Source of the DNA: Elusimicrobiota bacterium
GTDB lineage: Bacteria; CG03; SLGR01; PWQF01
DNA: 64,000 nt
NCBI GenBank assembly: GCA_003557485.1
Contig: PWOI01000196.1
Location: 1 to 64,000, forward strand
Reading direction: 5' to 3'
How positions within the stretch are numbered: position 1 is the stretch's first letter; the number at the start of each line of letters is the position of its first letter. Positions 1 to 64,000 of this stretch are shown here, piece after piece. The position numbers and the translations under genes are program-made. The notes under the pieces were generated by a model. The model did not search any database, had not been told where the DNA came from, and was given only the letters and a program-made list of their open reading frames with translations.

Positions 1-33
1 AACATTAAAAAAAGCGTTCTTCAGATCAGCAAC

Positions 34-62
34 TTCACATTAATTTATAAAAGTTATATAAT
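34..62 (+). promoter_or_regulatory. Sigma-70-type promoter for the first polysaccharide gene
   Basis: A -35 element TTCACA (34-39, one mismatch to TTGACA), a 17-base spacer and a perfect -10 TATAAT (57-62) lie just ahead of the gene at 78. The expected transcription start is near base 69, leaving an untranslated leader of only about 9 bases and no Shine-Dalgarno sequence. Confidence 0.65.
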
Positions 63-77
63 AACGCTGTAATTTAT

Positions 78-1448
78 ATGAACAGAAACTTCAAAAATTT
101 CATAATACTCCCCCTTCAGCTTCTTTTTGATGCGGTTGCCGTGTACGGGTCTTTCTATCTGGCCTATCATATCAGGTTTAAAACGGAACTTTTTCATCCC
201 GGCGCCTGGGCTCCTCCTATGCATCATTATTTTAATGTTATACCTGCAATAATTGTTCTTTTCCTTATGTTTTTTAAATGGTCCGGACTCTATGAAACTC
301 ATAAGATAATACATAAGACTGATGAGTTTCTTGCTGTTTTTAAAGGTGTTGTTGCAGCGTTTATAATGATGACTGCTGCTACTTTCCTTTACAGGGATTT
401 TTCTTATTCACGGCTTATGTTCGCCTATGCTTTCTTTCTTAATATCTTTCTGGTTTATCTTTCTCATCGTATAGTGAGATTTCTTGAAAAGCGAGTCTTT
501 TTTCCGCTTGCAGAAACCCCGGCTATTATTCTGATAGGCGGGAAAAAATCAAAAAAGATGCTTTTAAAGAATATGTCTAAAATGGGCGATTACGAGGTTA
601 TATATATGGACGGGATTGATTTTGACCATATAGAGAATCTCTGCAGAGACCGTAATGTGGGAGAAATAATACTTGTCGACATAAAAGATTCAAGGGATAA
701 GGTAATCAGGCTTCTGACTTACTGCGAGAATAACAGTATTGAGTTTAAGATGGTTCCGGATATGATAGAATTGAAGATGGGAGAGATGAGCATTGACAGT
801 TATTTCGGAATTCCCGTGCTTCAGCTCAAGCATCCTCTTTTTGAACCTTCCAATTATTATTTTAAACGCTGTTTTGACATAGTAGTTTCTATGGCAATAC
901 TTGTTTTTTTCGCGCCTTTTCTAATGTTTATAATGGCTGCAATTTTTATTGACAGCCCCGGACCTATAATATATGCTCAGAAACGCAAGGGGTACAGGCA
1001 CAGGGACTTCAGGTTTTACAAGTTCCGCTCAATGGTAGTGGATGCGGAAAAACAGCTTAGGGGGCTTTTAAAATACAACGAGCGTCCGGGAGCCGTTTTT
1101 AAAATGAAAAAAGATCCGAGGATCACTCGCGTAGGAAAGTTTATCAGAACTTTTTCCATAGACGAGATTCCGCAGTTTTTTAATGTTCTTAAAGGTGATA
1201 TGTCCCTTGTGGGGCCGCGCCCCCAGATACTACGGGAGACCAGGTTCTATGATGAGGAGGCTAAGAGGCGCCTCAGTATACTGCCGGGAATAACGGGGCT
1301 CTGGCAGGTTTCCGGGCGCAGCGACCTTTCATACGATGAAATGATAAAATTGGACCTGTATTACCTGGAAAACTGGACTCCGGGTTTTGACATTAAAATT
1401 TTGCTTAAGACTATACCTGTTGTGGTATCAAGAAGAGGAGCCTGCTGA
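78..1448 (+). CDS. Polyprenyl-phosphate sugar-1-phosphate transferase (WcaJ/WbaP family)
   Basis: This 456-residue membrane enzyme most likely starts a surface glycan by moving a sugar-1-phosphate from a UDP-sugar to undecaprenyl phosphate at the inner membrane. It shows about four N-terminal membrane helices (residues 8-130), a nucleotide-binding-like soluble domain (about 150-250), another hydrophobic helix (about 265-290) and the cytoplasmic catalytic domain with KFRSM, DEIPQFFNVLKGDMSLVGPRP and GITGLWQVSGRS, the hallmarks of the family. Length is normal. The next downstream ATG is near residue 48, after the first helix, so the start at 78 is favoured although it has no ribosome binding site. 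The sugar specificity cannot be read. Confidence 0.9.
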   Translation: MNRNFKNFIILPLQLLFDAVAVYGSFYLAYHIRFKTELFHPGAWAPPMHHYFNVIPAIIVLFLMFFKWSGLYETHKIIHKTDEFLAVFKGVVAAFIMMTAATFLYRDFSYSRLMFAYAFFLNIFLVYLSHRIVRFLEKRVFFPLAETPAIILIGGKKSKKMLLKNMSKMGDYEVIYMDGIDFDHIENLCRDRNVGEIILVDIKDSRDKVIRLLTYCENNSIEFKMVPDMIELKMGEMSIDSYFGIPVLQLKHPLFEPSNYYFKRCFDIVVSMAILVFFAPFLMFIMAAIFIDSPGPIIYAQKRKGYRHRDFRFYKFRSMVVDAEKQLRGLLKYNERPGAVFKMKKDPRITRVGKFIRTFSIDEIPQFFNVLKGDMSLVGPRPQILRETRFYDEEAKRRLSILPGITGLWQVSGRSDLSYDEMIKLDLYYLENWTPGFDIKILLKTIPVVVSRRGAC

Positions 1449-1577
1449 TTAAAAGAAAAAAATGTGATAGTATTTTGAATTGTCATAATTTGAATGTTTA
1501 AGATCAAAGTATAGAAAAGAAAGCAAAGGCGGTATTTGACTGCCGGGGAGTCACACTGGAACTGGAGGGCAATGCCT

Positions 1578-2741
1578 ATGTCGAAAGACTTTAAGAATAA
1601 GGCGGATGAGCCGCGCCACATATTTGGCTGCGGTACTTTAAGCCGTATTGAAGATATTATTAAAGGGTTTTCGCCTGCAAGGATAATGATAGTAACGGAC
1701 AAAAATGCCTATTCCAAGACCGGGCTTCAGGCTCGTATGGAAAAAGTACTCAAATCGTATGAAAGCATATGTTTTTCTGAAGTAAGCCCCAATCCGGATC
1801 CGGAGAGTCTTTTGAAAGGTTCGCAAACAGTTGGAAATTTCAAGCCCGATATGATAATAGCCCTTGGCGGCGGAAGCGTAATGGATACCGCCAAACTTAT
1901 ATCCGTTCTGCCGGCGGACAGGGAAAGGATGCTGGGAATAATCAGGGGAGAGGAAGAAGTTCCCGAAAGACAGTCTTCTCTTATACTTGTACCTACTACG
2001 GCTGGCACCGGAAGCGAATGCACCCATTTTGCGGTAGTTTATGACGGCAATAAAAAATATTCTGTTGCTTCCTGGACGCTCCTGCCCGATAAATCCATTA
2101 CAGATCCGGAACTTACAGCGGCGCTTCCGGAAAAGGCAGCCGCGGTAAGCGCTTTTGACGCCTTCTGCCAAGCGGTGGAGTCCTACTGGGCTGTAGGTTC
2201 AACCTTCGAAAGCAGACAGTATTCTGCCCAGGGCATAAAACTTTTCAATGAGAGTTTTCTTTCGTTTGTAAAAAAACGTGACAGGCATAGCTGTGAAAAT
2301 ATGATGAGGGCGGCTCATCTGGGGGGTATGGCTATAAATATAACGAAAACCACGGCTCCGCATGCTCTTTCATATGCCCTTACAATGAATTATTCAATTC
2401 CACACGGTTATGCGGTTATTCTTACTCTTCCCGAATTCTTTGTTTTTAATGCAAATGCGCCGGAGAGCTTATTAAATGAAGGTGTTCCTTTTGGAGAACA
2501 TAAAAAAAGAATGAAAGAGCTCTGCCAGCTTATGGAATCGGATTCTCCCGACTCTGCTGCCGCCAGGATAAGACAAGCAGTTGAAAGCGTCGGCTTTGCC
2601 GTAAAGCTTTCAGAGGCGGGAATAAAGAATAGGGATGACATTGAGAAAATAGCTTCCGGGGTTAATCTTGAACGGCTTGAAAACAATCCGGTAAGGATAA
2701 CTAAAAAGCAGATTGAAGAAATGCTTGCCCGGATATGGTAA
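1578..2741 (+). CDS. Iron-containing alcohol dehydrogenase, phosphonoacetaldehyde-reductase-like
   Basis: A group III (iron-type) NAD(P)-dependent alcohol dehydrogenase. The nucleotide-binding GGGSVMDTAK, the TTAGTGSE loop and the metal-site histidines in PHALSYAL and PHGYAV are present. Overall pattern, especially ALSYALTMNYSIPHGYAV, most resembles the reductases that turn phosphonoacetaldehyde into 2-hydroxyethylphosphonate; that assignment is inference. GGAGG at 1564-1568 is well spaced for the ATG at 1578 but too close to the ATG at 1572, and the longer reading from TTG 1536 lacks a site. No phosphoenolpyruvate mutase or phosphonopyruvate decarboxylase is in the window, so a phosphonate pathway is not confirmed. 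It overlaps the next gene by 7 bases. Confidence 0.75.
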   Translation: MSKDFKNKADEPRHIFGCGTLSRIEDIIKGFSPARIMIVTDKNAYSKTGLQARMEKVLKSYESICFSEVSPNPDPESLLKGSQTVGNFKPDMIIALGGGSVMDTAKLISVLPADRERMLGIIRGEEEVPERQSSLILVPTTAGTGSECTHFAVVYDGNKKYSVASWTLLPDKSITDPELTAALPEKAAAVSAFDAFCQAVESYWAVGSTFESRQYSAQGIKLFNESFLSFVKKRDRHSCENMMRAAHLGGMAINITKTTAPHALSYALTMNYSIPHGYAVILTLPEFFVFNANAPESLLNEGVPFGEHKKRMKELCQLMESDSPDSAAARIRQAVESVGFAVKLSEAGIKNRDDIEKIASGVNLERLENNPVRITKKQIEEMLARIW

Positions 2742-3664
2742 AAGCCCCTCCTAAACTAACTAAATTACTGAAAACAATTATCACTGCTGGTCTTGTAGTT
2801 TTTATATTAAAAAAAATAGGACTCACAAATATAATAGAAGTATTTGCATTAACAGGGTGGCGAATTTTTCTTGTTGGTTTTTTATTTTATGTAATCGCTT
2901 CATTGTTTAATACAATTCTCTTAAAAAAATTAGTGTTATGGTCTTCCGGTAAAAAAATAAATATGATGAGTGTGTTTCTGGATGCTTCCAGATCTTCTGC
3001 TTTTGCTTCTCTTACACCTTCAGGAGCAGGGCACTTATTACTGATAAATCTTCTGATTTCGCGCGGCCTTGATAAAGGATCCGCCGCGGCAATCTTTTTT
3101 TCTTATAAAGTTTTAAACTATGCAGTAGTCTTTTTTCTTGCTTTTATGGGAACTGTTTTCATTATGAAGGACTTGGTGTATAGTGTGACTATAATGACTA
3201 TGCTGATAATTCTGTCAATAATAATGCTGTTGCTTTTATATGAAAAGCCCAAAGGTATATTTAAAAAACTTGTAAGTGAAAAAATAAGAAATAAATTCTC
3301 CGGTTTTTCAAGTTCGATTAAGTCTGTTTTTAAAGATGGCTATTGGAAAATTTGCATTGCTATATCTTTAAAGTTTTTATGTGTTTTGTTTTTGAGCTCA
3401 GTAGTATTTTTGATTATGAAGTCTCGTGGAATTTCTGTTTTTTTTATTGAGATTCTTCTTCTTATGAATATAGCGGAGTTAATTAGCAGGGTTCCCTTAA
3501 CTATGGGAGGGTTTGGAGTTAGAGAGGGAAGCGCGGTTTTTCTTTTTTCAACTATAGGAATTGCTGCTGATGTTACGGTGGCTGCATATCTTTTTTATTA
3601 TGTCATTATGTATTCTTCAATAGCCCTATCTCTTATTTTTCTTACCAGAAGATATGGTACATAA
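2735..3664 (+). CDS. Flippase-like integral membrane protein (UPF0104 / LPG-synthase TM family)
   Basis: A 309-residue protein of about seven to eight membrane helices. The motif LTPSGAGH near residue 92 and the late MGGFGVREGSAV near residue 257 are typical of the family that includes AglD-like proteins and the membrane domain of lysyl-phosphatidylglycerol synthase. In polysaccharide clusters such proteins are often assumed to help lipid-linked glycan transfer or flipping, but the biochemical role is unproven. It starts inside the last codons of the dehydrogenase gene, so the two are translationally coupled. The gene is clearly richer in A+T than the genes before it. Confidence 0.75.
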   Translation: MVKAPPKLTKLLKTIITAGLVVFILKKIGLTNIIEVFALTGWRIFLVGFLFYVIASLFNTILLKKLVLWSSGKKINMMSVFLDASRSSAFASLTPSGAGHLLLINLLISRGLDKGSAAAIFFSYKVLNYAVVFFLAFMGTVFIMKDLVYSVTIMTMLIILSIIMLLLLYEKPKGIFKKLVSEKIRNKFSGFSSSIKSVFKDGYWKICIAISLKFLCVLFLSSVVFLIMKSRGISVFFIEILLLMNIAELISRVPLTMGGFGVREGSAVFLFSTIGIAADVTVAAYLFYYVIMYSSIALSLIFLTRRYGT

Positions 3665-3766
3665 AAATAAATGTATGAAAATATTAGGACATGAATTACA
3701 AATAATCATTATAGATAGAAAATAAATTATGAAGTGTAATATATATGAAATAGGTGGTTATTTAAT

Positions 3767-4336
3767 ATGATAAAAATTACAGATAGTGAAAAAACAGGGT
3801 TAAATACAGATACTTTTAATTATGTTAAAGGAAGAAAAGGAATTGCACAAGTAGTCCTGCCTGTAACGCGGTTTTTAAGAGCTGTTAACGCTGAAAAGTA
3901 TATTGAACCCGGAAATCGAATTCTCGATATAGGGTGTGGAGATGGGTATTTCCTGCTGAGGTCAAAATGTAAAGAAAGATATGGTATCGATAAAATATTA
4001 GGAGATAAAATGATTATGCCGCTTGGCTTTCCTGATAATTATTTTAATTATGTAACAATGCTTGCTGTAATAGAGCATATAGAAGAACCAGAGCCGTTGC
4101 TGAAAGATATATATAGGATGCTAAAGCCTGGCGGCAAATTAATAATTACAACGCCCGTAAAGAATGCAGAACTATTTATACGTTTGTATGTTAAGAATAT
4201 TTCCAAAGAGCATCATTTATATTATAATACAAAAAAGATAAAAAATCTTATGGGGGATTATTTTTACTTATCGGGAAAGCACAGGTTTCTTTTTGGGTTA
4301 AATCAGGTGTTCTGTTTCGGAAAAAAAGATAATTAA
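3767..4336 (+). CDS. Class I SAM-dependent methyltransferase
   Basis: A small (189-residue) Rossmann methyltransferase. Motif I is ILDIGCGDGYFLL (about residues 48-60), the acidic SAM-ribose position lies in GIDKI, motif post-II reads FNYVTMLAVIEHI and motif III is LKPGGKLIITTP. An AGGTGG sequence (3752-3757) sits nine bases before the ATG. The gene follows a 102-base A+T-rich gap that holds no gene and no convincing promoter. The acceptor is unknown; sugar or lipid-linked glycan methylation is plausible from the neighbours. Confidence 0.85.
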   Translation: MIKITDSEKTGLNTDTFNYVKGRKGIAQVVLPVTRFLRAVNAEKYIEPGNRILDIGCGDGYFLLRSKCKERYGIDKILGDKMIMPLGFPDNYFNYVTMLAVIEHIEEPEPLLKDIYRMLKPGGKLIITTPVKNAELFIRLYVKNISKEHHLYYNTKKIKNLMGDYFYLSGKHRFLFGLNQVFCFGKKDN

Positions 4337-4341
4337 ACGAT

Positions 4342-6768
4342 ATGGAAAAGAAAAAAGAAAATATAACAAAAACCGGGATATACGGTGTTGCTGTTCCAAT
4401 AATTCTGCTGATTGCAGCGGCCTGGATTTTTATAGTAAGTGCGTCTTTTATGTATGGTCGCCATATAAATTGGGGCCTTTCCTATCTTTTAGAATTACAG
4501 GGCGAATTTGAACTTGTTCGTTTTTTAGGTCTTTGCTTGCGGTACTTAATTTCTATTGTTTTTTTCACAGGTACTATTATTGGGACTCATTTCATAGGAG
4601 ATAAAATTCTAGCTCTATTTAAACTGGAGTTCAAATCTGTTCATGGCAGAGCTATTATATCAATCGGCTTGGGTACCGGAGTGCTTTCCCTTTTAATGTT
4701 TGCCTTTGCTCTTGCCGGACTTTTGTACTCGGCATTAATCTATTCCCTATGGGCATTGGGAGTGTTTTTCGGTTTCAAAAATATTAAAAAAGTAAATATG
4801 TCGCTATCGTTGAATATAAAAGAGTATTCCGGCTGGGAAAAAGTCTGTTTAATTATGATTGCCGGAATATTTCTTTTTAATCTCATTATGGCTTTTACCC
4901 CTGAAATTTTTTATGATTCCCTTAATTATCATCTGGGTGTACCTAATATATACTTACAGGCCGGACATTATGTGGAACTGCCGTTTAAGTTTCATTCCAG
5001 CTTTCCGCTTATACCACAGATGTCTTTTCTTTTCATGATAATGATAGATTCTACCGCTGGAGCCAAGCTTTTGAACATGGCTTTTACTTTTTTAACGGCG
5101 GCGGCGGTTTATGTTTTTTCCCGGGACAGAGTGGGAGCGCCTAAAGCAGGACTTTATGCGGCGGTGATTTATTTGTTTGTTCCCAATGTTCTTTTTCGCA
5201 CGTGGACCGCAACCACGGATACTATGCTTACATTTTTTACTTTTCTTTCATTGTGGGCGCTTATAAACTTTTTTATTGAAAAGAATAATAAATGGATTAT
5301 TCTTTCAGCTATTTTCGGCGGTTTTTTTATGGGGTCAAAACTTACTGGCGCCTTTGCTGTTGTCGGAATATGCGCTCTTATCCTAATAGCAAGCCGCAAA
5401 TCTTTTAAAAAAGCCTTTAAACGCCTGATTTTATGGGGAGGAGTAACACTTTTAGTTTTTATGCCCTGGCTTGCAAGAAATTTCATTGAGACCGGCAATC
5501 CCTTTCATCCTTTTTTCAGTACAAGGCTTTCTACTAAATACCCGTACGATATGCTTGACCAAAGTAGTAGTCTTGAATCGGGGATGAGCGAATTCACAGA
5601 AACTGAACGGTTTAAAAGTCTTTTATTTTTACCATGGACACTTTCAACGCAGGGGGGTAGGCCTGGAGGGTCATATGCATCTGCAGACTATTACATGCCC
5701 GGCGCCCTGTTTCTTATTTTTATTCCTATACTTATTGTTTTTAAAGGGGATCCGAAAAGGAAAAAAATACTTGCTTATCTGGGGCTTTTTTCGGTGTTTA
5801 CTTTTATTGTTTGGGCAATTCAGGACGAGAAGGTTAAATACTTCGCTTTGGCATTTCCTGCACTTTCAATTCTTGCCGGTATTGGTATCCAGCGCATGTC
5901 TCTCTCCGGTGCTTTAGGAAAAGTACTTGCTTTAGGGACCCTTATTTTTCACCTTACGGTTAATTTTCTTTTTATGGCTACAATGGCGCATGCTCTCTAT
6001 ATGCCCGCTTCACTGACAACCGGAGCTTTGTCAAGAGATGAATTCCTTTCTCAGACGCGGACAATGTATCCGGCACCTTCTTTTAGCGTGTTTGAATATG
6101 TGCATGATAATCTACCGGAGGACATAAATATAATTGTAAGCGGTGATGCTAAAACTTACCATTTAGACAGGCCTCATATTTCTTTTGCCCCGTCACAGAT
6201 TTCTCCGCTGTTGGTTTATATTAATGAGGAGGGGGTTGAAAATGCCCGGGATATATATCACCTGATTAATGAGGATGAATTTACGCATTTGATATATAAT
6301 GCCCCCGAAGCTCTACGGACAGCCGGCTATGGCTATATGGATTTGAACCGGGAAGAAGTCACTATTTTAGAGGAATTTTTTAATAGGCATCTCAATCTGC
6401 TTTATACTGATAACGGTGTTTTTCTTTATGAAATAGTTGAGTTTTCCGAAGAATCTGTTGAAAACCCTTTTCTTCAGGTATTTGTTATATACCATCAAAA
6501 TGCTGCGTCAAATCTTATTGAACGCGCATTGTCCGAAGGAAGAATGAAAAGGCGCCGGCAATTGCTTGAGAATTCACTTGAAAGGTCTTATAAAATAATT
6601 GATTCAGGATTAAAGGTGGCCCGGGCGTATTATTATGCTTCTTATGCTAATTACCTGCTGGGAAAAACAGACAGGGCCATAGAATATGCACGGGATGCGG
6701 TTATGGTTGACCCGGGATATGAGGGCTATCATGAACAGTTAATGGAAAGAGAACGAAACCGGCGCTGA
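4342..6768 (+). CDS. GT39-type membrane glycosyltransferase with C-terminal TPR segment
   Basis: An 808-residue protein with about a dozen membrane helices and a soluble tail. The FYDSLNYHLG stretch (about residue 190), with an acidic residue after the first helices, and TWTATTDTMLTFF (about 285) match the GT-C fold of ArnT/protein-O-mannosyltransferase-like enzymes, which use polyprenyl-phosphate sugars on the periplasmic side. The last 60 residues (ARAYYYASYANYLLG, DRAIEYARDAVMVDPG) form one to two TPR-like helix pairs. Donor and acceptor are unknown. The start lies 5 bases after the previous stop; the stop overlaps the next ATG by one base. Confidence 0.75.
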   Translation: MEKKKENITKTGIYGVAVPIILLIAAAWIFIVSASFMYGRHINWGLSYLLELQGEFELVRFLGLCLRYLISIVFFTGTIIGTHFIGDKILALFKLEFKSVHGRAIISIGLGTGVLSLLMFAFALAGLLYSALIYSLWALGVFFGFKNIKKVNMSLSLNIKEYSGWEKVCLIMIAGIFLFNLIMAFTPEIFYDSLNYHLGVPNIYLQAGHYVELPFKFHSSFPLIPQMSFLFMIMIDSTAGAKLLNMAFTFLTAAAVYVFSRDRVGAPKAGLYAAVIYLFVPNVLFRTWTATTDTMLTFFTFLSLWALINFFIEKNNKWIILSAIFGGFFMGSKLTGAFAVVGICALILIASRKSFKKAFKRLILWGGVTLLVFMPWLARNFIETGNPFHPFFSTRLSTKYPYDMLDQSSSLESGMSEFTETERFKSLLFLPWTLSTQGGRPGGSYASADYYMPGALFLIFIPILIVFKGDPKRKKILAYLGLFSVFTFIVWAIQDEKVKYFALAFPALSILAGIGIQRMSLSGALGKVLALGTLIFHLTVNFLFMATMAHALYMPASLTTGALSRDEFLSQTRTMYPAPSFSVFEYVHDNLPEDINIIVSGDAKTYHLDRPHISFAPSQISPLLVYINEEGVENARDIYHLINEDEFTHLIYNAPEALRTAGYGYMDLNREEVTILEEFFNRHLNLLYTDNGVFLYEIVEFSEESVENPFLQVFVIYHQNAASNLIERALSEGRMKRRRQLLENSLERSYKIIDSGLKVARAYYYASYANYLLGKTDRAIEYARDAVMVDPGYEGYHEQLMERERNRR

Positions 6769-7805
6769 TGATAAAAACTGTAGTTAAGAATTTTTTTGGG
6801 ATCAGGCAACTGCCTTCTTTTGTGACATATTTTCCTACCTGGAGATGTAACTCGCGATGTATTATGTGTGATATATGGAAAAAAAAAGCGGGTTATGAAC
6901 TTTCAATAGGTGAAATAGAAAACATATTCAGCCAGCTCAAAAAACTAAGTGTTGTAAGAATTTCCGGGGGCGAGCCGTTTATGAGGGACGACATACATAA
7001 TATAGTTAATACTATAGATGAGGTGTCTTCCCCAAAAATATTACATATAACCACCAATGGCCTGATGCCGGACAGGATTGTTGATGCAGTTAAAAATATG
7101 CATCCGGCAAAAAGACTTCATATTAAAATATCCGTAGATAGTATTGGCAAATCAAATGACCGTATAAGGGGGGTTCCCGGCGCCTACGAAAAATCTCTTG
7201 AAACTGTAATGAAGCTTTCTGATCTGCGAAAGGAAAAAGGTTTCTATCTGGGTGTGAATCAAACTGTTGTTGATAAAGAAAGTATGGACGCTTATTTTAA
7301 GCTCAGTAAAATTATCGCAGAATATGATGTGATGATTCATCCCGTATTTGCATATTCAAACGATACAGCACTTTACTCTTCTGAGAATAAAAGCTGTCTG
7401 CCGGGTTTCGAAACATTTGGGAACTTTTCAAAACAGGAAATAGAAAAATTTATCAAGAAACTTATAAAAAGAACAGGAGGATTCACGAGCTTTAAAGAGA
7501 GAATTATAAAAAAATACTATCTGAAGGGATTATATAACAGAGTAATGAAGAATAAGAAAAAACCGAATCCTCCCTGCCTTGCACTGAAAAGCCATCTGCG
7601 AATTCTTCCGAATGGAGATGTTCCTGTCTGCCTTTATAATTCTTCGGTAATAGGTAATTTAAGAGAACAAAAATTAAAAGATTTATGGTATGCAGAAAGG
7701 GCTGAAAAGATGAGAAAGTGGGTTGGGGAGTGCCCTGGTTGCTGGGCGGGCTGCGAAACTATTGTCAGCGCAGTTTATTCGGGAGATATAATAAAGGGGC
7801 TGTAA
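6768..7805 (+). CDS. Radical SAM protein with SPASM-like C-terminus
   Basis: A 345-residue radical SAM enzyme with the cluster cysteines C27, C31 and C34 (CNSRCIMC) and the SAM-binding RISGGEPF near residue 63. The C-terminal 75 residues contain further cysteines (PPCLA, VPVCLYN, CPGCWAGC), consistent with an auxiliary Fe-S cluster of the SPASM/twitch type. It lies between glycosyltransferase genes, so a tailoring step on a sugar or lipid carrier is possible; substrate is unknown. Confidence 0.85.
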   Translation: MIKTVVKNFFGIRQLPSFVTYFPTWRCNSRCIMCDIWKKKAGYELSIGEIENIFSQLKKLSVVRISGGEPFMRDDIHNIVNTIDEVSSPKILHITTNGLMPDRIVDAVKNMHPAKRLHIKISVDSIGKSNDRIRGVPGAYEKSLETVMKLSDLRKEKGFYLGVNQTVVDKESMDAYFKLSKIIAEYDVMIHPVFAYSNDTALYSSENKSCLPGFETFGNFSKQEIEKFIKKLIKRTGGFTSFKERIIKKYYLKGLYNRVMKNKKKPNPPCLALKSHLRILPNGDVPVCLYNSSVIGNLREQKLKDLWYAERAEKMRKWVGECPGCWAGCETIVSAVYSGDIIKGL

Positions 7806-7843
7806 TTGTATAATTTTCTTATTTTTATTATCATAAAACAACC

Positions 7844-8692
7844 ATGGATAAGAATATATCAGTAGTAATACCGGCGTATAACGAGGAGAAAACCATATCG
7901 AAGGTTATATCAGATATAAAAGCTCTGCTTGGTCAGTACGGATTTGAATCGGAGATCGTTGTTGTAGATGACGGGAGTACAGATGATACCTCCCGGATAA
8001 TAAAAAAGCTTGACGTTGTAATAGTTACCATAAGTCCAAACAGAGGTTACGGCCGGGCAATAAAAAGGGGGATAGAAAAGGCCAGATACGAGATGGTTAT
8101 GATTACTGACGGTGACGGGACTTATACTACCGAAAGTATGAAGGAGCTTCTTGAAAGCCGTTTAGATTACGATATGCTTGTAGGGGCAAGGCGAAACATA
8201 GACCCGTCTCTCATAAAAAAACCCGCAAAGTGGTTTGTAAATAAGCTGGCAGGTTATATTACCGGGGTTAAGATTCCCGACCTAAATTCAGGTCTGAGAA
8301 TTTTTAAAAGAGAGAAGGCAGTAAGGTTTTTTAAATTGCTTCCCGATGGTTTTTCGCTTACCTCTACCCTCACAATTGCAATGCTTAATGACGGAGACAA
8401 AGTCCAGTATGCCGAGATTGAATACAGAAAAAGAAAAACAAAATCCAAGTTTCACCCCATATCAGATACCATTAACCTGATTTCCTTTATCTTTCAGACA
8501 ACAATCTATTTCAATCCCTTAAAGGTTTTTGTTCCCTTAAGTATTGTTTTGTTTATATTCGGCATAAGCGCCTTGCTGTACAGGATCTTTTACGGGGGCT
8601 TCGGAGTGGTAAGTGTAATTTTCTTCCTCGCTGCTCTTCAAATTTTGTCTATAGGGCTTATTGCTGATTTAATAGGAAAACAACTCAAATAA
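7844..8692 (+). CDS. GT2 glycosyltransferase, dolichyl-phosphate-mannose-synthase-like
   Basis: A 282-residue family 2 transferase that probably loads a sugar from a nucleotide donor onto polyprenyl phosphate on the cytoplasmic face. VVIPAYNEEKTI (about residues 6-17), VVDDGSTDDT and the metal-binding DGDGTY are intact, and two hydrophobic helices close the protein (about residues 225-275). Such enzymes commonly supply the lipid-linked sugar used by GT39-type transferases like the one at 4342; that pairing is inference. Confidence 0.88.
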   Translation: MDKNISVVIPAYNEEKTISKVISDIKALLGQYGFESEIVVVDDGSTDDTSRIIKKLDVVIVTISPNRGYGRAIKRGIEKARYEMVMITDGDGTYTTESMKELLESRLDYDMLVGARRNIDPSLIKKPAKWFVNKLAGYITGVKIPDLNSGLRIFKREKAVRFFKLLPDGFSLTSTLTIAMLNDGDKVQYAEIEYRKRKTKSKFHPISDTINLISFIFQTTIYFNPLKVFVPLSIVLFIFGISALLYRIFYGGFGVVSVIFFLAALQILSIGLIADLIGKQLK

Positions 8693-8711
8693 AAATATAA
8701 CTTTTTATTTG
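8686..8711. repeat. A+T-only inverted repeat after the GT2 gene
   Basis: CAAATAAAAA (8686-8695) and TTTTTATTTG (8702-8711) form a perfect 10-base-pair stem with a 6-base loop at the end of the GT2 gene. The stem is nearly all A-T, so it would be a weak terminator at best; its U-rich 3' arm makes weak termination possible. Confidence 0.35.
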
Positions 8712-8763
8712 ATTTGCTTGTTTTAAAATAATAGAATATATCCTGTGTTAATAATATAAAAAC

Positions 8764-9750
8764 ATGAATCCTATAGTAATAAAAGTTACTCTTTTAGTCA
8801 TAATGGTTGTTGTCCTTGTCCTCCTTTTGCTTTCGGGGAGGAAAAGGCTTTCCGCAATGGAAAAAAAGATTCAGAACGGTGAATTCCCTTCTGATGAAGC
8901 GGAGCTTAAGGAGTACGAGCGTGTAATTACGCGATTGACAGATCCTCGTCTGCGTTCCCAAACGGTTCGGATTCTTTTTGATTACTGCCGCAAAAAACAC
9001 GCCGGCCGTATTGCAATTATTGAGAAAGCCCTTCATTACGGGGAGATGATAAGAAAAGATTTTTCTGATATGGAGTTCTATGAGGACTCTATGTTTGAAC
9101 TCGGGAATATTTATTTTTTCGATAGGTATGATTTTGAAAAGGCGCTTGAAATTTTCAGTGAACTTATGAAAAAGAAACCGTATTCCAGGTGGAAGGCAGT
9201 ATGTGATATGCGAATTAAGCTTATAGATATAAATATTTCAAATGAAGAGGCCCTTAAGCTTTATGTAACCGCGGAGAAATATTTTGAAAACTCCAGGTTT
9301 GCAGATGCCGAATCATATCTTCATAAGATAATAGATGAATACCCCGGCAGTGACCTTGCCGGAGCTTCACTGTTTTTCCTTGGAGACATTTATTACTACA
9401 AGCACGAGGATATAGATAAGGCTTTTTCATATTACAGCCGTCTTTATAAAGAGATTCCCGGACACCGCAGCGCTGAAAAGGCTGTTTACAAGGCAGGTGA
9501 GATACTGAGAAAAAAAGAGAAGTGGGACGATGCGATAGAACTCTACAGGAAATTCAGCACAGAATTTACAGATAGTCCATACCGGGACGATGCTTATTTT
9601 TATATAGGTGAATGTTATCAGAACATGGACCAGCCCAGGGATGCAAAAAATGCCTATTCTCTTATCCTGGGAGATTATCCCGATAGCAAGTGGACCGATG
9701 TTATATACCACAGGGTGCAGGAACTTAATAAAATAATAGAAGAACGGTGA
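8764..9750 (+). CDS. Membrane-anchored TPR protein
   Basis: A 328-residue protein with one N-terminal membrane helix (about residues 6-24) followed by repeated tetratricopeptide units spaced about 35-40 residues apart (for example FADAESYLHKIIDEYPGS, AFSYYSRLYKEIPGH, DAIELYRKFSTEFTDS, DAKNAYSLILGDYPDS). The repeat style resembles BamD/YbgF-like scaffolds. It probably holds an envelope or polysaccharide assembly complex, but no partner can be named. It follows a 71-base A+T-rich gap. Confidence 0.7.
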   Translation: MNPIVIKVTLLVIMVVVLVLLLLSGRKRLSAMEKKIQNGEFPSDEAELKEYERVITRLTDPRLRSQTVRILFDYCRKKHAGRIAIIEKALHYGEMIRKDFSDMEFYEDSMFELGNIYFFDRYDFEKALEIFSELMKKKPYSRWKAVCDMRIKLIDINISNEEALKLYVTAEKYFENSRFADAESYLHKIIDEYPGSDLAGASLFFLGDIYYYKHEDIDKAFSYYSRLYKEIPGHRSAEKAVYKAGEILRKKEKWDDAIELYRKFSTEFTDSPYRDDAYFYIGECYQNMDQPRDAKNAYSLILGDYPDSKWTDVIYHRVQELNKIIEER

Positions 9751-10760
9751 TGCTTTTTCCGCTTGCCCTGATATCGGTTCTTTCGGGAACGGTTTTAACT
9801 TATGCAGTTAAGCAGCTTGCCGTGAAAAAAGGCTTTGTTGACACACCTTCGGGAGACCTGAAAGAACATGCAGATCCGGTTCCTTATGCCGGTACTGCCA
9901 TTTTCCTTACTTTTATGCTGGTACTCATAGGTGTCCGCTTATTTACATCATACCCTACAGGAACTCTGCGTCAGCTTCGGGGTATCGTCTTCGGTGGAAG
10001 TTTTGTATTTGTTCTCGGGATTATTGATGATATATATGAACTTTCCTACGGTATTAAATTTCTCGGGCAGGCCGCTGCTGCCGGGATACTAATATATTAC
10101 GGAATAAGCATAAGGATATTCCCTTCGGAAATTCTAAATGTCGCCTTCAGCGTGCTATGGGTTGTTCTGATAGTGAATTCTCTAAATATTATTGATGTGA
10201 TGGATGGCCTTGCGCCCGGTATAGCAGCTATAGCGGCTCTGGGGTTTTTTACCGTTACCCTGCCGGGAGAACTGGTCTATGTTAATATAGGAGCAATAGT
10301 TCTTTTCGGAGCTTTGCTGGGGTTCTGGTTTTTCAACCGTCCTCCCGCTAAAGTCTTTATGGGAGATGCAGGGAGTCTTTTTACAGGCTTCATACTGGCA
10401 GCGATTTCAATGGGTGCCGAGTACAGCGGAGCCAATCTCCTGGGGCTTTTTGCTCCCGTTTTTATACTTATGATCCCGATTTACGATACGCTGCTTGTAA
10501 TATATTTCCGCTACAGGTCGGGAAGGCCTGTATTCAAGGGTTCTAAAGATCATTTTGCCATAAGGCTTTCTTCGGCGGGCCTTTCAGACCTGACCATAGA
10601 CCTTATTGGTTATATAGCTGCTTTTATTTTTGCAGGAGCGGCCATTATTGTTACCCGGGCTTCTGCCGGAATATCTTTTCTTGTAATATCCGCTGTCTTT
10701 TTTATAGCTGTCGCCGGCAGCGCCGTACTGAGCGGATTTGACCCACACCGTAAAAGATGA
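9750..10760 (+). CDS. Polyprenyl-phosphate N-acetylhexosamine-1-phosphate transferase (WecA/TagO family)
   Basis: A multi-helix member of the MraY/WecA superfamily that attaches a GlcNAc-1-P-type group to undecaprenyl phosphate. The Mg-binding GIIDDIYEL, the NSLNIIDVMDGLAPG loop, KVFMGDAGS and the late KGSKDHFAIR histidine loop are all present in order. The ATG at 9750 shares one base with the stop of the TPR gene; a GTG three bases earlier is an alternative. This is the second glycan-initiating enzyme in the region, after the WcaJ-like one at 78, so at least two lipid-linked glycans may be made here. Confidence 0.9.
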   Translation: MLFPLALISVLSGTVLTYAVKQLAVKKGFVDTPSGDLKEHADPVPYAGTAIFLTFMLVLIGVRLFTSYPTGTLRQLRGIVFGGSFVFVLGIIDDIYELSYGIKFLGQAAAAGILIYYGISIRIFPSEILNVAFSVLWVVLIVNSLNIIDVMDGLAPGIAAIAALGFFTVTLPGELVYVNIGAIVLFGALLGFWFFNRPPAKVFMGDAGSLFTGFILAAISMGAEYSGANLLGLFAPVFILMIPIYDTLLVIYFRYRSGRPVFKGSKDHFAIRLSSAGLSDLTIDLIGYIAAFIFAGAAIIVTRASAGISFLVISAVFFIAVAGSAVLSGFDPHRKR

Positions 10761-12061
10761 AAGTTGCGGTAATAGGGGCAGGCCTTACCGGGCTTTCTGC
10801 TGCTGCGGCTCTCAGGGGAAAAGCAGAGGTGGAGGTATTTGAAGAGAACCGGGTGCCCGGAGGGCTCTGCGCCACTGTGGAGAAAGACGGCTACCGTTTT
10901 GATTATACCGGGCATTTTCTTCACTTCAGAAACCAATCCGTAAAAAAGAGGGTCCAGAGTCTCTTTGACGGAGAGAGCCTTCTCTGCAGGGAAAGGAAAT
11001 CCGGGATATATTTTAAAGGGAAGTTTGTTCCCTATCCTTTCCAGAGCCATATTCATTACCTTCCCGAAAAAGAAAGGCAAGAATGCCTTACCGGTTTTTT
11101 GAAGGCGCTGCGCGGCGGCGATGCGGAAGAGTCCGGAAGTTTTTATGACTGGATGGTTTCCCGGTTCGGCGGGGGAGTCACTAAACATTTTATGCTGCCC
11201 TACAACCGCAAATTATGGACGGTTCATCCTTCAGAGATGACTACATCCTGGATGGGGCGTTTTGTCCCCCGGCCTGATCCGGAAGATTTTATAGCCGGGG
11301 CTCTTACCCGGGGAAAAGAAAAAGAGGGCTATAATGCCGTATATTACTATCCTCGCGCGGGCATAGGCGCACTGGCGGAGAAACTGGGAGAGGAAACGGG
11401 GGGGATAAAATATGGATGCAGGGTTGAGAAGGTCTTGCCGGACGAGAAAGTTCTTCTGGCCGGAGAAAGAAGATACAGCTACGATGTTCTTATAAATACC
11501 TCTCCACTTAAAAGTTTTGCCTTTGATCTTGTTTCCGGCCCGGATCTGAAAGAAGACGCATCCCTGCTGAAGCACAGCAGCCTGCTTAATATAAACCTGG
11601 GTTGGAAAGGGGATACAGGGCCTGCTGTCCCCGAAGGAACTCACTGGCTATATTTTCCTTCTGAAGAATATGATTTTTACCGGGTAGGGTTTCCTTCTAA
11701 TATATCTGATTCTGTCGCTCCGCCTGGATGCAGCAGCTGCTACGTTGAGATATCCTGTCCTCCTTCTGCCCTCAAGGAGCTTGCCGGCAGCAGAGAGATT
11801 GTTGAAAAAACTGTTAAAAAGCTTCAAGAGGCGGGCATTATCCCGGCTTCGGCTGAAATTGAAACAGAAGTGGTCCTTCCTATAGAGTACTCTTATGTTA
11901 TATATGACAGGGAAAGAGACGGCGCTGTAAAGAGAATTTTAGATTGCCTGGAGAGAAAATCTGTTTTAAGCGGCGGCAGATACGGCAGATGGGAATACTC
12001 CACTATGGAGGAAGCCATTGAAACCGGAGTGGAACTGGCGGGAAAATGCCTGGCAAAATAG
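10757..12061 (+). CDS. FAD-dependent oxidoreductase, amine-oxidase / UDP-galactopyranose-mutase-like
   Basis: A 434-residue flavoprotein that opens with the dinucleotide-binding GAGLTGLSAAAAL (residues 7-19) and an acidic second strand, followed by RVPGGLCATV and GHFLHF, typical of protoporphyrinogen-oxidase and UDP-galactopyranose-mutase relatives. The C-terminal SGGRYGRWEY and EEAIETG form the FAD-closing motif. Genes of this kind are frequent in polysaccharide clusters, but substrate is unknown. It overlaps the WecA-like gene by 4 bases and the next gene by 16. Confidence 0.75.
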   Translation: MKVAVIGAGLTGLSAAAALRGKAEVEVFEENRVPGGLCATVEKDGYRFDYTGHFLHFRNQSVKKRVQSLFDGESLLCRERKSGIYFKGKFVPYPFQSHIHYLPEKERQECLTGFLKALRGGDAEESGSFYDWMVSRFGGGVTKHFMLPYNRKLWTVHPSEMTTSWMGRFVPRPDPEDFIAGALTRGKEKEGYNAVYYYPRAGIGALAEKLGEETGGIKYGCRVEKVLPDEKVLLAGERRYSYDVLINTSPLKSFAFDLVSGPDLKEDASLLKHSSLLNINLGWKGDTGPAVPEGTHWLYFPSEEYDFYRVGFPSNISDSVAPPGCSSCYVEISCPPSALKELAGSREIVEKTVKKLQEAGIIPASAEIETEVVLPIEYSYVIYDRERDGAVKRILDCLERKSVLSGGRYGRWEYSTMEEAIETGVELAGKCLAK

Positions 12062-13197
12062 TTCATATAATAACAAGGCTTGAACTAGGGGGCGCTCAGC
12101 AGAATACTCTCTATACTCTGGAAAATCTGCAGAAGGGCGTTTTGGGTTTTCTCGTTGCCGGCAGGGGAGGATACCTTGACACGCCGGCGAAAAAATCAGG
12201 AAGGTATTCCGTTACATTCTGTCCGTTTCTTGTAAGAAGAGTATTTCCTTTAGCTGATATTCTTGCTTTTTTCTGGATTTATTTCTATTTGCTTGGCCTT
12301 AAACCGGATATTGTACATACTCATTCCTCAAAGGCGGGTATACTGGGCAGGTGGGCCGCATATTTTGCCCGCGTTCCTGTCATTATACATACATTTCACG
12401 GTTTCGGGTTTACTCCGCTTCAGAGGACTTATGTGAAGATTTTTTTTGTTTTTCTTGAGAGGATTACAGCACCTGTTTCTGATATTCTTATCACCGTTGC
12501 CCGGGATAACATTCGCAAGGCTCTTTCCGAAAAGATAGGTAAAAAGAACCAATATGCTGTTGTCCGCAGCGGCATTAATATTAAAAAATTTGAAAAACCG
12601 GAAGAATTTGCTAATATCAGAAACAATCTGGGAATCAATTCCGCTGAAAAAGTAGTCGGAAATATTTCCTGTTTCAAACCGCAGAAGGGACTTGAGATTT
12701 TTGTAAAGGCCTGCGCTGAACTTGACAGGAAAGGAGAATACAGGTTTCTCCTGGCAGGTGACGGAATTCTGCGGGACAGAATCGAAAATTTAATATGTGA
12801 TCTGGGGCTTGAAAGAAAGTTTATACTTACCGGTTGGGTTGACGGCGCGGAAAAAGTCCTGCCCGCTATGGATGTTATGCTCCATACTGCTTATTTCGAA
12901 GGTCTGCCGCGGGTTTTCCCTGAAGCAATGGCTGGCGGTGTACCGGTTGTCGCTACGGAAGTCGACGGGGCAAGCGATATAATTATTGACGGTATAAACG
13001 GGTTTCTTGCTCCGCCCGGAGATTACAGGGTTCTTGCGGAAAAAGCCTATAAGCTTCTTGAAGACGATGATCTTAGAAAAAGTATAGCCGCAGAAGCGCG
13101 CCGGCGCCTGAAAGACGAGTTTGATATAGGAAGAATGTCAGAAAAGCTTAATGATTTATATAATGCAGAACTTAATAAAATGGAGAAAAGAAAATGA
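12046..13197 (+). CDS. GT4 glycosyltransferase
   Basis: A 383-residue GT-B fold transferase. The N-terminal domain has the donor/acceptor loop LELGGAQQNT and DIVHTHSSKAG; the C-terminal domain has the nucleotide-sugar motif E285-x7-E293 in EGLPRVFPEAMAGG and then ATEVDGASDII. It acts on the cytoplasmic face in stepwise glycan building. The start lies inside the end of the FAD-oxidoreductase gene and its end overlaps the citrate synthase gene by 4 bases, so the glycan genes run directly into the central-carbon operon. Confidence 0.88.
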   Translation: MPGKIVHIITRLELGGAQQNTLYTLENLQKGVLGFLVAGRGGYLDTPAKKSGRYSVTFCPFLVRRVFPLADILAFFWIYFYLLGLKPDIVHTHSSKAGILGRWAAYFARVPVIIHTFHGFGFTPLQRTYVKIFFVFLERITAPVSDILITVARDNIRKALSEKIGKKNQYAVVRSGINIKKFEKPEEFANIRNNLGINSAEKVVGNISCFKPQKGLEIFVKACAELDRKGEYRFLLAGDGILRDRIENLICDLGLERKFILTGWVDGAEKVLPAMDVMLHTAYFEGLPRVFPEAMAGGVPVVATEVDGASDIIIDGINGFLAPPGDYRVLAEKAYKLLEDDDLRKSIAAEARRRLKDEFDIGRMSEKLNDLYNAELNKMEKRK

Positions 13198-14948
13198 ACG
13201 ATAAAGAAAATAAAAAAGAAATGAACCTGTTCAGGGAAATATTTCCCTATTCACAGGTTCCTTATATTACATTTGAGGATGAGTTGGCAGCTATGGATAT
13301 GCCCGGAGAGATTTGGATTACCGATACAACTTTCAGGGACGGACAGCAGGCAAGGGCCCCGTATACCGTTAAGCAGATAGTCGATCTCTTTACTTTCATG
13401 CACCGTCTTGGCGGGGAAAAAGGGCTCATAAGGTTTAGTGAGTTTTTTCTTTACAGTAACAAGGACCGCGAGGCGGTCCGCAGGTGTCAGGAAAAAGGTT
13501 TTGAGTTTCCTAAGATAACAGGTTGGATAAGAGCTGTTGAACAGGATTTTCAACTGGTAAAAAAGATGGGGCTTAAGGAAACGGGAATCCTTACTTCTGC
13601 TTCCGATTACCATATTTTACTGAAGCTTAAAACTGATAGGAAAACTGCAATGGATAAATACCTCAGGGTTGTGGATGCTGCACTCGAAAACGAAATAATC
13701 CCCCGCTGCCACCTTGAGGATATAACCCGGGCCGATTTTTACGGGTTTGTCATTCCGTTTGTAAGAAAACTGATGGAACGTTCCAGACAGAGCGGGCTGC
13801 CCGTAAAGGTCAGGGCCTGTGATACACTCGGTTACGGTGTGCCTCATCCGCAGGCAACGCTTCCGCGTTCGGTTCCTAAAATTATTGAGAAGCTTAGAAA
13901 AGAAGGAGGCGTACCTTCGGAACATCTTGAATGGCACGGTCATAACGACTTCCATAAGGTAGTTGTATGCGGATTCTGCGCCTGGCTTTACGGAGCTTCC
14001 GGCGTTAACGGAACTCTTCTGGGATACGGTGAAAGAACCGGTAACCCGCCAATAGAGGCGCTGGTTGTTGACTATATGAGCCTTATGAAGACTTCAGATG
14101 GGCTCAATCCAAAAGTAATAACTGAAATGGCTGACTATTTCCGTGAAGAACTTGACGAGGAGATACCTCCTTCCTTTCCTTTTGTCGGAAGCGAATTTAA
14201 TACGACCAGGGCGGGGATTCACGCTGACGGGCTGATAAAGAACGAGGAGATATACAATATATTTGATACTGCGGCGATACTTGACCGTCCTATGAATGTT
14301 GCCATCTCCGATAAGTCAGGAACAGCCGGAATAGCTTTCTGGATAAATAATTTTATGGAGCTCAAAGACGACGAGAGAATAGATAAAAGCGATGAAAGAG
14401 TCGGAAAGATATATGAATTGATTCTAAAAAAGTACAAGGAAGGGAGAACGACGGCAATGGCAAACGAGGAAATGGAACACCTTACAAAGGAATATTTTCC
14501 CGATTATTTTGCCTCGGAGTTCGAGCATCTCAAAAAGAAAGCGGCCCGCCTTGCCGAGCACCTGGTTGAGGACCTCTCTGAAAATGATGAAATCCGGAGT
14601 ATGGATACTGAGAGGATGGAAAAGGCTATGGAAGAAATCCGCAAGGAGCATAATTTCATCCAGTTTGTCTATATAGTAGACCGCAAAGGTGTCAAGGTGA
14701 CCAGGAATATCATAAATCCCAGGTATAAGAGTGAATATGAGAAGAAAGACGTAGGTGTCATTTATTCTGATCGCCAGTGGTTTAACCAGGCTATTGAAAG
14801 CGGTATGCCTTTTGTCTCTGATTTCTATATCTCAAAAATGACGGGGCGGCTCTGCATAACTGTTTCGGCTCCAGTCAGGGATGAGTCAGACCGTATACTG
14901 GGCGTAGCCGGTATAGATATAAGTTTTGAGGACCTTGTAAAGCTATGA
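13194..14948 (+). CDS. Re-citrate synthase-like enzyme fused to a C-terminal Cache/PDC-like sensor domain
   Basis: Residues 38-430 form a DRE-TIM metallolyase of the isopropylmalate/homocitrate synthase family: TTFRDGQQ (R48, D49), the metal-binding H248-G-H250 in EWHGHND, and the GYGERTGNPP loop. The stretch FEFPKITGWIRA and the SEFFLYS motif resemble the Re-type citrate synthases of Clostridium kluyveri and relatives, which condense acetyl-CoA with oxaloacetate. Neighbours (malate dehydrogenase, aconitase-type genes, isocitrate dehydrogenase) support citrate rather than leucine synthesis. After a helical linker (about 440-485), residues 486-583 read like a Cache/PDC sensor (VYIVDRKG, YSDRQWFNQA, FVSDFYIS, LCITVSAPV, GVAGIDISFEDL). 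There is no membrane helix, so the sensor would be cytoplasmic, an unusual place for Cache. It may be allosteric. Confidence 0.82.
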   Translation: MNDKENKKEMNLFREIFPYSQVPYITFEDELAAMDMPGEIWITDTTFRDGQQARAPYTVKQIVDLFTFMHRLGGEKGLIRFSEFFLYSNKDREAVRRCQEKGFEFPKITGWIRAVEQDFQLVKKMGLKETGILTSASDYHILLKLKTDRKTAMDKYLRVVDAALENEIIPRCHLEDITRADFYGFVIPFVRKLMERSRQSGLPVKVRACDTLGYGVPHPQATLPRSVPKIIEKLRKEGGVPSEHLEWHGHNDFHKVVVCGFCAWLYGASGVNGTLLGYGERTGNPPIEALVVDYMSLMKTSDGLNPKVITEMADYFREELDEEIPPSFPFVGSEFNTTRAGIHADGLIKNEEIYNIFDTAAILDRPMNVAISDKSGTAGIAFWINNFMELKDDERIDKSDERVGKIYELILKKYKEGRTTAMANEEMEHLTKEYFPDYFASEFEHLKKKAARLAEHLVEDLSENDEIRSMDTERMEKAMEEIRKEHNFIQFVYIVDRKGVKVTRNIINPRYKSEYEKKDVGVIYSDRQWFNQAIESGMPFVSDFYISKMTGRLCITVSAPVRDESDRILGVAGIDISFEDLVKL

Positions 14949-15883
14949 AGGTTGCAGTAATAGGGGCAGGTGCGGTAGGCGGGCAGCTGGCCTTTGTGCT
15001 GGCTCTTAAGAGGTACCGGCAGATTGCGCTTATAGATACTGCCGAAGGAGTTGCCCGGGGCAAGGCTATGGATATAATGCAGTCCCAGCCCGTATGGGGT
15101 TTTCCCGGAACCGTTGAGGGTTCAGAAGATTACGCTATTATGGAAGGGTCGTCGGCAGTGGTAATAACAGCCGGATCCCCGCGAAAACCGGGAATGACCA
15201 GGGAAGACCTCTTTAATATAAATTATTCAATAATTGACAGAGTATGCTCAAATATTAAACAATACGCTCCCGGCGCCATAGTTATAGTTATTACAAATCC
15301 CCTGGACATAATGACTTATGCAGCCTGGAAGGCTACGGGATTTAATTCTTCGAGAGTGATGGGGATGGGGGGTATGCTTGACAGCGCCAGGTACCGCTAC
15401 TTTATAGCGGAAGCTGCCGGATGCGCGCCGGATGAAGCCGAGGGAGTGGTTATAGGCCCTCACGGTGAATCAATGATACCTCTTGACGGGGCACGCGCTG
15501 CCGGAAAGTCCCTGGAGGAAATTGTGGGAGAAAAAGCTTCTCTCAGGGTAAAGGAAAAGACCGCGGCCGGGGGAAAAGAAATAGTTTCTCTTCTTAAAAG
15601 CGGCAGCGCGCATTTCGCTCCGGCTGCTGCTGCCGCGGAAATGCTGGATGCCGTATTCAATGATACCGGCCGCGTGATGCCGGCATGCGTTCTGGCATCG
15701 GGACTTTGGGACCTGCCGGAGGTATATATAGGGCTTGAAGCAAAAATTGGCAGGGAAGGGGTAAAAAAACTGGTTAAAAGCGATATTTCCGAAGGCGACC
15801 TGAAGCTTTTAAAGGAAGCTGCGGATAAGCTTTGCAAAAGGCTGGAGGAAATCGGAATTTCGGATTCGGACGGTAAAAAATGA
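14945..15883 (+). CDS. mdh: Malate dehydrogenase (LDH-like type)
   Basis: A 312-residue NAD-dependent 2-hydroxyacid dehydrogenase. GAGAVGG binds the dinucleotide; the arginine in RKPGMTREDL marks oxaloacetate/malate rather than lactate specificity; ITNPLD and the catalytic histidine in GPHGESMIP are intact. It interconverts malate and oxaloacetate, the co-substrate of the citrate synthase encoded immediately upstream (4-base overlap). Confidence 0.9.
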   Translation: MKVAVIGAGAVGGQLAFVLALKRYRQIALIDTAEGVARGKAMDIMQSQPVWGFPGTVEGSEDYAIMEGSSAVVITAGSPRKPGMTREDLFNINYSIIDRVCSNIKQYAPGAIVIVITNPLDIMTYAAWKATGFNSSRVMGMGGMLDSARYRYFIAEAAGCAPDEAEGVVIGPHGESMIPLDGARAAGKSLEEIVGEKASLRVKEKTAAGGKEIVSLLKSGSAHFAPAAAAAEMLDAVFNDTGRVMPACVLASGLWDLPEVYIGLEAKIGREGVKKLVKSDISEGDLKLLKEAADKLCKRLEEIGISDSDGKK

Positions 15884-17139
15884 AACAGACTCTTACGGAA
15901 AAAATAATATCAAACCATGCCGGCAGGAAAGTTAAAGCCGGAGATATAGTGTTTGCTGATGTTGACAGGGCTTTTGTCCAGGACGGTACGGGGCCGTTGA
16001 CTGTCAAGGTCATAAAAGAGATGGGGAAGGGGCTTAACCGCCCGGAGAGAAAGTATTTCTTTCTTGACCATGCGTCGCCTTCTTCAAAATCGGAGCTTTC
16101 AGACGCGCATAAGGTGCTCAGGGATTTTACTTCTTCAACGGGCGCGGTTCTTTCCGATGTGGGCAAAGGAATATGCCACCAGATTGTGGCCGAGCAGTAC
16201 GCCCTGCCCGGAGAACTCATAGTAGGCGCGGATTCACATACTTGTACCGCTGGAGGAATCGGGGCCTTTGCTTCAGGGTTCGGATCTACGGATATAGCGT
16301 TTGCAATGGCTACGGGAAAACTCTGGCTCAAGGTGCCGCCGTCTATAAAAGTTACCCTTACCGGAAAGCTTCCCGAAAGAGTTTCGGCAAAAGACCTCAT
16401 ACTGACTCTCATAGGCCGAATATCTGCTTCGGGAGCCACTTACAGGGCTCTTGAGTTTACGGGAGAAGGGGTTGAAAATCTTTCTGTTGAAAGCAGGCTG
16501 ACAGTCTGTAATATGGTCATAGAGGCCGGCGCCAAAAACGGGGTGATGCCCGCTGATGACAGGGTCTCCGAATATATTGAGCGTGAGAGGGGATGCAAGG
16601 TTGATTTCGAAAGGCTCAGGGCTGACGAAGAGGCTGAATATGAGAGCGAAATTACTATTGATCTGGATAACCTGGAGCCGGTAGCCGCAGCTCCCCACTC
16701 TGTTGACAATATTAAAAAACTGGATGATCTTGAAAAGGAGAATATAAAAGTTGACCAGGTCTTTATCGGGACCTGTACGGGAGGACGTATTGAGGACCTT
16801 GAGGCAGCTGCAAGGATTCTTGAAGGAAAGAAAATAAATCCTTCAGTACGCTTTGCGGTATGTCCGGCGTCAGAGAAAGTTTTTATGGATGCACTGGAGA
16901 AAGGGCTCATAAGGATTTTTACCGAAAGCGGTGGTTTCATAGTGACTCCGGGATGCGGCCCCTGCGTTGGCATACAGGGAGGCGTTATGGGTAAAGGCGA
17001 AGTTTGCCTTTCAACAGCCAATAGGAATTTTAAAGGAAGGATGGGATGCCCGGAAAGTGACATTTACCTTGCTTCGCCCCAGGCGGCAGCCGCTTCCGCG
17101 CTTGAAGGAAAAATTGTTTCACCTTTAAATGCCGGGTAA
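15880..17139 (+). CDS. Aconitase / isopropylmalate-dehydratase family, large subunit
   Basis: A 419-residue [4Fe-4S] hydro-lyase of the LeuC/HacA type. Cluster ligands C299 (GTCTGGR), C359 and C362 (GCGPC) are present, as are DSHTCTAGG and the HxVxDQ-region equivalents of the family. The usual product name is isopropylmalate dehydratase large subunit, but between malate and isocitrate dehydrogenase genes it most likely works as aconitase with the small subunit that follows. Sequence alone cannot exclude action on isopropylmalate or both substrates. Confidence 0.82.
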   Translation: MKQTLTEKIISNHAGRKVKAGDIVFADVDRAFVQDGTGPLTVKVIKEMGKGLNRPERKYFFLDHASPSSKSELSDAHKVLRDFTSSTGAVLSDVGKGICHQIVAEQYALPGELIVGADSHTCTAGGIGAFASGFGSTDIAFAMATGKLWLKVPPSIKVTLTGKLPERVSAKDLILTLIGRISASGATYRALEFTGEGVENLSVESRLTVCNMVIEAGAKNGVMPADDRVSEYIERERGCKVDFERLRADEEAEYESEITIDLDNLEPVAAAPHSVDNIKKLDDLEKENIKVDQVFIGTCTGGRIEDLEAAARILEGKKINPSVRFAVCPASEKVFMDALEKGLIRIFTESGGFIVTPGCGPCVGIQGGVMGKGEVCLSTANRNFKGRMGCPESDIYLASPQAAAASALEGKIVSPLNAG

Positions 17140-17166
17140 TTAAAAAAATAGTATCGGAGTAGTAAA

Positions 17167-17658
17167 GTGAAAAAGCAGTTAAAAGGAAAAGTACATAAGT
17201 TCGGGAATAATATTTCAACGGACCTTATATGTCCCGGGAAATATTTTCACCTCAGATCGGATATAAAGAAGCTTGCCGGACACACGCTGGAGGATGCGGA
17301 TCCGGAATTTATCAAGAAGGTTCAGCCGGGCGATTTTGTTGTTGCCGGTGAAAATTTCGGGTGCGGGTCATCGCGTGAACATGCGCCGCTAATAATAAAA
17401 GAGAGCGGTGTCGGCGCGGTGCTTGCCGGAAGTTTTGCAAGAATTTTTTTCAGGAATGCCGTTAATATCGGCCTTCCTGTAATGGAGCTTGATACTTCCG
17501 GTATGGAGAGCGGCGATGAACTTCTTATAGACGCCGAGAGCGGTAAAGTCAAAAACCTGAGCAAAAACACAGAATTGACAGCCACCCCTCTGACAGGAGT
17601 TATGAAGGATATCCTTGAGGCAGGCGGCCTTAAGGAGTATGTGAGAAAGGGGCTGTAA
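17167..17658 (+). CDS. Aconitase / isopropylmalate-dehydratase family, small (swivel) subunit
   Basis: A 163-residue LeuD-type swivel domain with the substrate-binding signature [12 protein letters not shown] and the helix [15 protein letters not shown]. It starts with GTG; GGAG at 17156-17159 is 7 bases upstream. It would pair with the large subunit encoded 27 bases upstream to interconvert citrate and isocitrate. Length is normal for the family. Confidence 0.85.
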
Positions 17659-17659
17659 G

Positions 17660-18742
17660 TTGGGCAGACACAATATTACGCTTATACCGGGTGACGGGAC
17701 CGGTCCGGAAGTTTCCGCAGCCGCTCGTAAGTGCGTTGATGCTTGCGGTGTGGATATAAACTGGGAAATTGCCGAAGCCGGAGCTGATGTGATGGATAAG
17801 TTCGGTACCCCGCTTCCGGAAGGGGTTATAGAATCCATAAGGAAAAACAGGGTTGCGATTAAAGGCCCGATTACTACTCCGGTAGGGACAGGGTTCAGGA
17901 GCGTCAATGTGGCCATACGGAAAAAACTTGACCTCTACGCCTGTGTGCGCCCATGTAAGTATTATCCCGGGGTGAGAGCTCCTTACGAAGACGTAGACCT
18001 TGTGGTCGTTAGGGAAAATACCGAGGACCTATATGCCGGGATAGAGTTTGAGAAAGACTCCCGGTCCGCATCGGATTTTAAAGAATTTCTGAAGGAAAGA
18101 GATATAACCGTCAGGGATGATTCCGGATTCAGCATAAAACCAATATCGGTTGAAGGGTCCAGGAGAATAGTTGATTATGCTTTCAGGCATGCCGAGAAAT
18201 ACGGCAGGAAAAAAGTTACCGCAGTACATAAAGCAAATATAATGAAACATACAGACGGGCTTTTCCTGGAGGTTGCCAGGGATGTTGCCAAAAATTATGG
18301 TGATATTGAGTTTGAAGACAGGATAGTTGATAATATGGCTATGCAGCTGGTACAGAAGCCTCACCTTTATGACGTGATTGTTCTTCCCAATCTTTACGGT
18401 GACATAATATCCGACCTTGGCGCGGCGCTGGTCGGGGGGTTGGGCCTGGCTCCGGGAGCCAATGTAGGTGAGGACTGCGCAGTTTTTGAACCGACCCACG
18501 GTTCGGCTCCTAAATACAGGGGTATGGATAAGGTCAATCCTACGGCAACCATACTTTCAGCGGTTATGATGCTGCGTTATATCGGTGAGTCGGATGCTGC
18601 CGAAAGGCTGGAAAACGCGATTGCGGAGGTAATAAAAGAAGGAAAAGATGTTACCTACGACCTTAAGGCGGACAGGGAAGACCCGGATTCTGCCGGCACA
18701 AGCCGTATGGCCGACGCCATATGTGAAAAGCTAAATGAATGA
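17660..18742 (+). CDS. icd: Isocitrate dehydrogenase, probably NADP-dependent
   Basis: A 360-residue member of the isocitrate/isopropylmalate dehydrogenase family. [23 protein letters not shown], with the substrate-binding serine, marks isocitrate rather than isopropylmalate. Coenzyme-specificity positions read K285, Y286 and V292 ([12 protein letters not shown]) and Y333, matching those that bind the 2'-phosphate of NADP in E. coli Icd; only the fifth, Arg395 in E. coli, differs (A337). NADP use is therefore inferred, with NAD possible. It makes 2-oxoglutarate. The start is TTG with an AGGGG sequence about 8 bases upstream. Confidence 0.87.
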
Positions 18743-19526
18743 AGAAACTTTCTCAGGAAAACTTTCGGAAGAGATAATAAATTCAACAAGAGTTGTTCCC
18801 GGGTCATTAAAAGACGCGATTGAAAAGGCAGCCGCAGAAGCGGAAGGCCTTGAAAAAAAGGTTCTTGAAAAGATAGTCGAAAACTGCCGTATAGCTTCCG
18901 CTTCACGGGTACCGGTATGCCAGGATACCGGTGTTTTTGAGATATGGCTCAATATCGGTAAAGACGCCTCCGTGAAAGGTATAGATTTCAGCCGCGCGGT
19001 TTCCGCGGCCCTTAAAGAAGCCCATGAAAAAGGCGGACTGCGAAGGTCTATGGATCCGGAAATAGCGGGAGCGGTTCATATTTCTTTCTGCGGCGGCGCA
19101 GCGGTTGAGGCAATTATAACTCCGCGCGGTTTTGGAAGCGAGAACTACACGTTTCTGCGAAGCCTGCCTCCGGGCGCATCTGACGCGGATGTAAAAGAAG
19201 CCGTAATTGAAGAAACCGCTAAAGCTTCAGCGCGCCCCTGCCCTCCTTATGTTATAGGAGTAGGGCTCGGGGGAACGGCTTCTTCTGCCGTTGAACTTTC
19301 GGCGAAGGCCCTGACTGAAATAGATTTTTCTCCTTCCGGACTGGAGAAGGAGATACTTGACGGAATCAATCTTACAGGCACGGGTGCCGGCGGAATGGGC
19401 GGAAGGTTTACCGCAATAGGCATAAAGATAAAAAGAATGCCGGCGCATATAGCGGGGCTTCCGCTCTGTGTCCATGTCGGATGCTGGTGCAACAGGGTAA
19501 GTGTATTTAAGATTGAAACAGATTGA
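18735..19526 (+). CDS. Class I fumarate hydratase, alpha subunit
   Basis: A 263-residue subunit of the oxygen-sensitive [4Fe-4S] fumarase (or L-tartrate dehydratase relative). Candidate cluster cysteines are C62 in VPVCQDTG, the cysteine in [15 protein letters not shown] and those in GCWCN. It overlaps the isocitrate dehydrogenase gene by 8 bases and the beta-subunit gene follows at once. With the beta subunit it interconverts fumarate and malate, next to malate dehydrogenase in the same operon. Confidence 0.88.
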
Positions 19527-20040
19527 GTTTCCCGTAAGTTCACCGGAGAGCCTTAAAAATCTGAAGGCCGGGGACGAAGTGCTTTTAAGCGGCGTTATAT
19601 ATACGGCTAGGGACAGGGTTCACAGACTGGTTGCGGAAGGCAGGGCTGAATGGCCTTTTGAACTGAAAAATAATGCGGTATATTACTGCGGGCCCACTCC
19701 GGCGTCTGAAGGGTTCCCCATGGGATCCTGCGGGCCAACGACATCCGCGCGTATGGATAAATGGACTGCCGGACTATACTTCAGAGGATTGGCGGCCACT
19801 ATAGGGAAGGGGCCGAGGAATGAAGTAGTACGTCGCTCTATAAAGGATGCCGGCGCAGTTTATTTTTCGGCTTTCGGCGGCTGCGGAGCTCTATACGGAA
19901 GCAGGGTGCTGAAAGCTTCAGTAATCGCTTTCGATGATCTGGGGCCACAGGCGGTTTACAGGGCGGAAATAAAGAATTTTCCTGTAGTTGTGGGGATAGA
20001 TCCTTCGGGAAATAATATATTTGAGAATTTAAAATTTTAG
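19501..20040 (+). CDS. Class I fumarate hydratase, beta subunit
   Basis: The C-terminal-type subunit of the split Fe-S fumarase: GDEVLLSGVIYTARDRVH, YYCGPTPA, GSCGPTTSARMDKW and GGCGALYG are family signatures. The reading frame opens at GTG 19501, but family members begin close to the residues encoded from TTG 19513, so the true start may be 12 bases later; AGGG (19494-19497) is not well placed for either. About 175-180 residues, as expected. Confidence 0.87.
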   Translation: MYLRLKQIEFPVSSPESLKNLKAGDEVLLSGVIYTARDRVHRLVAEGRAEWPFELKNNAVYYCGPTPASEGFPMGSCGPTTSARMDKWTAGLYFRGLAATIGKGPRNEVVRRSIKDAGAVYFSAFGGCGALYGSRVLKASVIAFDDLGPQAVYRAEIKNFPVVVGIDPSGNNIFENLKF

Positions 20041-20049
20041 GAGGGAGAT

Positions 20050-20496
20050 TTGGATAAAACACTTGTAATAATAAAACCTGACGCTCTTATGAAGAAGGTA
20101 GCAGGGGAAATTATAAAACAGTTTGAAGAGGAAGGGGTTGAGATTCTGGGAGCAAAACTTGTAAAGATGACTCCGGAAGAAGCCGGTGAGTTTTATATTG
20201 AACACAGGGAAAAGCCTTTTTATGTGCCCCTGACTGAATTTATGTCTTCTAATCCCTGCCTTGCTATGGTTTTAGGAGGTAAAAATATTATTGAAAGGTC
20301 GCGGGAAATAATAGGCAGTACCGATCCTGCAGAGGCAGAAGAAGGGACAATAAGGCAAAGATGGGCCAGTGACGGCAGGTATAACGTAGTTCACGGCTCC
20401 GATTCTCCACAGAGCGCTTTAAGGGAAATAGAATTTTTCTTTCCTTCGGGAGCAGGTATATACAAACGGGAGCCAAAGGAATACAACACTAAATGA
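20050..20496 (+). CDS. ndk: Nucleoside diphosphate kinase
   Basis: A 148-residue NDP kinase that balances NTP pools by phosphotransfer through a histidine. The active-site histidine lies in YNVVHGSDS, and the N-terminal TLVIIKPDA is typical. The start is TTG, supported by GGAGG at 20040-20044. It sits between fumarase and acetate kinase genes, where ATP or GTP made by acyl-phosphate chemistry could be redistributed. Confidence 0.93.
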   Translation: MDKTLVIIKPDALMKKVAGEIIKQFEEEGVEILGAKLVKMTPEEAGEFYIEHREKPFYVPLTEFMSSNPCLAMVLGGKNIIERSREIIGSTDPAEAEEGTIRQRWASDGRYNVVHGSDSPQSALREIEFFFPSGAGIYKREPKEYNTK

Positions 20497-21719
20497 AAAA
20501 GAATATACTTATCCTTAACTGCGGCAGCTCTTCCGTGAAGTACGAACTGATGGATATGGATAATTCCGGTATCGTTGCAAGCGGGTTTATTGAAAGAGTG
20601 GGAATGGAAGATGCGGTAATACACCATCATTACCGATGCGGTGACGGATACAGTGATATTAAAACCTCTAAAAGCATTCCCAGACACCGCGAAGCCATAG
20701 AATTCATTATGAATCTTCTGATGGATGATGAAATAGGTGTTATAGAAGACATAAAAGATATTTATGGTATAGGCCACCGCGTGGTTCACGGTGGGGAAAA
20801 ACATATAGAGTCAGCTTATATTACCGGAGAGGTGAAGCAGGACATAAAGGACTGCATAGACCTGGCTCCGCTGCATAATCCTCATAATCTTACCGGGATA
20901 GAGGCATGTGAAAAACTGATTCCGGATCATCACCAGGTAGCAGTATTTGATACTGCCTTTCACCAGACTATTCCGCGGCATACTTATATATATGCGCTGC
21001 CCTATGAAGCCTATTCCAAGTACGGAATCCGTAAATACGGATTTCACGGAACTTCGCACCAGTATGTGGCTTCGCGAGCCGCCGAAATGCTGGGTAAACC
21101 CCTGGAAAAACTGAAGATAATATCATGCCATCTTGGAAACGGGGCCAGCGCCTGCGCGGTAAAAGAAGGAAAGTCAATAGACACGTCTATGGGTTTTACT
21201 CCTCTTTCGGGACTTGTAATGGGGACCCGCTGCGGGGATATAGATCCTGCTGTGCTTCTATACCTTATGAACAAGGAAGCGTTTTCGGCTCACGAGATGA
21301 GCGTTATAATAAACAGGCATTCGGGGCTTTTTGGTATATCTGGCGTTTCAAGGGATTTCAGGGAGATACTTGAACAGGCCAAAGAAGGCCACGACAGAAG
21401 CCAGCTTGCAATTGATATTTTTGCATACCGCATTAAAAAATATATCGGGTCCTATGCCGCGGCGATGAACGGACTGGATGTTCTGGTTTTTACTGCCGGC
21501 ATAGGAGAAAATTCCGTTGAACTTAGGGATATGGTATGTTCGGAAATGGAATACCTGGGGATAGATCTTGACAGAAAGAGAAACGAGAAGTACACCGGCA
21601 CTGAAGGAATTATCTCGGCAGCGGATTCAAAAGTTACTGTAATGACTCTTCCTACGGACGAAGAGTTTATGATAGCCAGAGAAACACTGAGGATCATAGG
21701 AGAGTTGAAGAATGTGTGA
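20493..21719 (+). CDS. ackA: Acetate kinase
   Basis: A 408-residue acetokinase that makes ATP from acetyl phosphate. LILNCGSSSVKY, HRVVHGGE, FHGTSHQY, SCHLGNGAS, GTRCGDIDP and TAGIGENS are all present in order. It overlaps ndk by 4 bases. No phosphotransacetylase gene is within the window, so the source of acetyl phosphate is not shown. Confidence 0.95.
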   Translation: MKKNILILNCGSSSVKYELMDMDNSGIVASGFIERVGMEDAVIHHHYRCGDGYSDIKTSKSIPRHREAIEFIMNLLMDDEIGVIEDIKDIYGIGHRVVHGGEKHIESAYITGEVKQDIKDCIDLAPLHNPHNLTGIEACEKLIPDHHQVAVFDTAFHQTIPRHTYIYALPYEAYSKYGIRKYGFHGTSHQYVASRAAEMLGKPLEKLKIISCHLGNGASACAVKEGKSIDTSMGFTPLSGLVMGTRCGDIDPAVLLYLMNKEAFSAHEMSVIINRHSGLFGISGVSRDFREILEQAKEGHDRSQLAIDIFAYRIKKYIGSYAAAMNGLDVLVFTAGIGENSVELRDMVCSEMEYLGIDLDRKRNEKYTGTEGIISAADSKVTVMTLPTDEEFMIARETLRIIGELKNV

Positions 21720-22221
21720 GAACTGCGCATCGTCGCCTTCCGGAAAAATATTTTCAGAAAAAGACAACTCTGAAGTTAGTAAACTAATTGAGAAATACCG
21801 CTCGAAAAAGGGGTTTCTTATTCCTCTTCTGCAAGATATCCAGTCGGTTTTCGGTTATGTTCCGCAGGAGGCCTGCGGTATGGTGGCCCGTGAACTGGAT
21901 ATATACCCTTCTGAAATTTACGGGATATTAACTTTCTACTCCCAGTTCTATATGGAGCCCCGGGGAAAACATATCATAAGGGTATGCCAGGGTACCGCCT
22001 GTCACGTTATGGGGGGGAGAGAAATCCTGGAGTTTCTTTCTGATGAACTGGGTATTGAAGATGGAGAGTCTACGGATGACGGTATGTTTTTTCTTGAGAG
22101 AGTGGCCTGCCTGGGCTGCTGCGGTATGGCGCCTGTTGTAATGATTGACGAGGATTTTCACGGCAGGTGCAGCATAGGCAACCTTAGAAAGCTTGTAGAA
22201 GAGTACCGGTCAAAAGACTAA
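21712..22221 (+). CDS. stnA: NuoE-like [2Fe-2S] subunit of a Stn-type transhydrogenase
   Basis: A 169-residue thioredoxin-fold ferredoxin subunit of the NuoE/HydC/HndA family. Helical N-terminus (SKLIEKYRSKKGFLIPLLQDIQ) is followed by the four cluster ligands in VCQGTAC and CLGCCGMAP. It is the first of three genes (21712-26081) whose subunit make-up matches the Stn (Sporomusa-type Nfn) electron-bifurcating transhydrogenase. It overlaps ackA by 8 bases. Confidence 0.82.
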   Translation: MCENCASSPSGKIFSEKDNSEVSKLIEKYRSKKGFLIPLLQDIQSVFGYVPQEACGMVARELDIYPSEIYGILTFYSQFYMEPRGKHIIRVCQGTACHVMGGREILEFLSDELGIEDGESTDDGMFFLERVACLGCCGMAPVVMIDEDFHGRCSIGNLRKLVEEYRSKD

Positions 22222-22224
22222 ATA

Positions 22225-23988
22225 ATGTCGGAAAACAAAAAAAACAGAATACTTATATGCTCCGGGACAAGCGGTGTTTCGGCCGGTTGCGGAAAGGTGA
22301 GAAGCAGGTTTGAGGAAGAACTGAGAAACCGGGGAATTGAAAGCGATTGGGAAATTGTCAGTGTAGGGGACCGCGGGCTTTTCAGGGATGTTCTGGTGGA
22401 TATAATGGACAGCCGCGGCAGGGTAAGTTATGAATATGTTTCTCCTGAGGATGTTTCAGGTATTGCAGAGAGCCATCTGGTAGGCGGGGGTCTCTTCAAT
22501 GAGCGTCTTGCCGGAGATGATTACAAGAACTTCTTTGAGAAACAGACACGTATAGTGCTGTCAAACTGTGGAGAAATAGATCCTGATAAAATAGATGAAT
22601 ATATAGAAAGGCAGGGGTACGCAGCGCTTAAAAAAGCTCTTGATTCTTCACCTGAAGAAGTCATCGAAGAAATTAAAGATTCCGGTCTTAGAGGACGCGG
22701 CGGAGCCGGGTTTCTCGCCGGCCTTAAATGGGAATTTACTCGCAATGCGTCCGGCAGTGAAAAATATGTAGTCTGTAACGCTGACGAGGGTGACCCGGGT
22801 GCCTTTATGGACCGTAGTATTCTTGAAGGCGATCCCCATTCTGTTATAGAAGGAATGGCAATTGCAGGGTACGCTGCCGGCGCCGGTGAGGGTTTCATCT
22901 ACTGCAGGGCTGAATACCCGCTTGCCATTAAAAAGCTTAAAAAAGCCATATCCCTGGCTGAGAAAGAAGGTTTCCTTGGAGATAACATACTTAGCAGCGG
23001 GTTTTCGTTCCGGCTCAATATAAAAGAGGGAGCCGGTGCTTTTGTATGCGGAGAAGAGACAGCGCTCCTTGCTTCAATTGAAGGCAGGCGGGGAATGCCC
23101 GTTCCACGGCCTCCTTTTCCCGCTGTTGAAGGGCTCTGGGGAAAACCCACACTTATTAACAATGTAGAAACACTTGCCAATGTGAGGCATATAATACTTA
23201 ACGGGGCGAAGTGGTTCTCTTCAATGGGAAGCGGGGATAGTAAAGGCACGAAGGTTTTCGCCCTTGCAGGAAAGGTAAAGAACACAGGGTTAGTGGAGGT
23301 TCCGATGGGCACTACGCTAAGGGATCTCATATTCGGGCCCGGGGGGGGGATGGCTGAAAGAAAATCAGAGTTTAAAGGAGTTCAGATAGGCGGGCCTTCC
23401 GGCGGATGCCTGCCGGAGGATCTGCTGGATACGTCTATTGATTACGAGTCACTCAACGCCACCGGCGCTATAATGGGGTCCGGAGGTATGATAGTTATGG
23501 ATACCGGAAGCTGTATGGTTGATATAGCGAAATTTTTTCTTGATTTTACCGTAGCCGAATCCTGCGGCAAGTGTGTCCCCTGCCGGGTGGGGCTGAAAAG
23601 AATGCAGGAGGTTGTGGAACTCATCACATACGGAAAAGGAACTGACAGCCATATCGATTTTCTCCGGGATATGGGAAATACAATAAAGAATACCGCTCTC
23701 TGTGGATTGGGGAATACCGCGCCGAGTCCTGTGCTGACTACCCTCAGGTATTTTGACGATGAGTACAGGGCTCATATAGACCGCCGCAGTTGTCCTTCCC
23801 TGGTATGTATAGACCTTTTAAATTTTGAAGTCAACGAGGAATTGTGTAAAAAATGCGGCAAATGTCTGCCTGTATGCCCTTCGGATGCTATTTCCTGGAG
23901 AAAGAAAGAGTTTGCCCGGATAGATAAAGATAAATGCATTAAGTGCCGGGCCTGTATAGTAGAGTGCCCTTTCAAGGCAATAGAATGA
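22225..23988 (+). CDS. stnB: NuoF/HydB-like NADH-binding flavoprotein of a Stn-type transhydrogenase
   Basis: A 587-residue FMN and Fe-S subunit. Order: N-terminal [2Fe-2S]-type thioredoxin fold (CSGTSGVSAGCG, about residues 12-23), the FMN/NADH region (GLRGRGGAGFLAGLKW, CNADEGDPGAFMDR, CGEETALLASIEG), an SLBB-like segment, the NuoF [4Fe-4S] site (CGKCVPC with a later CGLG), and a C-terminal double [4Fe-4S] ferredoxin (CKKCGKCLPVCP and CIKCRACIVECP). This is the layout of HydB/HndC and StnB. It starts 3 bases after the NuoE-like gene. A run of nine G lies at 23341-23349 without breaking the frame. Confidence 0.88.
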   Translation: MSENKKNRILICSGTSGVSAGCGKVRSRFEEELRNRGIESDWEIVSVGDRGLFRDVLVDIMDSRGRVSYEYVSPEDVSGIAESHLVGGGLFNERLAGDDYKNFFEKQTRIVLSNCGEIDPDKIDEYIERQGYAALKKALDSSPEEVIEEIKDSGLRGRGGAGFLAGLKWEFTRNASGSEKYVVCNADEGDPGAFMDRSILEGDPHSVIEGMAIAGYAAGAGEGFIYCRAEYPLAIKKLKKAISLAEKEGFLGDNILSSGFSFRLNIKEGAGAFVCGEETALLASIEGRRGMPVPRPPFPAVEGLWGKPTLINNVETLANVRHIILNGAKWFSSMGSGDSKGTKVFALAGKVKNTGLVEVPMGTTLRDLIFGPGGGMAERKSEFKGVQIGGPSGGCLPEDLLDTSIDYESLNATGAIMGSGGMIVMDTGSCMVDIAKFFLDFTVAESCGKCVPCRVGLKRMQEVVELITYGKGTDSHIDFLRDMGNTIKNTALCGLGNTAPSPVLTTLRYFDDEYRAHIDRRSCPSLVCIDLLNFEVNEELCKKCGKCLPVCPSDAISWRKKEFARIDKDKCIKCRACIVECPFKAIE

Positions 23989-26081
23989 TTAATTTAAAGA
24001 TAGACGGCAAAGAAATAAAGGCCCATCCTTCCGCCACAGTTCTGGAAGCAGCCTTGCAGGCCGGTATTTATATACCCAACCTGTGCTATCACCCCGATAT
24101 ACCCCCAGCAGGGGCATGCCGCCTCTGTATTGTAAGTATAAAGGGCGGCAGGGGAGTAGTGACTTCCTGTACTGTAAAAGTCCGGGAGGGGATGGAGGTC
24201 ACAACAAATAACGATGAAATCAGAAAAATGAGGGAGAATATCCTCTGGCTTACACTCAGCGAGCTTCCGGAGGATATAGATGAGACTTCCCAGCTTTACA
24301 AAGTTGCCCGCTGGACGGGAATAAAAAATATTCTTGAAAATTACAGCCGTAAGCCAAAAAACATACCCGTTAAAACGGAGGATCCTCTCTTTATAAGAGA
24401 TATGAACAGGTGCATACTCTGCGGCAGATGCGTCAGGATGTGCCGCGATATAAGAAAGACGGGAGTGCTCGGCTTTTCGGGAAGGGGAATAGATACTACC
24501 GTAGAGACAGCTTACGGGATGCCGCTGGCAGATTCAGCCTGTAAATTCTGCGAGGCATGTGTTGAAGTATGCCCGTCCGGAGCGCTTGAAGATAAAAGAA
24601 AACCCGATCCCTCCTGCAGGGAAAAAACACTGGTTCCCTGCACAAACAACTGCCCGGCAAAAATAGATGCGGCAAGGTATGTAAAGCTGATTGCCCTGGG
24701 AAAATACCGCGAGGCTCTGGAAGTGGTAAGGGAGACAGTTCCCTTTCCGGAAGTCCTGGGACACGTATGCGACCATCCCTGCGAAGAGGAGTGCCGCCGG
24801 AACGATATTAATGAAGCAATAGCAATCAGGTCCCTGAAAAGATTCGCAGCCGAGAAAGGGTCAGATAGGTGGCGAGATAAAATTAAGATACTTCCGGATA
24901 CCGGCAAAAAAATCGCTGTAGTCGGAGCCGGCCCGGCCGGATTGACTGCCGCCTGGTTTCTAAACAGGCTGGGTCATTCTGTTACGGTCTTTGAGGCAGG
25001 TTCCAGCCCGGGAGGAATGATGCGCACCGGGATACCCGCTTACCGTTTGCCCCGGGACGTTCTGGATAGGGAAATTAAAGATATTGTGAGTTTCGGGGTT
25101 AAGATAAAAACCGGCATTAAAATTGAAAACCTGGAAGAACTTTTTAAAGAAGGTTTCAGCGCAGTCTTTCTGGCAACCGGCGCATCTGAAACTATGACGA
25201 TGGGAATTGAAGGGGAAGATGATACCCGCGTGCTTCAGGGAATAGGAGTTCTGGGTGATATCTCCTCAAAAAAAGATACCGGGCTTAAAGGAAAGGTTGC
25301 AGTTGTAGGAGGCGGCAATGTTGCTATAGATGTTGCCCGCAGCGCTTTGAGATCGGGCGCGGAGAAGGCGGTAATACTCTACAGGCGCACCAGGGAGGAA
25401 ATGCCCGCTCTGGAGGAGGAAGTTGAAGATGCCCTGAAGGAAGGTGTGGAAATCCGCTTCCTTACAGCCCCGGTTAAAATCGCATCTTCCGGAGAAAATC
25501 TTAAAATTGAATGCATAAAGATGAAACTCGGCAAGCCCGATTCCGGGGGGAGAAGGCGTCCTGTACCAATAGAGGGCAGCGAGTATGTTTTTGAGGCAGA
25601 CCGTCTGGCAATGGCAATAGGACAGAAACCCTCCGTGCCCGGCGGTTGTGCGTCTCTTAAGAATGACTGGGGAGGAATTGAAGTTGACGGTGGTACGATG
25701 AAGTCTTCAATGGAAGGGGTATTTGCAGGCGGCGATGCGGTAAGCGGCCCGGCCTCGGTAATTAAAGCCATACGGGACGGAAGAAAAGCCGCTTCTTCAA
25801 TAGACAGGTATTTAGGAGGCAGCGGGGATATTGACCAGAAGCTTGCTCGGGACGAGACAGAGATGCCCTGCCTGGGAAGGGAAGAAGGGTTTGCCTTCAG
25901 GGCGAGGGCTGAAATGCCTCTTCTTGACGGGAAAAAGCGGACCGCAAGTTTCTGCGCTGTGGAAAAGGGGCTCCCGGAAAAAGAGGCCCTGGAAGAGGCA
26001 GGCCGCTGCCTGAGCTGCGCGCTCAGGCTGGGCATATCTGAAGCTCCTGAGCCTCCCGTGAAAGAGGAAGATAGCGGATAA
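23985..26081 (+). CDS. stnC: StnC-like fusion: NuoG-type ferredoxin domains plus NfnB/GltD flavoprotein
   Basis: A 698-residue protein. Residues 1-90 form a [2Fe-2S] ferredoxin (NLCYHPD, GACRLC, SC), residues about 130-205 hold two [4Fe-4S] motifs (CILCGRCVRMC and CKFCEACVEVC), and from about 210 on there is a glutamate-synthase-small-subunit/NfnB module with CxxNC and CDHPCEEEC cluster cysteines, VVGAGPAGLTAA for FAD, VVGGGNVAIDVAR for NAD(P) and AGGDAV. There is no hydrogenase H-cluster domain, so it is not HydA. With the two genes upstream it matches StnABC, which couples NADPH, NADH and ferredoxin. ATG 23985 overlaps the previous stop by 4 bases and is preferred over the in-frame codon at 23943. 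Confidence 0.82.
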   Translation: MINLKIDGKEIKAHPSATVLEAALQAGIYIPNLCYHPDIPPAGACRLCIVSIKGGRGVVTSCTVKVREGMEVTTNNDEIRKMRENILWLTLSELPEDIDETSQLYKVARWTGIKNILENYSRKPKNIPVKTEDPLFIRDMNRCILCGRCVRMCRDIRKTGVLGFSGRGIDTTVETAYGMPLADSACKFCEACVEVCPSGALEDKRKPDPSCREKTLVPCTNNCPAKIDAARYVKLIALGKYREALEVVRETVPFPEVLGHVCDHPCEEECRRNDINEAIAIRSLKRFAAEKGSDRWRDKIKILPDTGKKIAVVGAGPAGLTAAWFLNRLGHSVTVFEAGSSPGGMMRTGIPAYRLPRDVLDREIKDIVSFGVKIKTGIKIENLEELFKEGFSAVFLATGASETMTMGIEGEDDTRVLQGIGVLGDISSKKDTGLKGKVAVVGGGNVAIDVARSALRSGAEKAVILYRRTREEMPALEEEVEDALKEGVEIRFLTAPVKIASSGENLKIECIKMKLGKPDSGGRRRPVPIEGSEYVFEADRLAMAIGQKPSVPGGCASLKNDWGGIEVDGGTMKSSMEGVFAGGDAVSGPASVIKAIRDGRKAASSIDRYLGGSGDIDQKLARDETEMPCLGREEGFAFRARAEMPLLDGKKRTASFCAVEKGLPEKEALEEAGRCLSCALRLGISEAPEPPVKEEDSG

Positions 26082-26087
26082 GATGCA

Positions 26088-26366
26088 ATGAATAAGAAAA
26101 GAAATAAAACTAAAAAAGAAGAGAGCGCAAGACAGCTTTCTCTGCCGGTAGTTTGCCCGGGCTGCGGCAGGAAAGGGGACGCTTCAAAAAGCCAGTACTG
26201 CCGCGCCTGCGGGAGAGATTTCTATACACCGGTAATAGGTAAAAAGTCCATTTTTAAGATACTTATTACAATACTATTGATACTGGCTTTGATATATGTA
26301 CTTTTTATAATTTTTAAGGATTCACTCTACTACTGGCTCGACAAAGTCCCGCATAAACCCTACTGA
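26088..26366 (+). CDS. Small zinc-ribbon membrane protein
   Basis: A 92-residue protein with a positively charged N-terminus, a CPGCGRKG...CRACGRD zinc ribbon (about residues 23-43) and one membrane helix near the C-terminus (about 55-80). Function is unknown. It begins 6 bases after the StnC-like gene and precedes the rpmF promoter region, so it is probably the last gene of the redox operon. Confidence 0.6.
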   Translation: MNKKRNKTKKEESARQLSLPVVCPGCGRKGDASKSQYCRACGRDFYTPVIGKKSIFKILITILLILALIYVLFIIFKDSLYYWLDKVPHKPY

Positions 26367-26371
26367 AAAAT

Positions 26372-26400
26372 TTGACATTCGCCGCGTAAATTGGTAGTAA
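26372..26400 (+). promoter_or_regulatory. Possible promoter for the rpmF-fab operon
   Basis: A perfect -35 TTGACA (26372-26377) is followed after 17 bases by TAGTAA (26395-26400), a weak -10. It lies in the 89-base gap before rpmF, where many bacteria have a promoter. The weak -10 keeps confidence low. Confidence 0.4.
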
Positions 26401-26455
26401 GATAAATTAATCTGGACAATTTCAAGTATATTAAAGAATAGGAAGGTGAAATAAA

Positions 26456-26635
26456 ATGGCAGTACCAAAACGAAGACATTCAAAGGCAAGGAAAAGGAAG
26501 AAACTTGCCGGCAAAAAAATAAAGCTCTCCAGCTGCGGGTTCTGTCCCAGGTGCGGTCAGGCAAAAATACCTCACAGGGTATGTTCCGGCTGCGGCTTTT
26601 ACGGAGATAAGGAAATAATAAAAAAAGAGGACTAA
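26456..26635 (+). CDS. rpmF: 50S ribosomal protein L32
   Basis: A 59-residue protein starting MAVPKRRHSKARKRKK, with the zinc ribbon C30-x2-C33 and C43-x2-C46 expected of L32. AAGGTG (26443-26448) lies 7 bases before the ATG. Its place directly before plsX and the fab genes is the same as in E. coli and many other bacteria. Confidence 0.95.
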   Translation: MAVPKRRHSKARKRKKLAGKKIKLSSCGFCPRCGQAKIPHRVCSGCGFYGDKEIIKKED

Positions 26636-26659
26636 AAAACCTCAGAAAAATTAAATATT

Positions 26660-27676
26660 ATGACTTTGAGAATAGCTGTAGATGCCCTGGGGGGAGACAA
26701 AGCCCCCTCAATTAATATAGAAGGGGCTGTTGAAGCGCTCCGGCCCGGCGGGCCGGGCAGCGCGGCGGGGAAACAGAAAGTTGAAATAATACTTGTCGGC
26801 CGCAAAGATGAAATAAAAGAAGCACTTTCACTTCACGGGGCTTCAACTCTTCCAATTGAGATAGAGCACGCGACCCAGGTTGTTGAGATGGATGATGCTC
26901 CGACAGCAGCTACACGCCTTAAACCAGATTCTTCAATTTCTGTGGGCATTAAGCTTCTTAAAGAAGGAAGGGCAGACGCCTTTATCTCTGCAGGCAATTC
27001 GGGAGCAATGATGACGGCGGCAGTAATGAATCTGGGCCGGCTCAAGGGAGTAAAAAGGCCTGCAATAGCTACGGTTTTTCCTACGGTTAAGGACCCCTGT
27101 ATTATTGTTGATGTCGGAGCAAATGCCGAATGCAAGCCCCGGCACCTCTTTCAGTTTGCGGCTATGGGGGAGTGCTATGTTAAATATGTCTTTAAAAAAA
27201 GAATCCCCCGCATAGGCCTTCTCAGTATGGGTCATGAGGAAGGAAAAGGAAACACACTTACCAGAACTGCCTACGGGCTTTTAATGGAAAGCGACATGAA
27301 CTTCATAGGCAACATAGAGGGGGGGGATATAATAAAAGGTGTTGCCGATGTTGTGGTATGCGACGGTTTTGTAGGCAATGTCGTTCTCAAGTTTGGAGAG
27401 AACGCCGCCCGGCTTCTTTTTGAAAAACTGAAGAGCGAGCTCCATAAAGGACTTTTTAGAAAAGCAGGAGCCAGGATACTTAAGGGAGCCTTTAACAGCG
27501 TTAAGAAAGAGGTTTTATACGAAGAGGTAGGCGGTGCGCCGCTGCTGGGTGTTAACGGTACCTGTATAATATGCCACGGCTCTTCCAATTCCCTGGCTAT
27601 AAGGAACGCCATTAACGCTGCGGCAGAGGCTGTTGAACAGGACTTGAATAAGCATATAGAGGAAAAGCTGGGATGA
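26660..27676 (+). CDS. plsX: Phosphate acyltransferase PlsX
   Basis: A 338-residue enzyme that makes acyl phosphate from acyl-ACP for phospholipid synthesis. The N-terminal RIAVDALGGDKAP, the SAGNSGAMM stretch, the VDVGAN motif and the late VCDGFVGNVVLK are characteristic. It lies between rpmF and fabH, the usual order, and overlaps fabH by 4 bases. Confidence 0.95.
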   Translation: MTLRIAVDALGGDKAPSINIEGAVEALRPGGPGSAAGKQKVEIILVGRKDEIKEALSLHGASTLPIEIEHATQVVEMDDAPTAATRLKPDSSISVGIKLLKEGRADAFISAGNSGAMMTAAVMNLGRLKGVKRPAIATVFPTVKDPCIIVDVGANAECKPRHLFQFAAMGECYVKYVFKKRIPRIGLLSMGHEEGKGNTLTRTAYGLLMESDMNFIGNIEGGDIIKGVADVVVCDGFVGNVVLKFGENAARLLFEKLKSELHKGLFRKAGARILKGAFNSVKKEVLYEEVGGAPLLGVNGTCIICHGSSNSLAIRNAINAAAEAVEQDLNKHIEEKLG

Positions 27677-28653
27677 AAAAAGTAAAGATCACCGGAACGG
27701 GTTCCTGTCTGCCCGAAAAAATTCTGACCAATAGGGATCTTGAGAAAATGGTTGAAACCTCGGATGAGTGGATAACCAAAAGGACCGGTATAAAAGAAAG
27801 GCGAATTGCTGCAGAGGGTGAAGCGGCAAGCGACCTTGGCTGCCGCGCGGCGGAAAAAGCCATAAAGGCAGCAGGTGTGGATGCTCAGGAAATAGACCTT
27901 ATAATATGCGCAACCATTACTCCCGATATGGTTTTTCCTGCTACAGCCTGCCTCATACAGGAGAAACTTGGAATAGAAGAAGCGGCGGCCTTTGACGTTG
28001 AAGCGGCCTGCACCGGGTTTATAACTGCCCTTTCCGTCGCTGAAGGAATGCTGTCTACCGGAAACTACAACAATGCGCTTGTAGTTGCCAGTGAGATACT
28101 TTCCCGAATAACAGACTGGCAGGACCGTTCCACCTGTGTGCTTTTCGGGGACGGGGCGGGAGCTGCCGTTCTTTCGTGCGCAGAAGGCGAAACAGGGATA
28201 CTTTCAACTCACCTGGGAGCTTCGGGAGCCTACTGGGATCTACTCAGTTTGCCGGCAGGAGGGTCTCTGAGGCCGGCTTCACGCGAAACTGTTGACGGCC
28301 GGCTGCATTATATGCGGATGGAAGGAAACAAGGTTTTTAAAATAGCAGTACAGAAAATGGCTGAAGGTTCTCGGGCATCCCTTCAGAAAGCAGGACTGGG
28401 GATAGAAGACATAAAAATTATTGTCCCCCATCAGGCAAACCTCAGGATAATAAAGGCGCTTGCAAAAAAACTTGAGCTTGATATGGAAAAGATTTACGTT
28501 AATATAGTCGGGTACGGTAATATGTCAGCCGCCACAACCGCGGTGGGGCTTGATGAGATTATAAGAAAAGGCCTTGCTTCCGAAGGAGATATAATCCAGC
28601 TTGTTGCCTTCGGGGGAGGGCTTACCTGGGGCGCGGCTACAGTGAGGCTGTAA
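27673..28653 (+). CDS. fabH: Beta-ketoacyl-ACP synthase III
   Basis: A 326-residue condensing enzyme that starts fatty-acid synthesis from acetyl-CoA and malonyl-ACP. The catalytic triad is intact: C113 in EAACTGF, H253 in PHQANLRI and N283 in GYGNMSAA. It overlaps fabD by one base. Confidence 0.96.
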   Translation: MKKVKITGTGSCLPEKILTNRDLEKMVETSDEWITKRTGIKERRIAAEGEAASDLGCRAAEKAIKAAGVDAQEIDLIICATITPDMVFPATACLIQEKLGIEEAAAFDVEAACTGFITALSVAEGMLSTGNYNNALVVASEILSRITDWQDRSTCVLFGDGAGAAVLSCAEGETGILSTHLGASGAYWDLLSLPAGGSLRPASRETVDGRLHYMRMEGNKVFKIAVQKMAEGSRASLQKAGLGIEDIKIIVPHQANLRIIKALAKKLELDMEKIYVNIVGYGNMSAATTAVGLDEIIRKGLASEGDIIQLVAFGGGLTWGAATVRL

Positions 28654-29573
28654 TGAGTGAAAAATGTTTTATATTCCCCGGTCAGGGAAGCCAGAAGGCC
28701 GGGATGGGGAAGGAATTTTACGAAACCGGCGATACCTCCCGGCGTATCTGGGAAGAGGCCGGAGAGATACTCGGAACCGATCTGAAGAATACTGTATTTG
28801 AAGGTCCTGAAGAGAAACTCAGGCAGACAGCGGTTACCCAGCCGGCAGTTTACATAACTGAAATCATTATACTGAATGCCCTTATTGAGGCAGGAATAAC
28901 CCCGGCCGCCTGCGCGGGGCACAGCCTGGGAGAATACGCAGCGGCGGCGGCATCCGGGGCAGTAAACTGGCAGACCGGCCTTAAACTTGTAAAGGAAAGG
29001 GCCCGTATCTTTGAGAAGGAATCCTCCCTGAAACCCGGAGGAATGATAGCTGCCATAGGGGCTGAAGAGCAGGAACTTTCGGGTATACTGGATTCGTTTG
29101 ACGGGGTAGCGGAAATAGTTAACTATAACTGCCCCGGCCAACTTGTTCTCAGCGCGGAAAAAAAGATATTTCAGGACGTTCTGAAAGCTGTTGGAGAAAA
29201 AGCAAAGATGGCTGTTGAGCTTGAAGTAAGCGGGGCATTTCATTCCTCGCTGATGAATGATGCCGCTCTTGAAATGAAAGAGATTATAATGGCTGCGGAA
29301 ATCTCCGATCCGCAGATACCTTTTTATGTCAATTACAGCGGCGTCCGTATGGAAGATGCCGGTCAGGTCCGCGAGGCTCTTGCAAGGCAGGTTAACTCTC
29401 CGGTCAAGTGGATAGATACTATTGAAAACATAAAGAAGGATTTCCCGGAAGCTTTATTTTTTGAAGCCGGGCCCGGCAATGTGCTTAAAGGACTGCTTAG
29501 AAGAATTGACAGGGGATTACAGGTGAAAAATATATCCCGGCCGCAGGATATAGAGAGGGAGATTCAGCAATGA
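28653..29573 (+). CDS. fabD: Malonyl-CoA:ACP transacylase
   Basis: A 306-residue transacylase that loads malonyl groups on ACP. The N-terminal FPGQGSQKAGMG, nucleophile S91 in GHSLGEYAA and catalytic H197 in GAFHSSLM are present. It overlaps fabG by 4 bases in the same operon. Confidence 0.96.
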   Translation: MSEKCFIFPGQGSQKAGMGKEFYETGDTSRRIWEEAGEILGTDLKNTVFEGPEEKLRQTAVTQPAVYITEIIILNALIEAGITPAACAGHSLGEYAAAAASGAVNWQTGLKLVKERARIFEKESSLKPGGMIAAIGAEEQELSGILDSFDGVAEIVNYNCPGQLVLSAEKKIFQDVLKAVGEKAKMAVELEVSGAFHSSLMNDAALEMKEIIMAAEISDPQIPFYVNYSGVRMEDAGQVREALARQVNSPVKWIDTIENIKKDFPEALFFEAGPGNVLKGLLRRIDRGLQVKNISRPQDIEREIQQ

Positions 29574-30295
29574 GTGATAAAAAAACAGCCGTCGTAACCG
29601 GCGGGGCTATGGGGATAGGAAAAGCGATTTCCGAAAGGCTGAAAAAAGCCGGCTGCGATATTGTCATAATAGATGTCGATGAGGAAAAAGCCTCATCTGC
29701 AGCTTCCGAACTGGAAGGGACTTATCATGTATGCGATGTAAGTGATTCTGAACAGGTGAACGAAACAGTAGATAAAATTATTGAAAATAACGGCAAAATA
29801 GATATACTTATCAACAATGCCGGAATAACCGCCGATGCGCTCATGATGAGAATGAAAGAAAATGACTGGGACCGCGTAATTGGGATTAACCTTAAGGGTG
29901 TCTTTAATTTTATGGGCGCTGTTCTTAAAAAATCAATGATGAGAAACAAAAGCGGTTCCATAGTTAATATCGCTTCAATAGTAGGTATTATAGGGAATCC
30001 GGGTCAGGCCAACTATTCGGCATCAAAAGCCGGGGTGATAGCTCTTACAAAAACAGCGGCAAAGGAATCGGCGACTCGGGGAATAAGGGTAAACGCTATA
30101 GCGCCGGGTTTCATAGAAACAAGAATGACTTCAGATCTTCCTGATAAGGTTAAGGAAGAGTTTTTGAGGAATATACCTATGAAAAGAATGGGTACGGGAG
30201 AGGAAGTAGCTGCTGCGGTTGAATTCCTGGCCCTTGAAAATTCATCATACATAACGGGACAGGTAATAATACTTGACGGCGGGATGGTAATGTAA
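29570..30295 (+). CDS. fabG: 3-oxoacyl-ACP reductase
   Basis: A 241-residue short-chain dehydrogenase that reduces 3-oxoacyl-ACP with NADPH. TGGAMGIGKA binds the coenzyme, NNAG follows, and the catalytic YSASKAG with the preceding serine in NIASIVG are present. Placed between fabD and acpP as in many bacteria. Confidence 0.95.
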   Translation: MSDKKTAVVTGGAMGIGKAISERLKKAGCDIVIIDVDEEKASSAASELEGTYHVCDVSDSEQVNETVDKIIENNGKIDILINNAGITADALMMRMKENDWDRVIGINLKGVFNFMGAVLKKSMMRNKSGSIVNIASIVGIIGNPGQANYSASKAGVIALTKTAAKESATRGIRVNAIAPGFIETRMTSDLPDKVKEEFLRNIPMKRMGTGEEVAAAVEFLALENSSYITGQVIILDGGMVM

Positions 30296-30327
30296 ATTTA
30301 AAGTAAAGGGAGTAAGGAGGAACAAAA

Positions 30328-30567
30328 ATGTCATCAGTAGAAGAAAGAGTAAAGGAAATTATCGCGGAAGAGCTCGGTGTTGATCAGAGTGAAGTGACCG
30401 AAGAGGCGTCATTTTTAAATGACCTCGGTGCTGATTCTCTTGATACCGTAGAGATAGTTATGAGGCTCGAAGAGGAATTTGACCAGGAAATTCCGGATGA
30501 AGAAGCGGAAAAACTGGACACAGTCGGAAAAGCCATCGATTATATAAAAGGAAAAATAGGCAGCTAA
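30328..30567 (+). CDS. acpP: Acyl carrier protein
   Basis: A 79-residue acidic carrier protein. S37 in [10 protein letters not shown] is the phosphopantetheine site. A strong AAGGAGG (about 30315-30321) precedes the ATG, consistent with high expression. Confidence 0.97.
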
Positions 30568-30581
30568 TTACTGTTTTACAG

Positions 30582-30631
30582 AAACCCTTTAGTATGTGTT
30601 CCGGGCAGGTTTATCCCGGAACAGGGTTTTT
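30582..30631 (+). terminator. Hairpin between acpP and fabF, possible attenuator
   Basis: TGTTCCGGG (30597-30605) pairs perfectly with CCCGGAACA (30615-30623) around a 9-base loop, and AAACCC (30582-30587) can add an outer stem with GGGTTT (30624-30629); the last bases are a short T run (30627-30631). It would partly end transcription after acpP, giving more ACP than FabF, or protect the acpP end of the message. Confidence 0.55.
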
Positions 30632-30657
30632 GAAATACAGAAAACGGAGAATATAAA

Positions 30658-31902
30658 ATGACTAAAAGGAGAGTTGTCATAACCGGTACGGGAGTGCTTA
30701 CGCCGATAGGTTCCGATATCAGGGAATTCTGGAATTCACTTATTGAGGGGAAAAACGGTGTAGGGCAGATTACGAAATTTGACGCATCGGAATATTCGAC
30801 TACAATTGCGGCCGAGATAAAGGACTTTAATCCGGAGAATTTCGGAATAGACCCGAAAAAAGCCAAGCGGCTTGATATATTTATTCTCTATGCCCTGGCT
30901 GCTTGTCGGGAGGCTTTTCAGACGAGCGGTATTGAAACGGAAAAAGAAGACCCCTTCCGTATGGGAGTAGTTGTGGGCAGCGGTATAGGCGGCCTTCAGT
31001 TAATAGAACAGGAAAAAACCAAGCTGATAGAGAGAGGGCCCAGGAGAGTAAGCCCTTTTCTTATTCCCGGAATGATAATTGATATGGTCGCCGGTGAAGT
31101 CGCTATGCAGTACGGGTTTATGGGTCCGAATTACGGGGTAGTCAGCGCCTGCGCCTCCAGCGCCCACGCGATCGGGGATGCTATGCGCATGATACAGTAC
31201 GGTGACGCTGATGTAATAATAACCGGCGGAAGCGAGGCTTCTGTAACCCAGCTCGGGCTTGCGGGTTTCTGTTCGGCGAAAGCCCTTTCAAAACGGAATG
31301 ATGAGCCACAGAAAGCGTCGCGGCCTTTTGACGCCCAGAGGGACGGATTTGTTATGGGAGAGGGTGCGGGGTTTCTTGTTCTTGAAGAGCTTGAACATGC
31401 AAAAAAACGCGGAGCCGAGATACTGGCCGAGGTCAGGGGCTACGGAGCCACCGCCGATGCCTATCATATGACTGCGCCACATCCTGAAGGAGCCGGAGGC
31501 ATAGCTGCAATGAAAGCGGCGATAAGGGATGCGGAACTTGATATTTCCGAAATAGATTATATCAACGCTCACGGGACATCAACGGAGCTGAACGATAAAA
31601 TAGAAACAATGGTTATAAAAAAAGTGCTCGGTGAAAGGGCCCTGGAAATACCCGTTTCTTCAACTAAGTCAATGACAGGCCACCTTCTCGGGGCTGCAGG
31701 CGCTGTAGAATCAATCGCCCTTATAAAATCAATAAAGGAAGGAATAGTTCATCCTACTATAAATTACGAGAATCCTGATCCCGAATGTGATCTTGATTAT
31801 GTTCCCAATGAGGCGCGAGAGCATAAAGTCCGCGCCGCTCTTACAAATTCACTGGGTTTCGGAGGGCACAACGCTACTCTTCTGTTCTCGGAGTTTAAGT
31901 GA
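30658..31902 (+). CDS. fabF: Beta-ketoacyl-ACP synthase II
   Basis: A 414-residue elongating condensing enzyme. The catalytic cysteine is in VVSACASSAHAI, and the two histidines in NAHGTSTELND and TGHLLGAAGA complete the active site. No FabZ or enoyl reductase gene is in this operon. Confidence 0.96.
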   Translation: MTKRRVVITGTGVLTPIGSDIREFWNSLIEGKNGVGQITKFDASEYSTTIAAEIKDFNPENFGIDPKKAKRLDIFILYALAACREAFQTSGIETEKEDPFRMGVVVGSGIGGLQLIEQEKTKLIERGPRRVSPFLIPGMIIDMVAGEVAMQYGFMGPNYGVVSACASSAHAIGDAMRMIQYGDADVIITGGSEASVTQLGLAGFCSAKALSKRNDEPQKASRPFDAQRDGFVMGEGAGFLVLEELEHAKKRGAEILAEVRGYGATADAYHMTAPHPEGAGGIAAMKAAIRDAELDISEIDYINAHGTSTELNDKIETMVIKKVLGERALEIPVSSTKSMTGHLLGAAGAVESIALIKSIKEGIVHPTINYENPDPECDLDYVPNEAREHKVRAALTNSLGFGGHNATLLFSEFK

Positions 31903-31939
31903 TTCAAGAAAACTTTCCTTCTCCATAAAAGGCAGGTAT

Positions 31940-31956
31940 TTCCGGATACGCCGGAA
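31940..31956 (+). other. Short GC-rich hairpin between fabF and rnc
   Basis: TTCCGG (31940-31945) and CCGGAA (31951-31956) form a 6-base-pair stem with a 5-base loop in the 66-base gap ahead of rnc. The following bases are only moderately T-rich. It could be a weak terminator or an RNase III-sensitive leader; the latter is speculation. Confidence 0.3.
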
Positions 31957-31968
31957 TCATTTAGTTTT

Positions 31969-32673
31969 ATGAGAGAAAGAAAAAATTCAAAAGCTGTCCG
32001 CGAACTTGAGAAAAAACTTGGTTTTAAATTTTCGGATAAATCATTGCTGGAGAGGGCCCTACTGCACAGATCGTATTCGTCCCAGCACAACATAGAGAAG
32101 GATAACGAAAGACTGGAGTTCCTGGGGGACAGTATTCTTAATGCTGCCGTAAGCCGGATGCTTTTCAAAAAATTTCCCGGAAAAGACGAGGGGGAACTCA
32201 CAAAAATAAGGGCTAAGCTTGTTTCAGGGGAATCACTCCGGGAATGGGCGGAAAAAATAGATCTTGAAGAATATATTTCGCTGGGGATGCAGACGAAAAA
32301 AAACTCTGAGAGAGGACGGAACAGGATAGCTGTTAACGCTCTTGAGGCGGTTTTCGGGGCGATGTTTCTGGATAAAGGCTTTAAAAAAACCGCCGCTTTT
32401 ATAGAAAAGAATTTGAAAGACCGGGATTTTCGCCCCATAATGGATTTTAAGTCCGCTTTGCAGGAGGTTACGGTGGGCAGGACAGGAGAGCTCCCAGAGT
32501 ATGAAACACTGTCTCACGATGGCCCGCCCGGACAAAAAGTATTTAAGGTTATAGTGAAGATTGACGGAAAAATAATGGGAACGGGCAGCGGCTCTACAAA
32601 AAAAGCAGCCCAGCAGGAGGCGGCAAAAGAAGCCGCCGAAAAATTAAACCAGGAGGATAAAAAAGATGAATGA
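31969..32673 (+). CDS. rnc: Ribonuclease III
   Basis: A 234-residue double-strand-specific endoribonuclease for rRNA and mRNA processing. The catalytic signature NERLEFLGDSIL sits near residue 41, a second acidic helix near residue 117 (NALEAVFGAMFLD) completes the site, and a double-stranded RNA-binding domain (about 158-228) ends in KKAAQQEAAKEA. It is the usual last gene of a fab-rnc cluster and overlaps the acyl-CoA dehydrogenase gene by 8 bases. Confidence 0.95.
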   Translation: MRERKNSKAVRELEKKLGFKFSDKSLLERALLHRSYSSQHNIEKDNERLEFLGDSILNAAVSRMLFKKFPGKDEGELTKIRAKLVSGESLREWAEKIDLEEYISLGMQTKKNSERGRNRIAVNALEAVFGAMFLDKGFKKTAAFIEKNLKDRDFRPIMDFKSALQEVTVGRTGELPEYETLSHDGPPGQKVFKVIVKIDGKIMGTGSGSTKKAAQQEAAKEAAEKLNQEDKKDE

Positions 32674-33832
32674 ATGGCAGTTAACTGAAGACCAGAAAAT
32701 GATGCGGGATCTCGCCCGCCAGATAGCGCAGGAAAAAGTGAAACCTGTTCGCGCGGAACTTGACGAAAAAGGAGAGTTTCCGGCAGAGATAATGAAAGTC
32801 CTTGCGGAAAGCGACCTTTTTGCGGTTTTTGTTCCCGAGCAGTACGGAGGGCTGGGAGGCGGCTGCTTTGAACTTTGCCTTATTACTGAGGAACTTTCAA
32901 AAGTCTGTCCCGCTGTTGCGGTAAGTTACGCGGCAAGCGCTCTTGGAGCCTATCCGATACTTCTTTTTGGAAGCGAGGAACAGAAAAAGAAATACCTGCC
33001 GCAGATTGCTTCAGGTGAAAAACTGGCTGCATTCGGCCTCACCGAACCTAACGCCGGCAGTGACGCGGGAGCGCTTCAGACCACTGCCGAAAAAGACGGA
33101 GACAGCTATATCCTCAACGGCAACAAGATTTTCATAACAAACGGCGGCGTAGCTGAGATATATTCTATCCTTGCTATGACAGATAAAAGCAAGGGCGCGC
33201 GCGGGGCTTCAGTATTTATAGTTGAGAAAGGAACTGAAGGATTTGATTTCGGGAAGAAGGAAGATAAGCTGGGGATAAGGGCTTCCGTAACCCGTGAGCT
33301 TGTTTTTGAAAACTGCCGCGTTCCTGCTGAAAATGTAATAAGAAAAGAGGGGATGGGGTTTATAGTTGCTATGAAGACCTTTGACAGCTCCAGGCCCGGG
33401 ATAGGGGCCCAGGCGGTAGGCACGGCGCAGGGCGCCCTGGATGAGGCCGTTGACTATGCAAGGCAGAGAATACAGTTTGGCCAGCCGATATCTTCATTCC
33501 AGGCCGTTAGGCATATGATAGCCGATATGGCCACAAAGATAGAAGCAGCCAGGTCTCTGGTTTACAAGGCTGCATCTGCAGTTGACAGTGGTATGAAGGA
33601 TGTCTCCAAGCTAAGCGCAATGGCCAAGCTTTTTGCATCGGATGTGGCGATGGAAGTTACTACCGATGCTGTACAGATATTTGGGGGCTACGGATATATG
33701 AAAGAATACCCTGCCGAGAAATTCATGCGTGACGCCAAGATTACGCAGATATATGAAGGAACCAACCAGATCCAGAGAGATGTAATAGGGCTGGAAGTAA
33801 TTAAAGAATCAACAAAGAAAAAAATAAAATGA
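32666..33832 (+). CDS. Acyl-CoA dehydrogenase, short-chain / CarC-like
   Basis: A 388-residue FAD enzyme. AAFGLTEPNAGSDA, FITNGG, the FGQPISSFQAV helix and the catalytic glutamate in QIYEGTNQIQR match butyryl-CoA-dehydrogenase-type members. AGGAGG (32651-32656) lies 9 bases before the ATG. It is followed by etfB and a ferredoxin-fused etfA, the gene order of caffeyl-CoA reductase CarCDE, where the enzyme reduces an enoyl-CoA while Etf bifurcates NADH electrons to ferredoxin. Substrate here is unknown; crotonyl-CoA or another enoyl-CoA is likely. Confidence 0.85.
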   Translation: MNEWQLTEDQKMMRDLARQIAQEKVKPVRAELDEKGEFPAEIMKVLAESDLFAVFVPEQYGGLGGGCFELCLITEELSKVCPAVAVSYAASALGAYPILLFGSEEQKKKYLPQIASGEKLAAFGLTEPNAGSDAGALQTTAEKDGDSYILNGNKIFITNGGVAEIYSILAMTDKSKGARGASVFIVEKGTEGFDFGKKEDKLGIRASVTRELVFENCRVPAENVIRKEGMGFIVAMKTFDSSRPGIGAQAVGTAQGALDEAVDYARQRIQFGQPISSFQAVRHMIADMATKIEAARSLVYKAASAVDSGMKDVSKLSAMAKLFASDVAMEVTTDAVQIFGGYGYMKEYPAEKFMRDAKITQIYEGTNQIQRDVIGLEVIKESTKKKIK

Positions 33833-34614
33833 ATATAGTAGTCTGCATAAAACAGGTCCCGGATACTACAGAGGTAAAAATAAATCCCGAAACCAATACC
33901 CTTATTAGGGAAGGGGTTGAGTCTATAATAAATCCGTTTGATACCTATGCTATAGAAGAGGGTATCAGGATAAAAGAGAAACTCAACGGTGAGGTTACGG
34001 CTCTTTCAATGGGCCCGCCGCAGGCAGAGGAATCTCTTCGTCAGGCGGTAGCTCTTGGAGCTGACAAGGGGGTGCTTCTTACTGACCGGAATTTTGCCGG
34101 TTCCGATACCTGGGCTACAGCCTATACACTGGCCAGGGGAATAAAGAAACTGAAAGATGTAGACCTTGTTATATGCGGGAAACAGGCCATAGACGGGGAT
34201 ACGGCCCAGGTAGGGCCGGGGATAGCCGAGTTTATGGGAATTCCCTGTATAACATATGTCAGGAAGATTGAAGAAATAGACGAAAATAAAATGAGGGTCC
34301 ACAGGATGATGGAGGGAGGCTATCATATAATAGATGTGCCTCTGCCGGCGCTTATTACGGTTGTGAAGGAAATAAACGAACCGCGTATGCCTTCACTCCG
34401 GGGCAAGATGAATGCCCGAAAGGCCGAAATAGAAAAATGGACCGCGGCCGACATCGCTTGCGAAGTCAACAATATAGGACAGATGGGTTCACCCACGTGG
34501 GTTGATAAGATATTTGCTCCCCCCAGGAGGGAAAAAGGAGTAATTTTCAAGGGTGAGCCCGCCGAGTCTGCCGGCAAACTGATAGAAGCTCTTAAGGAAA
34601 AGAAGATAGTATAA
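33829..34614 (+). CDS. etfB: Electron transfer flavoprotein beta subunit, bifurcating type
   Basis: A 261-residue EtfB. VVCIKQVPDTTEV opens the protein, and LLTDRNFAGSDTWATAYTLA plus CGKQAIDGDTAQVGPG resemble the NADH- and FAD-binding segments of bifurcating EtfB proteins rather than respiratory ones. It would form a complex with the acyl-CoA dehydrogenase and EtfA encoded next to it. That it bifurcates is inference from these motifs and the ferredoxin domain on EtfA. Confidence 0.9.
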   Translation: MNIVVCIKQVPDTTEVKINPETNTLIREGVESIINPFDTYAIEEGIRIKEKLNGEVTALSMGPPQAEESLRQAVALGADKGVLLTDRNFAGSDTWATAYTLARGIKKLKDVDLVICGKQAIDGDTAQVGPGIAEFMGIPCITYVRKIEEIDENKMRVHRMMEGGYHIIDVPLPALITVVKEINEPRMPSLRGKMNARKAEIEKWTAADIACEVNNIGQMGSPTWVDKIFAPPRREKGVIFKGEPAESAGKLIEALKEKKIV

Positions 34615-35831
34615 TGCCTATTAAAATAATTTCAGATAAGTGTTCGGGTTGTACGAAATGTGTACAGGCGTGTCCTTTTGATGTCATAGAAATGAAATCA
34701 AGAGAGGAAACGGGACAACCCCATCCCAGGTTCAAAAAAATAGCTTTTATAAATGAAGGCTGCAATCTCTGTGGGGCCTGCGAGCCTGAATGCCCGTTTG
34801 ATGCCATAGAAATAACCAAAGAAGAAAAAAAGCCCAGGGTAGCTCTGGATGAATATAAGAATATCTGGGTCTTTGCCGAGCAGAAAAACGGCGAAATAGA
34901 GGAAGTTGGTTTGGAGCTATTAGGGAAAGGCCGCCAGCTTGCCGATAAGAGAGGCTGTTCCCTTGCCGCAGTGCTGCTGGGAGACGGAGTAAAAGGAAAA
35001 GCCGGTGAGCTTATATCCCACGGCGCCGATACGGTCTATGTTATGGAAGATGGGATGCTTAAAGATTTCCTTGACGAGCCGTATACCGCCGCTATGCAGT
35101 ATCTGATAGAAAAGTATAAGCCTGAAACAGTTTTAATGGGAGCCACTACAATAGGAAGGGCTTTTGCTTCCAGGCTGGCTGCAAGGATAGTGACAGGGTT
35201 GACTGCCGACTGCACAGAACTTGATGTAGATAGCTCAAGCGGGCTTCTTCACCAGACCCGCCCGGCCTTTGGCGGCAACATAATGGCAACTATTTTTACC
35301 GAGCACCACAGGCCCCAGATGGCTACTGTGCGCCATAAGGTTTTTAAGCCTATTCCTTCTGACGGGAGCCGCAAAGGTGAAATTGTTGAGGAGAAATACC
35401 CTGGAAAATTCACCTCGCTTTCCAGAGTGGTTGAGTTTATAAAAGACGAAACACAGCAAGTAAATCTTGCCGATGCAGATATTATAGTTTCGGGGGGAAG
35501 AGGAATGGGTAAACCGGAAAATTTTAATCTTATAAAAGATCTTGCCGACGCGCTGGGAGGCGCAGTAGGGTCATCCAGGGCCGCAGTTGATGCGGGATGG
35601 ATCCCGTACTCCCACCAGGTGGGCCAGACCGGAAGAACCGTGGCTCCCAAAATATATGTGGCAGTCGGCATATCAGGAGCTATTCAGCACCAGGTAGGTA
35701 TGAATTCTTCGGATACCATAATAGCAATAAATAAGGATGAAAACGCTCCTATTTTTGATATAGCCAGTTATGGTATAGTCGGGGATCTTTTTGAAGTTGT
35801 TCCGCAGCTTATTAAGCAGCTTAAAGATTAA
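34614..35831 (+). CDS. etfA: Electron transfer flavoprotein alpha subunit with N-terminal ferredoxin domain (CarE-like)
   Basis: A 405-residue EtfA. Residues 1-70 are a double [4Fe-4S] ferredoxin (CSGCTKCVQACP and CNLCGACEPECP); the rest is a standard EtfA with the FAD-binding C-terminus (GGRGMGKPENF, GSSRAAVDAGW, SHQVGQTGRTV, GAIQHQVGM). The extra ferredoxin domain is the hallmark of CarE and related anaerobic EtfA proteins and would hand low-potential electrons to ferredoxin. One-base overlap with etfB. Confidence 0.92.
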   Translation: MPIKIISDKCSGCTKCVQACPFDVIEMKSREETGQPHPRFKKIAFINEGCNLCGACEPECPFDAIEITKEEKKPRVALDEYKNIWVFAEQKNGEIEEVGLELLGKGRQLADKRGCSLAAVLLGDGVKGKAGELISHGADTVYVMEDGMLKDFLDEPYTAAMQYLIEKYKPETVLMGATTIGRAFASRLAARIVTGLTADCTELDVDSSSGLLHQTRPAFGGNIMATIFTEHHRPQMATVRHKVFKPIPSDGSRKGEIVEEKYPGKFTSLSRVVEFIKDETQQVNLADADIIVSGGRGMGKPENFNLIKDLADALGGAVGSSRAAVDAGWIPYSHQVGQTGRTVAPKIYVAVGISGAIQHQVGMNSSDTIIAINKDENAPIFDIASYGIVGDLFEVVPQLIKQLKD

Positions 35832-35871
35832 TAAGCCGAGGTATAATATTAAATAATACGGTCAGGTAAAT

Positions 35872-37455
35872 ATGTATATAATGATGAAAAAATCTACAAA
35901 GAGAATCCTTGCGGCAGCTGCTGCCGTAATTGTTTTTCTCATGTTGGTATGGGGAATAAAATACAGGTTCGGACTTGGCCCGGCGGGAGAGCCTCTTCTT
36001 TCCTATATCCCTTCATATGCCGGTGACGAAGCCCCCCTGAGCCTGGCTGCAGGAATAACTAATCCCGGCGGAGTATGGTCTGATCTGAAAAGGACGAACT
36101 TCTTTTCGGCGCTTGAGCAAAAAGGATTTTATTCCGGCGATTCCCGGGAAAAAATTATTCTCGGTTCAATCGGCCGCAGCGCAGCCGCAGCAGTATATGC
36201 ATCTCCGGAAGGAGATTCCTTTTACCTTCTTATTTCCCGTCTGCGCGGTCCGGGCCGCGTAATGCGAGGGATTCACCGGCATTTAAGCAGTGAATACAGT
36301 GAAATAAAACAGCACGGGGAAACAGGAGTATATCAGTCCGGGGACGTATTTTATGCTGTTTCCGGAAGAGTTTTTCTGGCTTCAAACTCTATGGATCTTA
36401 TTCAAAAATCAATCAAGCTTAAAAACGGTTCCGGTCCGCAAGAGAGTTTTAACTGCGTCTACGGATGGGTTGAAGGTAGAATTTCCCGCCGCCGCAGTGG
36501 ATTCATATTTACTTCCGGAGATAATTTTAAATATGCCGCCGCGATGCTCCTGGGCCGGGAATCCCTGCTTGTTAACGAGGATTCAGGCACTGACGCTTAC
36601 CGGGAGTTTTATTTTGACAGGGGTATTAAAGTTACTTCGTATAAACCTGTCTCCCGGGAACGGACTCCACGTGGCCGCTCAGATGCGCTGGGTCTTATTA
36701 CGGAAGAAGCTGTATTTGCGCAGGCCTTTACCGATATTGATTTTGCGGAAGCCGGGCGCAACCTTTTTCACCGAAGCATAATAGATCCTGCTTTATCGGA
36801 TGAATTCGGCAAAGCGGTTTCAGTGCTCGGGAGGGAGGGGGCAATAGCCCTTACTCCTTCACGTATTCCGTCAGCTTTTCCGGGTATTGTTATTATTGCC
36901 GAAAGCATGCCCGGCGCCTACCGGGAGGCAAGGGATTTTATAGAAAGGGCGCTTGGGGTTTCTTTAAGAAGTGCTTCATCGGATAGTTTTGATTATGAAT
37001 ACGGGCGCCTCAGTCTGCTTTTTACCAGGCTCGATATTTCAATGGGGCGTCTTAAATCCGGACGGAAAGAGTTTATTGTAATAGCTTCCTCAAGAGACCT
37101 TTTTGAAAAAACCGCCGGGGTTGCTGCAGGAAAAGATAAAAGCCTGAAGCAGAGTAGTTTTTGGAAGGAGACAGAAAAGCATATTCCTTCAAGATACTCA
37201 TCGGTATACTATGCTGACGTCGGGATGTTTGCTTCAGCTGCCGGGCCGTTTCTCGGAGAATTTCTTTCGGAAACCGGGACTGTTTCTTTTCTGGCAGTAC
37301 GTCCTTTAGTCTGGCTTGGCCCCGTAGGAGGGTCGTCAGTAGAGGGAAGAGAAGAAACGAGGTCATATTCTTACATTCCGGTCAGGGATCTTGAAACGGA
37401 ACAGTGGACAGATATAATTTCTGCAGCTGTAGTTCTATTCAATGACGGAAATTAA
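35872..37455 (+). CDS. Membrane-anchored DUF3352-like protein
   Basis: A 527-residue protein with a basic N-terminus and one membrane helix (about residues 10-28), then a large domain likely to be periplasmic. The early stretch LSYIPSYAGDEAPLSLAAGI and NPGGVWSDLKRTNFFSALEQ recall DUF3352-type proteins, which have no known function. In-frame ATG codons also occur at 35881 and 35884. A TATAAT at 35842-35847 lacks a good -35. Its stop abuts the SpoIID-like gene. Confidence 0.55.
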   Translation: MYIMMKKSTKRILAAAAAVIVFLMLVWGIKYRFGLGPAGEPLLSYIPSYAGDEAPLSLAAGITNPGGVWSDLKRTNFFSALEQKGFYSGDSREKIILGSIGRSAAAAVYASPEGDSFYLLISRLRGPGRVMRGIHRHLSSEYSEIKQHGETGVYQSGDVFYAVSGRVFLASNSMDLIQKSIKLKNGSGPQESFNCVYGWVEGRISRRRSGFIFTSGDNFKYAAAMLLGRESLLVNEDSGTDAYREFYFDRGIKVTSYKPVSRERTPRGRSDALGLITEEAVFAQAFTDIDFAEAGRNLFHRSIIDPALSDEFGKAVSVLGREGAIALTPSRIPSAFPGIVIIAESMPGAYREARDFIERALGVSLRSASSDSFDYEYGRLSLLFTRLDISMGRLKSGRKEFIVIASSRDLFEKTAGVAAGKDKSLKQSSFWKETEKHIPSRYSSVYYADVGMFASAAGPFLGEFLSETGTVSFLAVRPLVWLGPVGGSSVEGREETRSYSYIPVRDLETEQWTDIISAAVVLFNDGN

Positions 37456-38601
37456 ATGAAAAATCGGTTCCTGAAGGCGCTTTTGGCTGTTTTTTTATGC
37501 CTTCTTCTTTTTGATTTCGCTTCAGGCGCCGGCCGCCGCCTTCCCGCAGATACCCTTAGAGTTGCTTTCCTTACAGATCAGACAAGAATCCATTTAAAGT
37601 GCAGTTCTTCCTTCACAGTTTACGACACGGGTTCCGGCAGAAGAACAAGGTTTGAACCTGAAGTAAATTTTGTTATTACTCCGGTTGGCGAAGATATAAT
37701 GATAGGCGACAGAAAAAAGGCCGGCCGGAAAATACAGATATCTTCACGGGACAGCAGGGAATTTTTAAGGATAAATGGAAGAAGGTACCGGGGGTCAATC
37801 ATTATACTGAATTCAGAAGGAACTCTTACCGCGGTCAATGAAATAAATATTGAAGATTACCTTAAGGGCGTCCTGCCTATGGAAATATCTCCCCGGTGGC
37901 CTATGGAGTCTGTAAAGGCTCAGGCCATAGCCGCCAGGACCTACGCCGTAAACAACCTCGGAAAATACGGTAGCAGAGGATACGATCTGACCGCGGATAT
38001 TTACTCTCAGGTATATGCCGGAATGGAGGTTGAAGATCCGCGCAGCAACAGGGCTGTAAATGAAACAAGAGGGAAAGTGATTGTTTATAAGGGGAATCTT
38101 GCAAGAAGTTATTTTCACTCCTGCTGCGGAGGGCATACCGAAGATATTCAGAAAGTCTGGGGTTCCGACATACCTTATTTCAAGGGTGTATACTGTCCTT
38201 TTTGTTCCGATTCACCCAGGGCGCGCTGGTATCTGGATCTTTCCCCTCAGGATATTGAGGCCCATCTTTCCCGGCACGGTATCAGGGAGATTGAAACTAT
38301 TAAGCTTCTTTCACGCACCGGTTCGGGAAGAGTTGACGCTATGAAAATTTCACACGCCGGCGGCGAACTTGAAGTTACCGGTCACGCTTTCAGGATGACA
38401 GTAGGCCCTAATATTTTAAAGAGCGCGCTCTTTACAATAGGCATCTCGGAGGGGCCTTACCGGTTTTACGGCAGAGGCTGGGGCCACGGTGTGGGAATGT
38501 GCCAGTGGGGGGCAAGGGGCCAGGCTCTTGAGGGTAAAAATTTCAGGGAGATACTCAGCTACTATATGCCCGGTACTGAAGTGAGAAGGTGGAGCTACTA
38601 G
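37456..38601 (+). CDS. SpoIID/LytB-domain protein
   Basis: A 381-residue exported protein with a signal peptide (about residues 1-25) and a SpoIID domain: EDYLKGVLPMEISPRWPMES, QAIAARTYA, the HSCCGGHT cluster of metal-site-like residues and the GWGHGVGMCQWGARGQA ending. Family members are lytic transglycosylases or amidase enhancers acting on peptidoglycan; they also occur in non-sporulating diderms. No sporulation genes are seen in the window. Confidence 0.85.
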   Translation: MKNRFLKALLAVFLCLLLFDFASGAGRRLPADTLRVAFLTDQTRIHLKCSSSFTVYDTGSGRRTRFEPEVNFVITPVGEDIMIGDRKKAGRKIQISSRDSREFLRINGRRYRGSIIILNSEGTLTAVNEINIEDYLKGVLPMEISPRWPMESVKAQAIAARTYAVNNLGKYGSRGYDLTADIYSQVYAGMEVEDPRSNRAVNETRGKVIVYKGNLARSYFHSCCGGHTEDIQKVWGSDIPYFKGVYCPFCSDSPRARWYLDLSPQDIEAHLSRHGIREIETIKLLSRTGSGRVDAMKISHAGGELEVTGHAFRMTVGPNILKSALFTIGISEGPYRFYGRGWGHGVGMCQWGARGQALEGKNFREILSYYMPGTEVRRWSY

Positions 38602-38624
38602 GTTCCTCCTAACTTTTTCCTGAA

Positions 38625-40999
<2,375 letters not shown>

Positions 41000-41024
41000 G
41001 TGTGTATAAAAACGGAGGAAATTA

Positions 41025-41363
41025 ATGATAGACATAGCTTATGCAATGGGTCAGGCGCCGCAGGGCGAAGCAGGTGCAGCAGGCGGGGCAATTGGCGGGT
41101 TGCTGCCCCTTATACTTATCTTTGCGGTTTTTTATCTTCTTCTTATAAGGCCTCAGAAAAAGCAGATGGTCAGGCATAAGGAAATGATTAACAGTCTGAA
41201 GAAATCAGACGAAGTCGTAACTTCGGGGGGAATTCACGGCAGGGTTACCGCTCTCAGGGGTAAAGAAATCGAGGTTGAGATCGCTCCGGAGGTAAGGGTG
41301 ACTGTCTCCCGTCAGTCGATTTCGGCCGTGAAGAGCCCTGAGGGTGAGCAGCCCCAAAAATAA
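41025..41363 (+). CDS. yajC: Preprotein translocase accessory subunit YajC
   Basis: A 112-residue protein with one membrane helix (about residues 24-45, followed by LLIRPQKKQ) and the cytoplasmic MINSLKKSDEVVTSGGIHGRV segment. A strong GGAGG precedes the ATG. It is the usual partner of secD and secF, which follow directly. Confidence 0.95.
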   Translation: MIDIAYAMGQAPQGEAGAAGGAIGGLLPLILIFAVFYLLLIRPQKKQMVRHKEMINSLKKSDEVVTSGGIHGRVTALRGKEIEVEIAPEVRVTVSRQSISAVKSPEGEQPQK

Positions 41364-41377
41364 GGACGGTATCTTAA

Positions 41378-42739
41378 ATGAATAAATCTCTTCAGTGGAA
41401 AATAACAATAATACTTGTCGTTGTAGTAGGGGCGATATGGTCTCTCTTTCCGACTTACAGGTGGTATTCCATGGACGACGAGCAGCAGGAAAGGCTTATG
41501 CAGATGAGGGATCCCATTGTTGAAAGGACCCTTAATCTTGGCCTTGACCTTCAGGGAGGAATGCACCTTACCCTGGAAGCGCAGATAGATCAGGCGCCGG
41601 ACGATATTTCAACAAGAGAAGCGGTTGACCGGGCTCTTGAAATCATACGCAACCGGATAGACCAGTTCGGCGTAGCGGAGCCTCACATAGTCCGCCGCGG
41701 AGAACGCTGGATAGATGTCCAGCTTCCCGGTGTTGATGATCCTGAAAGGGCTATAGAACTTATTGGCCGTACCGCCCGTCTTGAGTTTCATATAGTAAGC
41801 GAAGAACCGCCCCCGTTTGAAGATGAGGAAGTCCCCCCGGGGTATTTGGTTCTTGAAGGCCGCCGCGGCGAGAGATTTCTTGTGCGGGAAGAACCGGAGC
41901 TTACAGGCGCATCACTGAAAGACGCCAGGGTAAGTACAGGCGGAGATTTCGGCCGGCCTCACGTTGCTTTTAATCTTGACTCCGATGGAGGGAGAATATT
42001 TGAGAGGGTTACCGAAGCCAATATTGACAGGCGCCTTGCCATAGTGCTTGACGGTGTAGTTCAGTCTGCACCCGTAATACGATCAAGAATACCGGGAGGA
42101 AGCGGAATAATAGAAGGCGCCTTTACTCTGGAGGATGCAAGGGATCTTGCAATGCTTCTCAGGGCAGGTGCTCTTCCCGTTCCTGTAGAGATTATAGAAA
42201 ACAGGACAATAGGGCCGGGATTGGGTGAGGACTCCATAAGAGCAGGTGTTGCCGCTCTTGCTCTTGGTTTCATACTTGTCCTTTTCTTTATGGTCGTATA
42301 TTACAGGATGGGGGGGCTGATTGCTGATATTGCCCTTATTATGAACATACTGATACTGCTCGGTATTATGGCTTTGCCCGGATTGGGGTTTACTTTAACC
42401 TTGCCCGGAATTGCCGGAATTGTTCTTATAACCGGAATGGCGGTTGACGCCAATGTTCTCATTTTTGAAAGAATAAGAGAAGAGCTTGAAGGAGGAAAAA
42501 CACCCCGCGTAGCTATAGACGCAGGTTACAAGAAGGCAACTTCTACAATTCTTGACGCCAATATAACGACTCTTGTCGCAGCCGCTTTTCTTTTTCAGTT
42601 CGGAACCGGCCCGATTCAGGGTTTTGCAGTTACGCTCTTTATAGGAATTTCGGCAAGTATGTTTACGGCCCTGGTAGTAACAAAGGCGGTTTTTGATATC
42701 CTGGCCGGTGAAAGAAAAATAAAGGAACTAAAAATATGA
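41378..42739 (+). CDS. secD: Protein translocase subunit SecD
   Basis: A 453-residue RND-type membrane protein that uses the proton motive force to pull secreted proteins across the inner membrane. It has an N-terminal helix, LGLDLQGGMHLTLE, a periplasmic P1 domain of moderate size and five C-terminal helices with GMAVDANVLIFERIREE. It overlaps secF by 4 bases. Confidence 0.95.
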   Translation: MNKSLQWKITIILVVVVGAIWSLFPTYRWYSMDDEQQERLMQMRDPIVERTLNLGLDLQGGMHLTLEAQIDQAPDDISTREAVDRALEIIRNRIDQFGVAEPHIVRRGERWIDVQLPGVDDPERAIELIGRTARLEFHIVSEEPPPFEDEEVPPGYLVLEGRRGERFLVREEPELTGASLKDARVSTGGDFGRPHVAFNLDSDGGRIFERVTEANIDRRLAIVLDGVVQSAPVIRSRIPGGSGIIEGAFTLEDARDLAMLLRAGALPVPVEIIENRTIGPGLGEDSIRAGVAALALGFILVLFFMVVYYRMGGLIADIALIMNILILLGIMALPGLGFTLTLPGIAGIVLITGMAVDANVLIFERIREELEGGKTPRVAIDAGYKKATSTILDANITTLVAAAFLFQFGTGPIQGFAVTLFIGISASMFTALVVTKAVFDILAGERKIKELKI

Positions 42740-43620
42740 GACTTCTGCGTAATACTTCAATTAATTTTCTGAAAATAAGAAAAGCTGCTTTTATAATGTC
42801 AGCGGTACTGCTTGTTGCTTCCCTTTATCTTTTTTTCGTTAGGAAGCCCAATTGGGGAACAGACTTTACCGGGGGAACATTAGTACATGTCCGGTTTGAC
42901 AGCCTTCCTTCTGAATTTCTGATAAGAGAGGCGCTTTCGCAGGCAGGATACGAGCATCCGTCCGTGCAGAGATTCCGTGATGCGGAAGCTGCTATAATAC
43001 GGATAAGTCCCCAGGAAGAAGACGCAGCTGTGGCAGACGATGTCGGAAAAACCCTTTCTGCTGCGTTTTCAACGGAAAATCCCGAGATCATGAGAACTGA
43101 AATGGTAGGGCCTGCCGTGGGGGACTACCTGAGAGAGAGAGCTATGTGGGCATTTTTACTGGCTTTTGCAGCTATCATTCTTTACGTGGCCTGGCGTTTC
43201 AGGGGAGGGGTTTGGGGCCTTTCAGCTGTTATTGCTCTTATCCATGATGTGATAATTGTTTTCGGACTCCTCATTTTTCTGGGCATAACAATAGATCTTG
43301 TTGTTGTAGCTGCCCTGCTTACTCTTGCAGGTTATTCGGTAAATGATTCTATTGTAGTTTATGACAGGATAAGGGAAAACATAAAACTTCACTATAAAAA
43401 ACCTCTGGTTGAAGTTATAAACCTCAGCATAAACGAGACTCTTTCAAGAACAGTCATCACATCCGGAACAACTCTTGCTGTGGTCATAGCTCTTCTTCTA
43501 AGGGGCGGGGAAGTCCTGCACGGGTTTTCCGTTGCTCTTTGCGCAGGCATAATAATCGGAACTTATTCTTCAATTTTCGTAGCGGCTCCTCTGGTCTATG
43601 CCTGGCAGCACAAAAAATAA
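42736..43620 (+). CDS. secF: Protein translocase subunit SecF
   Basis: A 294-residue partner of SecD. WGTDFTGGT follows the first helix, and the conserved GYSVNDSIVVYDRIREN lies in the helical bundle. Its 3' end overlaps the next gene by 23 bases. Confidence 0.95.
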   Translation: MRLLRNTSINFLKIRKAAFIMSAVLLVASLYLFFVRKPNWGTDFTGGTLVHVRFDSLPSEFLIREALSQAGYEHPSVQRFRDAEAAIIRISPQEEDAAVADDVGKTLSAAFSTENPEIMRTEMVGPAVGDYLRERAMWAFLLAFAAIILYVAWRFRGGVWGLSAVIALIHDVIIVFGLLIFLGITIDLVVVAALLTLAGYSVNDSIVVYDRIRENIKLHYKKPLVEVINLSINETLSRTVITSGTTLAVVIALLLRGGEVLHGFSVALCAGIIIGTYSSIFVAAPLVYAWQHKK

Positions 43621-44245
43621 AAAAACTCCTGCGGCAGTCTCCCTTAGGAAAATTAAGGGACTTAAGATAAAACTCAGGAAAAGAGAAATCCTCCGACATC
43701 TCAAATACAGCCCCGGTTCCGGCGAAATCACACCGGAAACCGAAAGCCTTATGCAAGAGGAAATTCAGAGAGCCTATGAACTAATATACCCCTGTGTAAT
43801 ATACCTTACAGTGCCTCGCAACTCGGAAATTTTTGAGAAGGTTAAAAACGAAATACTCAGGGGTTCGGAAAAAACGGAAAAGATTTCTTCAGGTTCTGTA
43901 GCCGTTACGCTGATGGCTTCTACCGCGGGTATTAAAATAGAAAAAGAAATTGATAAACTGAAGGAAAAAGAACTTGCCCGTGCTCTTATACTTGATGCGG
44001 CCGGCAGCGAAGCCGCAGAACAGTCGGTAAATTTTGTTTCAAAACTTATAAGCGAACAGGCCGGCGAAGATGAATGCTATACAGGAATGAGAATTTCTCC
44101 CGGTTACGGCGGTTGGGATGTAAGGGTAACGGAAAAAATACTGACTATGCTTGATACATCAAAAATAGGAATAGAATATACTTCTTCCGGAATAATGTGT
44201 CCCCGTAAATCTGTCGCAGCAATACAGCCCTGGTTTAAGCAATGA
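43598..44245 (+). CDS. Stand-alone MetH reactivation-domain protein
   Basis: A 215-residue protein that resembles the C-terminal SAM-binding activation domain of cobalamin-dependent methionine synthase: the RISPGYGGWDV motif (compare the RxxPGY SAM-binding motif) and the late YTSSGIMCPRKSVA segment. It would reductively remethylate cob(II)alamin. The metH gene starts 4 bases before its stop and lacks this domain, so function is split over two genes, as in Thermotoga. Confidence 0.85.
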   Translation: MPGSTKNKKTPAAVSLRKIKGLKIKLRKREILRHLKYSPGSGEITPETESLMQEEIQRAYELIYPCVIYLTVPRNSEIFEKVKNEILRGSEKTEKISSGSVAVTLMASTAGIKIEKEIDKLKEKELARALILDAAGSEAAEQSVNFVSKLISEQAGEDECYTGMRISPGYGGWDVRVTEKILTMLDTSKIGIEYTSSGIMCPRKSVAAIQPWFKQ

Positions 44246-46536
44246 AAAAACAAAAAATTACTTTTTTAGACGGAGGTATGGGTACTTCGCTTGCAAAGCT
44301 CGGAAAGGATTCGTCTGCCTTATCTAACCTGACAAATCCAGATGCCGTAAAAAAAATACACCTTGAATTTATCCAGTCCGGGGCTGATATAATTCAGACG
44401 AATACTTTCTCGGCCAATCCCGCAATTTACAGAAAAGACTATAAAAAACTTATATCAGAGGGAGTGAAACTGGCCCGGAAAGCAGTTGCGGAGTCCGGAT
44501 GTAAAGTAACCATAGCAGGCTCCATAGGCCCTACAGGAAAAATGGTGTCCCCTATAGGAACTCTTGATTTTGAGGAAGCGGTAAATATTTTTAAAAAGGC
44601 AGCCGGAACTTTTTATGACGCGGGTGTGGATACTTTCATAATTGAGACTTTTGACGACATATCGGAAATGAGAGCCGCTCTGATAGGGTTAGGGGAAGCT
44701 GTTCCGGATGCGAGGGTTTTTGCGTCTATGACATTTTCTTCCGGTGACAGGACATCTACCGGTACACCTGCCGAAGCTGCCGCTATAGCAATGGATGCGC
44801 TGGGCGCCGATGTAATAGGGGTAAACTGCTCATTCGGACCTGAAGGGTTGGCCGGAGTTGTCAAAAAAATGAGAAGGTACACTAAAAAACCTTTGATGGC
44901 CCAGCCCAATGCCGGACTCCCGGATGTTTCAAAAGGTACTATGGTATATCCTGAAAATCCGGTTGATTTTGCATCCAAATGCCGGCAGCTTGTAAAGGCC
45001 GGGGCGTCTTTTATTGGTGGCTGCTGCGGCACTTCGCCGGACCACATAGCCTCACTTAAAAAAATAATGAAAGACATTTGTCCTTCTTCCCCTCCGGAAA
45101 GCGTTCCCGCAGCGATAACTTCCCGGACCTCTTTTACCGTATTCGGGGAGTTCCCGGTTATAATAGGAGAGAGAATTAATTTTACAGCCCGTCCGGAATT
45201 GGCTACCTCGGAAGCGAAAGTTGTTGCCGAAGGACTTAAGCAGAAAAAAGCCGGAGCTCTTGCTCTCGATGTAAACCTTGGAAGTAATGAGGAAAGAACT
45301 CTGGAAACGGTGATGGCTGTTGAGAGGAGGGTTTCTCTTCCGGTTGTTTTGGATTCACATAACGCCGCAGAGATAGAAAAGACAGTAAGGCGGTATCCCG
45401 GGGTACTTCTTTTAAACTCAATATCCGCGGAAAAGGAAAAAATGAAGGCTCTTTTCCCGATAGTTAAGAAGTACGGCCTTCCTTTTATAGCTCTTTGCGT
45501 TTCGGATAAAGGCGTTCCTTCTGCCATAAGCGGCAAACTGAAAATTGCGGAACTACTGCTTAAAAGGGCCCGCGAGGAAAAAATTCCAGAAGGAAAAATA
45601 CTTGTCGATCCGGTAGTTCTTGCCGCTTCCTCTGATACTTCTTCAGCTTATAAAACACTGAGGGCTATTGAAAAGATCTCTGCTAATACCGTTATCGGTG
45701 TAAGCAATGTATCCGGCGGCATGCCTCAGCGGGCACTTCTAAACCAGGCGTTAAGTACCCTTGCCGTTTACTGCGGAGCCTCGGCTCTGATAGCTGACCC
45801 TATGGATGCAGACCTGGTTTATATTTTCCATGCATCGGCCCTTCTTTCCGGCAGGGATACAAATGCTCTTAACTATACGGGGTATTTTGCTCCCGGTTCG
45901 GAAAAGTTTTCCTTTGACAATCTTCTTTCTCAGGCTGTTTTTGAAGGAAGCAGAGAGGAAGCCTCCCGGCTTTCCCGGATGGCTGACAGGGATACGGATC
46001 CGATTGAAATAATAGAAAAACAGATTGCTCCCGCACTCGACAGGGTGGGAAAGGAATACTCCGAAAAACGGCTTTTCCTTCCGCAGCTTGTCGAGTCGGC
46101 GCGCAGCGCAGAGGCAGCTGTAGAAGAAATAGAAAAATATATGAAAGCCGGCGGCTCCGAAAGAAAGAAAAAAGGAACAATTGTAATAGCTACGGTAAAG
46201 GGAGATATACATGATATAGGTAAAAATCTTGTGACCCTGCTTCTTAAAAATTCTTCTTTTAATGTTGTGGATATGGGTGTTGATGTCGATTCTGCAAGAA
46301 TAGTTGATGAAGCCGTAAAGCGAGGGGCTCATATCATTGCTCTTTCCGCTCTTATGACTACCACAATGGAGAGTATGAAAGAAGTCAAACGGATTCTGGA
46401 CAGTAGAAAGCTTAAAATACCCGTTCTTGTGGGCGGCGCCGCGGTGACTGAAAAATTTGCTGCCGGAATAGGAGCATTTTACGCTAAAGACGCCGTAAAA
46501 GCGGTAAAAGCTGCCGAAAATATAATATCCGGATAA
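44242..46536 (+). CDS. metH: Cobalamin-dependent methionine synthase without reactivation domain
   Basis: A 764-residue enzyme moving a methyl group from methyltetrahydrofolate to homocysteine. Residues 1-290 bind homocysteine and zinc (C196 in GVNCSFGP, C261 and C262 in GGCCGTSP); about 310-560 bind the folate (GERINFTARPEL, LDVNLGS, DSHN, SNVSGG); about 560-640 are the cap; 645-764 bind B12 with D655-x-H657-x-x-G660 in GDIHDIGKN. The activation domain is supplied by the upstream gene. Confidence 0.94.
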   Translation: MKKQKITFLDGGMGTSLAKLGKDSSALSNLTNPDAVKKIHLEFIQSGADIIQTNTFSANPAIYRKDYKKLISEGVKLARKAVAESGCKVTIAGSIGPTGKMVSPIGTLDFEEAVNIFKKAAGTFYDAGVDTFIIETFDDISEMRAALIGLGEAVPDARVFASMTFSSGDRTSTGTPAEAAAIAMDALGADVIGVNCSFGPEGLAGVVKKMRRYTKKPLMAQPNAGLPDVSKGTMVYPENPVDFASKCRQLVKAGASFIGGCCGTSPDHIASLKKIMKDICPSSPPESVPAAITSRTSFTVFGEFPVIIGERINFTARPELATSEAKVVAEGLKQKKAGALALDVNLGSNEERTLETVMAVERRVSLPVVLDSHNAAEIEKTVRRYPGVLLLNSISAEKEKMKALFPIVKKYGLPFIALCVSDKGVPSAISGKLKIAELLLKRAREEKIPEGKILVDPVVLAASSDTSSAYKTLRAIEKISANTVIGVSNVSGGMPQRALLNQALSTLAVYCGASALIADPMDADLVYIFHASALLSGRDTNALNYTGYFAPGSEKFSFDNLLSQAVFEGSREEASRLSRMADRDTDPIEIIEKQIAPALDRVGKEYSEKRLFLPQLVESARSAEAAVEEIEKYMKAGGSERKKKGTIVIATVKGDIHDIGKNLVTLLLKNSSFNVVDMGVDVDSARIVDEAVKRGAHIIALSALMTTTMESMKEVKRILDSRKLKIPVLVGGAAVTEKFAAGIGAFYAKDAVKAVKAAENIISG

Positions 46537-47159
46537 TGTCTGTTTTCCTGGTTTCAGTTTTAATGAATCTTTATATCAGGTTTACAGGACTGACAACGCG
46601 AATTACAATTTTCGGAGAAGAAAGATTACCCGAACCACCTTTTGTTTACGTCTTCTGGCACAGCCGTCTTGCTCTTCTTTCGTACTCGCACCGTAAAAGG
46701 GGAGTGAAGGTGCTTCTCTCTACCTCAAGGGATGGGGAAATAATATGGAAAATCATTAAATCACTCGGGTTTTCCTGTATACGGGGAACGGCTTCAAAAC
46801 CCGGCCAGGCGCGCCGCGCAGCGGTGGAGATGCTGGGTTCACTCAAAAAAGGAGATGTTGTTGCAATAACACCTGATGGCCCGAAAGGCCCCCCGGGGGT
46901 TGTTAAAAAAGGTGTTCCCTATCTTGCCCGGAAATCCGGATGCCCGATAGTGCCGATAAGCTGGGACACTGCCAGAAAAAAAATAATGAAAAGCTGGGAC
47001 CGGCTTGTTCTTCCTCTCCCTTTCAGCAAAGCGGCGGTAGCGGTAGGAAGCCCCTATTATGTACCTGAAGATGCCGATGAAGAAAAGGAGGCTTTGAAAA
47101 TAAAACATCTTATAGAGGAGCAGGATGAAAGGGCCTCCCGTCTACTGAGACAAATATGA
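46536..47159 (+). CDS. DUF374 lysophospholipid-acyltransferase-like protein
   Basis: A 207-residue membrane-associated protein with an FWHSRLALLSY motif (the HxxxxD-like site of this family is modified), STSRDGEIIWK, GTASKPGQARR and TPDGPKGPPGV. Proteins of this type are encoded next to waaA in many diderms and are thought to act on lipid A or related lipids. It overlaps metH by one base and waaA by 4. Confidence 0.85.
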   Translation: MSVFLVSVLMNLYIRFTGLTTRITIFGEERLPEPPFVYVFWHSRLALLSYSHRKRGVKVLLSTSRDGEIIWKIIKSLGFSCIRGTASKPGQARRAAVEMLGSLKKGDVVAITPDGPKGPPGVVKKGVPYLARKSGCPIVPISWDTARKKIMKSWDRLVLPLPFSKAAVAVGSPYYVPEDADEEKEALKIKHLIEEQDERASRLLRQI

Positions 47160-48406
47160 AATATCTTTATTTTTATCAGCTTTTATACATTGCTGTTTTT
47201 GCCGCCATTTTGCCTTTAGGAGTAATACTGTTGTTTCTTAAAAAAAGTTTCCGGACCTCGCTTCACCAGCGTCTTGCCCTGTATTCAGGGACTGAAAAAA
47301 AGGCGCTGGAATCTGTAAAAGGTTCTGTTTGGATTCATGCCTCCAGTGTCGGGGAAGTAAAGCTTGTTTCAAAAATTCCGGCATTCAGAAACATAGAAGC
47401 AGTGATAACTACTTCCACCTCTACCGGCAGAGACCTGGCGGTAAAGCTTTTCCCTGGCTGCTGCGCTGTTCTTATGCCTCTGGACCTGGTTTTTATGTGG
47501 AAAAGGTTCCTTAAAATTGCCGGTCCTTCAAAACTTTTTATAGCGGAAACGGAACTATGGCCTGCTCTTGTTTTTTCATCTGCTATTCCCAAGGCTCTTT
47601 TTAATGCGAGGATGTCGGATGAAAAATACGGGATATATAAAAAATTGGGCACCCTTATGAGAGAGCTTCTTGCAGAATTTGACGTTATATTTGCCAGGGA
47701 TGAAAAAAACTACGAAAGGTTTCGCAGCGTAGGGGCTGCTAAAAACTCACTTAAACTACTGGGCAACCTTAAGTATCTCGGCGAGAAACCTTCCATTGAT
47801 TTATCCGATCCCAGGTTCACATCTCCGGATCATCCTGTGATAACGGCAGGTAGCACTCACGAGGGCGAAGAAGAGATAATAATAAAAGTTATTCAGCGCC
47901 TGAGGGCCCGGCATCCGGAGGTTTCACTTATAATAGCTCCCAGGCATATAAACCGCGCCGGAGCAGTAAGAAAACTTCTTGATAAGAATATGATTGATAA
48001 TGTTTTATGGAGCAATAAAAAAGAGCCGGTAAATCCCGGTGAAACAATAATAGTAGATGCTATGGGGCATCTCTCCTCTGTATATTCACTCTCATGGATG
48101 GTTTTTATCGGCGGCACTTTTGATTCTACTGGGGGGCATAATATTATAGAGCCGGCTGCCTGGGGCAAACCTGTTGCAATTGGTCCGTCATACCGTAATT
48201 TTACCGGTGAAGTTGAATATTTTAGAGAATACGGCGGCCTAAAAGTAGCAAATCGGGAGGTTAATTTATATAATATTTTTCTGAAGTGGCTCAACGACAG
48301 CGGCAGGCGTGAAGAAGACGGAGTGAAAAATCTTAAGGCTGCCGATAAAAAAAGGCTTCAGGCCCGTATACTTAACCGGGAGATTGAAAGATTTATGGAA
48401 AGATAG
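47156..48406 (+). CDS. waaA: 3-deoxy-D-manno-octulosonic acid transferase
   Basis: A 416-residue GT30 enzyme that adds Kdo to lipid A precursors on the inner membrane. One N-terminal membrane helix is followed by IHASSVGEV, TSTSTGRDLA, FIAETELWPAL, NARMSDEKY, the AGSTHEGEEE loop and VFIGGTFDSTGGHNIIEPA. It anchors the LPS inner-core functions seen downstream. Confidence 0.95.
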   Translation: MKYLYFYQLLYIAVFAAILPLGVILLFLKKSFRTSLHQRLALYSGTEKKALESVKGSVWIHASSVGEVKLVSKIPAFRNIEAVITTSTSTGRDLAVKLFPGCCAVLMPLDLVFMWKRFLKIAGPSKLFIAETELWPALVFSSAIPKALFNARMSDEKYGIYKKLGTLMRELLAEFDVIFARDEKNYERFRSVGAAKNSLKLLGNLKYLGEKPSIDLSDPRFTSPDHPVITAGSTHEGEEEIIIKVIQRLRARHPEVSLIIAPRHINRAGAVRKLLDKNMIDNVLWSNKKEPVNPGETIIVDAMGHLSSVYSLSWMVFIGGTFDSTGGHNIIEPAAWGKPVAIGPSYRNFTGEVEYFREYGGLKVANREVNLYNIFLKWLNDSGRREEDGVKNLKAADKKRLQARILNREIERFMER

Positions 48407-48415
48407 GCGTCTGAA

Positions 48416-49420
48416 ATGATATTCAAAAGAATAATAATATTTATAATTCTTATTCTTACTGTCCTCGTTGTCGGGACTTTAGGATATATGCGGATAGAGA
48501 ATCTTGTTTTTCTTGACGCACTCTATATGGCAGTTATTACTCTTTCAACAGTTGGTTTCAAGGAGGTAGTTGCACTCTCAACTGCGGGACAGTGGTTTAC
48601 AATAGCTCTGGTAGCAGGTGGTATAACGGTTATTACTGTCACACTGGCTATGTTTACTTCCTTGATACTTGAAGGAGAAGTGGGAGAGTACCTTAACAGG
48701 AGAAAAATGGATAAAAAAATAAAATCGTTAAGAAATCATATTATTGTATGCGGTCTGGGCCGTCTCGGTGAAGAAGTGGTCAGGAACCTCGTGGAAACCA
48801 GAACAGACTTTGTTCTCATTGAGAACACGCAGGAAAAGGTACATAAACTTACTAAGGAGATAGGGGAGTTCCCTTATCTTATAGACGACGCCGAAGATAC
48901 TAAAGCCCTTGAGTCAGCGGGGGTGCAGAGAGCTTCCACCCTTATAAGCTGCCTGGGAGCCGACAGCCTAAACCTGTTTGTTGTAATAACTGCAAGAGAA
49001 GCAAATCCTGATTTAACTATAGTTTCAGAGGTTATTGACCGTCCGGCCCGTTACAAACTCAAAAAAGTGGGAGCGGATTACGTCATATCTCCTTCTCAGA
49101 TAGGTGGAAAAAGGATGACGGCGGTTGCTACACGCCCGTCAGTGGTCTCGTTTCTTGACCTGGTAACCTCGGGTGGAGAAAAAGAGGTTTTATGCGAGTC
49201 GGCTGTTGTCGGGGCATCATCTGAATTTGCGGGAAAGACTCTCCAGGAAGCCCGTATACCCAAAAGAACCGGGCTTATAGTAATATCCATTAAAAAGAAC
49301 GACGGCCAGCGTTTTATATATAATCCTTCATCACAAACACGTATTGACGCGGGCGATGAAATTATCGTTATGGGACAGGGTGAAAATATAAAAAAACTCA
49401 AAAGCTATACAGGCAAGTAA
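48416..49420 (+). CDS. Two-helix potassium channel with RCK (TrkA) domains
   Basis: A 334-residue MthK-like channel: membrane helix 1 (about residues 5-25), pore loop STVGFKEV (about 44-51), helix 2 (about 60-85), an RCK/TrkA-N domain with VCGLGRLGEEVV (about 109-120) and a TrkA-C domain (from about residue 250). The filter reads TVGFKE where TVGYGD/E is usual, so ion selectivity needs checking. It lies between waaA and the heptosyltransferase genes with no evident functional link. Confidence 0.85.
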   Translation: MIFKRIIIFIILILTVLVVGTLGYMRIENLVFLDALYMAVITLSTVGFKEVVALSTAGQWFTIALVAGGITVITVTLAMFTSLILEGEVGEYLNRRKMDKKIKSLRNHIIVCGLGRLGEEVVRNLVETRTDFVLIENTQEKVHKLTKEIGEFPYLIDDAEDTKALESAGVQRASTLISCLGADSLNLFVVITAREANPDLTIVSEVIDRPARYKLKKVGADYVISPSQIGGKRMTAVATRPSVVSFLDLVTSGGEKEVLCESAVVGASSEFAGKTLQEARIPKRTGLIVISIKKNDGQRFIYNPSSQTRIDAGDEIIVMGQGENIKKLKSYTGK

Positions 49421-49426
49421 GACAAT

Positions 49427-50407
49427 ATGGAAAAAAGTTTTCTTTTAATCAGGTATTCCTCACTCGGCGATGTTGTCCTGGCAACAAGCGCCGTTGAGAG
49501 CATAGCCGGCAATATTCCCGGCGCAAATATCAGTTTTCTTACAAAGCCGCAATATACCGAAGTTTTTCAAAATAATACTCATATTACGGAAATACTTACC
49601 CGGCCGCCTCTTTTAAGGAAATATGATTATATTATTGACCTTCATAACAGCTTAAGGTCAAATTTTACTAAGCTTCTGATTAATGCGGGGAACCGTTATA
49701 CTTACAATAAGGCGGCTTACGCAAGGCGAGCTTTTCTTCTTAAGAGAATCAGAAACCCTGTATTGGATAAAGATGTCATAGAAAGGTATCTCGGAGCCCT
49801 TAAAGGTGCGGGACTTAAAACGGAATATGTTCTTCCCAAAATATACCTGACCGCCGGGGAAGAGGAGGGAGCTGGCCGGCTTACGCAGAGAGAAAACTAT
49901 ATAGTAATTGCTCCGGGAGCCAAATGGAAAACAAAGCAATGGATGGAAGAATATTATTCTTCGCTTACTATAAAAATAGTTCGAGATCTTGGTCTTGACG
50001 TTGTGCTTGCGGGAGATAAGAACGACGAGGAAATATGCCGGAGTATAGTTTACGGTTCGGGAATACTAAAAAAGCATATAGTAAACCTTGCAGGCAGGAC
50101 TTCAGTAAGGACCCTGGCCGCAGTACTTAAAAAATCAAGAGTTTCGGTTACAACCGATTCGGCTCCCCTTCATATAGGCCGGGCAGTAGGGGCAAAAGTT
50201 GTCTCGTTATTCGGGCCTACGGTAAAAGAGTTCGGGTTTCAGCCGAGGGAGGCAAATACCTGCATACTGGAAAAAGAGATGGAGTGCCGGCCATGCAGCC
50301 TTCACGGTTCGGATAAATGCAGATTTAAAGATAAAGCCTGTATGAAAAGGATAGAGCCTTACGAGGTTTTTAACGCGGTTAAAAAGTTTGCAGGGTTTGA
50401 TGTGTGA
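49427..50407 (+). CDS. GT9 heptosyltransferase-family protein
   Basis: A 326-residue ADP-heptose:LPS heptosyltransferase-like enzyme (GT-B). IRYSSLGDVVLATSAV opens the fold, APGAKWKTKQW marks the donor loop and TDSAPLHIGRAVGAKVVSLFGPT the nucleotide site. The C-terminus has a CRPCSLHG...C...C cysteine set. It acts in LPS inner-core assembly. It overlaps the next, homologous gene by 8 bases. Confidence 0.88.
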   Translation: MEKSFLLIRYSSLGDVVLATSAVESIAGNIPGANISFLTKPQYTEVFQNNTHITEILTRPPLLRKYDYIIDLHNSLRSNFTKLLINAGNRYTYNKAAYARRAFLLKRIRNPVLDKDVIERYLGALKGAGLKTEYVLPKIYLTAGEEEGAGRLTQRENYIVIAPGAKWKTKQWMEEYYSSLTIKIVRDLGLDVVLAGDKNDEEICRSIVYGSGILKKHIVNLAGRTSVRTLAAVLKKSRVSVTTDSAPLHIGRAVGAKVVSLFGPTVKEFGFQPREANTCILEKEMECRPCSLHGSDKCRFKDKACMKRIEPYEVFNAVKKFAGFDV

Positions 50408-51386
50408 GAAAATCCTTGTAGTTCAGACGGCCTTTCTGGGGGATTGCGTGCTGACACTTCCCCTGGTAAACGCTTTGAATCGCGCCGGGAGTAAAGTCGA
50501 TGTCGTATGTAAAAAAGGACTGGAAGACATTTTCAACAGCTGCCGCGGCGTTTCTGAAACAATTATTTTTGACAAGAAAACTTCAGACAGGGGAATCAGG
50601 GGGATTATCAGGATTTCCTCCGCTCTGAAAAAGAGGAATTACAGCAGTGCCTTTCTTCCGCAGAGATCGTTTCGCAGCGGACTTCTGACATACCTTGCCG
50701 GCATAAAGAAAAGAACGGGGTTTACAAGGGGAGGTTCCAAATTTTTTTTAACTGAGAAGGTGCCCTTTGACTGGAACAGACACGAAGTAGAACGTCAGTT
50801 AGAACTCGCGCGGTCTGCCGGTTTTGAAGTGTTTCCCGCGGAGTTTAACCTCAAACCCGATACGGAAAAAGTCCGGGAATGGAGAGAAAAGCTTCACGGC
50901 CCCGGGAAACTTGTCGGAATTGCGCCACAGAGCAACTGGCAGACAAAAAAATGGCCGCCGGAGAATTTTAAGAAAATTGTCCGGGAATTCTCAAAAGAAA
51001 ATACAGCTGTCATACTTGGCAGCGCTCGGGAAGAGTGGGAAGGCAGAAATATAATAAATCTTACCGGTGAAACTTCTGTCAAAGATCTTATAGCGGCCTG
51101 TTCGCTTCTTGATGTTCTTGTTTCAAATGACTGCGGAGTTATGCATATAGCCTCTGCTGTCGGAACCGGGGTTGCTGTTATTTACGGGGCGACAGTCCCG
51201 GAACTGGGGTTTACACCCTGGGGAGAACACGTGGTCATACAGAACGGCCGGCTTGGATGCCGCCCCTGCAGCCTGCACGGCCCCAGAAAATGCCCTAGAA
51301 AGCATTTTAAGTGCATGACAGAAATCAGCCCGGAAAATGTTATCCGAGCAGCCGGGGGCCTATTAGAAAAAAATGGGAAAAGATAA
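50400..51386 (+). CDS. Second GT9 heptosyltransferase-family protein
   Basis: About 328 residues from ATG 50400, which is preferred over an in-frame TTG 12 bases earlier because family members start at this point. VVQTAFLGDCVLTLPLV, APQSNWQTKKWP and SNDCGVMHIASAVGTGVAVIYGAT are typical. It shares the CRPCSLHGPRKCP cysteine set with its neighbour, so the pair may add successive heptoses or one may use another sugar. Confidence 0.88.
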   Translation: MCEKILVVQTAFLGDCVLTLPLVNALNRAGSKVDVVCKKGLEDIFNSCRGVSETIIFDKKTSDRGIRGIIRISSALKKRNYSSAFLPQRSFRSGLLTYLAGIKKRTGFTRGGSKFFLTEKVPFDWNRHEVERQLELARSAGFEVFPAEFNLKPDTEKVREWREKLHGPGKLVGIAPQSNWQTKKWPPENFKKIVREFSKENTAVILGSAREEWEGRNIINLTGETSVKDLIAACSLLDVLVSNDCGVMHIASAVGTGVAVIYGATVPELGFTPWGEHVVIQNGRLGCRPCSLHGPRKCPRKHFKCMTEISPENVIRAAGGLLEKNGKR

Positions 51387-52446
51387 AAAAAGAATACTTC
51401 ATATAGTTAACATCCCGTGGTTTTCCGGCCTTGGTTCCTATGCCCGTGATATGGGATATTATATGGAAAAATCCGGCGCGCGGATAACTTTTGCCGCAGT
51501 AAGTCCTTCCAGGCTGAGCCGCCGCCTTGAAAAAGAGTTTAAGGTTATTCCGCTTCCCGGCCGGGGCTCTATTCAGACACTGCGGGGAATTATCCGGTTG
51601 CTGAGAACAAGGAATGAATTTGATGCGGTTATATCCCATTCCGGCAGTTCTTTCTTTATGGGCTCGGTGATGAAACTTTTCAGAAGTAAAATAGTTCTTG
51701 TCAGAACACGAGCCGAAAAAGGAGCTCCTAAAAATAATTTTTTTAACAGGATACTGCATCTCTGGGGAGATGCTGTTGTTGTCGCTACTGAAAAAATACG
51801 AGGGCGGTTTTTGTCAATCGGCTGCCGTCCGGAAAAAGTGATTGTGATCCCTCCGGTGGTAGATACCGACAGGTTCCGATTTTCTCCGCCACCCGCCGGC
51901 AATGTCATATCAATTATCGGCCGCCTTGACAGGGTAAAAGGACACGGGGTGCTTATTGAAGCTCTTCCGGCAATTAAAAAAATGGCGGGCACTGTAAAAG
52001 CAGTATTTGCCGGCAGGGAGGTAAAGGTCAGTTTTGAAAGCCTGAAAAGCCAGGCACGCGCTCTCGGTGTTGAAAAAGAGATCCGGTACAGGGGGGAGCT
52101 AGTAGATAAAGAATTGTATGATTTAATAAGAAATTCGGTTGTAGGAATAATAGCGTCTCTGGGCTCGGAAGCCGTAAGCCGCGCAGCACTTGAATGGCTT
52201 GCCTGCGGCAGGCCTGTAGTATCTTCCGATGTAGGGTGCCTTGAGGAATTCCTTGGAGGCACAGGCGCGGCTTTCATATATCCGAGAGGAGACAGCAGGG
52301 AGCTTGCTTTGAAGGCAGCGGCGATTTTAAACGACCGGGAACTTATGTCCAGGATGTCAGAAAAAGCAAGAAAGCTGGCTGAAGACAGGTTTTCGCCGGC
52401 GGCATATATGGAAAATCTGAAGAAAATATTTAATATAATAAAATGA
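51373..52446 (+). CDS. GT4 glycosyltransferase
   Basis: A 357-residue GT-B transferase with the N-terminal VNIPWFSGLGSYARDM, the central SIIGRLDRVKGHGVLIEAL and the E-x7-E motif in GSEAVSRAALEWLACG. Likely an LPS core enzyme given its place between heptosyltransferases and a WaaE-like gene. The start lies 14 bases inside the preceding gene. Confidence 0.86.
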   Translation: MGKDKKRILHIVNIPWFSGLGSYARDMGYYMEKSGARITFAAVSPSRLSRRLEKEFKVIPLPGRGSIQTLRGIIRLLRTRNEFDAVISHSGSSFFMGSVMKLFRSKIVLVRTRAEKGAPKNNFFNRILHLWGDAVVVATEKIRGRFLSIGCRPEKVIVIPPVVDTDRFRFSPPPAGNVISIIGRLDRVKGHGVLIEALPAIKKMAGTVKAVFAGREVKVSFESLKSQARALGVEKEIRYRGELVDKELYDLIRNSVVGIIASLGSEAVSRAALEWLACGRPVVSSDVGCLEEFLGGTGAAFIYPRGDSRELALKAAAILNDRELMSRMSEKARKLAEDRFSPAAYMENLKKIFNIIK

Positions 52447-53207
52447 ACAAAATTACAGCGGCAATAATAACATTTAATGAAGAAAGCAATATCCGGGATG
52501 CCCTGGAAAGCGTAAAGTGGGTTGACGAGATAGTTGTAGTAGACAGCGGCAGCAGCGATAAAACAGTTGAAATATGCAGGGATTATACCGATAAAATTTT
52601 TTTGAACCCCTGGCCCGGCCATGTTCAGCAGAAAAATTTTGCTATAGGTAAGTCATCAAACGAATGGATACTTTCTATAGATGCTGATGAGCGCGTCAGC
52701 AGCCGGCTTGCCTCTGAAATTAAAAAAGAGCTCCGTTCGCCGAGCGCTGATGCTTACCGGGTCAGCCGCCGTGCGTTTTACCTGGGAAGGTGGATAAAGT
52801 TCAGCGGCTGGTATCCGGACAGGAAAGTGCGGGTTTTCCGTAAAAGCCGCGCCCGCTGGGGCGGAATTAATCCGCATGATAAAGTTATAACCCGCGGGCC
52901 GGTGAAGCGGCTTGAAGGCGACCTCTATCATTATACTTACCGAAATATTTCCCATAACGTTCAGGCAATCAACAGTTTTACAGATATAAGTTCAAAAGAA
53001 TACCTTAAAAAAAGGAAAGGTTCTGTGATTGATATGATAGTTAGGCCGCCTATGGCTTTTTTTAAAAAGTTTATTCTCAAACAGGGTTTCAGGGATGGAA
53101 TGCCTGGTTTTATAATAGCCGTATCTACCGCCTACTATGTTTTTCTTAAGTATGCCAAGCTCTGGGAACTCAAAAACGCGCCTTCAGAAGAAAATGGAAA
53201 AAATTAA
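52443..53207 (+). CDS. waaE: GT2 LPS core glycosyltransferase, WaaE/KdtX-like
   Basis: A 254-residue family 2 transferase with TFNEESNIRDAL, VVDSGSSDKT and the metal-binding SIDADERV, followed by WIKFSGWYPDRKVRVFRK and the C-terminal YVFLKYAKLWE, the pattern of enzymes that put glucose on the inner-core heptose. It overlaps the GT4 genes on both sides. Confidence 0.85.
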   Translation: MNKITAAIITFNEESNIRDALESVKWVDEIVVVDSGSSDKTVEICRDYTDKIFLNPWPGHVQQKNFAIGKSSNEWILSIDADERVSSRLASEIKKELRSPSADAYRVSRRAFYLGRWIKFSGWYPDRKVRVFRKSRARWGGINPHDKVITRGPVKRLEGDLYHYTYRNISHNVQAINSFTDISSKEYLKKRKGSVIDMIVRPPMAFFKKFILKQGFRDGMPGFIIAVSTAYYVFLKYAKLWELKNAPSEENGKN

Positions 53208-54345
53208 GCTTGGTTTTGTAATACATACCTTTGACGCTTCAAGGGGAGGCAAAGAAGTTGTTGCATGGAACCTGGTAAAGAGGCTTCTTGAAATGGGAGT
53301 CAGAACAGAACTTGTCTGCAGCAGGTATAAGAGCCTTGAGCATCCGCTGCTGAATATTCATAAAGTCCCTGTGCCAGGCAAGCAGGTAGGCCTTGACAAC
53401 CTTTTTTTTGCCCGCCGCGCTCTGGGAAAAATTAAAGAACTTGATATAAATATAACTTACACTAACGGCAAAAGCGGTTTAGGGGAGATTGTCCGCCTGG
53501 GCGGCCTTCCGCAGAAGGTTCACATAAGGACGCGAGGCCTGGCTATGAAAAATCCTGTCAAGCGTAGGTTTTATTTATTGAAAAAAAAGTTAAGCCTGAA
53601 AAACAGGGTTTCGCTATACCTGGAGAAAAAAACATATACCAACCCCGGGATTAAAAAAGTTATAACCTGCTCCCGCTATGTTAAAAAGAATCTGCTCGAG
53701 GCTTACCCTGCGCTTGCTCCCGGCAAGGTTGAAGTTGTCTACAATGGTTTTGATTTTATAGATTACGACAAAGGTATGGCACTCAGAAACAGGAATGAAA
53801 TACGCAAAAAATATTGCCTTTCTGAAGATGAGCCGGTATATCTTTTTGCCGGCAATAATTTTGAAAGAAAAGGGCTTGGCCGTGTTATAGAGTTTCTGAA
53901 AATGGCTCCCGGAATTAAACTTATTGTCGCAGGCCGCGGCCGCCGGCGCAGGTGCTCTCCGGAGCTTAACAGCAGAATAATCTGGGCGGGGGAGACCGGG
54001 GATATTGTTAAATATTACGATGCGGCGGATGTGCTTATTCTCCCTTCAGCGTCTGACGGGTTCGGGCTTGTGGTGCCCGAGGCTCTTTCCAGGGGGTGCT
54101 ATGTAATGGTATCGCAGAATGCGGGGGCCTCCGAAATAATTGACGATTACCGGATAGGTATGACTTTTCCTTTCAGGGATTTCCCGGAAAGAGTGAAACC
54201 TTCGGAAATGAGTCTTGCCCGAGATGATCAATTCAGGCAGTCCCGTCGCGACCTGGTCCGGCAAATGAGCTGGGAAAAAATTGCAGAAAGATACCTTGGA
54301 ATTTTTAAGGAAACTCTTGACACTTCCGGGGAGAGGCTGAAATAA
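53194..54345 (+). CDS. GT4 glycosyltransferase
   Basis: About 383 residues from ATG 53194; a longer in-frame reading from 53137 only adds residues that overlap the GT2 gene. FVIHTFDASRGGKEVVAWNL is the acceptor-side loop and SDGFGLVVPEALSRG the nucleotide-sugar motif, with Asp in place of the first Glu of E-x7-E. Resembles WaaG-type core transferases. Confidence 0.84.
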   Translation: MEKIKLGFVIHTFDASRGGKEVVAWNLVKRLLEMGVRTELVCSRYKSLEHPLLNIHKVPVPGKQVGLDNLFFARRALGKIKELDINITYTNGKSGLGEIVRLGGLPQKVHIRTRGLAMKNPVKRRFYLLKKKLSLKNRVSLYLEKKTYTNPGIKKVITCSRYVKKNLLEAYPALAPGKVEVVYNGFDFIDYDKGMALRNRNEIRKKYCLSEDEPVYLFAGNNFERKGLGRVIEFLKMAPGIKLIVAGRGRRRRCSPELNSRIIWAGETGDIVKYYDAADVLILPSASDGFGLVVPEALSRGCYVMVSQNAGASEIIDDYRIGMTFPFRDFPERVKPSEMSLARDDQFRQSRRDLVRQMSWEKIAERYLGIFKETLDTSGERLK

Positions 54346-55505
54346 TGCATTACCTGCATATTCTTACAATGCATAATCTTGCAGGACTTGAATATGAAAC
54401 TTTTCATTTCATAAAGACATCTCAGAAGCATAAACATAGCTTACTTGTGACAAGCAAACCTATTAATGAGTTATTCAGAAACTCTTTAAGCAGCACAGCA
54501 ACAATAAAGCACTGGAAGTATTTAGGTCACCTGAAGATCCCATGGTTTTTAAGGTCTGTGTTTTTAAAAAAATGGCTTAAAAGGAAGAAGATAGATATTG
54601 TTATCTCCCATAGCCAGTTGTCGTTTCCTTCATTATGGAATACTGTATTTAAAAACATAAAAGCTCCCCGTATATATTATGAGCACGGTGCGGCGTGGTT
54701 TAAATCTAAAATGCATCAAAATCTTCTTGAAAGTTTTGACGGGTATATTGCTAATTCAAATGCCAGCGCCTTAATGCTTGAGAAAAAATTCGGGATTAAA
54801 AAAGACAAAATAAAGGTCATTCACAATGGACTTCCTAAAGAAAAATTTATAAACATAGGTAAAACAAAACCTGTAAAAAAAGATAAGAATAAATTTATAA
54901 TAATGTATCTTGGCCGCTTAGTCAGGGTAAAAGGCGTGAATTCAGTTGTGGAGGCGATGAAATACCTTGATAATAACTTTGAGTTATGGATAGTGGGGGC
55001 GGGAAAAGAACAGGTTGTTCTTGAAAAACTGATATTACAACTTGGAGTTGAGGATAGGGTGTTTTTTAAGGGTTCTCAGATGGATCCTGCCCCGTTTTTA
55101 AAAGCAGCCGATGTTTTAGTCGTCCCCAGCTTAAGGGAACCTCTGGGAAATGTAATACTTGAAGCCGGCGCTGCAAAATGCGCAGTGATAGCTTCTGAAA
55201 TTGACGGCATACCGGATATTATTTCTGATGGGTATAATGGTGTTTTAATCGTTCCAAGTGTTGAGATAAAAGATTTAAAAGTCAGAAAAAAAATGCCTGA
55301 AGCTGTAGTGGACTCAAAAAGCAGAAGAATTTTGTCTCCGCGTTACTTAAATCCTGAAGAAATAGCAGAAGAGGTTATTCGATTGAAAAAAGATACGCAA
55401 CTTTTAAGAATGCTCGGGAACAATCTTTATGAAACTGTCAGGAAAAACTTTATAAAAGAGAATAAAACAATTGAGTTAGAAAAGGAGATTAATAAACTGC
55501 TGTGA
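54345..55505 (+). CDS. GT4 glycosyltransferase, A+T-rich
   Basis: A 386-residue GT-B enzyme: IYYEHGAAWF and YIANSNASALML in the N-terminal half, MYLGRLVRVKGVNSVVEAM and the E-x7-E motif in SLREPLGNVILEAGAAK in the C-terminal half. Base composition shifts to A+T-rich relative to the genes before and after, as in the ligase gene that follows, suggesting a more recent exchange of this pair. Confidence 0.85.
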   Translation: MHYLHILTMHNLAGLEYETFHFIKTSQKHKHSLLVTSKPINELFRNSLSSTATIKHWKYLGHLKIPWFLRSVFLKKWLKRKKIDIVISHSQLSFPSLWNTVFKNIKAPRIYYEHGAAWFKSKMHQNLLESFDGYIANSNASALMLEKKFGIKKDKIKVIHNGLPKEKFINIGKTKPVKKDKNKFIIMYLGRLVRVKGVNSVVEAMKYLDNNFELWIVGAGKEQVVLEKLILQLGVEDRVFFKGSQMDPAPFLKAADVLVVPSLREPLGNVILEAGAAKCAVIASEIDGIPDIISDGYNGVLIVPSVEIKDLKVRKKMPEAVVDSKSRRILSPRYLNPEEIAEEVIRLKKDTQLLRMLGNNLYETVRKNFIKENKTIELEKEINKLL

Positions 55506-56737
55506 AAGGTAAAATCAACTGGAAAGAATCGGTAATAGATTTCTTTATATATTCGGGTATTTTGATTTATATAAGCATGTTCTTTCCTTCACCTCTGGGT
55601 TCAGGCGCTCAGGATATTGGGGCAAATCTGGCTTTTTTACTTCTTTTAGCGACAAGAAAAGTTAACGTTAAAAATTTGTTTTTTAATAAAATATCTTTAT
55701 CTTTATTGATATTTTTTGCTGCCCTGGTTGTTTCAAGCTTAATGTATTCCGATATACCTGATGTTCTAAATTCTGTGCGTAATGGTTTAAAGGGGCTTGC
55801 ACTGTTTTTTTCAATACAAATATTATGTTTTTCCGGTCGGAAAAGAGATAAAATTTTTGTTCTGTCATTATATCCGCTTTTTTTAACTTTTATTGTTATG
55901 TCCTCCTATATTCCGCTTTTGCTCGGTATAGTAGAAGACGTAAGCAGGGAAGCTGGTTACTTAAGGGCTTTAGGCATACATAAAAATATTACTGCTAAAT
56001 TCTGGAATATAGGACTGCCGGTAACGATAAGTACTTTTCTTTTTGTAAATTCCATAAAACTGAAAATTATACTTGCTGCTTTTATAGTATTATCATTTGC
56101 AGGGATACCTCTGACTTTTTCCCGTGGGGGTACTATTGGAATGGTTTTTGCGCTTTTAATATTTTTTACAGGTATGATGGTTTTTTTGTCAAACAAGTTC
56201 TCACTTACAAACAGGATAAAACGGATAGCAATAATTGCGGGCGGGTCCGCAGTGGTTACTCTTATGCTGTTTTGGAGGACAATAACTTCCAGATTTATAT
56301 CAAGAGACTGGGTTACTCTTACTGGTAGACTGGATTCCATATGGCCTGCAATAATAAGAGCAGTCAGGCAGCGTCCTTTTACCGGTTACGGCCTTAGAAG
56401 TTTTCGCAGGGTTTTTTCGGATTTTGGCAGCTGGAGAGTAGTGCATGCTCATAATGTTTTTATGCAGGTTCTTGTGGAGGGTGGAATAACGGGTCTGATT
56501 CTTTTCCTTCTTATGCTTTTTATTTTCATAAAACAGTCATTTAAATATGTTAAGTTGAGAAATGAAGCTTCAGTTTATGCTCTTTCTTTTATAAGTGTCG
56601 CTTTTGGTTCTATATTCATAAACGGTATGGTTGAATATTTCGGTTTTCAGCACTTAATGTTTATATTAAGTTCGGTTTGGTTTTATGAAGCGTGGATAAG
56701 ATTTAAAAATTCAAACAGATGTACCGGCGAAAAGTAA
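55502..56737 (+). CDS. O-antigen ligase / polymerase family membrane protein
   Basis: A 411-residue protein with about ten to twelve membrane helices and the periplasmic RPFTGYGLRSFRRVF...VHAHNVFMQVLVEGG region typical of WaaL (the H-x-H-N motif). It would join a lipid-linked glycan to the LPS core in the periplasm. Start is GTG, overlapping the previous stop by 4 bases. A+T-rich like its upstream neighbour. Confidence 0.85.
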   Translation: MKGKINWKESVIDFFIYSGILIYISMFFPSPLGSGAQDIGANLAFLLLLATRKVNVKNLFFNKISLSLLIFFAALVVSSLMYSDIPDVLNSVRNGLKGLALFFSIQILCFSGRKRDKIFVLSLYPLFLTFIVMSSYIPLLLGIVEDVSREAGYLRALGIHKNITAKFWNIGLPVTISTFLFVNSIKLKIILAAFIVLSFAGIPLTFSRGGTIGMVFALLIFFTGMMVFLSNKFSLTNRIKRIAIIAGGSAVVTLMLFWRTITSRFISRDWVTLTGRLDSIWPAIIRAVRQRPFTGYGLRSFRRVFSDFGSWRVVHAHNVFMQVLVEGGITGLILFLLMLFIFIKQSFKYVKLRNEASVYALSFISVAFGSIFINGMVEYFGFQHLMFILSSVWFYEAWIRFKNSNRCTGEK

Positions 56738-58326
56738 AAATAGTTAAAAAAACAATAAAGCGAGGTTTAAAAGTCTACCATCCCGCCGGACATAAAATAA
56801 ACTGGGAAAGTTTCCTTCCTTTTTTTGAAGATCCTGAGCCTTCGCCGGACATTAGAAAGAAGCCCAGGGCCCAGCGCCGGCTTTTTATTTTTAAAACCGG
56901 AGGGGAAAGATACCACATAAAAAAGTTTAGCTATTTTATCTCTCCGCGTTTCAGGGATAAGTTCAGGGGTTTTCTTTTCCAGAGAACAGCGGCAAAACGG
57001 CAATTGATTTACTCGGTAAAACTTAATCAGCTGGGAATAAAAACTGTTTTTCCTTATTTTGCAGTAGAGAGAAGAAAGGGATTGAAAAAGGAAAGCCTTT
57101 TTATTACCCCGTTTACGGAGCGTCCGCGGCTGTTTCACAGTTTGCAGTCGAAAAAAATTCAGTATTCTCAAAAAATAGAACTTTTCCGAAAAGCCATAAG
57201 AGAAATATTTCTGCTCCACTCCAGCGGTATATTTCACGGTGATGCTCATACCCAGAACATCCTTGTTGATGATGGCAGTCTTCTGTGGTGCGATCTTGAC
57301 AGAACAAAAAAATCCCGTCTGTTTTTAGAAATTCAAGGCAGGTTTTCTGATTTTGCACACCTTTTTCGTTCTGCTATCGCTGCCCTGATTTCATCCGGGG
57401 ACTGGAGCAGCAGCATCAGGGAAGAGGTACTTGATATATGTGAGAAAAACTATCCCGGCTACGAAAAATTAAAAAGAAAAGTATATATAAGGACTTCGGA
57501 AAGACTTGAAAAATTCAATTATGCGTCAATTAAAAATATTGTCGCTGAAACCCCCGAACCTTCGGTTACAATATACCACCCTGAAGGCTACAATCTTGAC
57601 TGGCAGTCCTTTATTCCTTTCCTTGATTTTCCGGAGCCGTTTAAGCCCGAGAAAATAACATCACGCGGAAGCCGGAGGGTTTTTATTTTTGAAGCGCCCT
57701 CGGGGCATCGGTACCATGTAAAAAAATTCAGCTATGAACAGTCTCCGCGCCTAAGGGACAGGTTTCGGGGATTTTTTTTCCAGTCTTCAAAAGCCAGAAA
57801 ACAGGCTATTCAGATAGAAATGATAAGAGAGGCGGGGCTTGATACGGCTTTCCCGTGGTTTGCCGTTGAAAGAAAGAAAGGAGTGAAAAAACAGAGTCTT
57901 TTCATAACTCCCTATAAGGATGCTCCCAGTATGGCAAAGGTTTTCGCTTCTTCAGGAGTTTCTTTTGCCGAGAAGTACAGTATTCTTAAGAAGGCCCTTG
58001 AAGATGTAAGTGCCATGCACAGGGGCGGGGTATACCATATAGACACTCATATTAAAAACATACTTGTGGCGGATGGGGATCTCTTATGGTGCGACCTTGA
58101 TGATGTAGGTAAAAACCGGATAAGACTGGAAACCAGGGGCAGGTTTAAAGACTGCTACAAACTTATGCGTTCTGCTATTATACTTCTTATCAGGTCAGGC
58201 CAGTGGCAAAAGGCGATGAGCCCGGATGTTGTAAAAACTTTTGAAGAAGCTTACCCGGGTCATTTAATAATAAAAAGAATAATATTAAAGAGCCTTTCAA
58301 GAAGGTTTAAAGAATTTGAATACTGA
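56719..58326 (+). CDS. Tandem-duplicated WaaP/Kdo-kinase-like protein
   Basis: A 535-residue protein made of two homologous kinase-like units about 267 residues apart. Unit 1 begins with VYHPAG at residue 19, has a candidate ATP lysine in HIKKFSY and the catalytic loop H173-GD175-AH177-xx-N180, then WCDLD. Unit 2 begins with IYHPEG at 285 and has HVKKFSY, H440-x-D442-x-H444-xx-N447 and WCDLD. Both units keep lysine, catalytic Asp, Asn and metal Asp, so both may be active. WaaP-type kinases phosphorylate LPS core sugars; family members normally have one unit. Confidence 0.85.
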   Translation: MYRRKVKIVKKTIKRGLKVYHPAGHKINWESFLPFFEDPEPSPDIRKKPRAQRRLFIFKTGGERYHIKKFSYFISPRFRDKFRGFLFQRTAAKRQLIYSVKLNQLGIKTVFPYFAVERRKGLKKESLFITPFTERPRLFHSLQSKKIQYSQKIELFRKAIREIFLLHSSGIFHGDAHTQNILVDDGSLLWCDLDRTKKSRLFLEIQGRFSDFAHLFRSAIAALISSGDWSSSIREEVLDICEKNYPGYEKLKRKVYIRTSERLEKFNYASIKNIVAETPEPSVTIYHPEGYNLDWQSFIPFLDFPEPFKPEKITSRGSRRVFIFEAPSGHRYHVKKFSYEQSPRLRDRFRGFFFQSSKARKQAIQIEMIREAGLDTAFPWFAVERKKGVKKQSLFITPYKDAPSMAKVFASSGVSFAEKYSILKKALEDVSAMHRGGVYHIDTHIKNILVADGDLLWCDLDDVGKNRIRLETRGRFKDCYKLMRSAIILLIRSGQWQKAMSPDVVKTFEEAYPGHLIIKRIILKSLSRRFKEFEY

Positions 58327-59392
58327 ATTTTCTGTTATTCACTTCGATACCGGCTCCGATTGGAGAGGCGGGCAGAACCAGGTATTTCTGCTTATAAAAG
58401 AACTTAAACAATATAATATTTCTCAGTTGCTTGTTTCTCCTTCCGGGTCGCCTCTTTATGAGAAATGCAGAAATTCGGGGATAGATGTTTTTTCTGTCCG
58501 GGCCCGCTGTGATATGGATGTTAAGGCAGGGCTGGAATTCAGGAAAGCAGTACAGTCTTTTTCTGCGGGAATTGTTCATTACCATACTTCCAGGGCCCTC
58601 GGTGTCGGAAGCTGGGCGCTGAAAGGGCTTAAAACAGGAAAAGTCTGCACCAGGAGAGTTGACCTTCCTGTTTCCGGCGCTATTGTAAACAGGATTAAAT
58701 ACAAATCGGCTGATGTGATTGTGGCAATATCGCAGTTTATCCGGGACTATATGAAAGAAACCGGTTATGAAAATACAGAGATGGTCTATTCATCGGTTGA
58801 TATTGCAAAATATGAACATAATCGCTGCTATGAAAATAAGCCAGATATAAATGTAGCTATGGCCGGAGCGTTTGATCTCAGGCACAAGGACTTTGAAACT
58901 TTCATTAAAAGCGCCGTATTGCTTGCAAAAAACAGAAAATTGAAAAATATTAAGTTTTTTATTGCCGGGTCAGGCCCCGACCGTGTAAAAATAGAGAAGA
59001 TTATACGAAGGGAAAATATTGAAAGCAAAGTTGAGGTTAAAGGTTTTGTTGAGGATATGAGCCGGTTTCTGAAAGAGACGGACATCTTGGTCCATAATGT
59101 TAATTTTGAAGGCCTTGGTACTGTTATTCTCCAGGGTATGGCATCAGGCTTGCCTGTTGTTGCCGCGGATATAGGAGGAATTTCTGAAATAATTGAGGAT
59201 GAGGAAAATGGTTTTATGGTGCCCGTAAAAGGGTTCAGAGAAACAGCTGAAAAAATCGCTCTTCTGGCAGGCAGCGCAGAATTAAGGGAGAAGCTGGGGA
59301 GGGCCGGACAGGAAACTGTGCGCGGCAAATTTTCACCGGATAAGATGGCCCGCCGCTATATGGATATATACAGGGAAGTGCTTAAGAAATGA
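58316..59392 (+). CDS. GT4 glycosyltransferase with altered E-x7-E motif
   Basis: A 358-residue GT-B enzyme starting with TTG inside the end of the kinase gene. HFDTGSDWRGGQNQVFLL is the acceptor loop and FEGLGTVILQGMASG the nucleotide-sugar motif; the second Glu of E-x7-E is Gln here. It may still be active, since that position tolerates change in some members. It overlaps the P-loop gene by 4 bases. Confidence 0.83.
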   Translation: MNTEFSVIHFDTGSDWRGGQNQVFLLIKELKQYNISQLLVSPSGSPLYEKCRNSGIDVFSVRARCDMDVKAGLEFRKAVQSFSAGIVHYHTSRALGVGSWALKGLKTGKVCTRRVDLPVSGAIVNRIKYKSADVIVAISQFIRDYMKETGYENTEMVYSSVDIAKYEHNRCYENKPDINVAMAGAFDLRHKDFETFIKSAVLLAKNRKLKNIKFFIAGSGPDRVKIEKIIRRENIESKVEVKGFVEDMSRFLKETDILVHNVNFEGLGTVILQGMASGLPVVAADIGGISEIIEDEENGFMVPVKGFRETAEKIALLAGSAELREKLGRAGQETVRGKFSPDKMARRYMDIYREVLKK

Positions 59393-60105
59393 ACCCTTCT
59401 TTTTACGTTGAGTTTGTAGGTCCTCACGGTTCTGGTAAGACAACTATATGCAAACAGACAATGACAGAGCTTTATAGCAGGGGGTACAGCGTCGAATCCC
59501 GGAGGGGCCGCCGCCGGGGAGCCGGCAGAATGCCATTTGCGGGAAGAGGATTCCCTTCCCCTTTACAGGCTGCAAAGTTTCTCGCTTTTTTACCTTTATG
59601 CTTCACCCGGATACTCTATTACTGCATAAAAATGTCACTCAGCATGGGTGAGAAAAACTTTAAAGGCTTCCGTTTCTTTTTAAAAGAGTCTTTCAGCCTG
59701 AAGTGGAGGCTTCTATGCAGCAACGATGTGACTCTTTACGACCAGGGGCCTGTTTTCAAGTCTATCAATCTTTCCCCCGGAAAAGATTGCCTTAAGTATC
59801 TGAAGCTGCTGCTTAAGGATTCAGAAGTAGTGATTGTCATAATAACTATTCCGCCCCGGGAACTTGCCAGGCGTCTTGCCGGCCGGAAAAATCCTGAAAA
59901 AATTATGGTTACTGCCGAAAAAATAGAAAAATCAGAATGGGATATCAGAAACCGCAATAGGCCCGTACCGTATATAGAAAAGGAATTTGCTGAAAAATTT
60001 AAAGCCTCCTGCGTTGGAGTGGATGGAATGAAGAGCCCCCACTGCAATGCCGGAATTGTTGTCCGGGAAATTCAGTCGCGGCAGAACTCTTTCAGTTCGG
60101 AATAA
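59389..60105 (+). CDS. P-loop NTPase, thymidylate-kinase-like fold
   Basis: A 238-residue protein with Walker A GPHGSGKTT (residues 11-19), a hydrophobic middle region (about 60-85), a DQGP stretch (about 122-125) and VVIVIITIPPRELARRL in the second half, the layout of the dTMP/deoxynucleoside-kinase-like fold. Such proteins occur in polysaccharide clusters without assigned function. It converges on the minus-strand sulfotransferase gene, sharing 34 bases at the 3' ends. Confidence 0.65.
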   Translation: MNPSFYVEFVGPHGSGKTTICKQTMTELYSRGYSVESRRGRRRGAGRMPFAGRGFPSPLQAAKFLAFLPLCFTRILYYCIKMSLSMGEKNFKGFRFFLKESFSLKWRLLCSNDVTLYDQGPVFKSINLSPGKDCLKYLKLLLKDSEVVIVIITIPPRELARRLAGRKNPEKIMVTAEKIEKSEWDIRNRNRPVPYIEKEFAEKFKASCVGVDGMKSPHCNAGIVVREIQSRQNSFSSE

Positions 60106-61043
60106 ATTTTTTCTATCGGCTGGCTTTCATAATTTCTCCATAAACCTATGTTTTCTTCTGAAAGATCCGGCTTAAAATATTTTCCTTTTTCCCTGTGGAC
60201 TGCGGGGTCGATTTCAAGATGCGAAATTATTTTATCTAAAGAAGTTTCATAGTTAAGGACAATGTCCTCAAAATTTATTTTAAGGACTTTATCGTTTTCA
60301 TAGTAACTGTTTTGGCTGCGCATTAAACGGTACCATAATATAAAATCTTCAACTGACGCATTTTTCATAATACTGCGTTTTACTTCAACAAAATTGTCTC
60401 TGGGGTCTCTGTCAACAATGACCATTTTCGCGTTGTCAAAATAGTTGAGCATTCTGTCAGGACGGCAGTGGTAGGACGCAAGGTCAAGAATTACCGCATC
60501 AGTGTTTTCTTTTCTGTCTCTAAAACTGTCACTAAGGAGTCCGGCCAGGTATTTTTTTGCAAGCGTAAGAAACTCTTCCCCCGGTGCGGCAATATCTATC
60601 TGAAAATCGGGTTTTTTTCCCAGAATGTTTTTTCTCAGCCTGTAGAGAATCCACTCCATTGAACTTAGCTCCCATTTGCGCCCGCTCCATTTCCCTCTGT
60701 ACCTGAGGGATACAATATCGTTTATAAAGTTTTCTGATAAATAAGAGAAATTCCCGGCTACTTTCTCATTGAAGTTTTTTCCCGGAAGGGCGAGAAGTCC
60801 TTTTCTTTTTCTTCCCAGAACATGGACAAGTTTTTTAAATCTTTTAACAGCGAGGTCACTTCGCCACGGGGACCAGCAATCGACAAGTGCGTTCTCAAGA
60901 TCCAGCAACCCGTCAGGTCCGCCAAGTATACGGAACTCGCTTTTGAGGCAGTGGTGTCCTTCAAATTCTTTCATAAGGTCATGAACGGCCCCGGATCCCG
61001 TAAATCCGTATCCCGCAATTAAAAAAACTTTAAAGGGTTTCAT
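60072..61043 (-). CDS. Sulfotransferase family protein
   Basis: A 323-residue protein on the minus strand. The PAPS 5'-phosphosulfate loop is GYGFTGSGAV (about residues 12-21) and the 3'-phosphate site is VIVDRDPRDNF (about 210-220), the two signatures of sulfotransferases. Its place among LPS/O-antigen genes suggests sulfation of a surface glycan or lipid; acceptor unknown. It has its own promoter right at the start codon. Confidence 0.8.
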   Translation of the reverse strand: MKPFKVFLIAGYGFTGSGAVHDLMKEFEGHHCLKSEFRILGGPDGLLDLENALVDCWSPWRSDLAVKRFKKLVHVLGRKRKGLLALPGKNFNEKVAGNFSYLSENFINDIVSLRYRGKWSGRKWELSSMEWILYRLRKNILGKKPDFQIDIAAPGEEFLTLAKKYLAGLLSDSFRDRKENTDAVILDLASYHCRPDRMLNYFDNAKMVIVDRDPRDNFVEVKRSIMKNASVEDFILWYRLMRSQNSYYENDKVLKINFEDIVLNYETSLDKIISHLEIDPAVHREKGKYFKPDLSEENIGLWRNYESQPIEKIYSELKEFCRD

Positions 61044-61049
61044 ATGACA

Positions 61050-61078
61050 ATCATATTTAATAGAGAGGTAATTTTCAA
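61050..61078 (-). promoter_or_regulatory. Promoter for the sulfotransferase gene, predicted leaderless
   Basis: On the minus strand, -35 TTGAAA (61078-61073), a 17-base spacer and -10 TATGAT (61055-61050) each have one mismatch to consensus. Only six bases separate the -10 from the ATG at 61043, so transcription should start at or next to the A of the start codon. Confidence 0.6.
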
Positions 61079-61102
61079 CAGGGAGGTTATGAAAAATTAA
61101 TA

Positions 61103-62317
61103 CTATAATTTAAGAAGTGAATAAATTGTGAAAATATGTATATGGAATATTTCCTGAATGAAAAGGACTATTGCTCCTATAAAAAATCCTAAGCCGTTTA
61201 CAACAGCATACCTCTGGAAAGTTTTTTTCACCAGATCAATCTTTACAAGAGGAGAAGTCAGAGAGCGTGCCGGACTCTGCCTGTTGCCTGCATAAAGCAC
61301 TGCCGGAACGTAAGCAAAGATTACAGGCGCGATCATGTAAAAAAGACCGCTTAGGAAACACATTACAACAAGAAAAGCCATTTCAAACAGTCTCCGGAAG
61401 CGGGTTGAGAACCAGGCCTTACACGAAGAATCCATTAAAATTTTAAGACAACCTCCAAGGCATATAAAAGCTGCAAGCGGCGTGCCCAGCAGGTGCGCCG
61501 GGCCCTCTATTTCCGGGATCAAGCCTTCAGTTATTATCAGAAAGGCTATAATGCCGAAAGCAAAAAGAGTACGTACCCGGTAACGGTTCATGAGTAATGC
61601 AATAATTGAATCTTTACCTTTTATGTAGTTTTTTCCTGCTATCGCGAACCAGTAGAGGCTGAGGAAGGCAGCCGGGGGAATAAGAGCCCAGTGAGAAAGT
61701 TCAACAATTTCTCTAAATCCGTAGTTTCCAACCATAGATGCAGAGGCAAACAGGTACGGGTATGATACATATCTCAGTATCCTGCTTCCTTCCCTGCCTC
61801 TGGCTATGTTGGGGTTTTCAAGTGAAAAGCCCGACCTGACTGCCCGGTGCGGCTTTTTTATTTTCCACGGAATAACTGCCGGAACTTCCCGGCGGTATCT
61901 GATATATTCATCCCCGAATAGATTTATTAAGGTGCGCTCTTCCCTTCTTATTGCTTGAAAGTATGCAATAATGAAGAAGAATGCGTAAGCAGCAGCCGCT
62001 TCCCTGCTTCCAATCATTATACAGAGCCCTGAATCAATCATTGCGTTTGCAAGATAGAAAGGATGGCGGACCCATCTGTAAGGCCCGGAACGGGTTACTG
62101 TCTTGTTCTGGTGAAGATGGGCCTTGCAGGCAAGGTGAAGCAGAATTCCAGGCAGAATAAGAAAAACCCCTAAGCTGTAGTTTAACTGCTGCGGCGCGGT
62201 TTTTCCCAGAACTCCCAGTACAATACCCGCCACTACCAGCCAGGAGCGAAGCCGTTTCCTGTGAAGCGGGGAGTACCTGTAAATATTATTTAATAAATTT
62301 TTCATAGAGTTTATCAT
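61103..62317 (-). CDS. Isoprenylcysteine-methyltransferase-like (ICMT/PEMT) membrane protein with extra C-terminal half
   Basis: A 404-residue polytopic protein. The first 170 residues carry GPYRWVRHPFYLAN and the GDEYIRYRREVPAVIPW ending of the ICMT/PEMT membrane methyltransferases, which use SAM on lipids or prenyl groups. Residues 200-404 add about five membrane helices that I cannot assign. A second in-frame ATG lies at 62305. Neither start has a Shine-Dalgarno site. A nearby -10 (62340-62335) puts the RNA start about ten bases ahead of the first ATG. Confidence 0.7.
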   Translation of the reverse strand: MINSMKNLLNNIYRYSPLHRKRLRSWLVVAGIVLGVLGKTAPQQLNYSLGVFLILPGILLHLACKAHLHQNKTVTRSGPYRWVRHPFYLANAMIDSGLCIMIGSREAAAAYAFFFIIAYFQAIRREERTLINLFGDEYIRYRREVPAVIPWKIKKPHRAVRSGFSLENPNIARGREGSRILRYVSYPYLFASASMVGNYGFREIVELSHWALIPPAAFLSLYWFAIAGKNYIKGKDSIIALLMNRYRVRTLFAFGIIAFLIITEGLIPEIEGPAHLLGTPLAAFICLGGCLKILMDSSCKAWFSTRFRRLFEMAFLVVMCFLSGLFYMIAPVIFAYVPAVLYAGNRQSPARSLTSPLVKIDLVKKTFQRYAVVNGLGFFIGAIVLFIQEIFHIHIFTIYSLLKL

Positions 62318-62334
62318 TGCAGTTACTAAAACTA

Positions 62335-62362
62335 ATTATATATTATTTAAAAAAATACACAA
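62335..62362 (-). promoter_or_regulatory. Minus-strand promoter for the ICMT-like gene
   Basis: Perfect -10 TATAAT (62340-62335) with a 16-base spacer to -35 TTGTGT (62362-62357, three of six matches). It is back to back with the plus-strand promoter at 62374. Confidence 0.5.
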
Positions 62363-62373
62363 TTTAACCTCTA

Positions 62374-62402
62374 TTGAAATATCTCCTTCAAAAATATATT
62401 AT
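62374..62402 (+). promoter_or_regulatory. Plus-strand promoter for the second P-loop gene
   Basis: -35 TTGAAA (62374-62379), 17-base spacer and -10 TATTAT (62397-62402), one mismatch each. The predicted leader is about 32 bases and includes GGAGG at 62424-62428. Together with the minus-strand promoter it makes 62318-62440 a divergent regulatory region; nothing else is seen in that gap. Confidence 0.6.
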
Positions 62403-62440
62403 GAATACCGGGAGAGACGGACCGGAGGCTTGAATATAAA

Positions 62441-63178
62441 TTGACTTTTTCAGGACATTATGAATTCCTTGCGCCGCGCGGAGCCGGAAAATCCGCGTAC
62501 AGGGACGCGCTTTGCGGATTAATTAACAGCAAAAGCGCCGTAAAGGCTTTGCGTTCCCGCAGCGCTGCCTTTGCCGCGTGTGGAAGGCGGTTCCTTCCGG
62601 GGTTTGCAGTTAAAAGCCCGGAACTCAGCTGCAGGGCGGGAAGAATTATCTCGAAAACCTTTCATAAAAGAAACCTGCTTGAGTTGAAGGCCCATGAGGA
62701 GTTTCTTGATGAATACAAGGAAACCGCCGCTCTACTTGAGAGCCTGCCTGCCGGAACGGATAGTTTTATGTACTGGTTCAGAATCGTTTCGGGAAGGTAC
62801 CAGCTTTCAAAACGGTATCTGAAACCGGATGAAATAATCTGCTACGGGGGAGGTTTTGTTTTCTGTCTTGAACATCTTTTCGGGAAGGCGGAGACCGGCT
62901 ATATAGAAGAGGTCCTCTCCGTTTTGCCGAAACCGCGTCTTCTTATAGAGATCAAGGCGGAGGAGAAAAGCCTCATTAAAGCGCGTCAGGGGAGAGGAGA
63001 TACCGGCCCGCTGCCGGAAAAAGTGAGGCAGGAAACGGCAAGTACTGAAAAATTGTCAGCCCTTGCCGGCAGACAGAGCATTAAAATAGTTTCTTTCTTT
63101 AATGATTACAGCGGTGTGAGGTTCACGGCTGATACTGAGTCTGAGATTCTGAAGTCACTTCCGGATGCGGGGAGATAA
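62441..63178 (+). CDS. P-loop-containing protein, unknown
   Basis: A 245-residue protein with a Walker A-like APRGAGKSAYRDAL near residue 11 and a VLPKPRLLIEIKAEE strand-helix late in the chain, the same broad layout as the P-loop protein at 59389, but with little other visible similarity. The start is TTG with GGAGG 12 bases upstream. It may be a diverged relative that binds nucleotide; function unknown. Confidence 0.6.
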   Translation: MTFSGHYEFLAPRGAGKSAYRDALCGLINSKSAVKALRSRSAAFAACGRRFLPGFAVKSPELSCRAGRIISKTFHKRNLLELKAHEEFLDEYKETAALLESLPAGTDSFMYWFRIVSGRYQLSKRYLKPDEIICYGGGFVFCLEHLFGKAETGYIEEVLSVLPKPRLLIEIKAEEKSLIKARQGRGDTGPLPEKVRQETASTEKLSALAGRQSIKIVSFFNDYSGVRFTADTESEILKSLPDAGR

Positions 63179-63181
63179 AAT

Positions 63182-64000
63182 ATGAGACTGAAAATTCTTC
63201 TTTTTTCAAAATCCAAGAGAACTACCGAGGCCACCGTCAACCTGCTTAAAGCCTTAAACCGGCACGGTCTGGTTGAAAAAGTAAAATGGCTCAACTATTC
63301 AAGGATAAGTAAGCTTGCCGGTAAAGGCATAGGCAAAAACTATGTATACCGGGTAATAAATTCTTACAGGCCCCATCTTACCCTTGTCAACAACACAGAT
63401 GCCGAAGTTGAATGGATTCAGGAATGCTCAAAACAGGGAATTGTATCCTGTTTTTACCATGATTATAACTCTCCCGTAAAGGAAAAGGCAGTTGAAATAG
63501 GGCGCAGGTGTGATTTTTTCTACCTTTCAAATGCCATTCAGATTGAAGAATACAGACGCTTCGGAATAGAGGCAGAGTACCTTGTAAGAGGGTGCAGCAG
63601 GGATGTCCATTATCCTGTTAAACCGCGCGGCGGGAAGTATAAAAGCCAGGTTGCTTTTATAGGAAAACCCCGGGGCGGCATAAGAGATGAGATACTGAGA
63701 AAGGTTCAGGAAAATTTTGACCTCAAGGTCTGGGGCCCCAAATGGGACAGATCCCGGTTCAGTAGTGTAGGGGGACGTATCGGTTCCGGTAAATACCGCA
63801 TTATATGCAGCAGCGCCGATATAATTCTGGGGGTTAATGACGGACGTGAAATAAAGACATTTGAAGAGCTCGTCTCACAGGGGCAGTTTACTTCCAACCG
63901 GGACCGTCTTGTTATGGCCTGCGGCGGTTTTTTTCTGACCAACTACAATAAGGGGCTGGAAAACCTATACGGAATAGGAGAGCATCTCGATGTTTACAGG
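63182..64000 (+). CDS. CgeB-like glycosyltransferase (partial, cut by window end)
   Basis: The frame is open from ATG 63182 to the last base (273 codons) and continues beyond. ILLFSKSKRTTEATVNLLKAL, FYHDYNSPVKEKA, CDFFYLSNAIQIEEYRRFG, VAFIGKPRGGIRDEIL and NRDRLVMACGGFFLTNYNKG match the DUF3880/CgeB-type GT-B proteins found in polysaccharide and spore-coat clusters. GGGGAG precedes the start. Incomplete, so domain end is not visible. Confidence 0.7.
   Translation, partial: MRLKILLFSKSKRTTEATVNLLKALNRHGLVEKVKWLNYSRISKLAGKGIGKNYVYRVINSYRPHLTLVNNTDAEVEWIQECSKQGIVSCFYHDYNSPVKEKAVEIGRRCDFFYLSNAIQIEEYRRFGIEAEYLVRGCSRDVHYPVKPRGGKYKSQVAFIGKPRGGIRDEILRKVQENFDLKVWGPKWDRSRFSSVGGRIGSGKYRIICSSADIILGVNDGREIKTFEELVSQGQFTSNRDRLVMACGGFFLTNYNKGLENLYGIGEHLDVYR

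Follow-up and report, generated by a model that had tools for sequence, protein, structure and literature searches.

The 584-residue protein encoded at positions 13194 to 14948 of the window (the whole 64,000-nucleotide stretch of DNA analysed here) ends in a C-terminal tail that is a single PDC/Cache module staying in the cytosol. The sequence relationships of the protein support its assignment as a Re-citrate synthase, with Re-stereospecificity ascribed through its relatives. We think it probable that this enzyme, which is of the type found in Clostridium kluyveri and Syntrophus aciditrophicus, is controlled by a small carboxylate acting through the cytosolic Cache domain. The fusion is common and is not special to the source genome. 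The gene, and the parts of the protein to which we refer below, are placed as follows.

13194..14948, + strand: predicted Cache-bearing Re-citrate synthase, 584 aa; ATG start; first gene of the TCA gene block
13314..14132, + strand: HMGL-like (DRE-TIM) catalytic barrel, residues 41-313; Pfam PF00682, E 8e-25; homocitrate synthase 6ktq, Z 33.5
13335..13340, + strand: R48-D49, by analogy with the DRE-TIM family the catalytic Arg and a metal-binding Asp; invariant in 52 sequences
13935..13943, + strand: H248-G-H250, by analogy with the DRE-TIM family the metal-binding HxH; invariant
14133..14510, + strand: post-barrel region, residues 314-439; natural Cache-less relatives stop here; sub-threshold HCS_D2 match at 332-381
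14499..14945, + strand: PDC/Cache domain, residues 436-584, from Pfam, profile and fold; includes the long first helix, 442-462
14772..14783, + strand: R527-Q-W529-F530, predicted carboxylate-binding motif; R in 95%, W in 100% and F in 96% of 93 sequences
14826..14843, + strand: Y545-x-S547-x-x-T550, predicted pocket; Y in 84%, S in 100% and T in 96% of 93 sequences
14916..14918, + strand: D575, equivalent of PctA D173 by alignment; 99% conserved

The tail is recognized both by sequence profiles and by its predicted fold. In Pfam, residues 440-581 match dCache_1 (PF02743) at 46.3 bits against a cut-off of 45, and residues 516-581 match MCP-like_PDC_1 (PF22673) at 43.1 bits against a cut-off of 27. 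Both families are matched (E<0.01) by 93 of 93 homologous C-terminal domains, and 37 of the 93 additionally match YkuI_C, which belongs to the Cache clan and is known from cytosolic proteins (PMC4822843). A domain-specific profile, run against solved structures, retrieved the Cache domains of chemoreceptors as well as KinD and PctA. Because a fold search with the whole protein listed barrel matches only, the tail was modelled separately with AlphaFold from the 93 sequences (pLDDT 89.9), and the predicted structure contains the long N-terminal helix (442-462) and the central sheet of the PDC fold. Its fold matches include WalK (Z 16.3, rmsd 2.5, 131 residues aligned), KinD (Z 15.8, rmsd 3.2, 138 aligned), CitA (Z 15.3, rmsd 2.6, 127 aligned), DctB (Z 14.7, rmsd 3.3, 137 aligned) and DcuS (Z 14.4, rmsd 2.5, 125 aligned). 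Foldseek agrees on the PDC/Cache fold, with YkuI (2bas) among its matches. Given that all 93 relatives match and that the fold agrees, a chance or marginal Cache match is ruled out.

A first-pass annotation of this DNA had read the last ~100 residues as a Cache/PDC sensor. The fold search bears out the type of domain, returning PDC folds at Z 14-16 over 120-140 residues, but the domain is longer than had been proposed, at about 149 residues. The annotation had also placed the catalytic residues correctly: R48/D49 lie in the context F47-R48-D49-G50, H248-x-H250 reads H248-G-H250, and R48, D49, H248 and H250 are invariant among 52 aligned homologues. Its statement that the protein lacks a membrane helix holds as well, as the highest 19-residue Kyte-Doolittle mean in the 584-aa protein is 1.24 and falls within the barrel. 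The domain thus departs from the usual Cache placement, which is extracytoplasmic and between two membrane helices. Mainly intracellular exceptions are the families YkuI_C and Diacid_rec (PMC4822843).

The identity of the enzyme is best approached through its relatives. The full-length model is closest in fold to homocitrate and isopropylmalate synthases (6ktq, Z 33.5, rmsd 5.0, 370 residues aligned). A tree was made of 81 catalytic domains, comprising the family of 73 and eight LeuA/CimA/NifV-like paralogues from the same phylum; a long branch with 99% SH-aLRT support (quick search) divides the two groups. One homologue, from the class Syntrophia, is 52% identical over residues 9-583 (575 residues) in a gapless alignment that includes the Cache domain and all the catalytic motifs. 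Read from its ATG, this homologue has 629 aa and a mass of 71,766 Da, with longer N- and C-terminal tails, and it groups at 99% with a named Syntrophaceae sequence in the tree of 81 catalytic domains. We take it to be the Re-citrate synthase of Syntrophus aciditrophicus SB (SYN_02536). The S. aciditrophicus enzyme is reportedly Re-stereospecific, from work by Kim et al. in 2013, and its C-terminally Strep-tagged subunit is said to have a mass of 72,892 Da. A 71,766-Da reading frame therefore fits the full-length, Cache-bearing protein; we estimate that removal of the Cache domain would leave a protein of the S. aciditrophicus type at about 52 kDa. Very probably, then, a Re-citrate synthase that has already been proven, that of S. 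aciditrophicus, carries a Cache domain.

The surroundings of the gene point in the same metabolic direction. The synthase gene opens a one-strand TCA block that continues with genes for malate dehydrogenase, both aconitase subunits, isocitrate dehydrogenase and two fumarase subunits.

14945..15883, + strand: malate dehydrogenase; NF004863, 332.8 bits, cut-off 283
15880..17139, + strand: aconitase/homoaconitase-family large subunit; TIGR01343, 547.6 bits, cut-off 385.7
17167..17658, + strand: aconitase/IPM-isomerase-family small subunit; TIGR02087, 190.3 bits, cut-off 109
17660..18742, + strand: isocitrate dehydrogenase (IDH/IPMDH family); NF006529 best, E 5.5e-117, under the equivalog cut-off
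18735..19526, + strand: class I fumarase alpha-type subunit; TIGR00722, 168 bits, cut-off 100.7
19501..20040, + strand: class I fumarase beta-type subunit; TIGR00723, 149.6 bits, cut-off 145.2
20493..21719, + strand: acetate kinase family, downstream; TIGR00016, 523 bits, cut-off 293

In 23 of 80 homologous loci, at least one TCA gene of such a kind shares the strand of the synthase gene, and we estimate that such genes are rare in unrelated 12-kb stretches. The aconitase of the block (15880-17658) has two subunits and is of the homoaconitase/IPM-isomerase type, as opposed to AcnA or AcnB. Elsewhere in the window, positions 23943-26081 (+ strand) encode a 712-aa protein in which a NuoG-like N-terminal region (Fer2_4, Fer4_Nqo3) is fused to a GltD-like one (Fer4_20, Pyr_redox_2). 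This gene overlaps a NuoF-like gene at 22225-23988 by about 45 bases, and the two products possibly form a bifurcating or NADH-linked electron-transfer complex.

In the genomes sampled, the protein largely takes the place of the Si-type enzyme. No match to PF00285 (Si-citrate synthase) occurs in the source genome, which at 87% completeness makes this weak evidence alone, or in seven other sampled genomes of its order, all of which carry the Cache-bearing protein. PF00285 is also absent from nine of nine whole genomes around named loci with a Cache-bearing copy, among them Fundidesulfovibrio agrisoli, Desulfocarbo indianensis and a Desulfovibrio desulfuricans MAG. Within the class Syntrophia, the Re-type protein and Si-citrate synthase are largely mutually exclusive: 79 of 155 genomes have only the Cache-type family protein, 45 only the Si-type enzyme, 17 both and 14 neither (Fisher 5e-13, a statistic that ignores kinship; the Si-type was counted at E<1e-80, and one gene truncated at a contig end was added). 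In a many-phyla sample of 386 genomes, PF00285 is found in 3 of 14 Cache-bearing carriers outside the source order versus 238 of 350 non-carriers (p 6e-4), and in 9 of 14 Cache-less carriers (p 0.78 versus non-carriers). Compared directly, Cache-less and Cache-bearing carriers differ in the presence of the Si-type enzyme with p 0.054, and the Cache form is possibly kept where it is the sole citrate synthase. One genome (G271) has a Cache-bearing and a Cache-less copy (the pair L123 and L137) together with a Si-type citrate synthase, offering a natural comparison of both forms. Taken with the S. aciditrophicus homologue and the TCA operon, the exclusion supports the Re-type citrate synthase that the first-pass annotation had proposed, and the tree does not show the outcome that would have refuted this proposal, a catalytic part grouped with the isopropylmalate or homocitrate synthases.

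The Cache fusion is found in more than 100 homologues from many phyla. A scan of genome contigs recovered at least 591 relatives, and nearly all of the best 80 span the Cache domain; groups named among the relatives listed include Deltaproteobacteria/Thermodesulfobacteriota, Nitrospirae, Omnitrophota, Spirochaetes, Lentisphaerae, Fibrobacteres, Armatimonadetes and others. In 17 Cache-less homologues the alignment ends at residue 436-440 and a stop codon comes 0-31 residues later. Cache-less relatives with 42-62% identity in the catalytic part show that the fold can do without the domain, and catalysis probably can as well. Cache-bearing and Cache-less proteins are mixed on the catalytic tree, with at least nine changes on the best tree and three forced by starred branches, and this scatter means that the domain was gained or lost repeatedly. 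Counts of changes on the catalytic tree do not separate gain from loss. However, catalytic and Cache distances are correlated (Mantel r 0.70, against a maximum of 0.18 in 999 permutations) and the junction between the two parts is gapless; for these reasons we prefer one old fusion followed by repeated losses of the Cache domain. More distant relatives are also Cache-less: the deep relatives at 38-43% identity comprise L139, L140 (genomes G052 and G197) and proteins of the Deinococcus megaplasmids NZ_CP031163 and NZ_CP097152. A plasmid search returned distant relatives only, with 38% identity for the best of them, a ‘pyruvate carboxyltransferase’ on a Deinococcus megaplasmid. That annotation, carried by the megaplasmid relatives, names a substrate that is only putative.

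Overall, sequence divergence in the Cache domain is twice as rapid as in the catalytic part, and the most conserved Cache residues across 93 sequences include G499, R527, W529, F530, S547, T550, L553, T556, S558 and D575. R527 aligns with KinD R131 and with PctA R126, the latter of which contacts the carboxyl group of the ligand (PMC10104139). KinD binds pyruvate in its distal PDC domain (PMC8534201), and the fold matches include the KinD entries 4jgp (with pyruvate) and 4jgq/4jgr (R131A). The PctA motif Y121/R126/W128/Y129/D173 is incomplete in the family: R, W and D are kept, the Y121 position is variable (E in 31%, Y in 11%) and the Y129 position is F in 96%. In addition, the invariant S547 occupies the position of an Asp in PctA. 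With this motif incomplete, an amino acid was ranked lower as a candidate ligand. As the family does not retain the part of the PctA site that faces the amino group, the conservation pattern of the pocket points to a carboxylate lacking an amino group.

We propose that acetyl-CoA and oxaloacetate would be condensed with Re-face specificity at a metal-dependent DRE-TIM site, by what is the only citrate synthase found in the source genome. A small carboxylate that lacks a free amino group would bind the Cache pocket via R527, with W529, Y545, S547, T550 and D575 predicted to line the site; pyruvate, another 2-oxo acid or a dicarboxylate would be the first candidates. Binding might displace the long first helix (442-462), the link between the Cache domain and the post-barrel region, and this movement might alter catalytic activity, a role that the LeuA regulatory domain plays in isopropylmalate synthase. 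We infer the class of ligand, the movement of the helix and the sign of the effect. Direct small-molecule control of TCA-cycle entry had been suggested in the first-pass annotation: the fold and the conservation of the pocket speak for it, and the control itself is a conjecture drawn from sequences and models.

Several other readings of the same protein deserve consideration. Rather doubtful, in our view, is the possibility that the Cache domain of a true Re-citrate synthase is purely structural, serving subunit assembly or stability with no regulatory ligand. Cache-less relatives exist and the domain seems to have been lost repeatedly, and PDC domains often dimerize through their long first helix. 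However, the most conserved positions include those that line the ligand pockets of KinD and PctA, which a scaffold would not need. We regard it as improbable that the domain is instead an interaction or signalling module that relays a metabolite signal not to its own active site but to a partner protein. Cache domains are paired with signalling output domains (PMC4822843), which is what gives this idea its appeal, but no signalling gene was seen in the TCA operon of the window and the synthase is the only output attached.

The remaining alternative concerns the catalytic domain, which could belong to a homocitrate, citramalate or isopropylmalate synthase and not to a citrate synthase. The nearest NCBIfam models are indeed NifV, LEU1_arch and LeuA, yet all these matches are far under their cut-offs (128 versus 463 bits at best). 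Furthermore, the source genome has two separate LeuA/CimA/NifV-like paralogues, such paralogues form their own clade, and both the TCA operon and the exclusion with Si-citrate synthase speak for citrate formation. This alternative is largely refuted, and we consider it extremely unlikely. Control of a Re-citrate synthase by a carboxylate at its own Cache domain is the reading that we favour.

Given that the kind of enzyme and the kind of domain are already known, and that public Pfam models find the domain, it is the fusion that is apparently undescribed. The openly accessible literature searched contains no mention of a Cache domain on a Re-citrate synthase, and no description of the regulation of this enzyme was found there. 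A 2016 survey presents Cache domains with signalling outputs and as principally extracellular, with two small exceptions (PMC4822843). If true, the role of an enzyme-attached sensor would broaden the known function of Cache domains beyond signalling. At its broadest, our proposal is that Cache domains serve, within the cell too, as allosteric modules on an enzyme of central metabolism, that a carboxylate sensed directly by the citrate synthase sets TCA-cycle entry in many anaerobes, and that repeated loss of the domain marks lineages no longer needing this control; we regard its chances as evenly balanced. The fusion is widespread, so a switch at TCA-cycle entry is testable in many anaerobes. 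Moreover, the domain is conserved across many anaerobic phyla and probably occurs on an enzyme that has already been purified, and thus the question of the effector is answerable by one laboratory.

Among known systems, the S. aciditrophicus Re-citrate synthase is the nearest counterpart, sharing the two-domain architecture, 52% identity and all catalytic motifs with the window protein, although its gene has none of the window's TCA genes adjoining. A Re-citrate synthase of C. kluyveri was reportedly described by Li et al. in 2007. That enzyme is of the same kind, but it is short (about 450 aa) and is not known to carry a Cache domain like the one present here. A candidate Re-citrate synthase of Kuenenia is 55.1% identical to the C. 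kluyveri enzyme (PMC8027424). LeuA and homocitrate synthases have in common with the window protein the barrel fold and the layout of a barrel followed by a C-terminal accessory domain; however, their accessory domain is a LeuA regulatory or RAM domain where the window protein has a Cache domain, and the clades are separate. The distal PDC domain of KinD and the domains of CitA, DctB and DcuS share the fold of the tail (Z 14-16) and all bind small carboxylates, but they are extracytoplasmic parts of membrane-bound histidine kinases whereas the window Cache domain is cytosolic. YkuI (EAL plus YkuI_C) resembles the window protein in carrying a cytosolic Cache-clan C-terminus on a soluble TIM-barrel protein; YkuI, however, belongs to c-di-GMP signalling, while the window protein is an enzyme of central metabolism.
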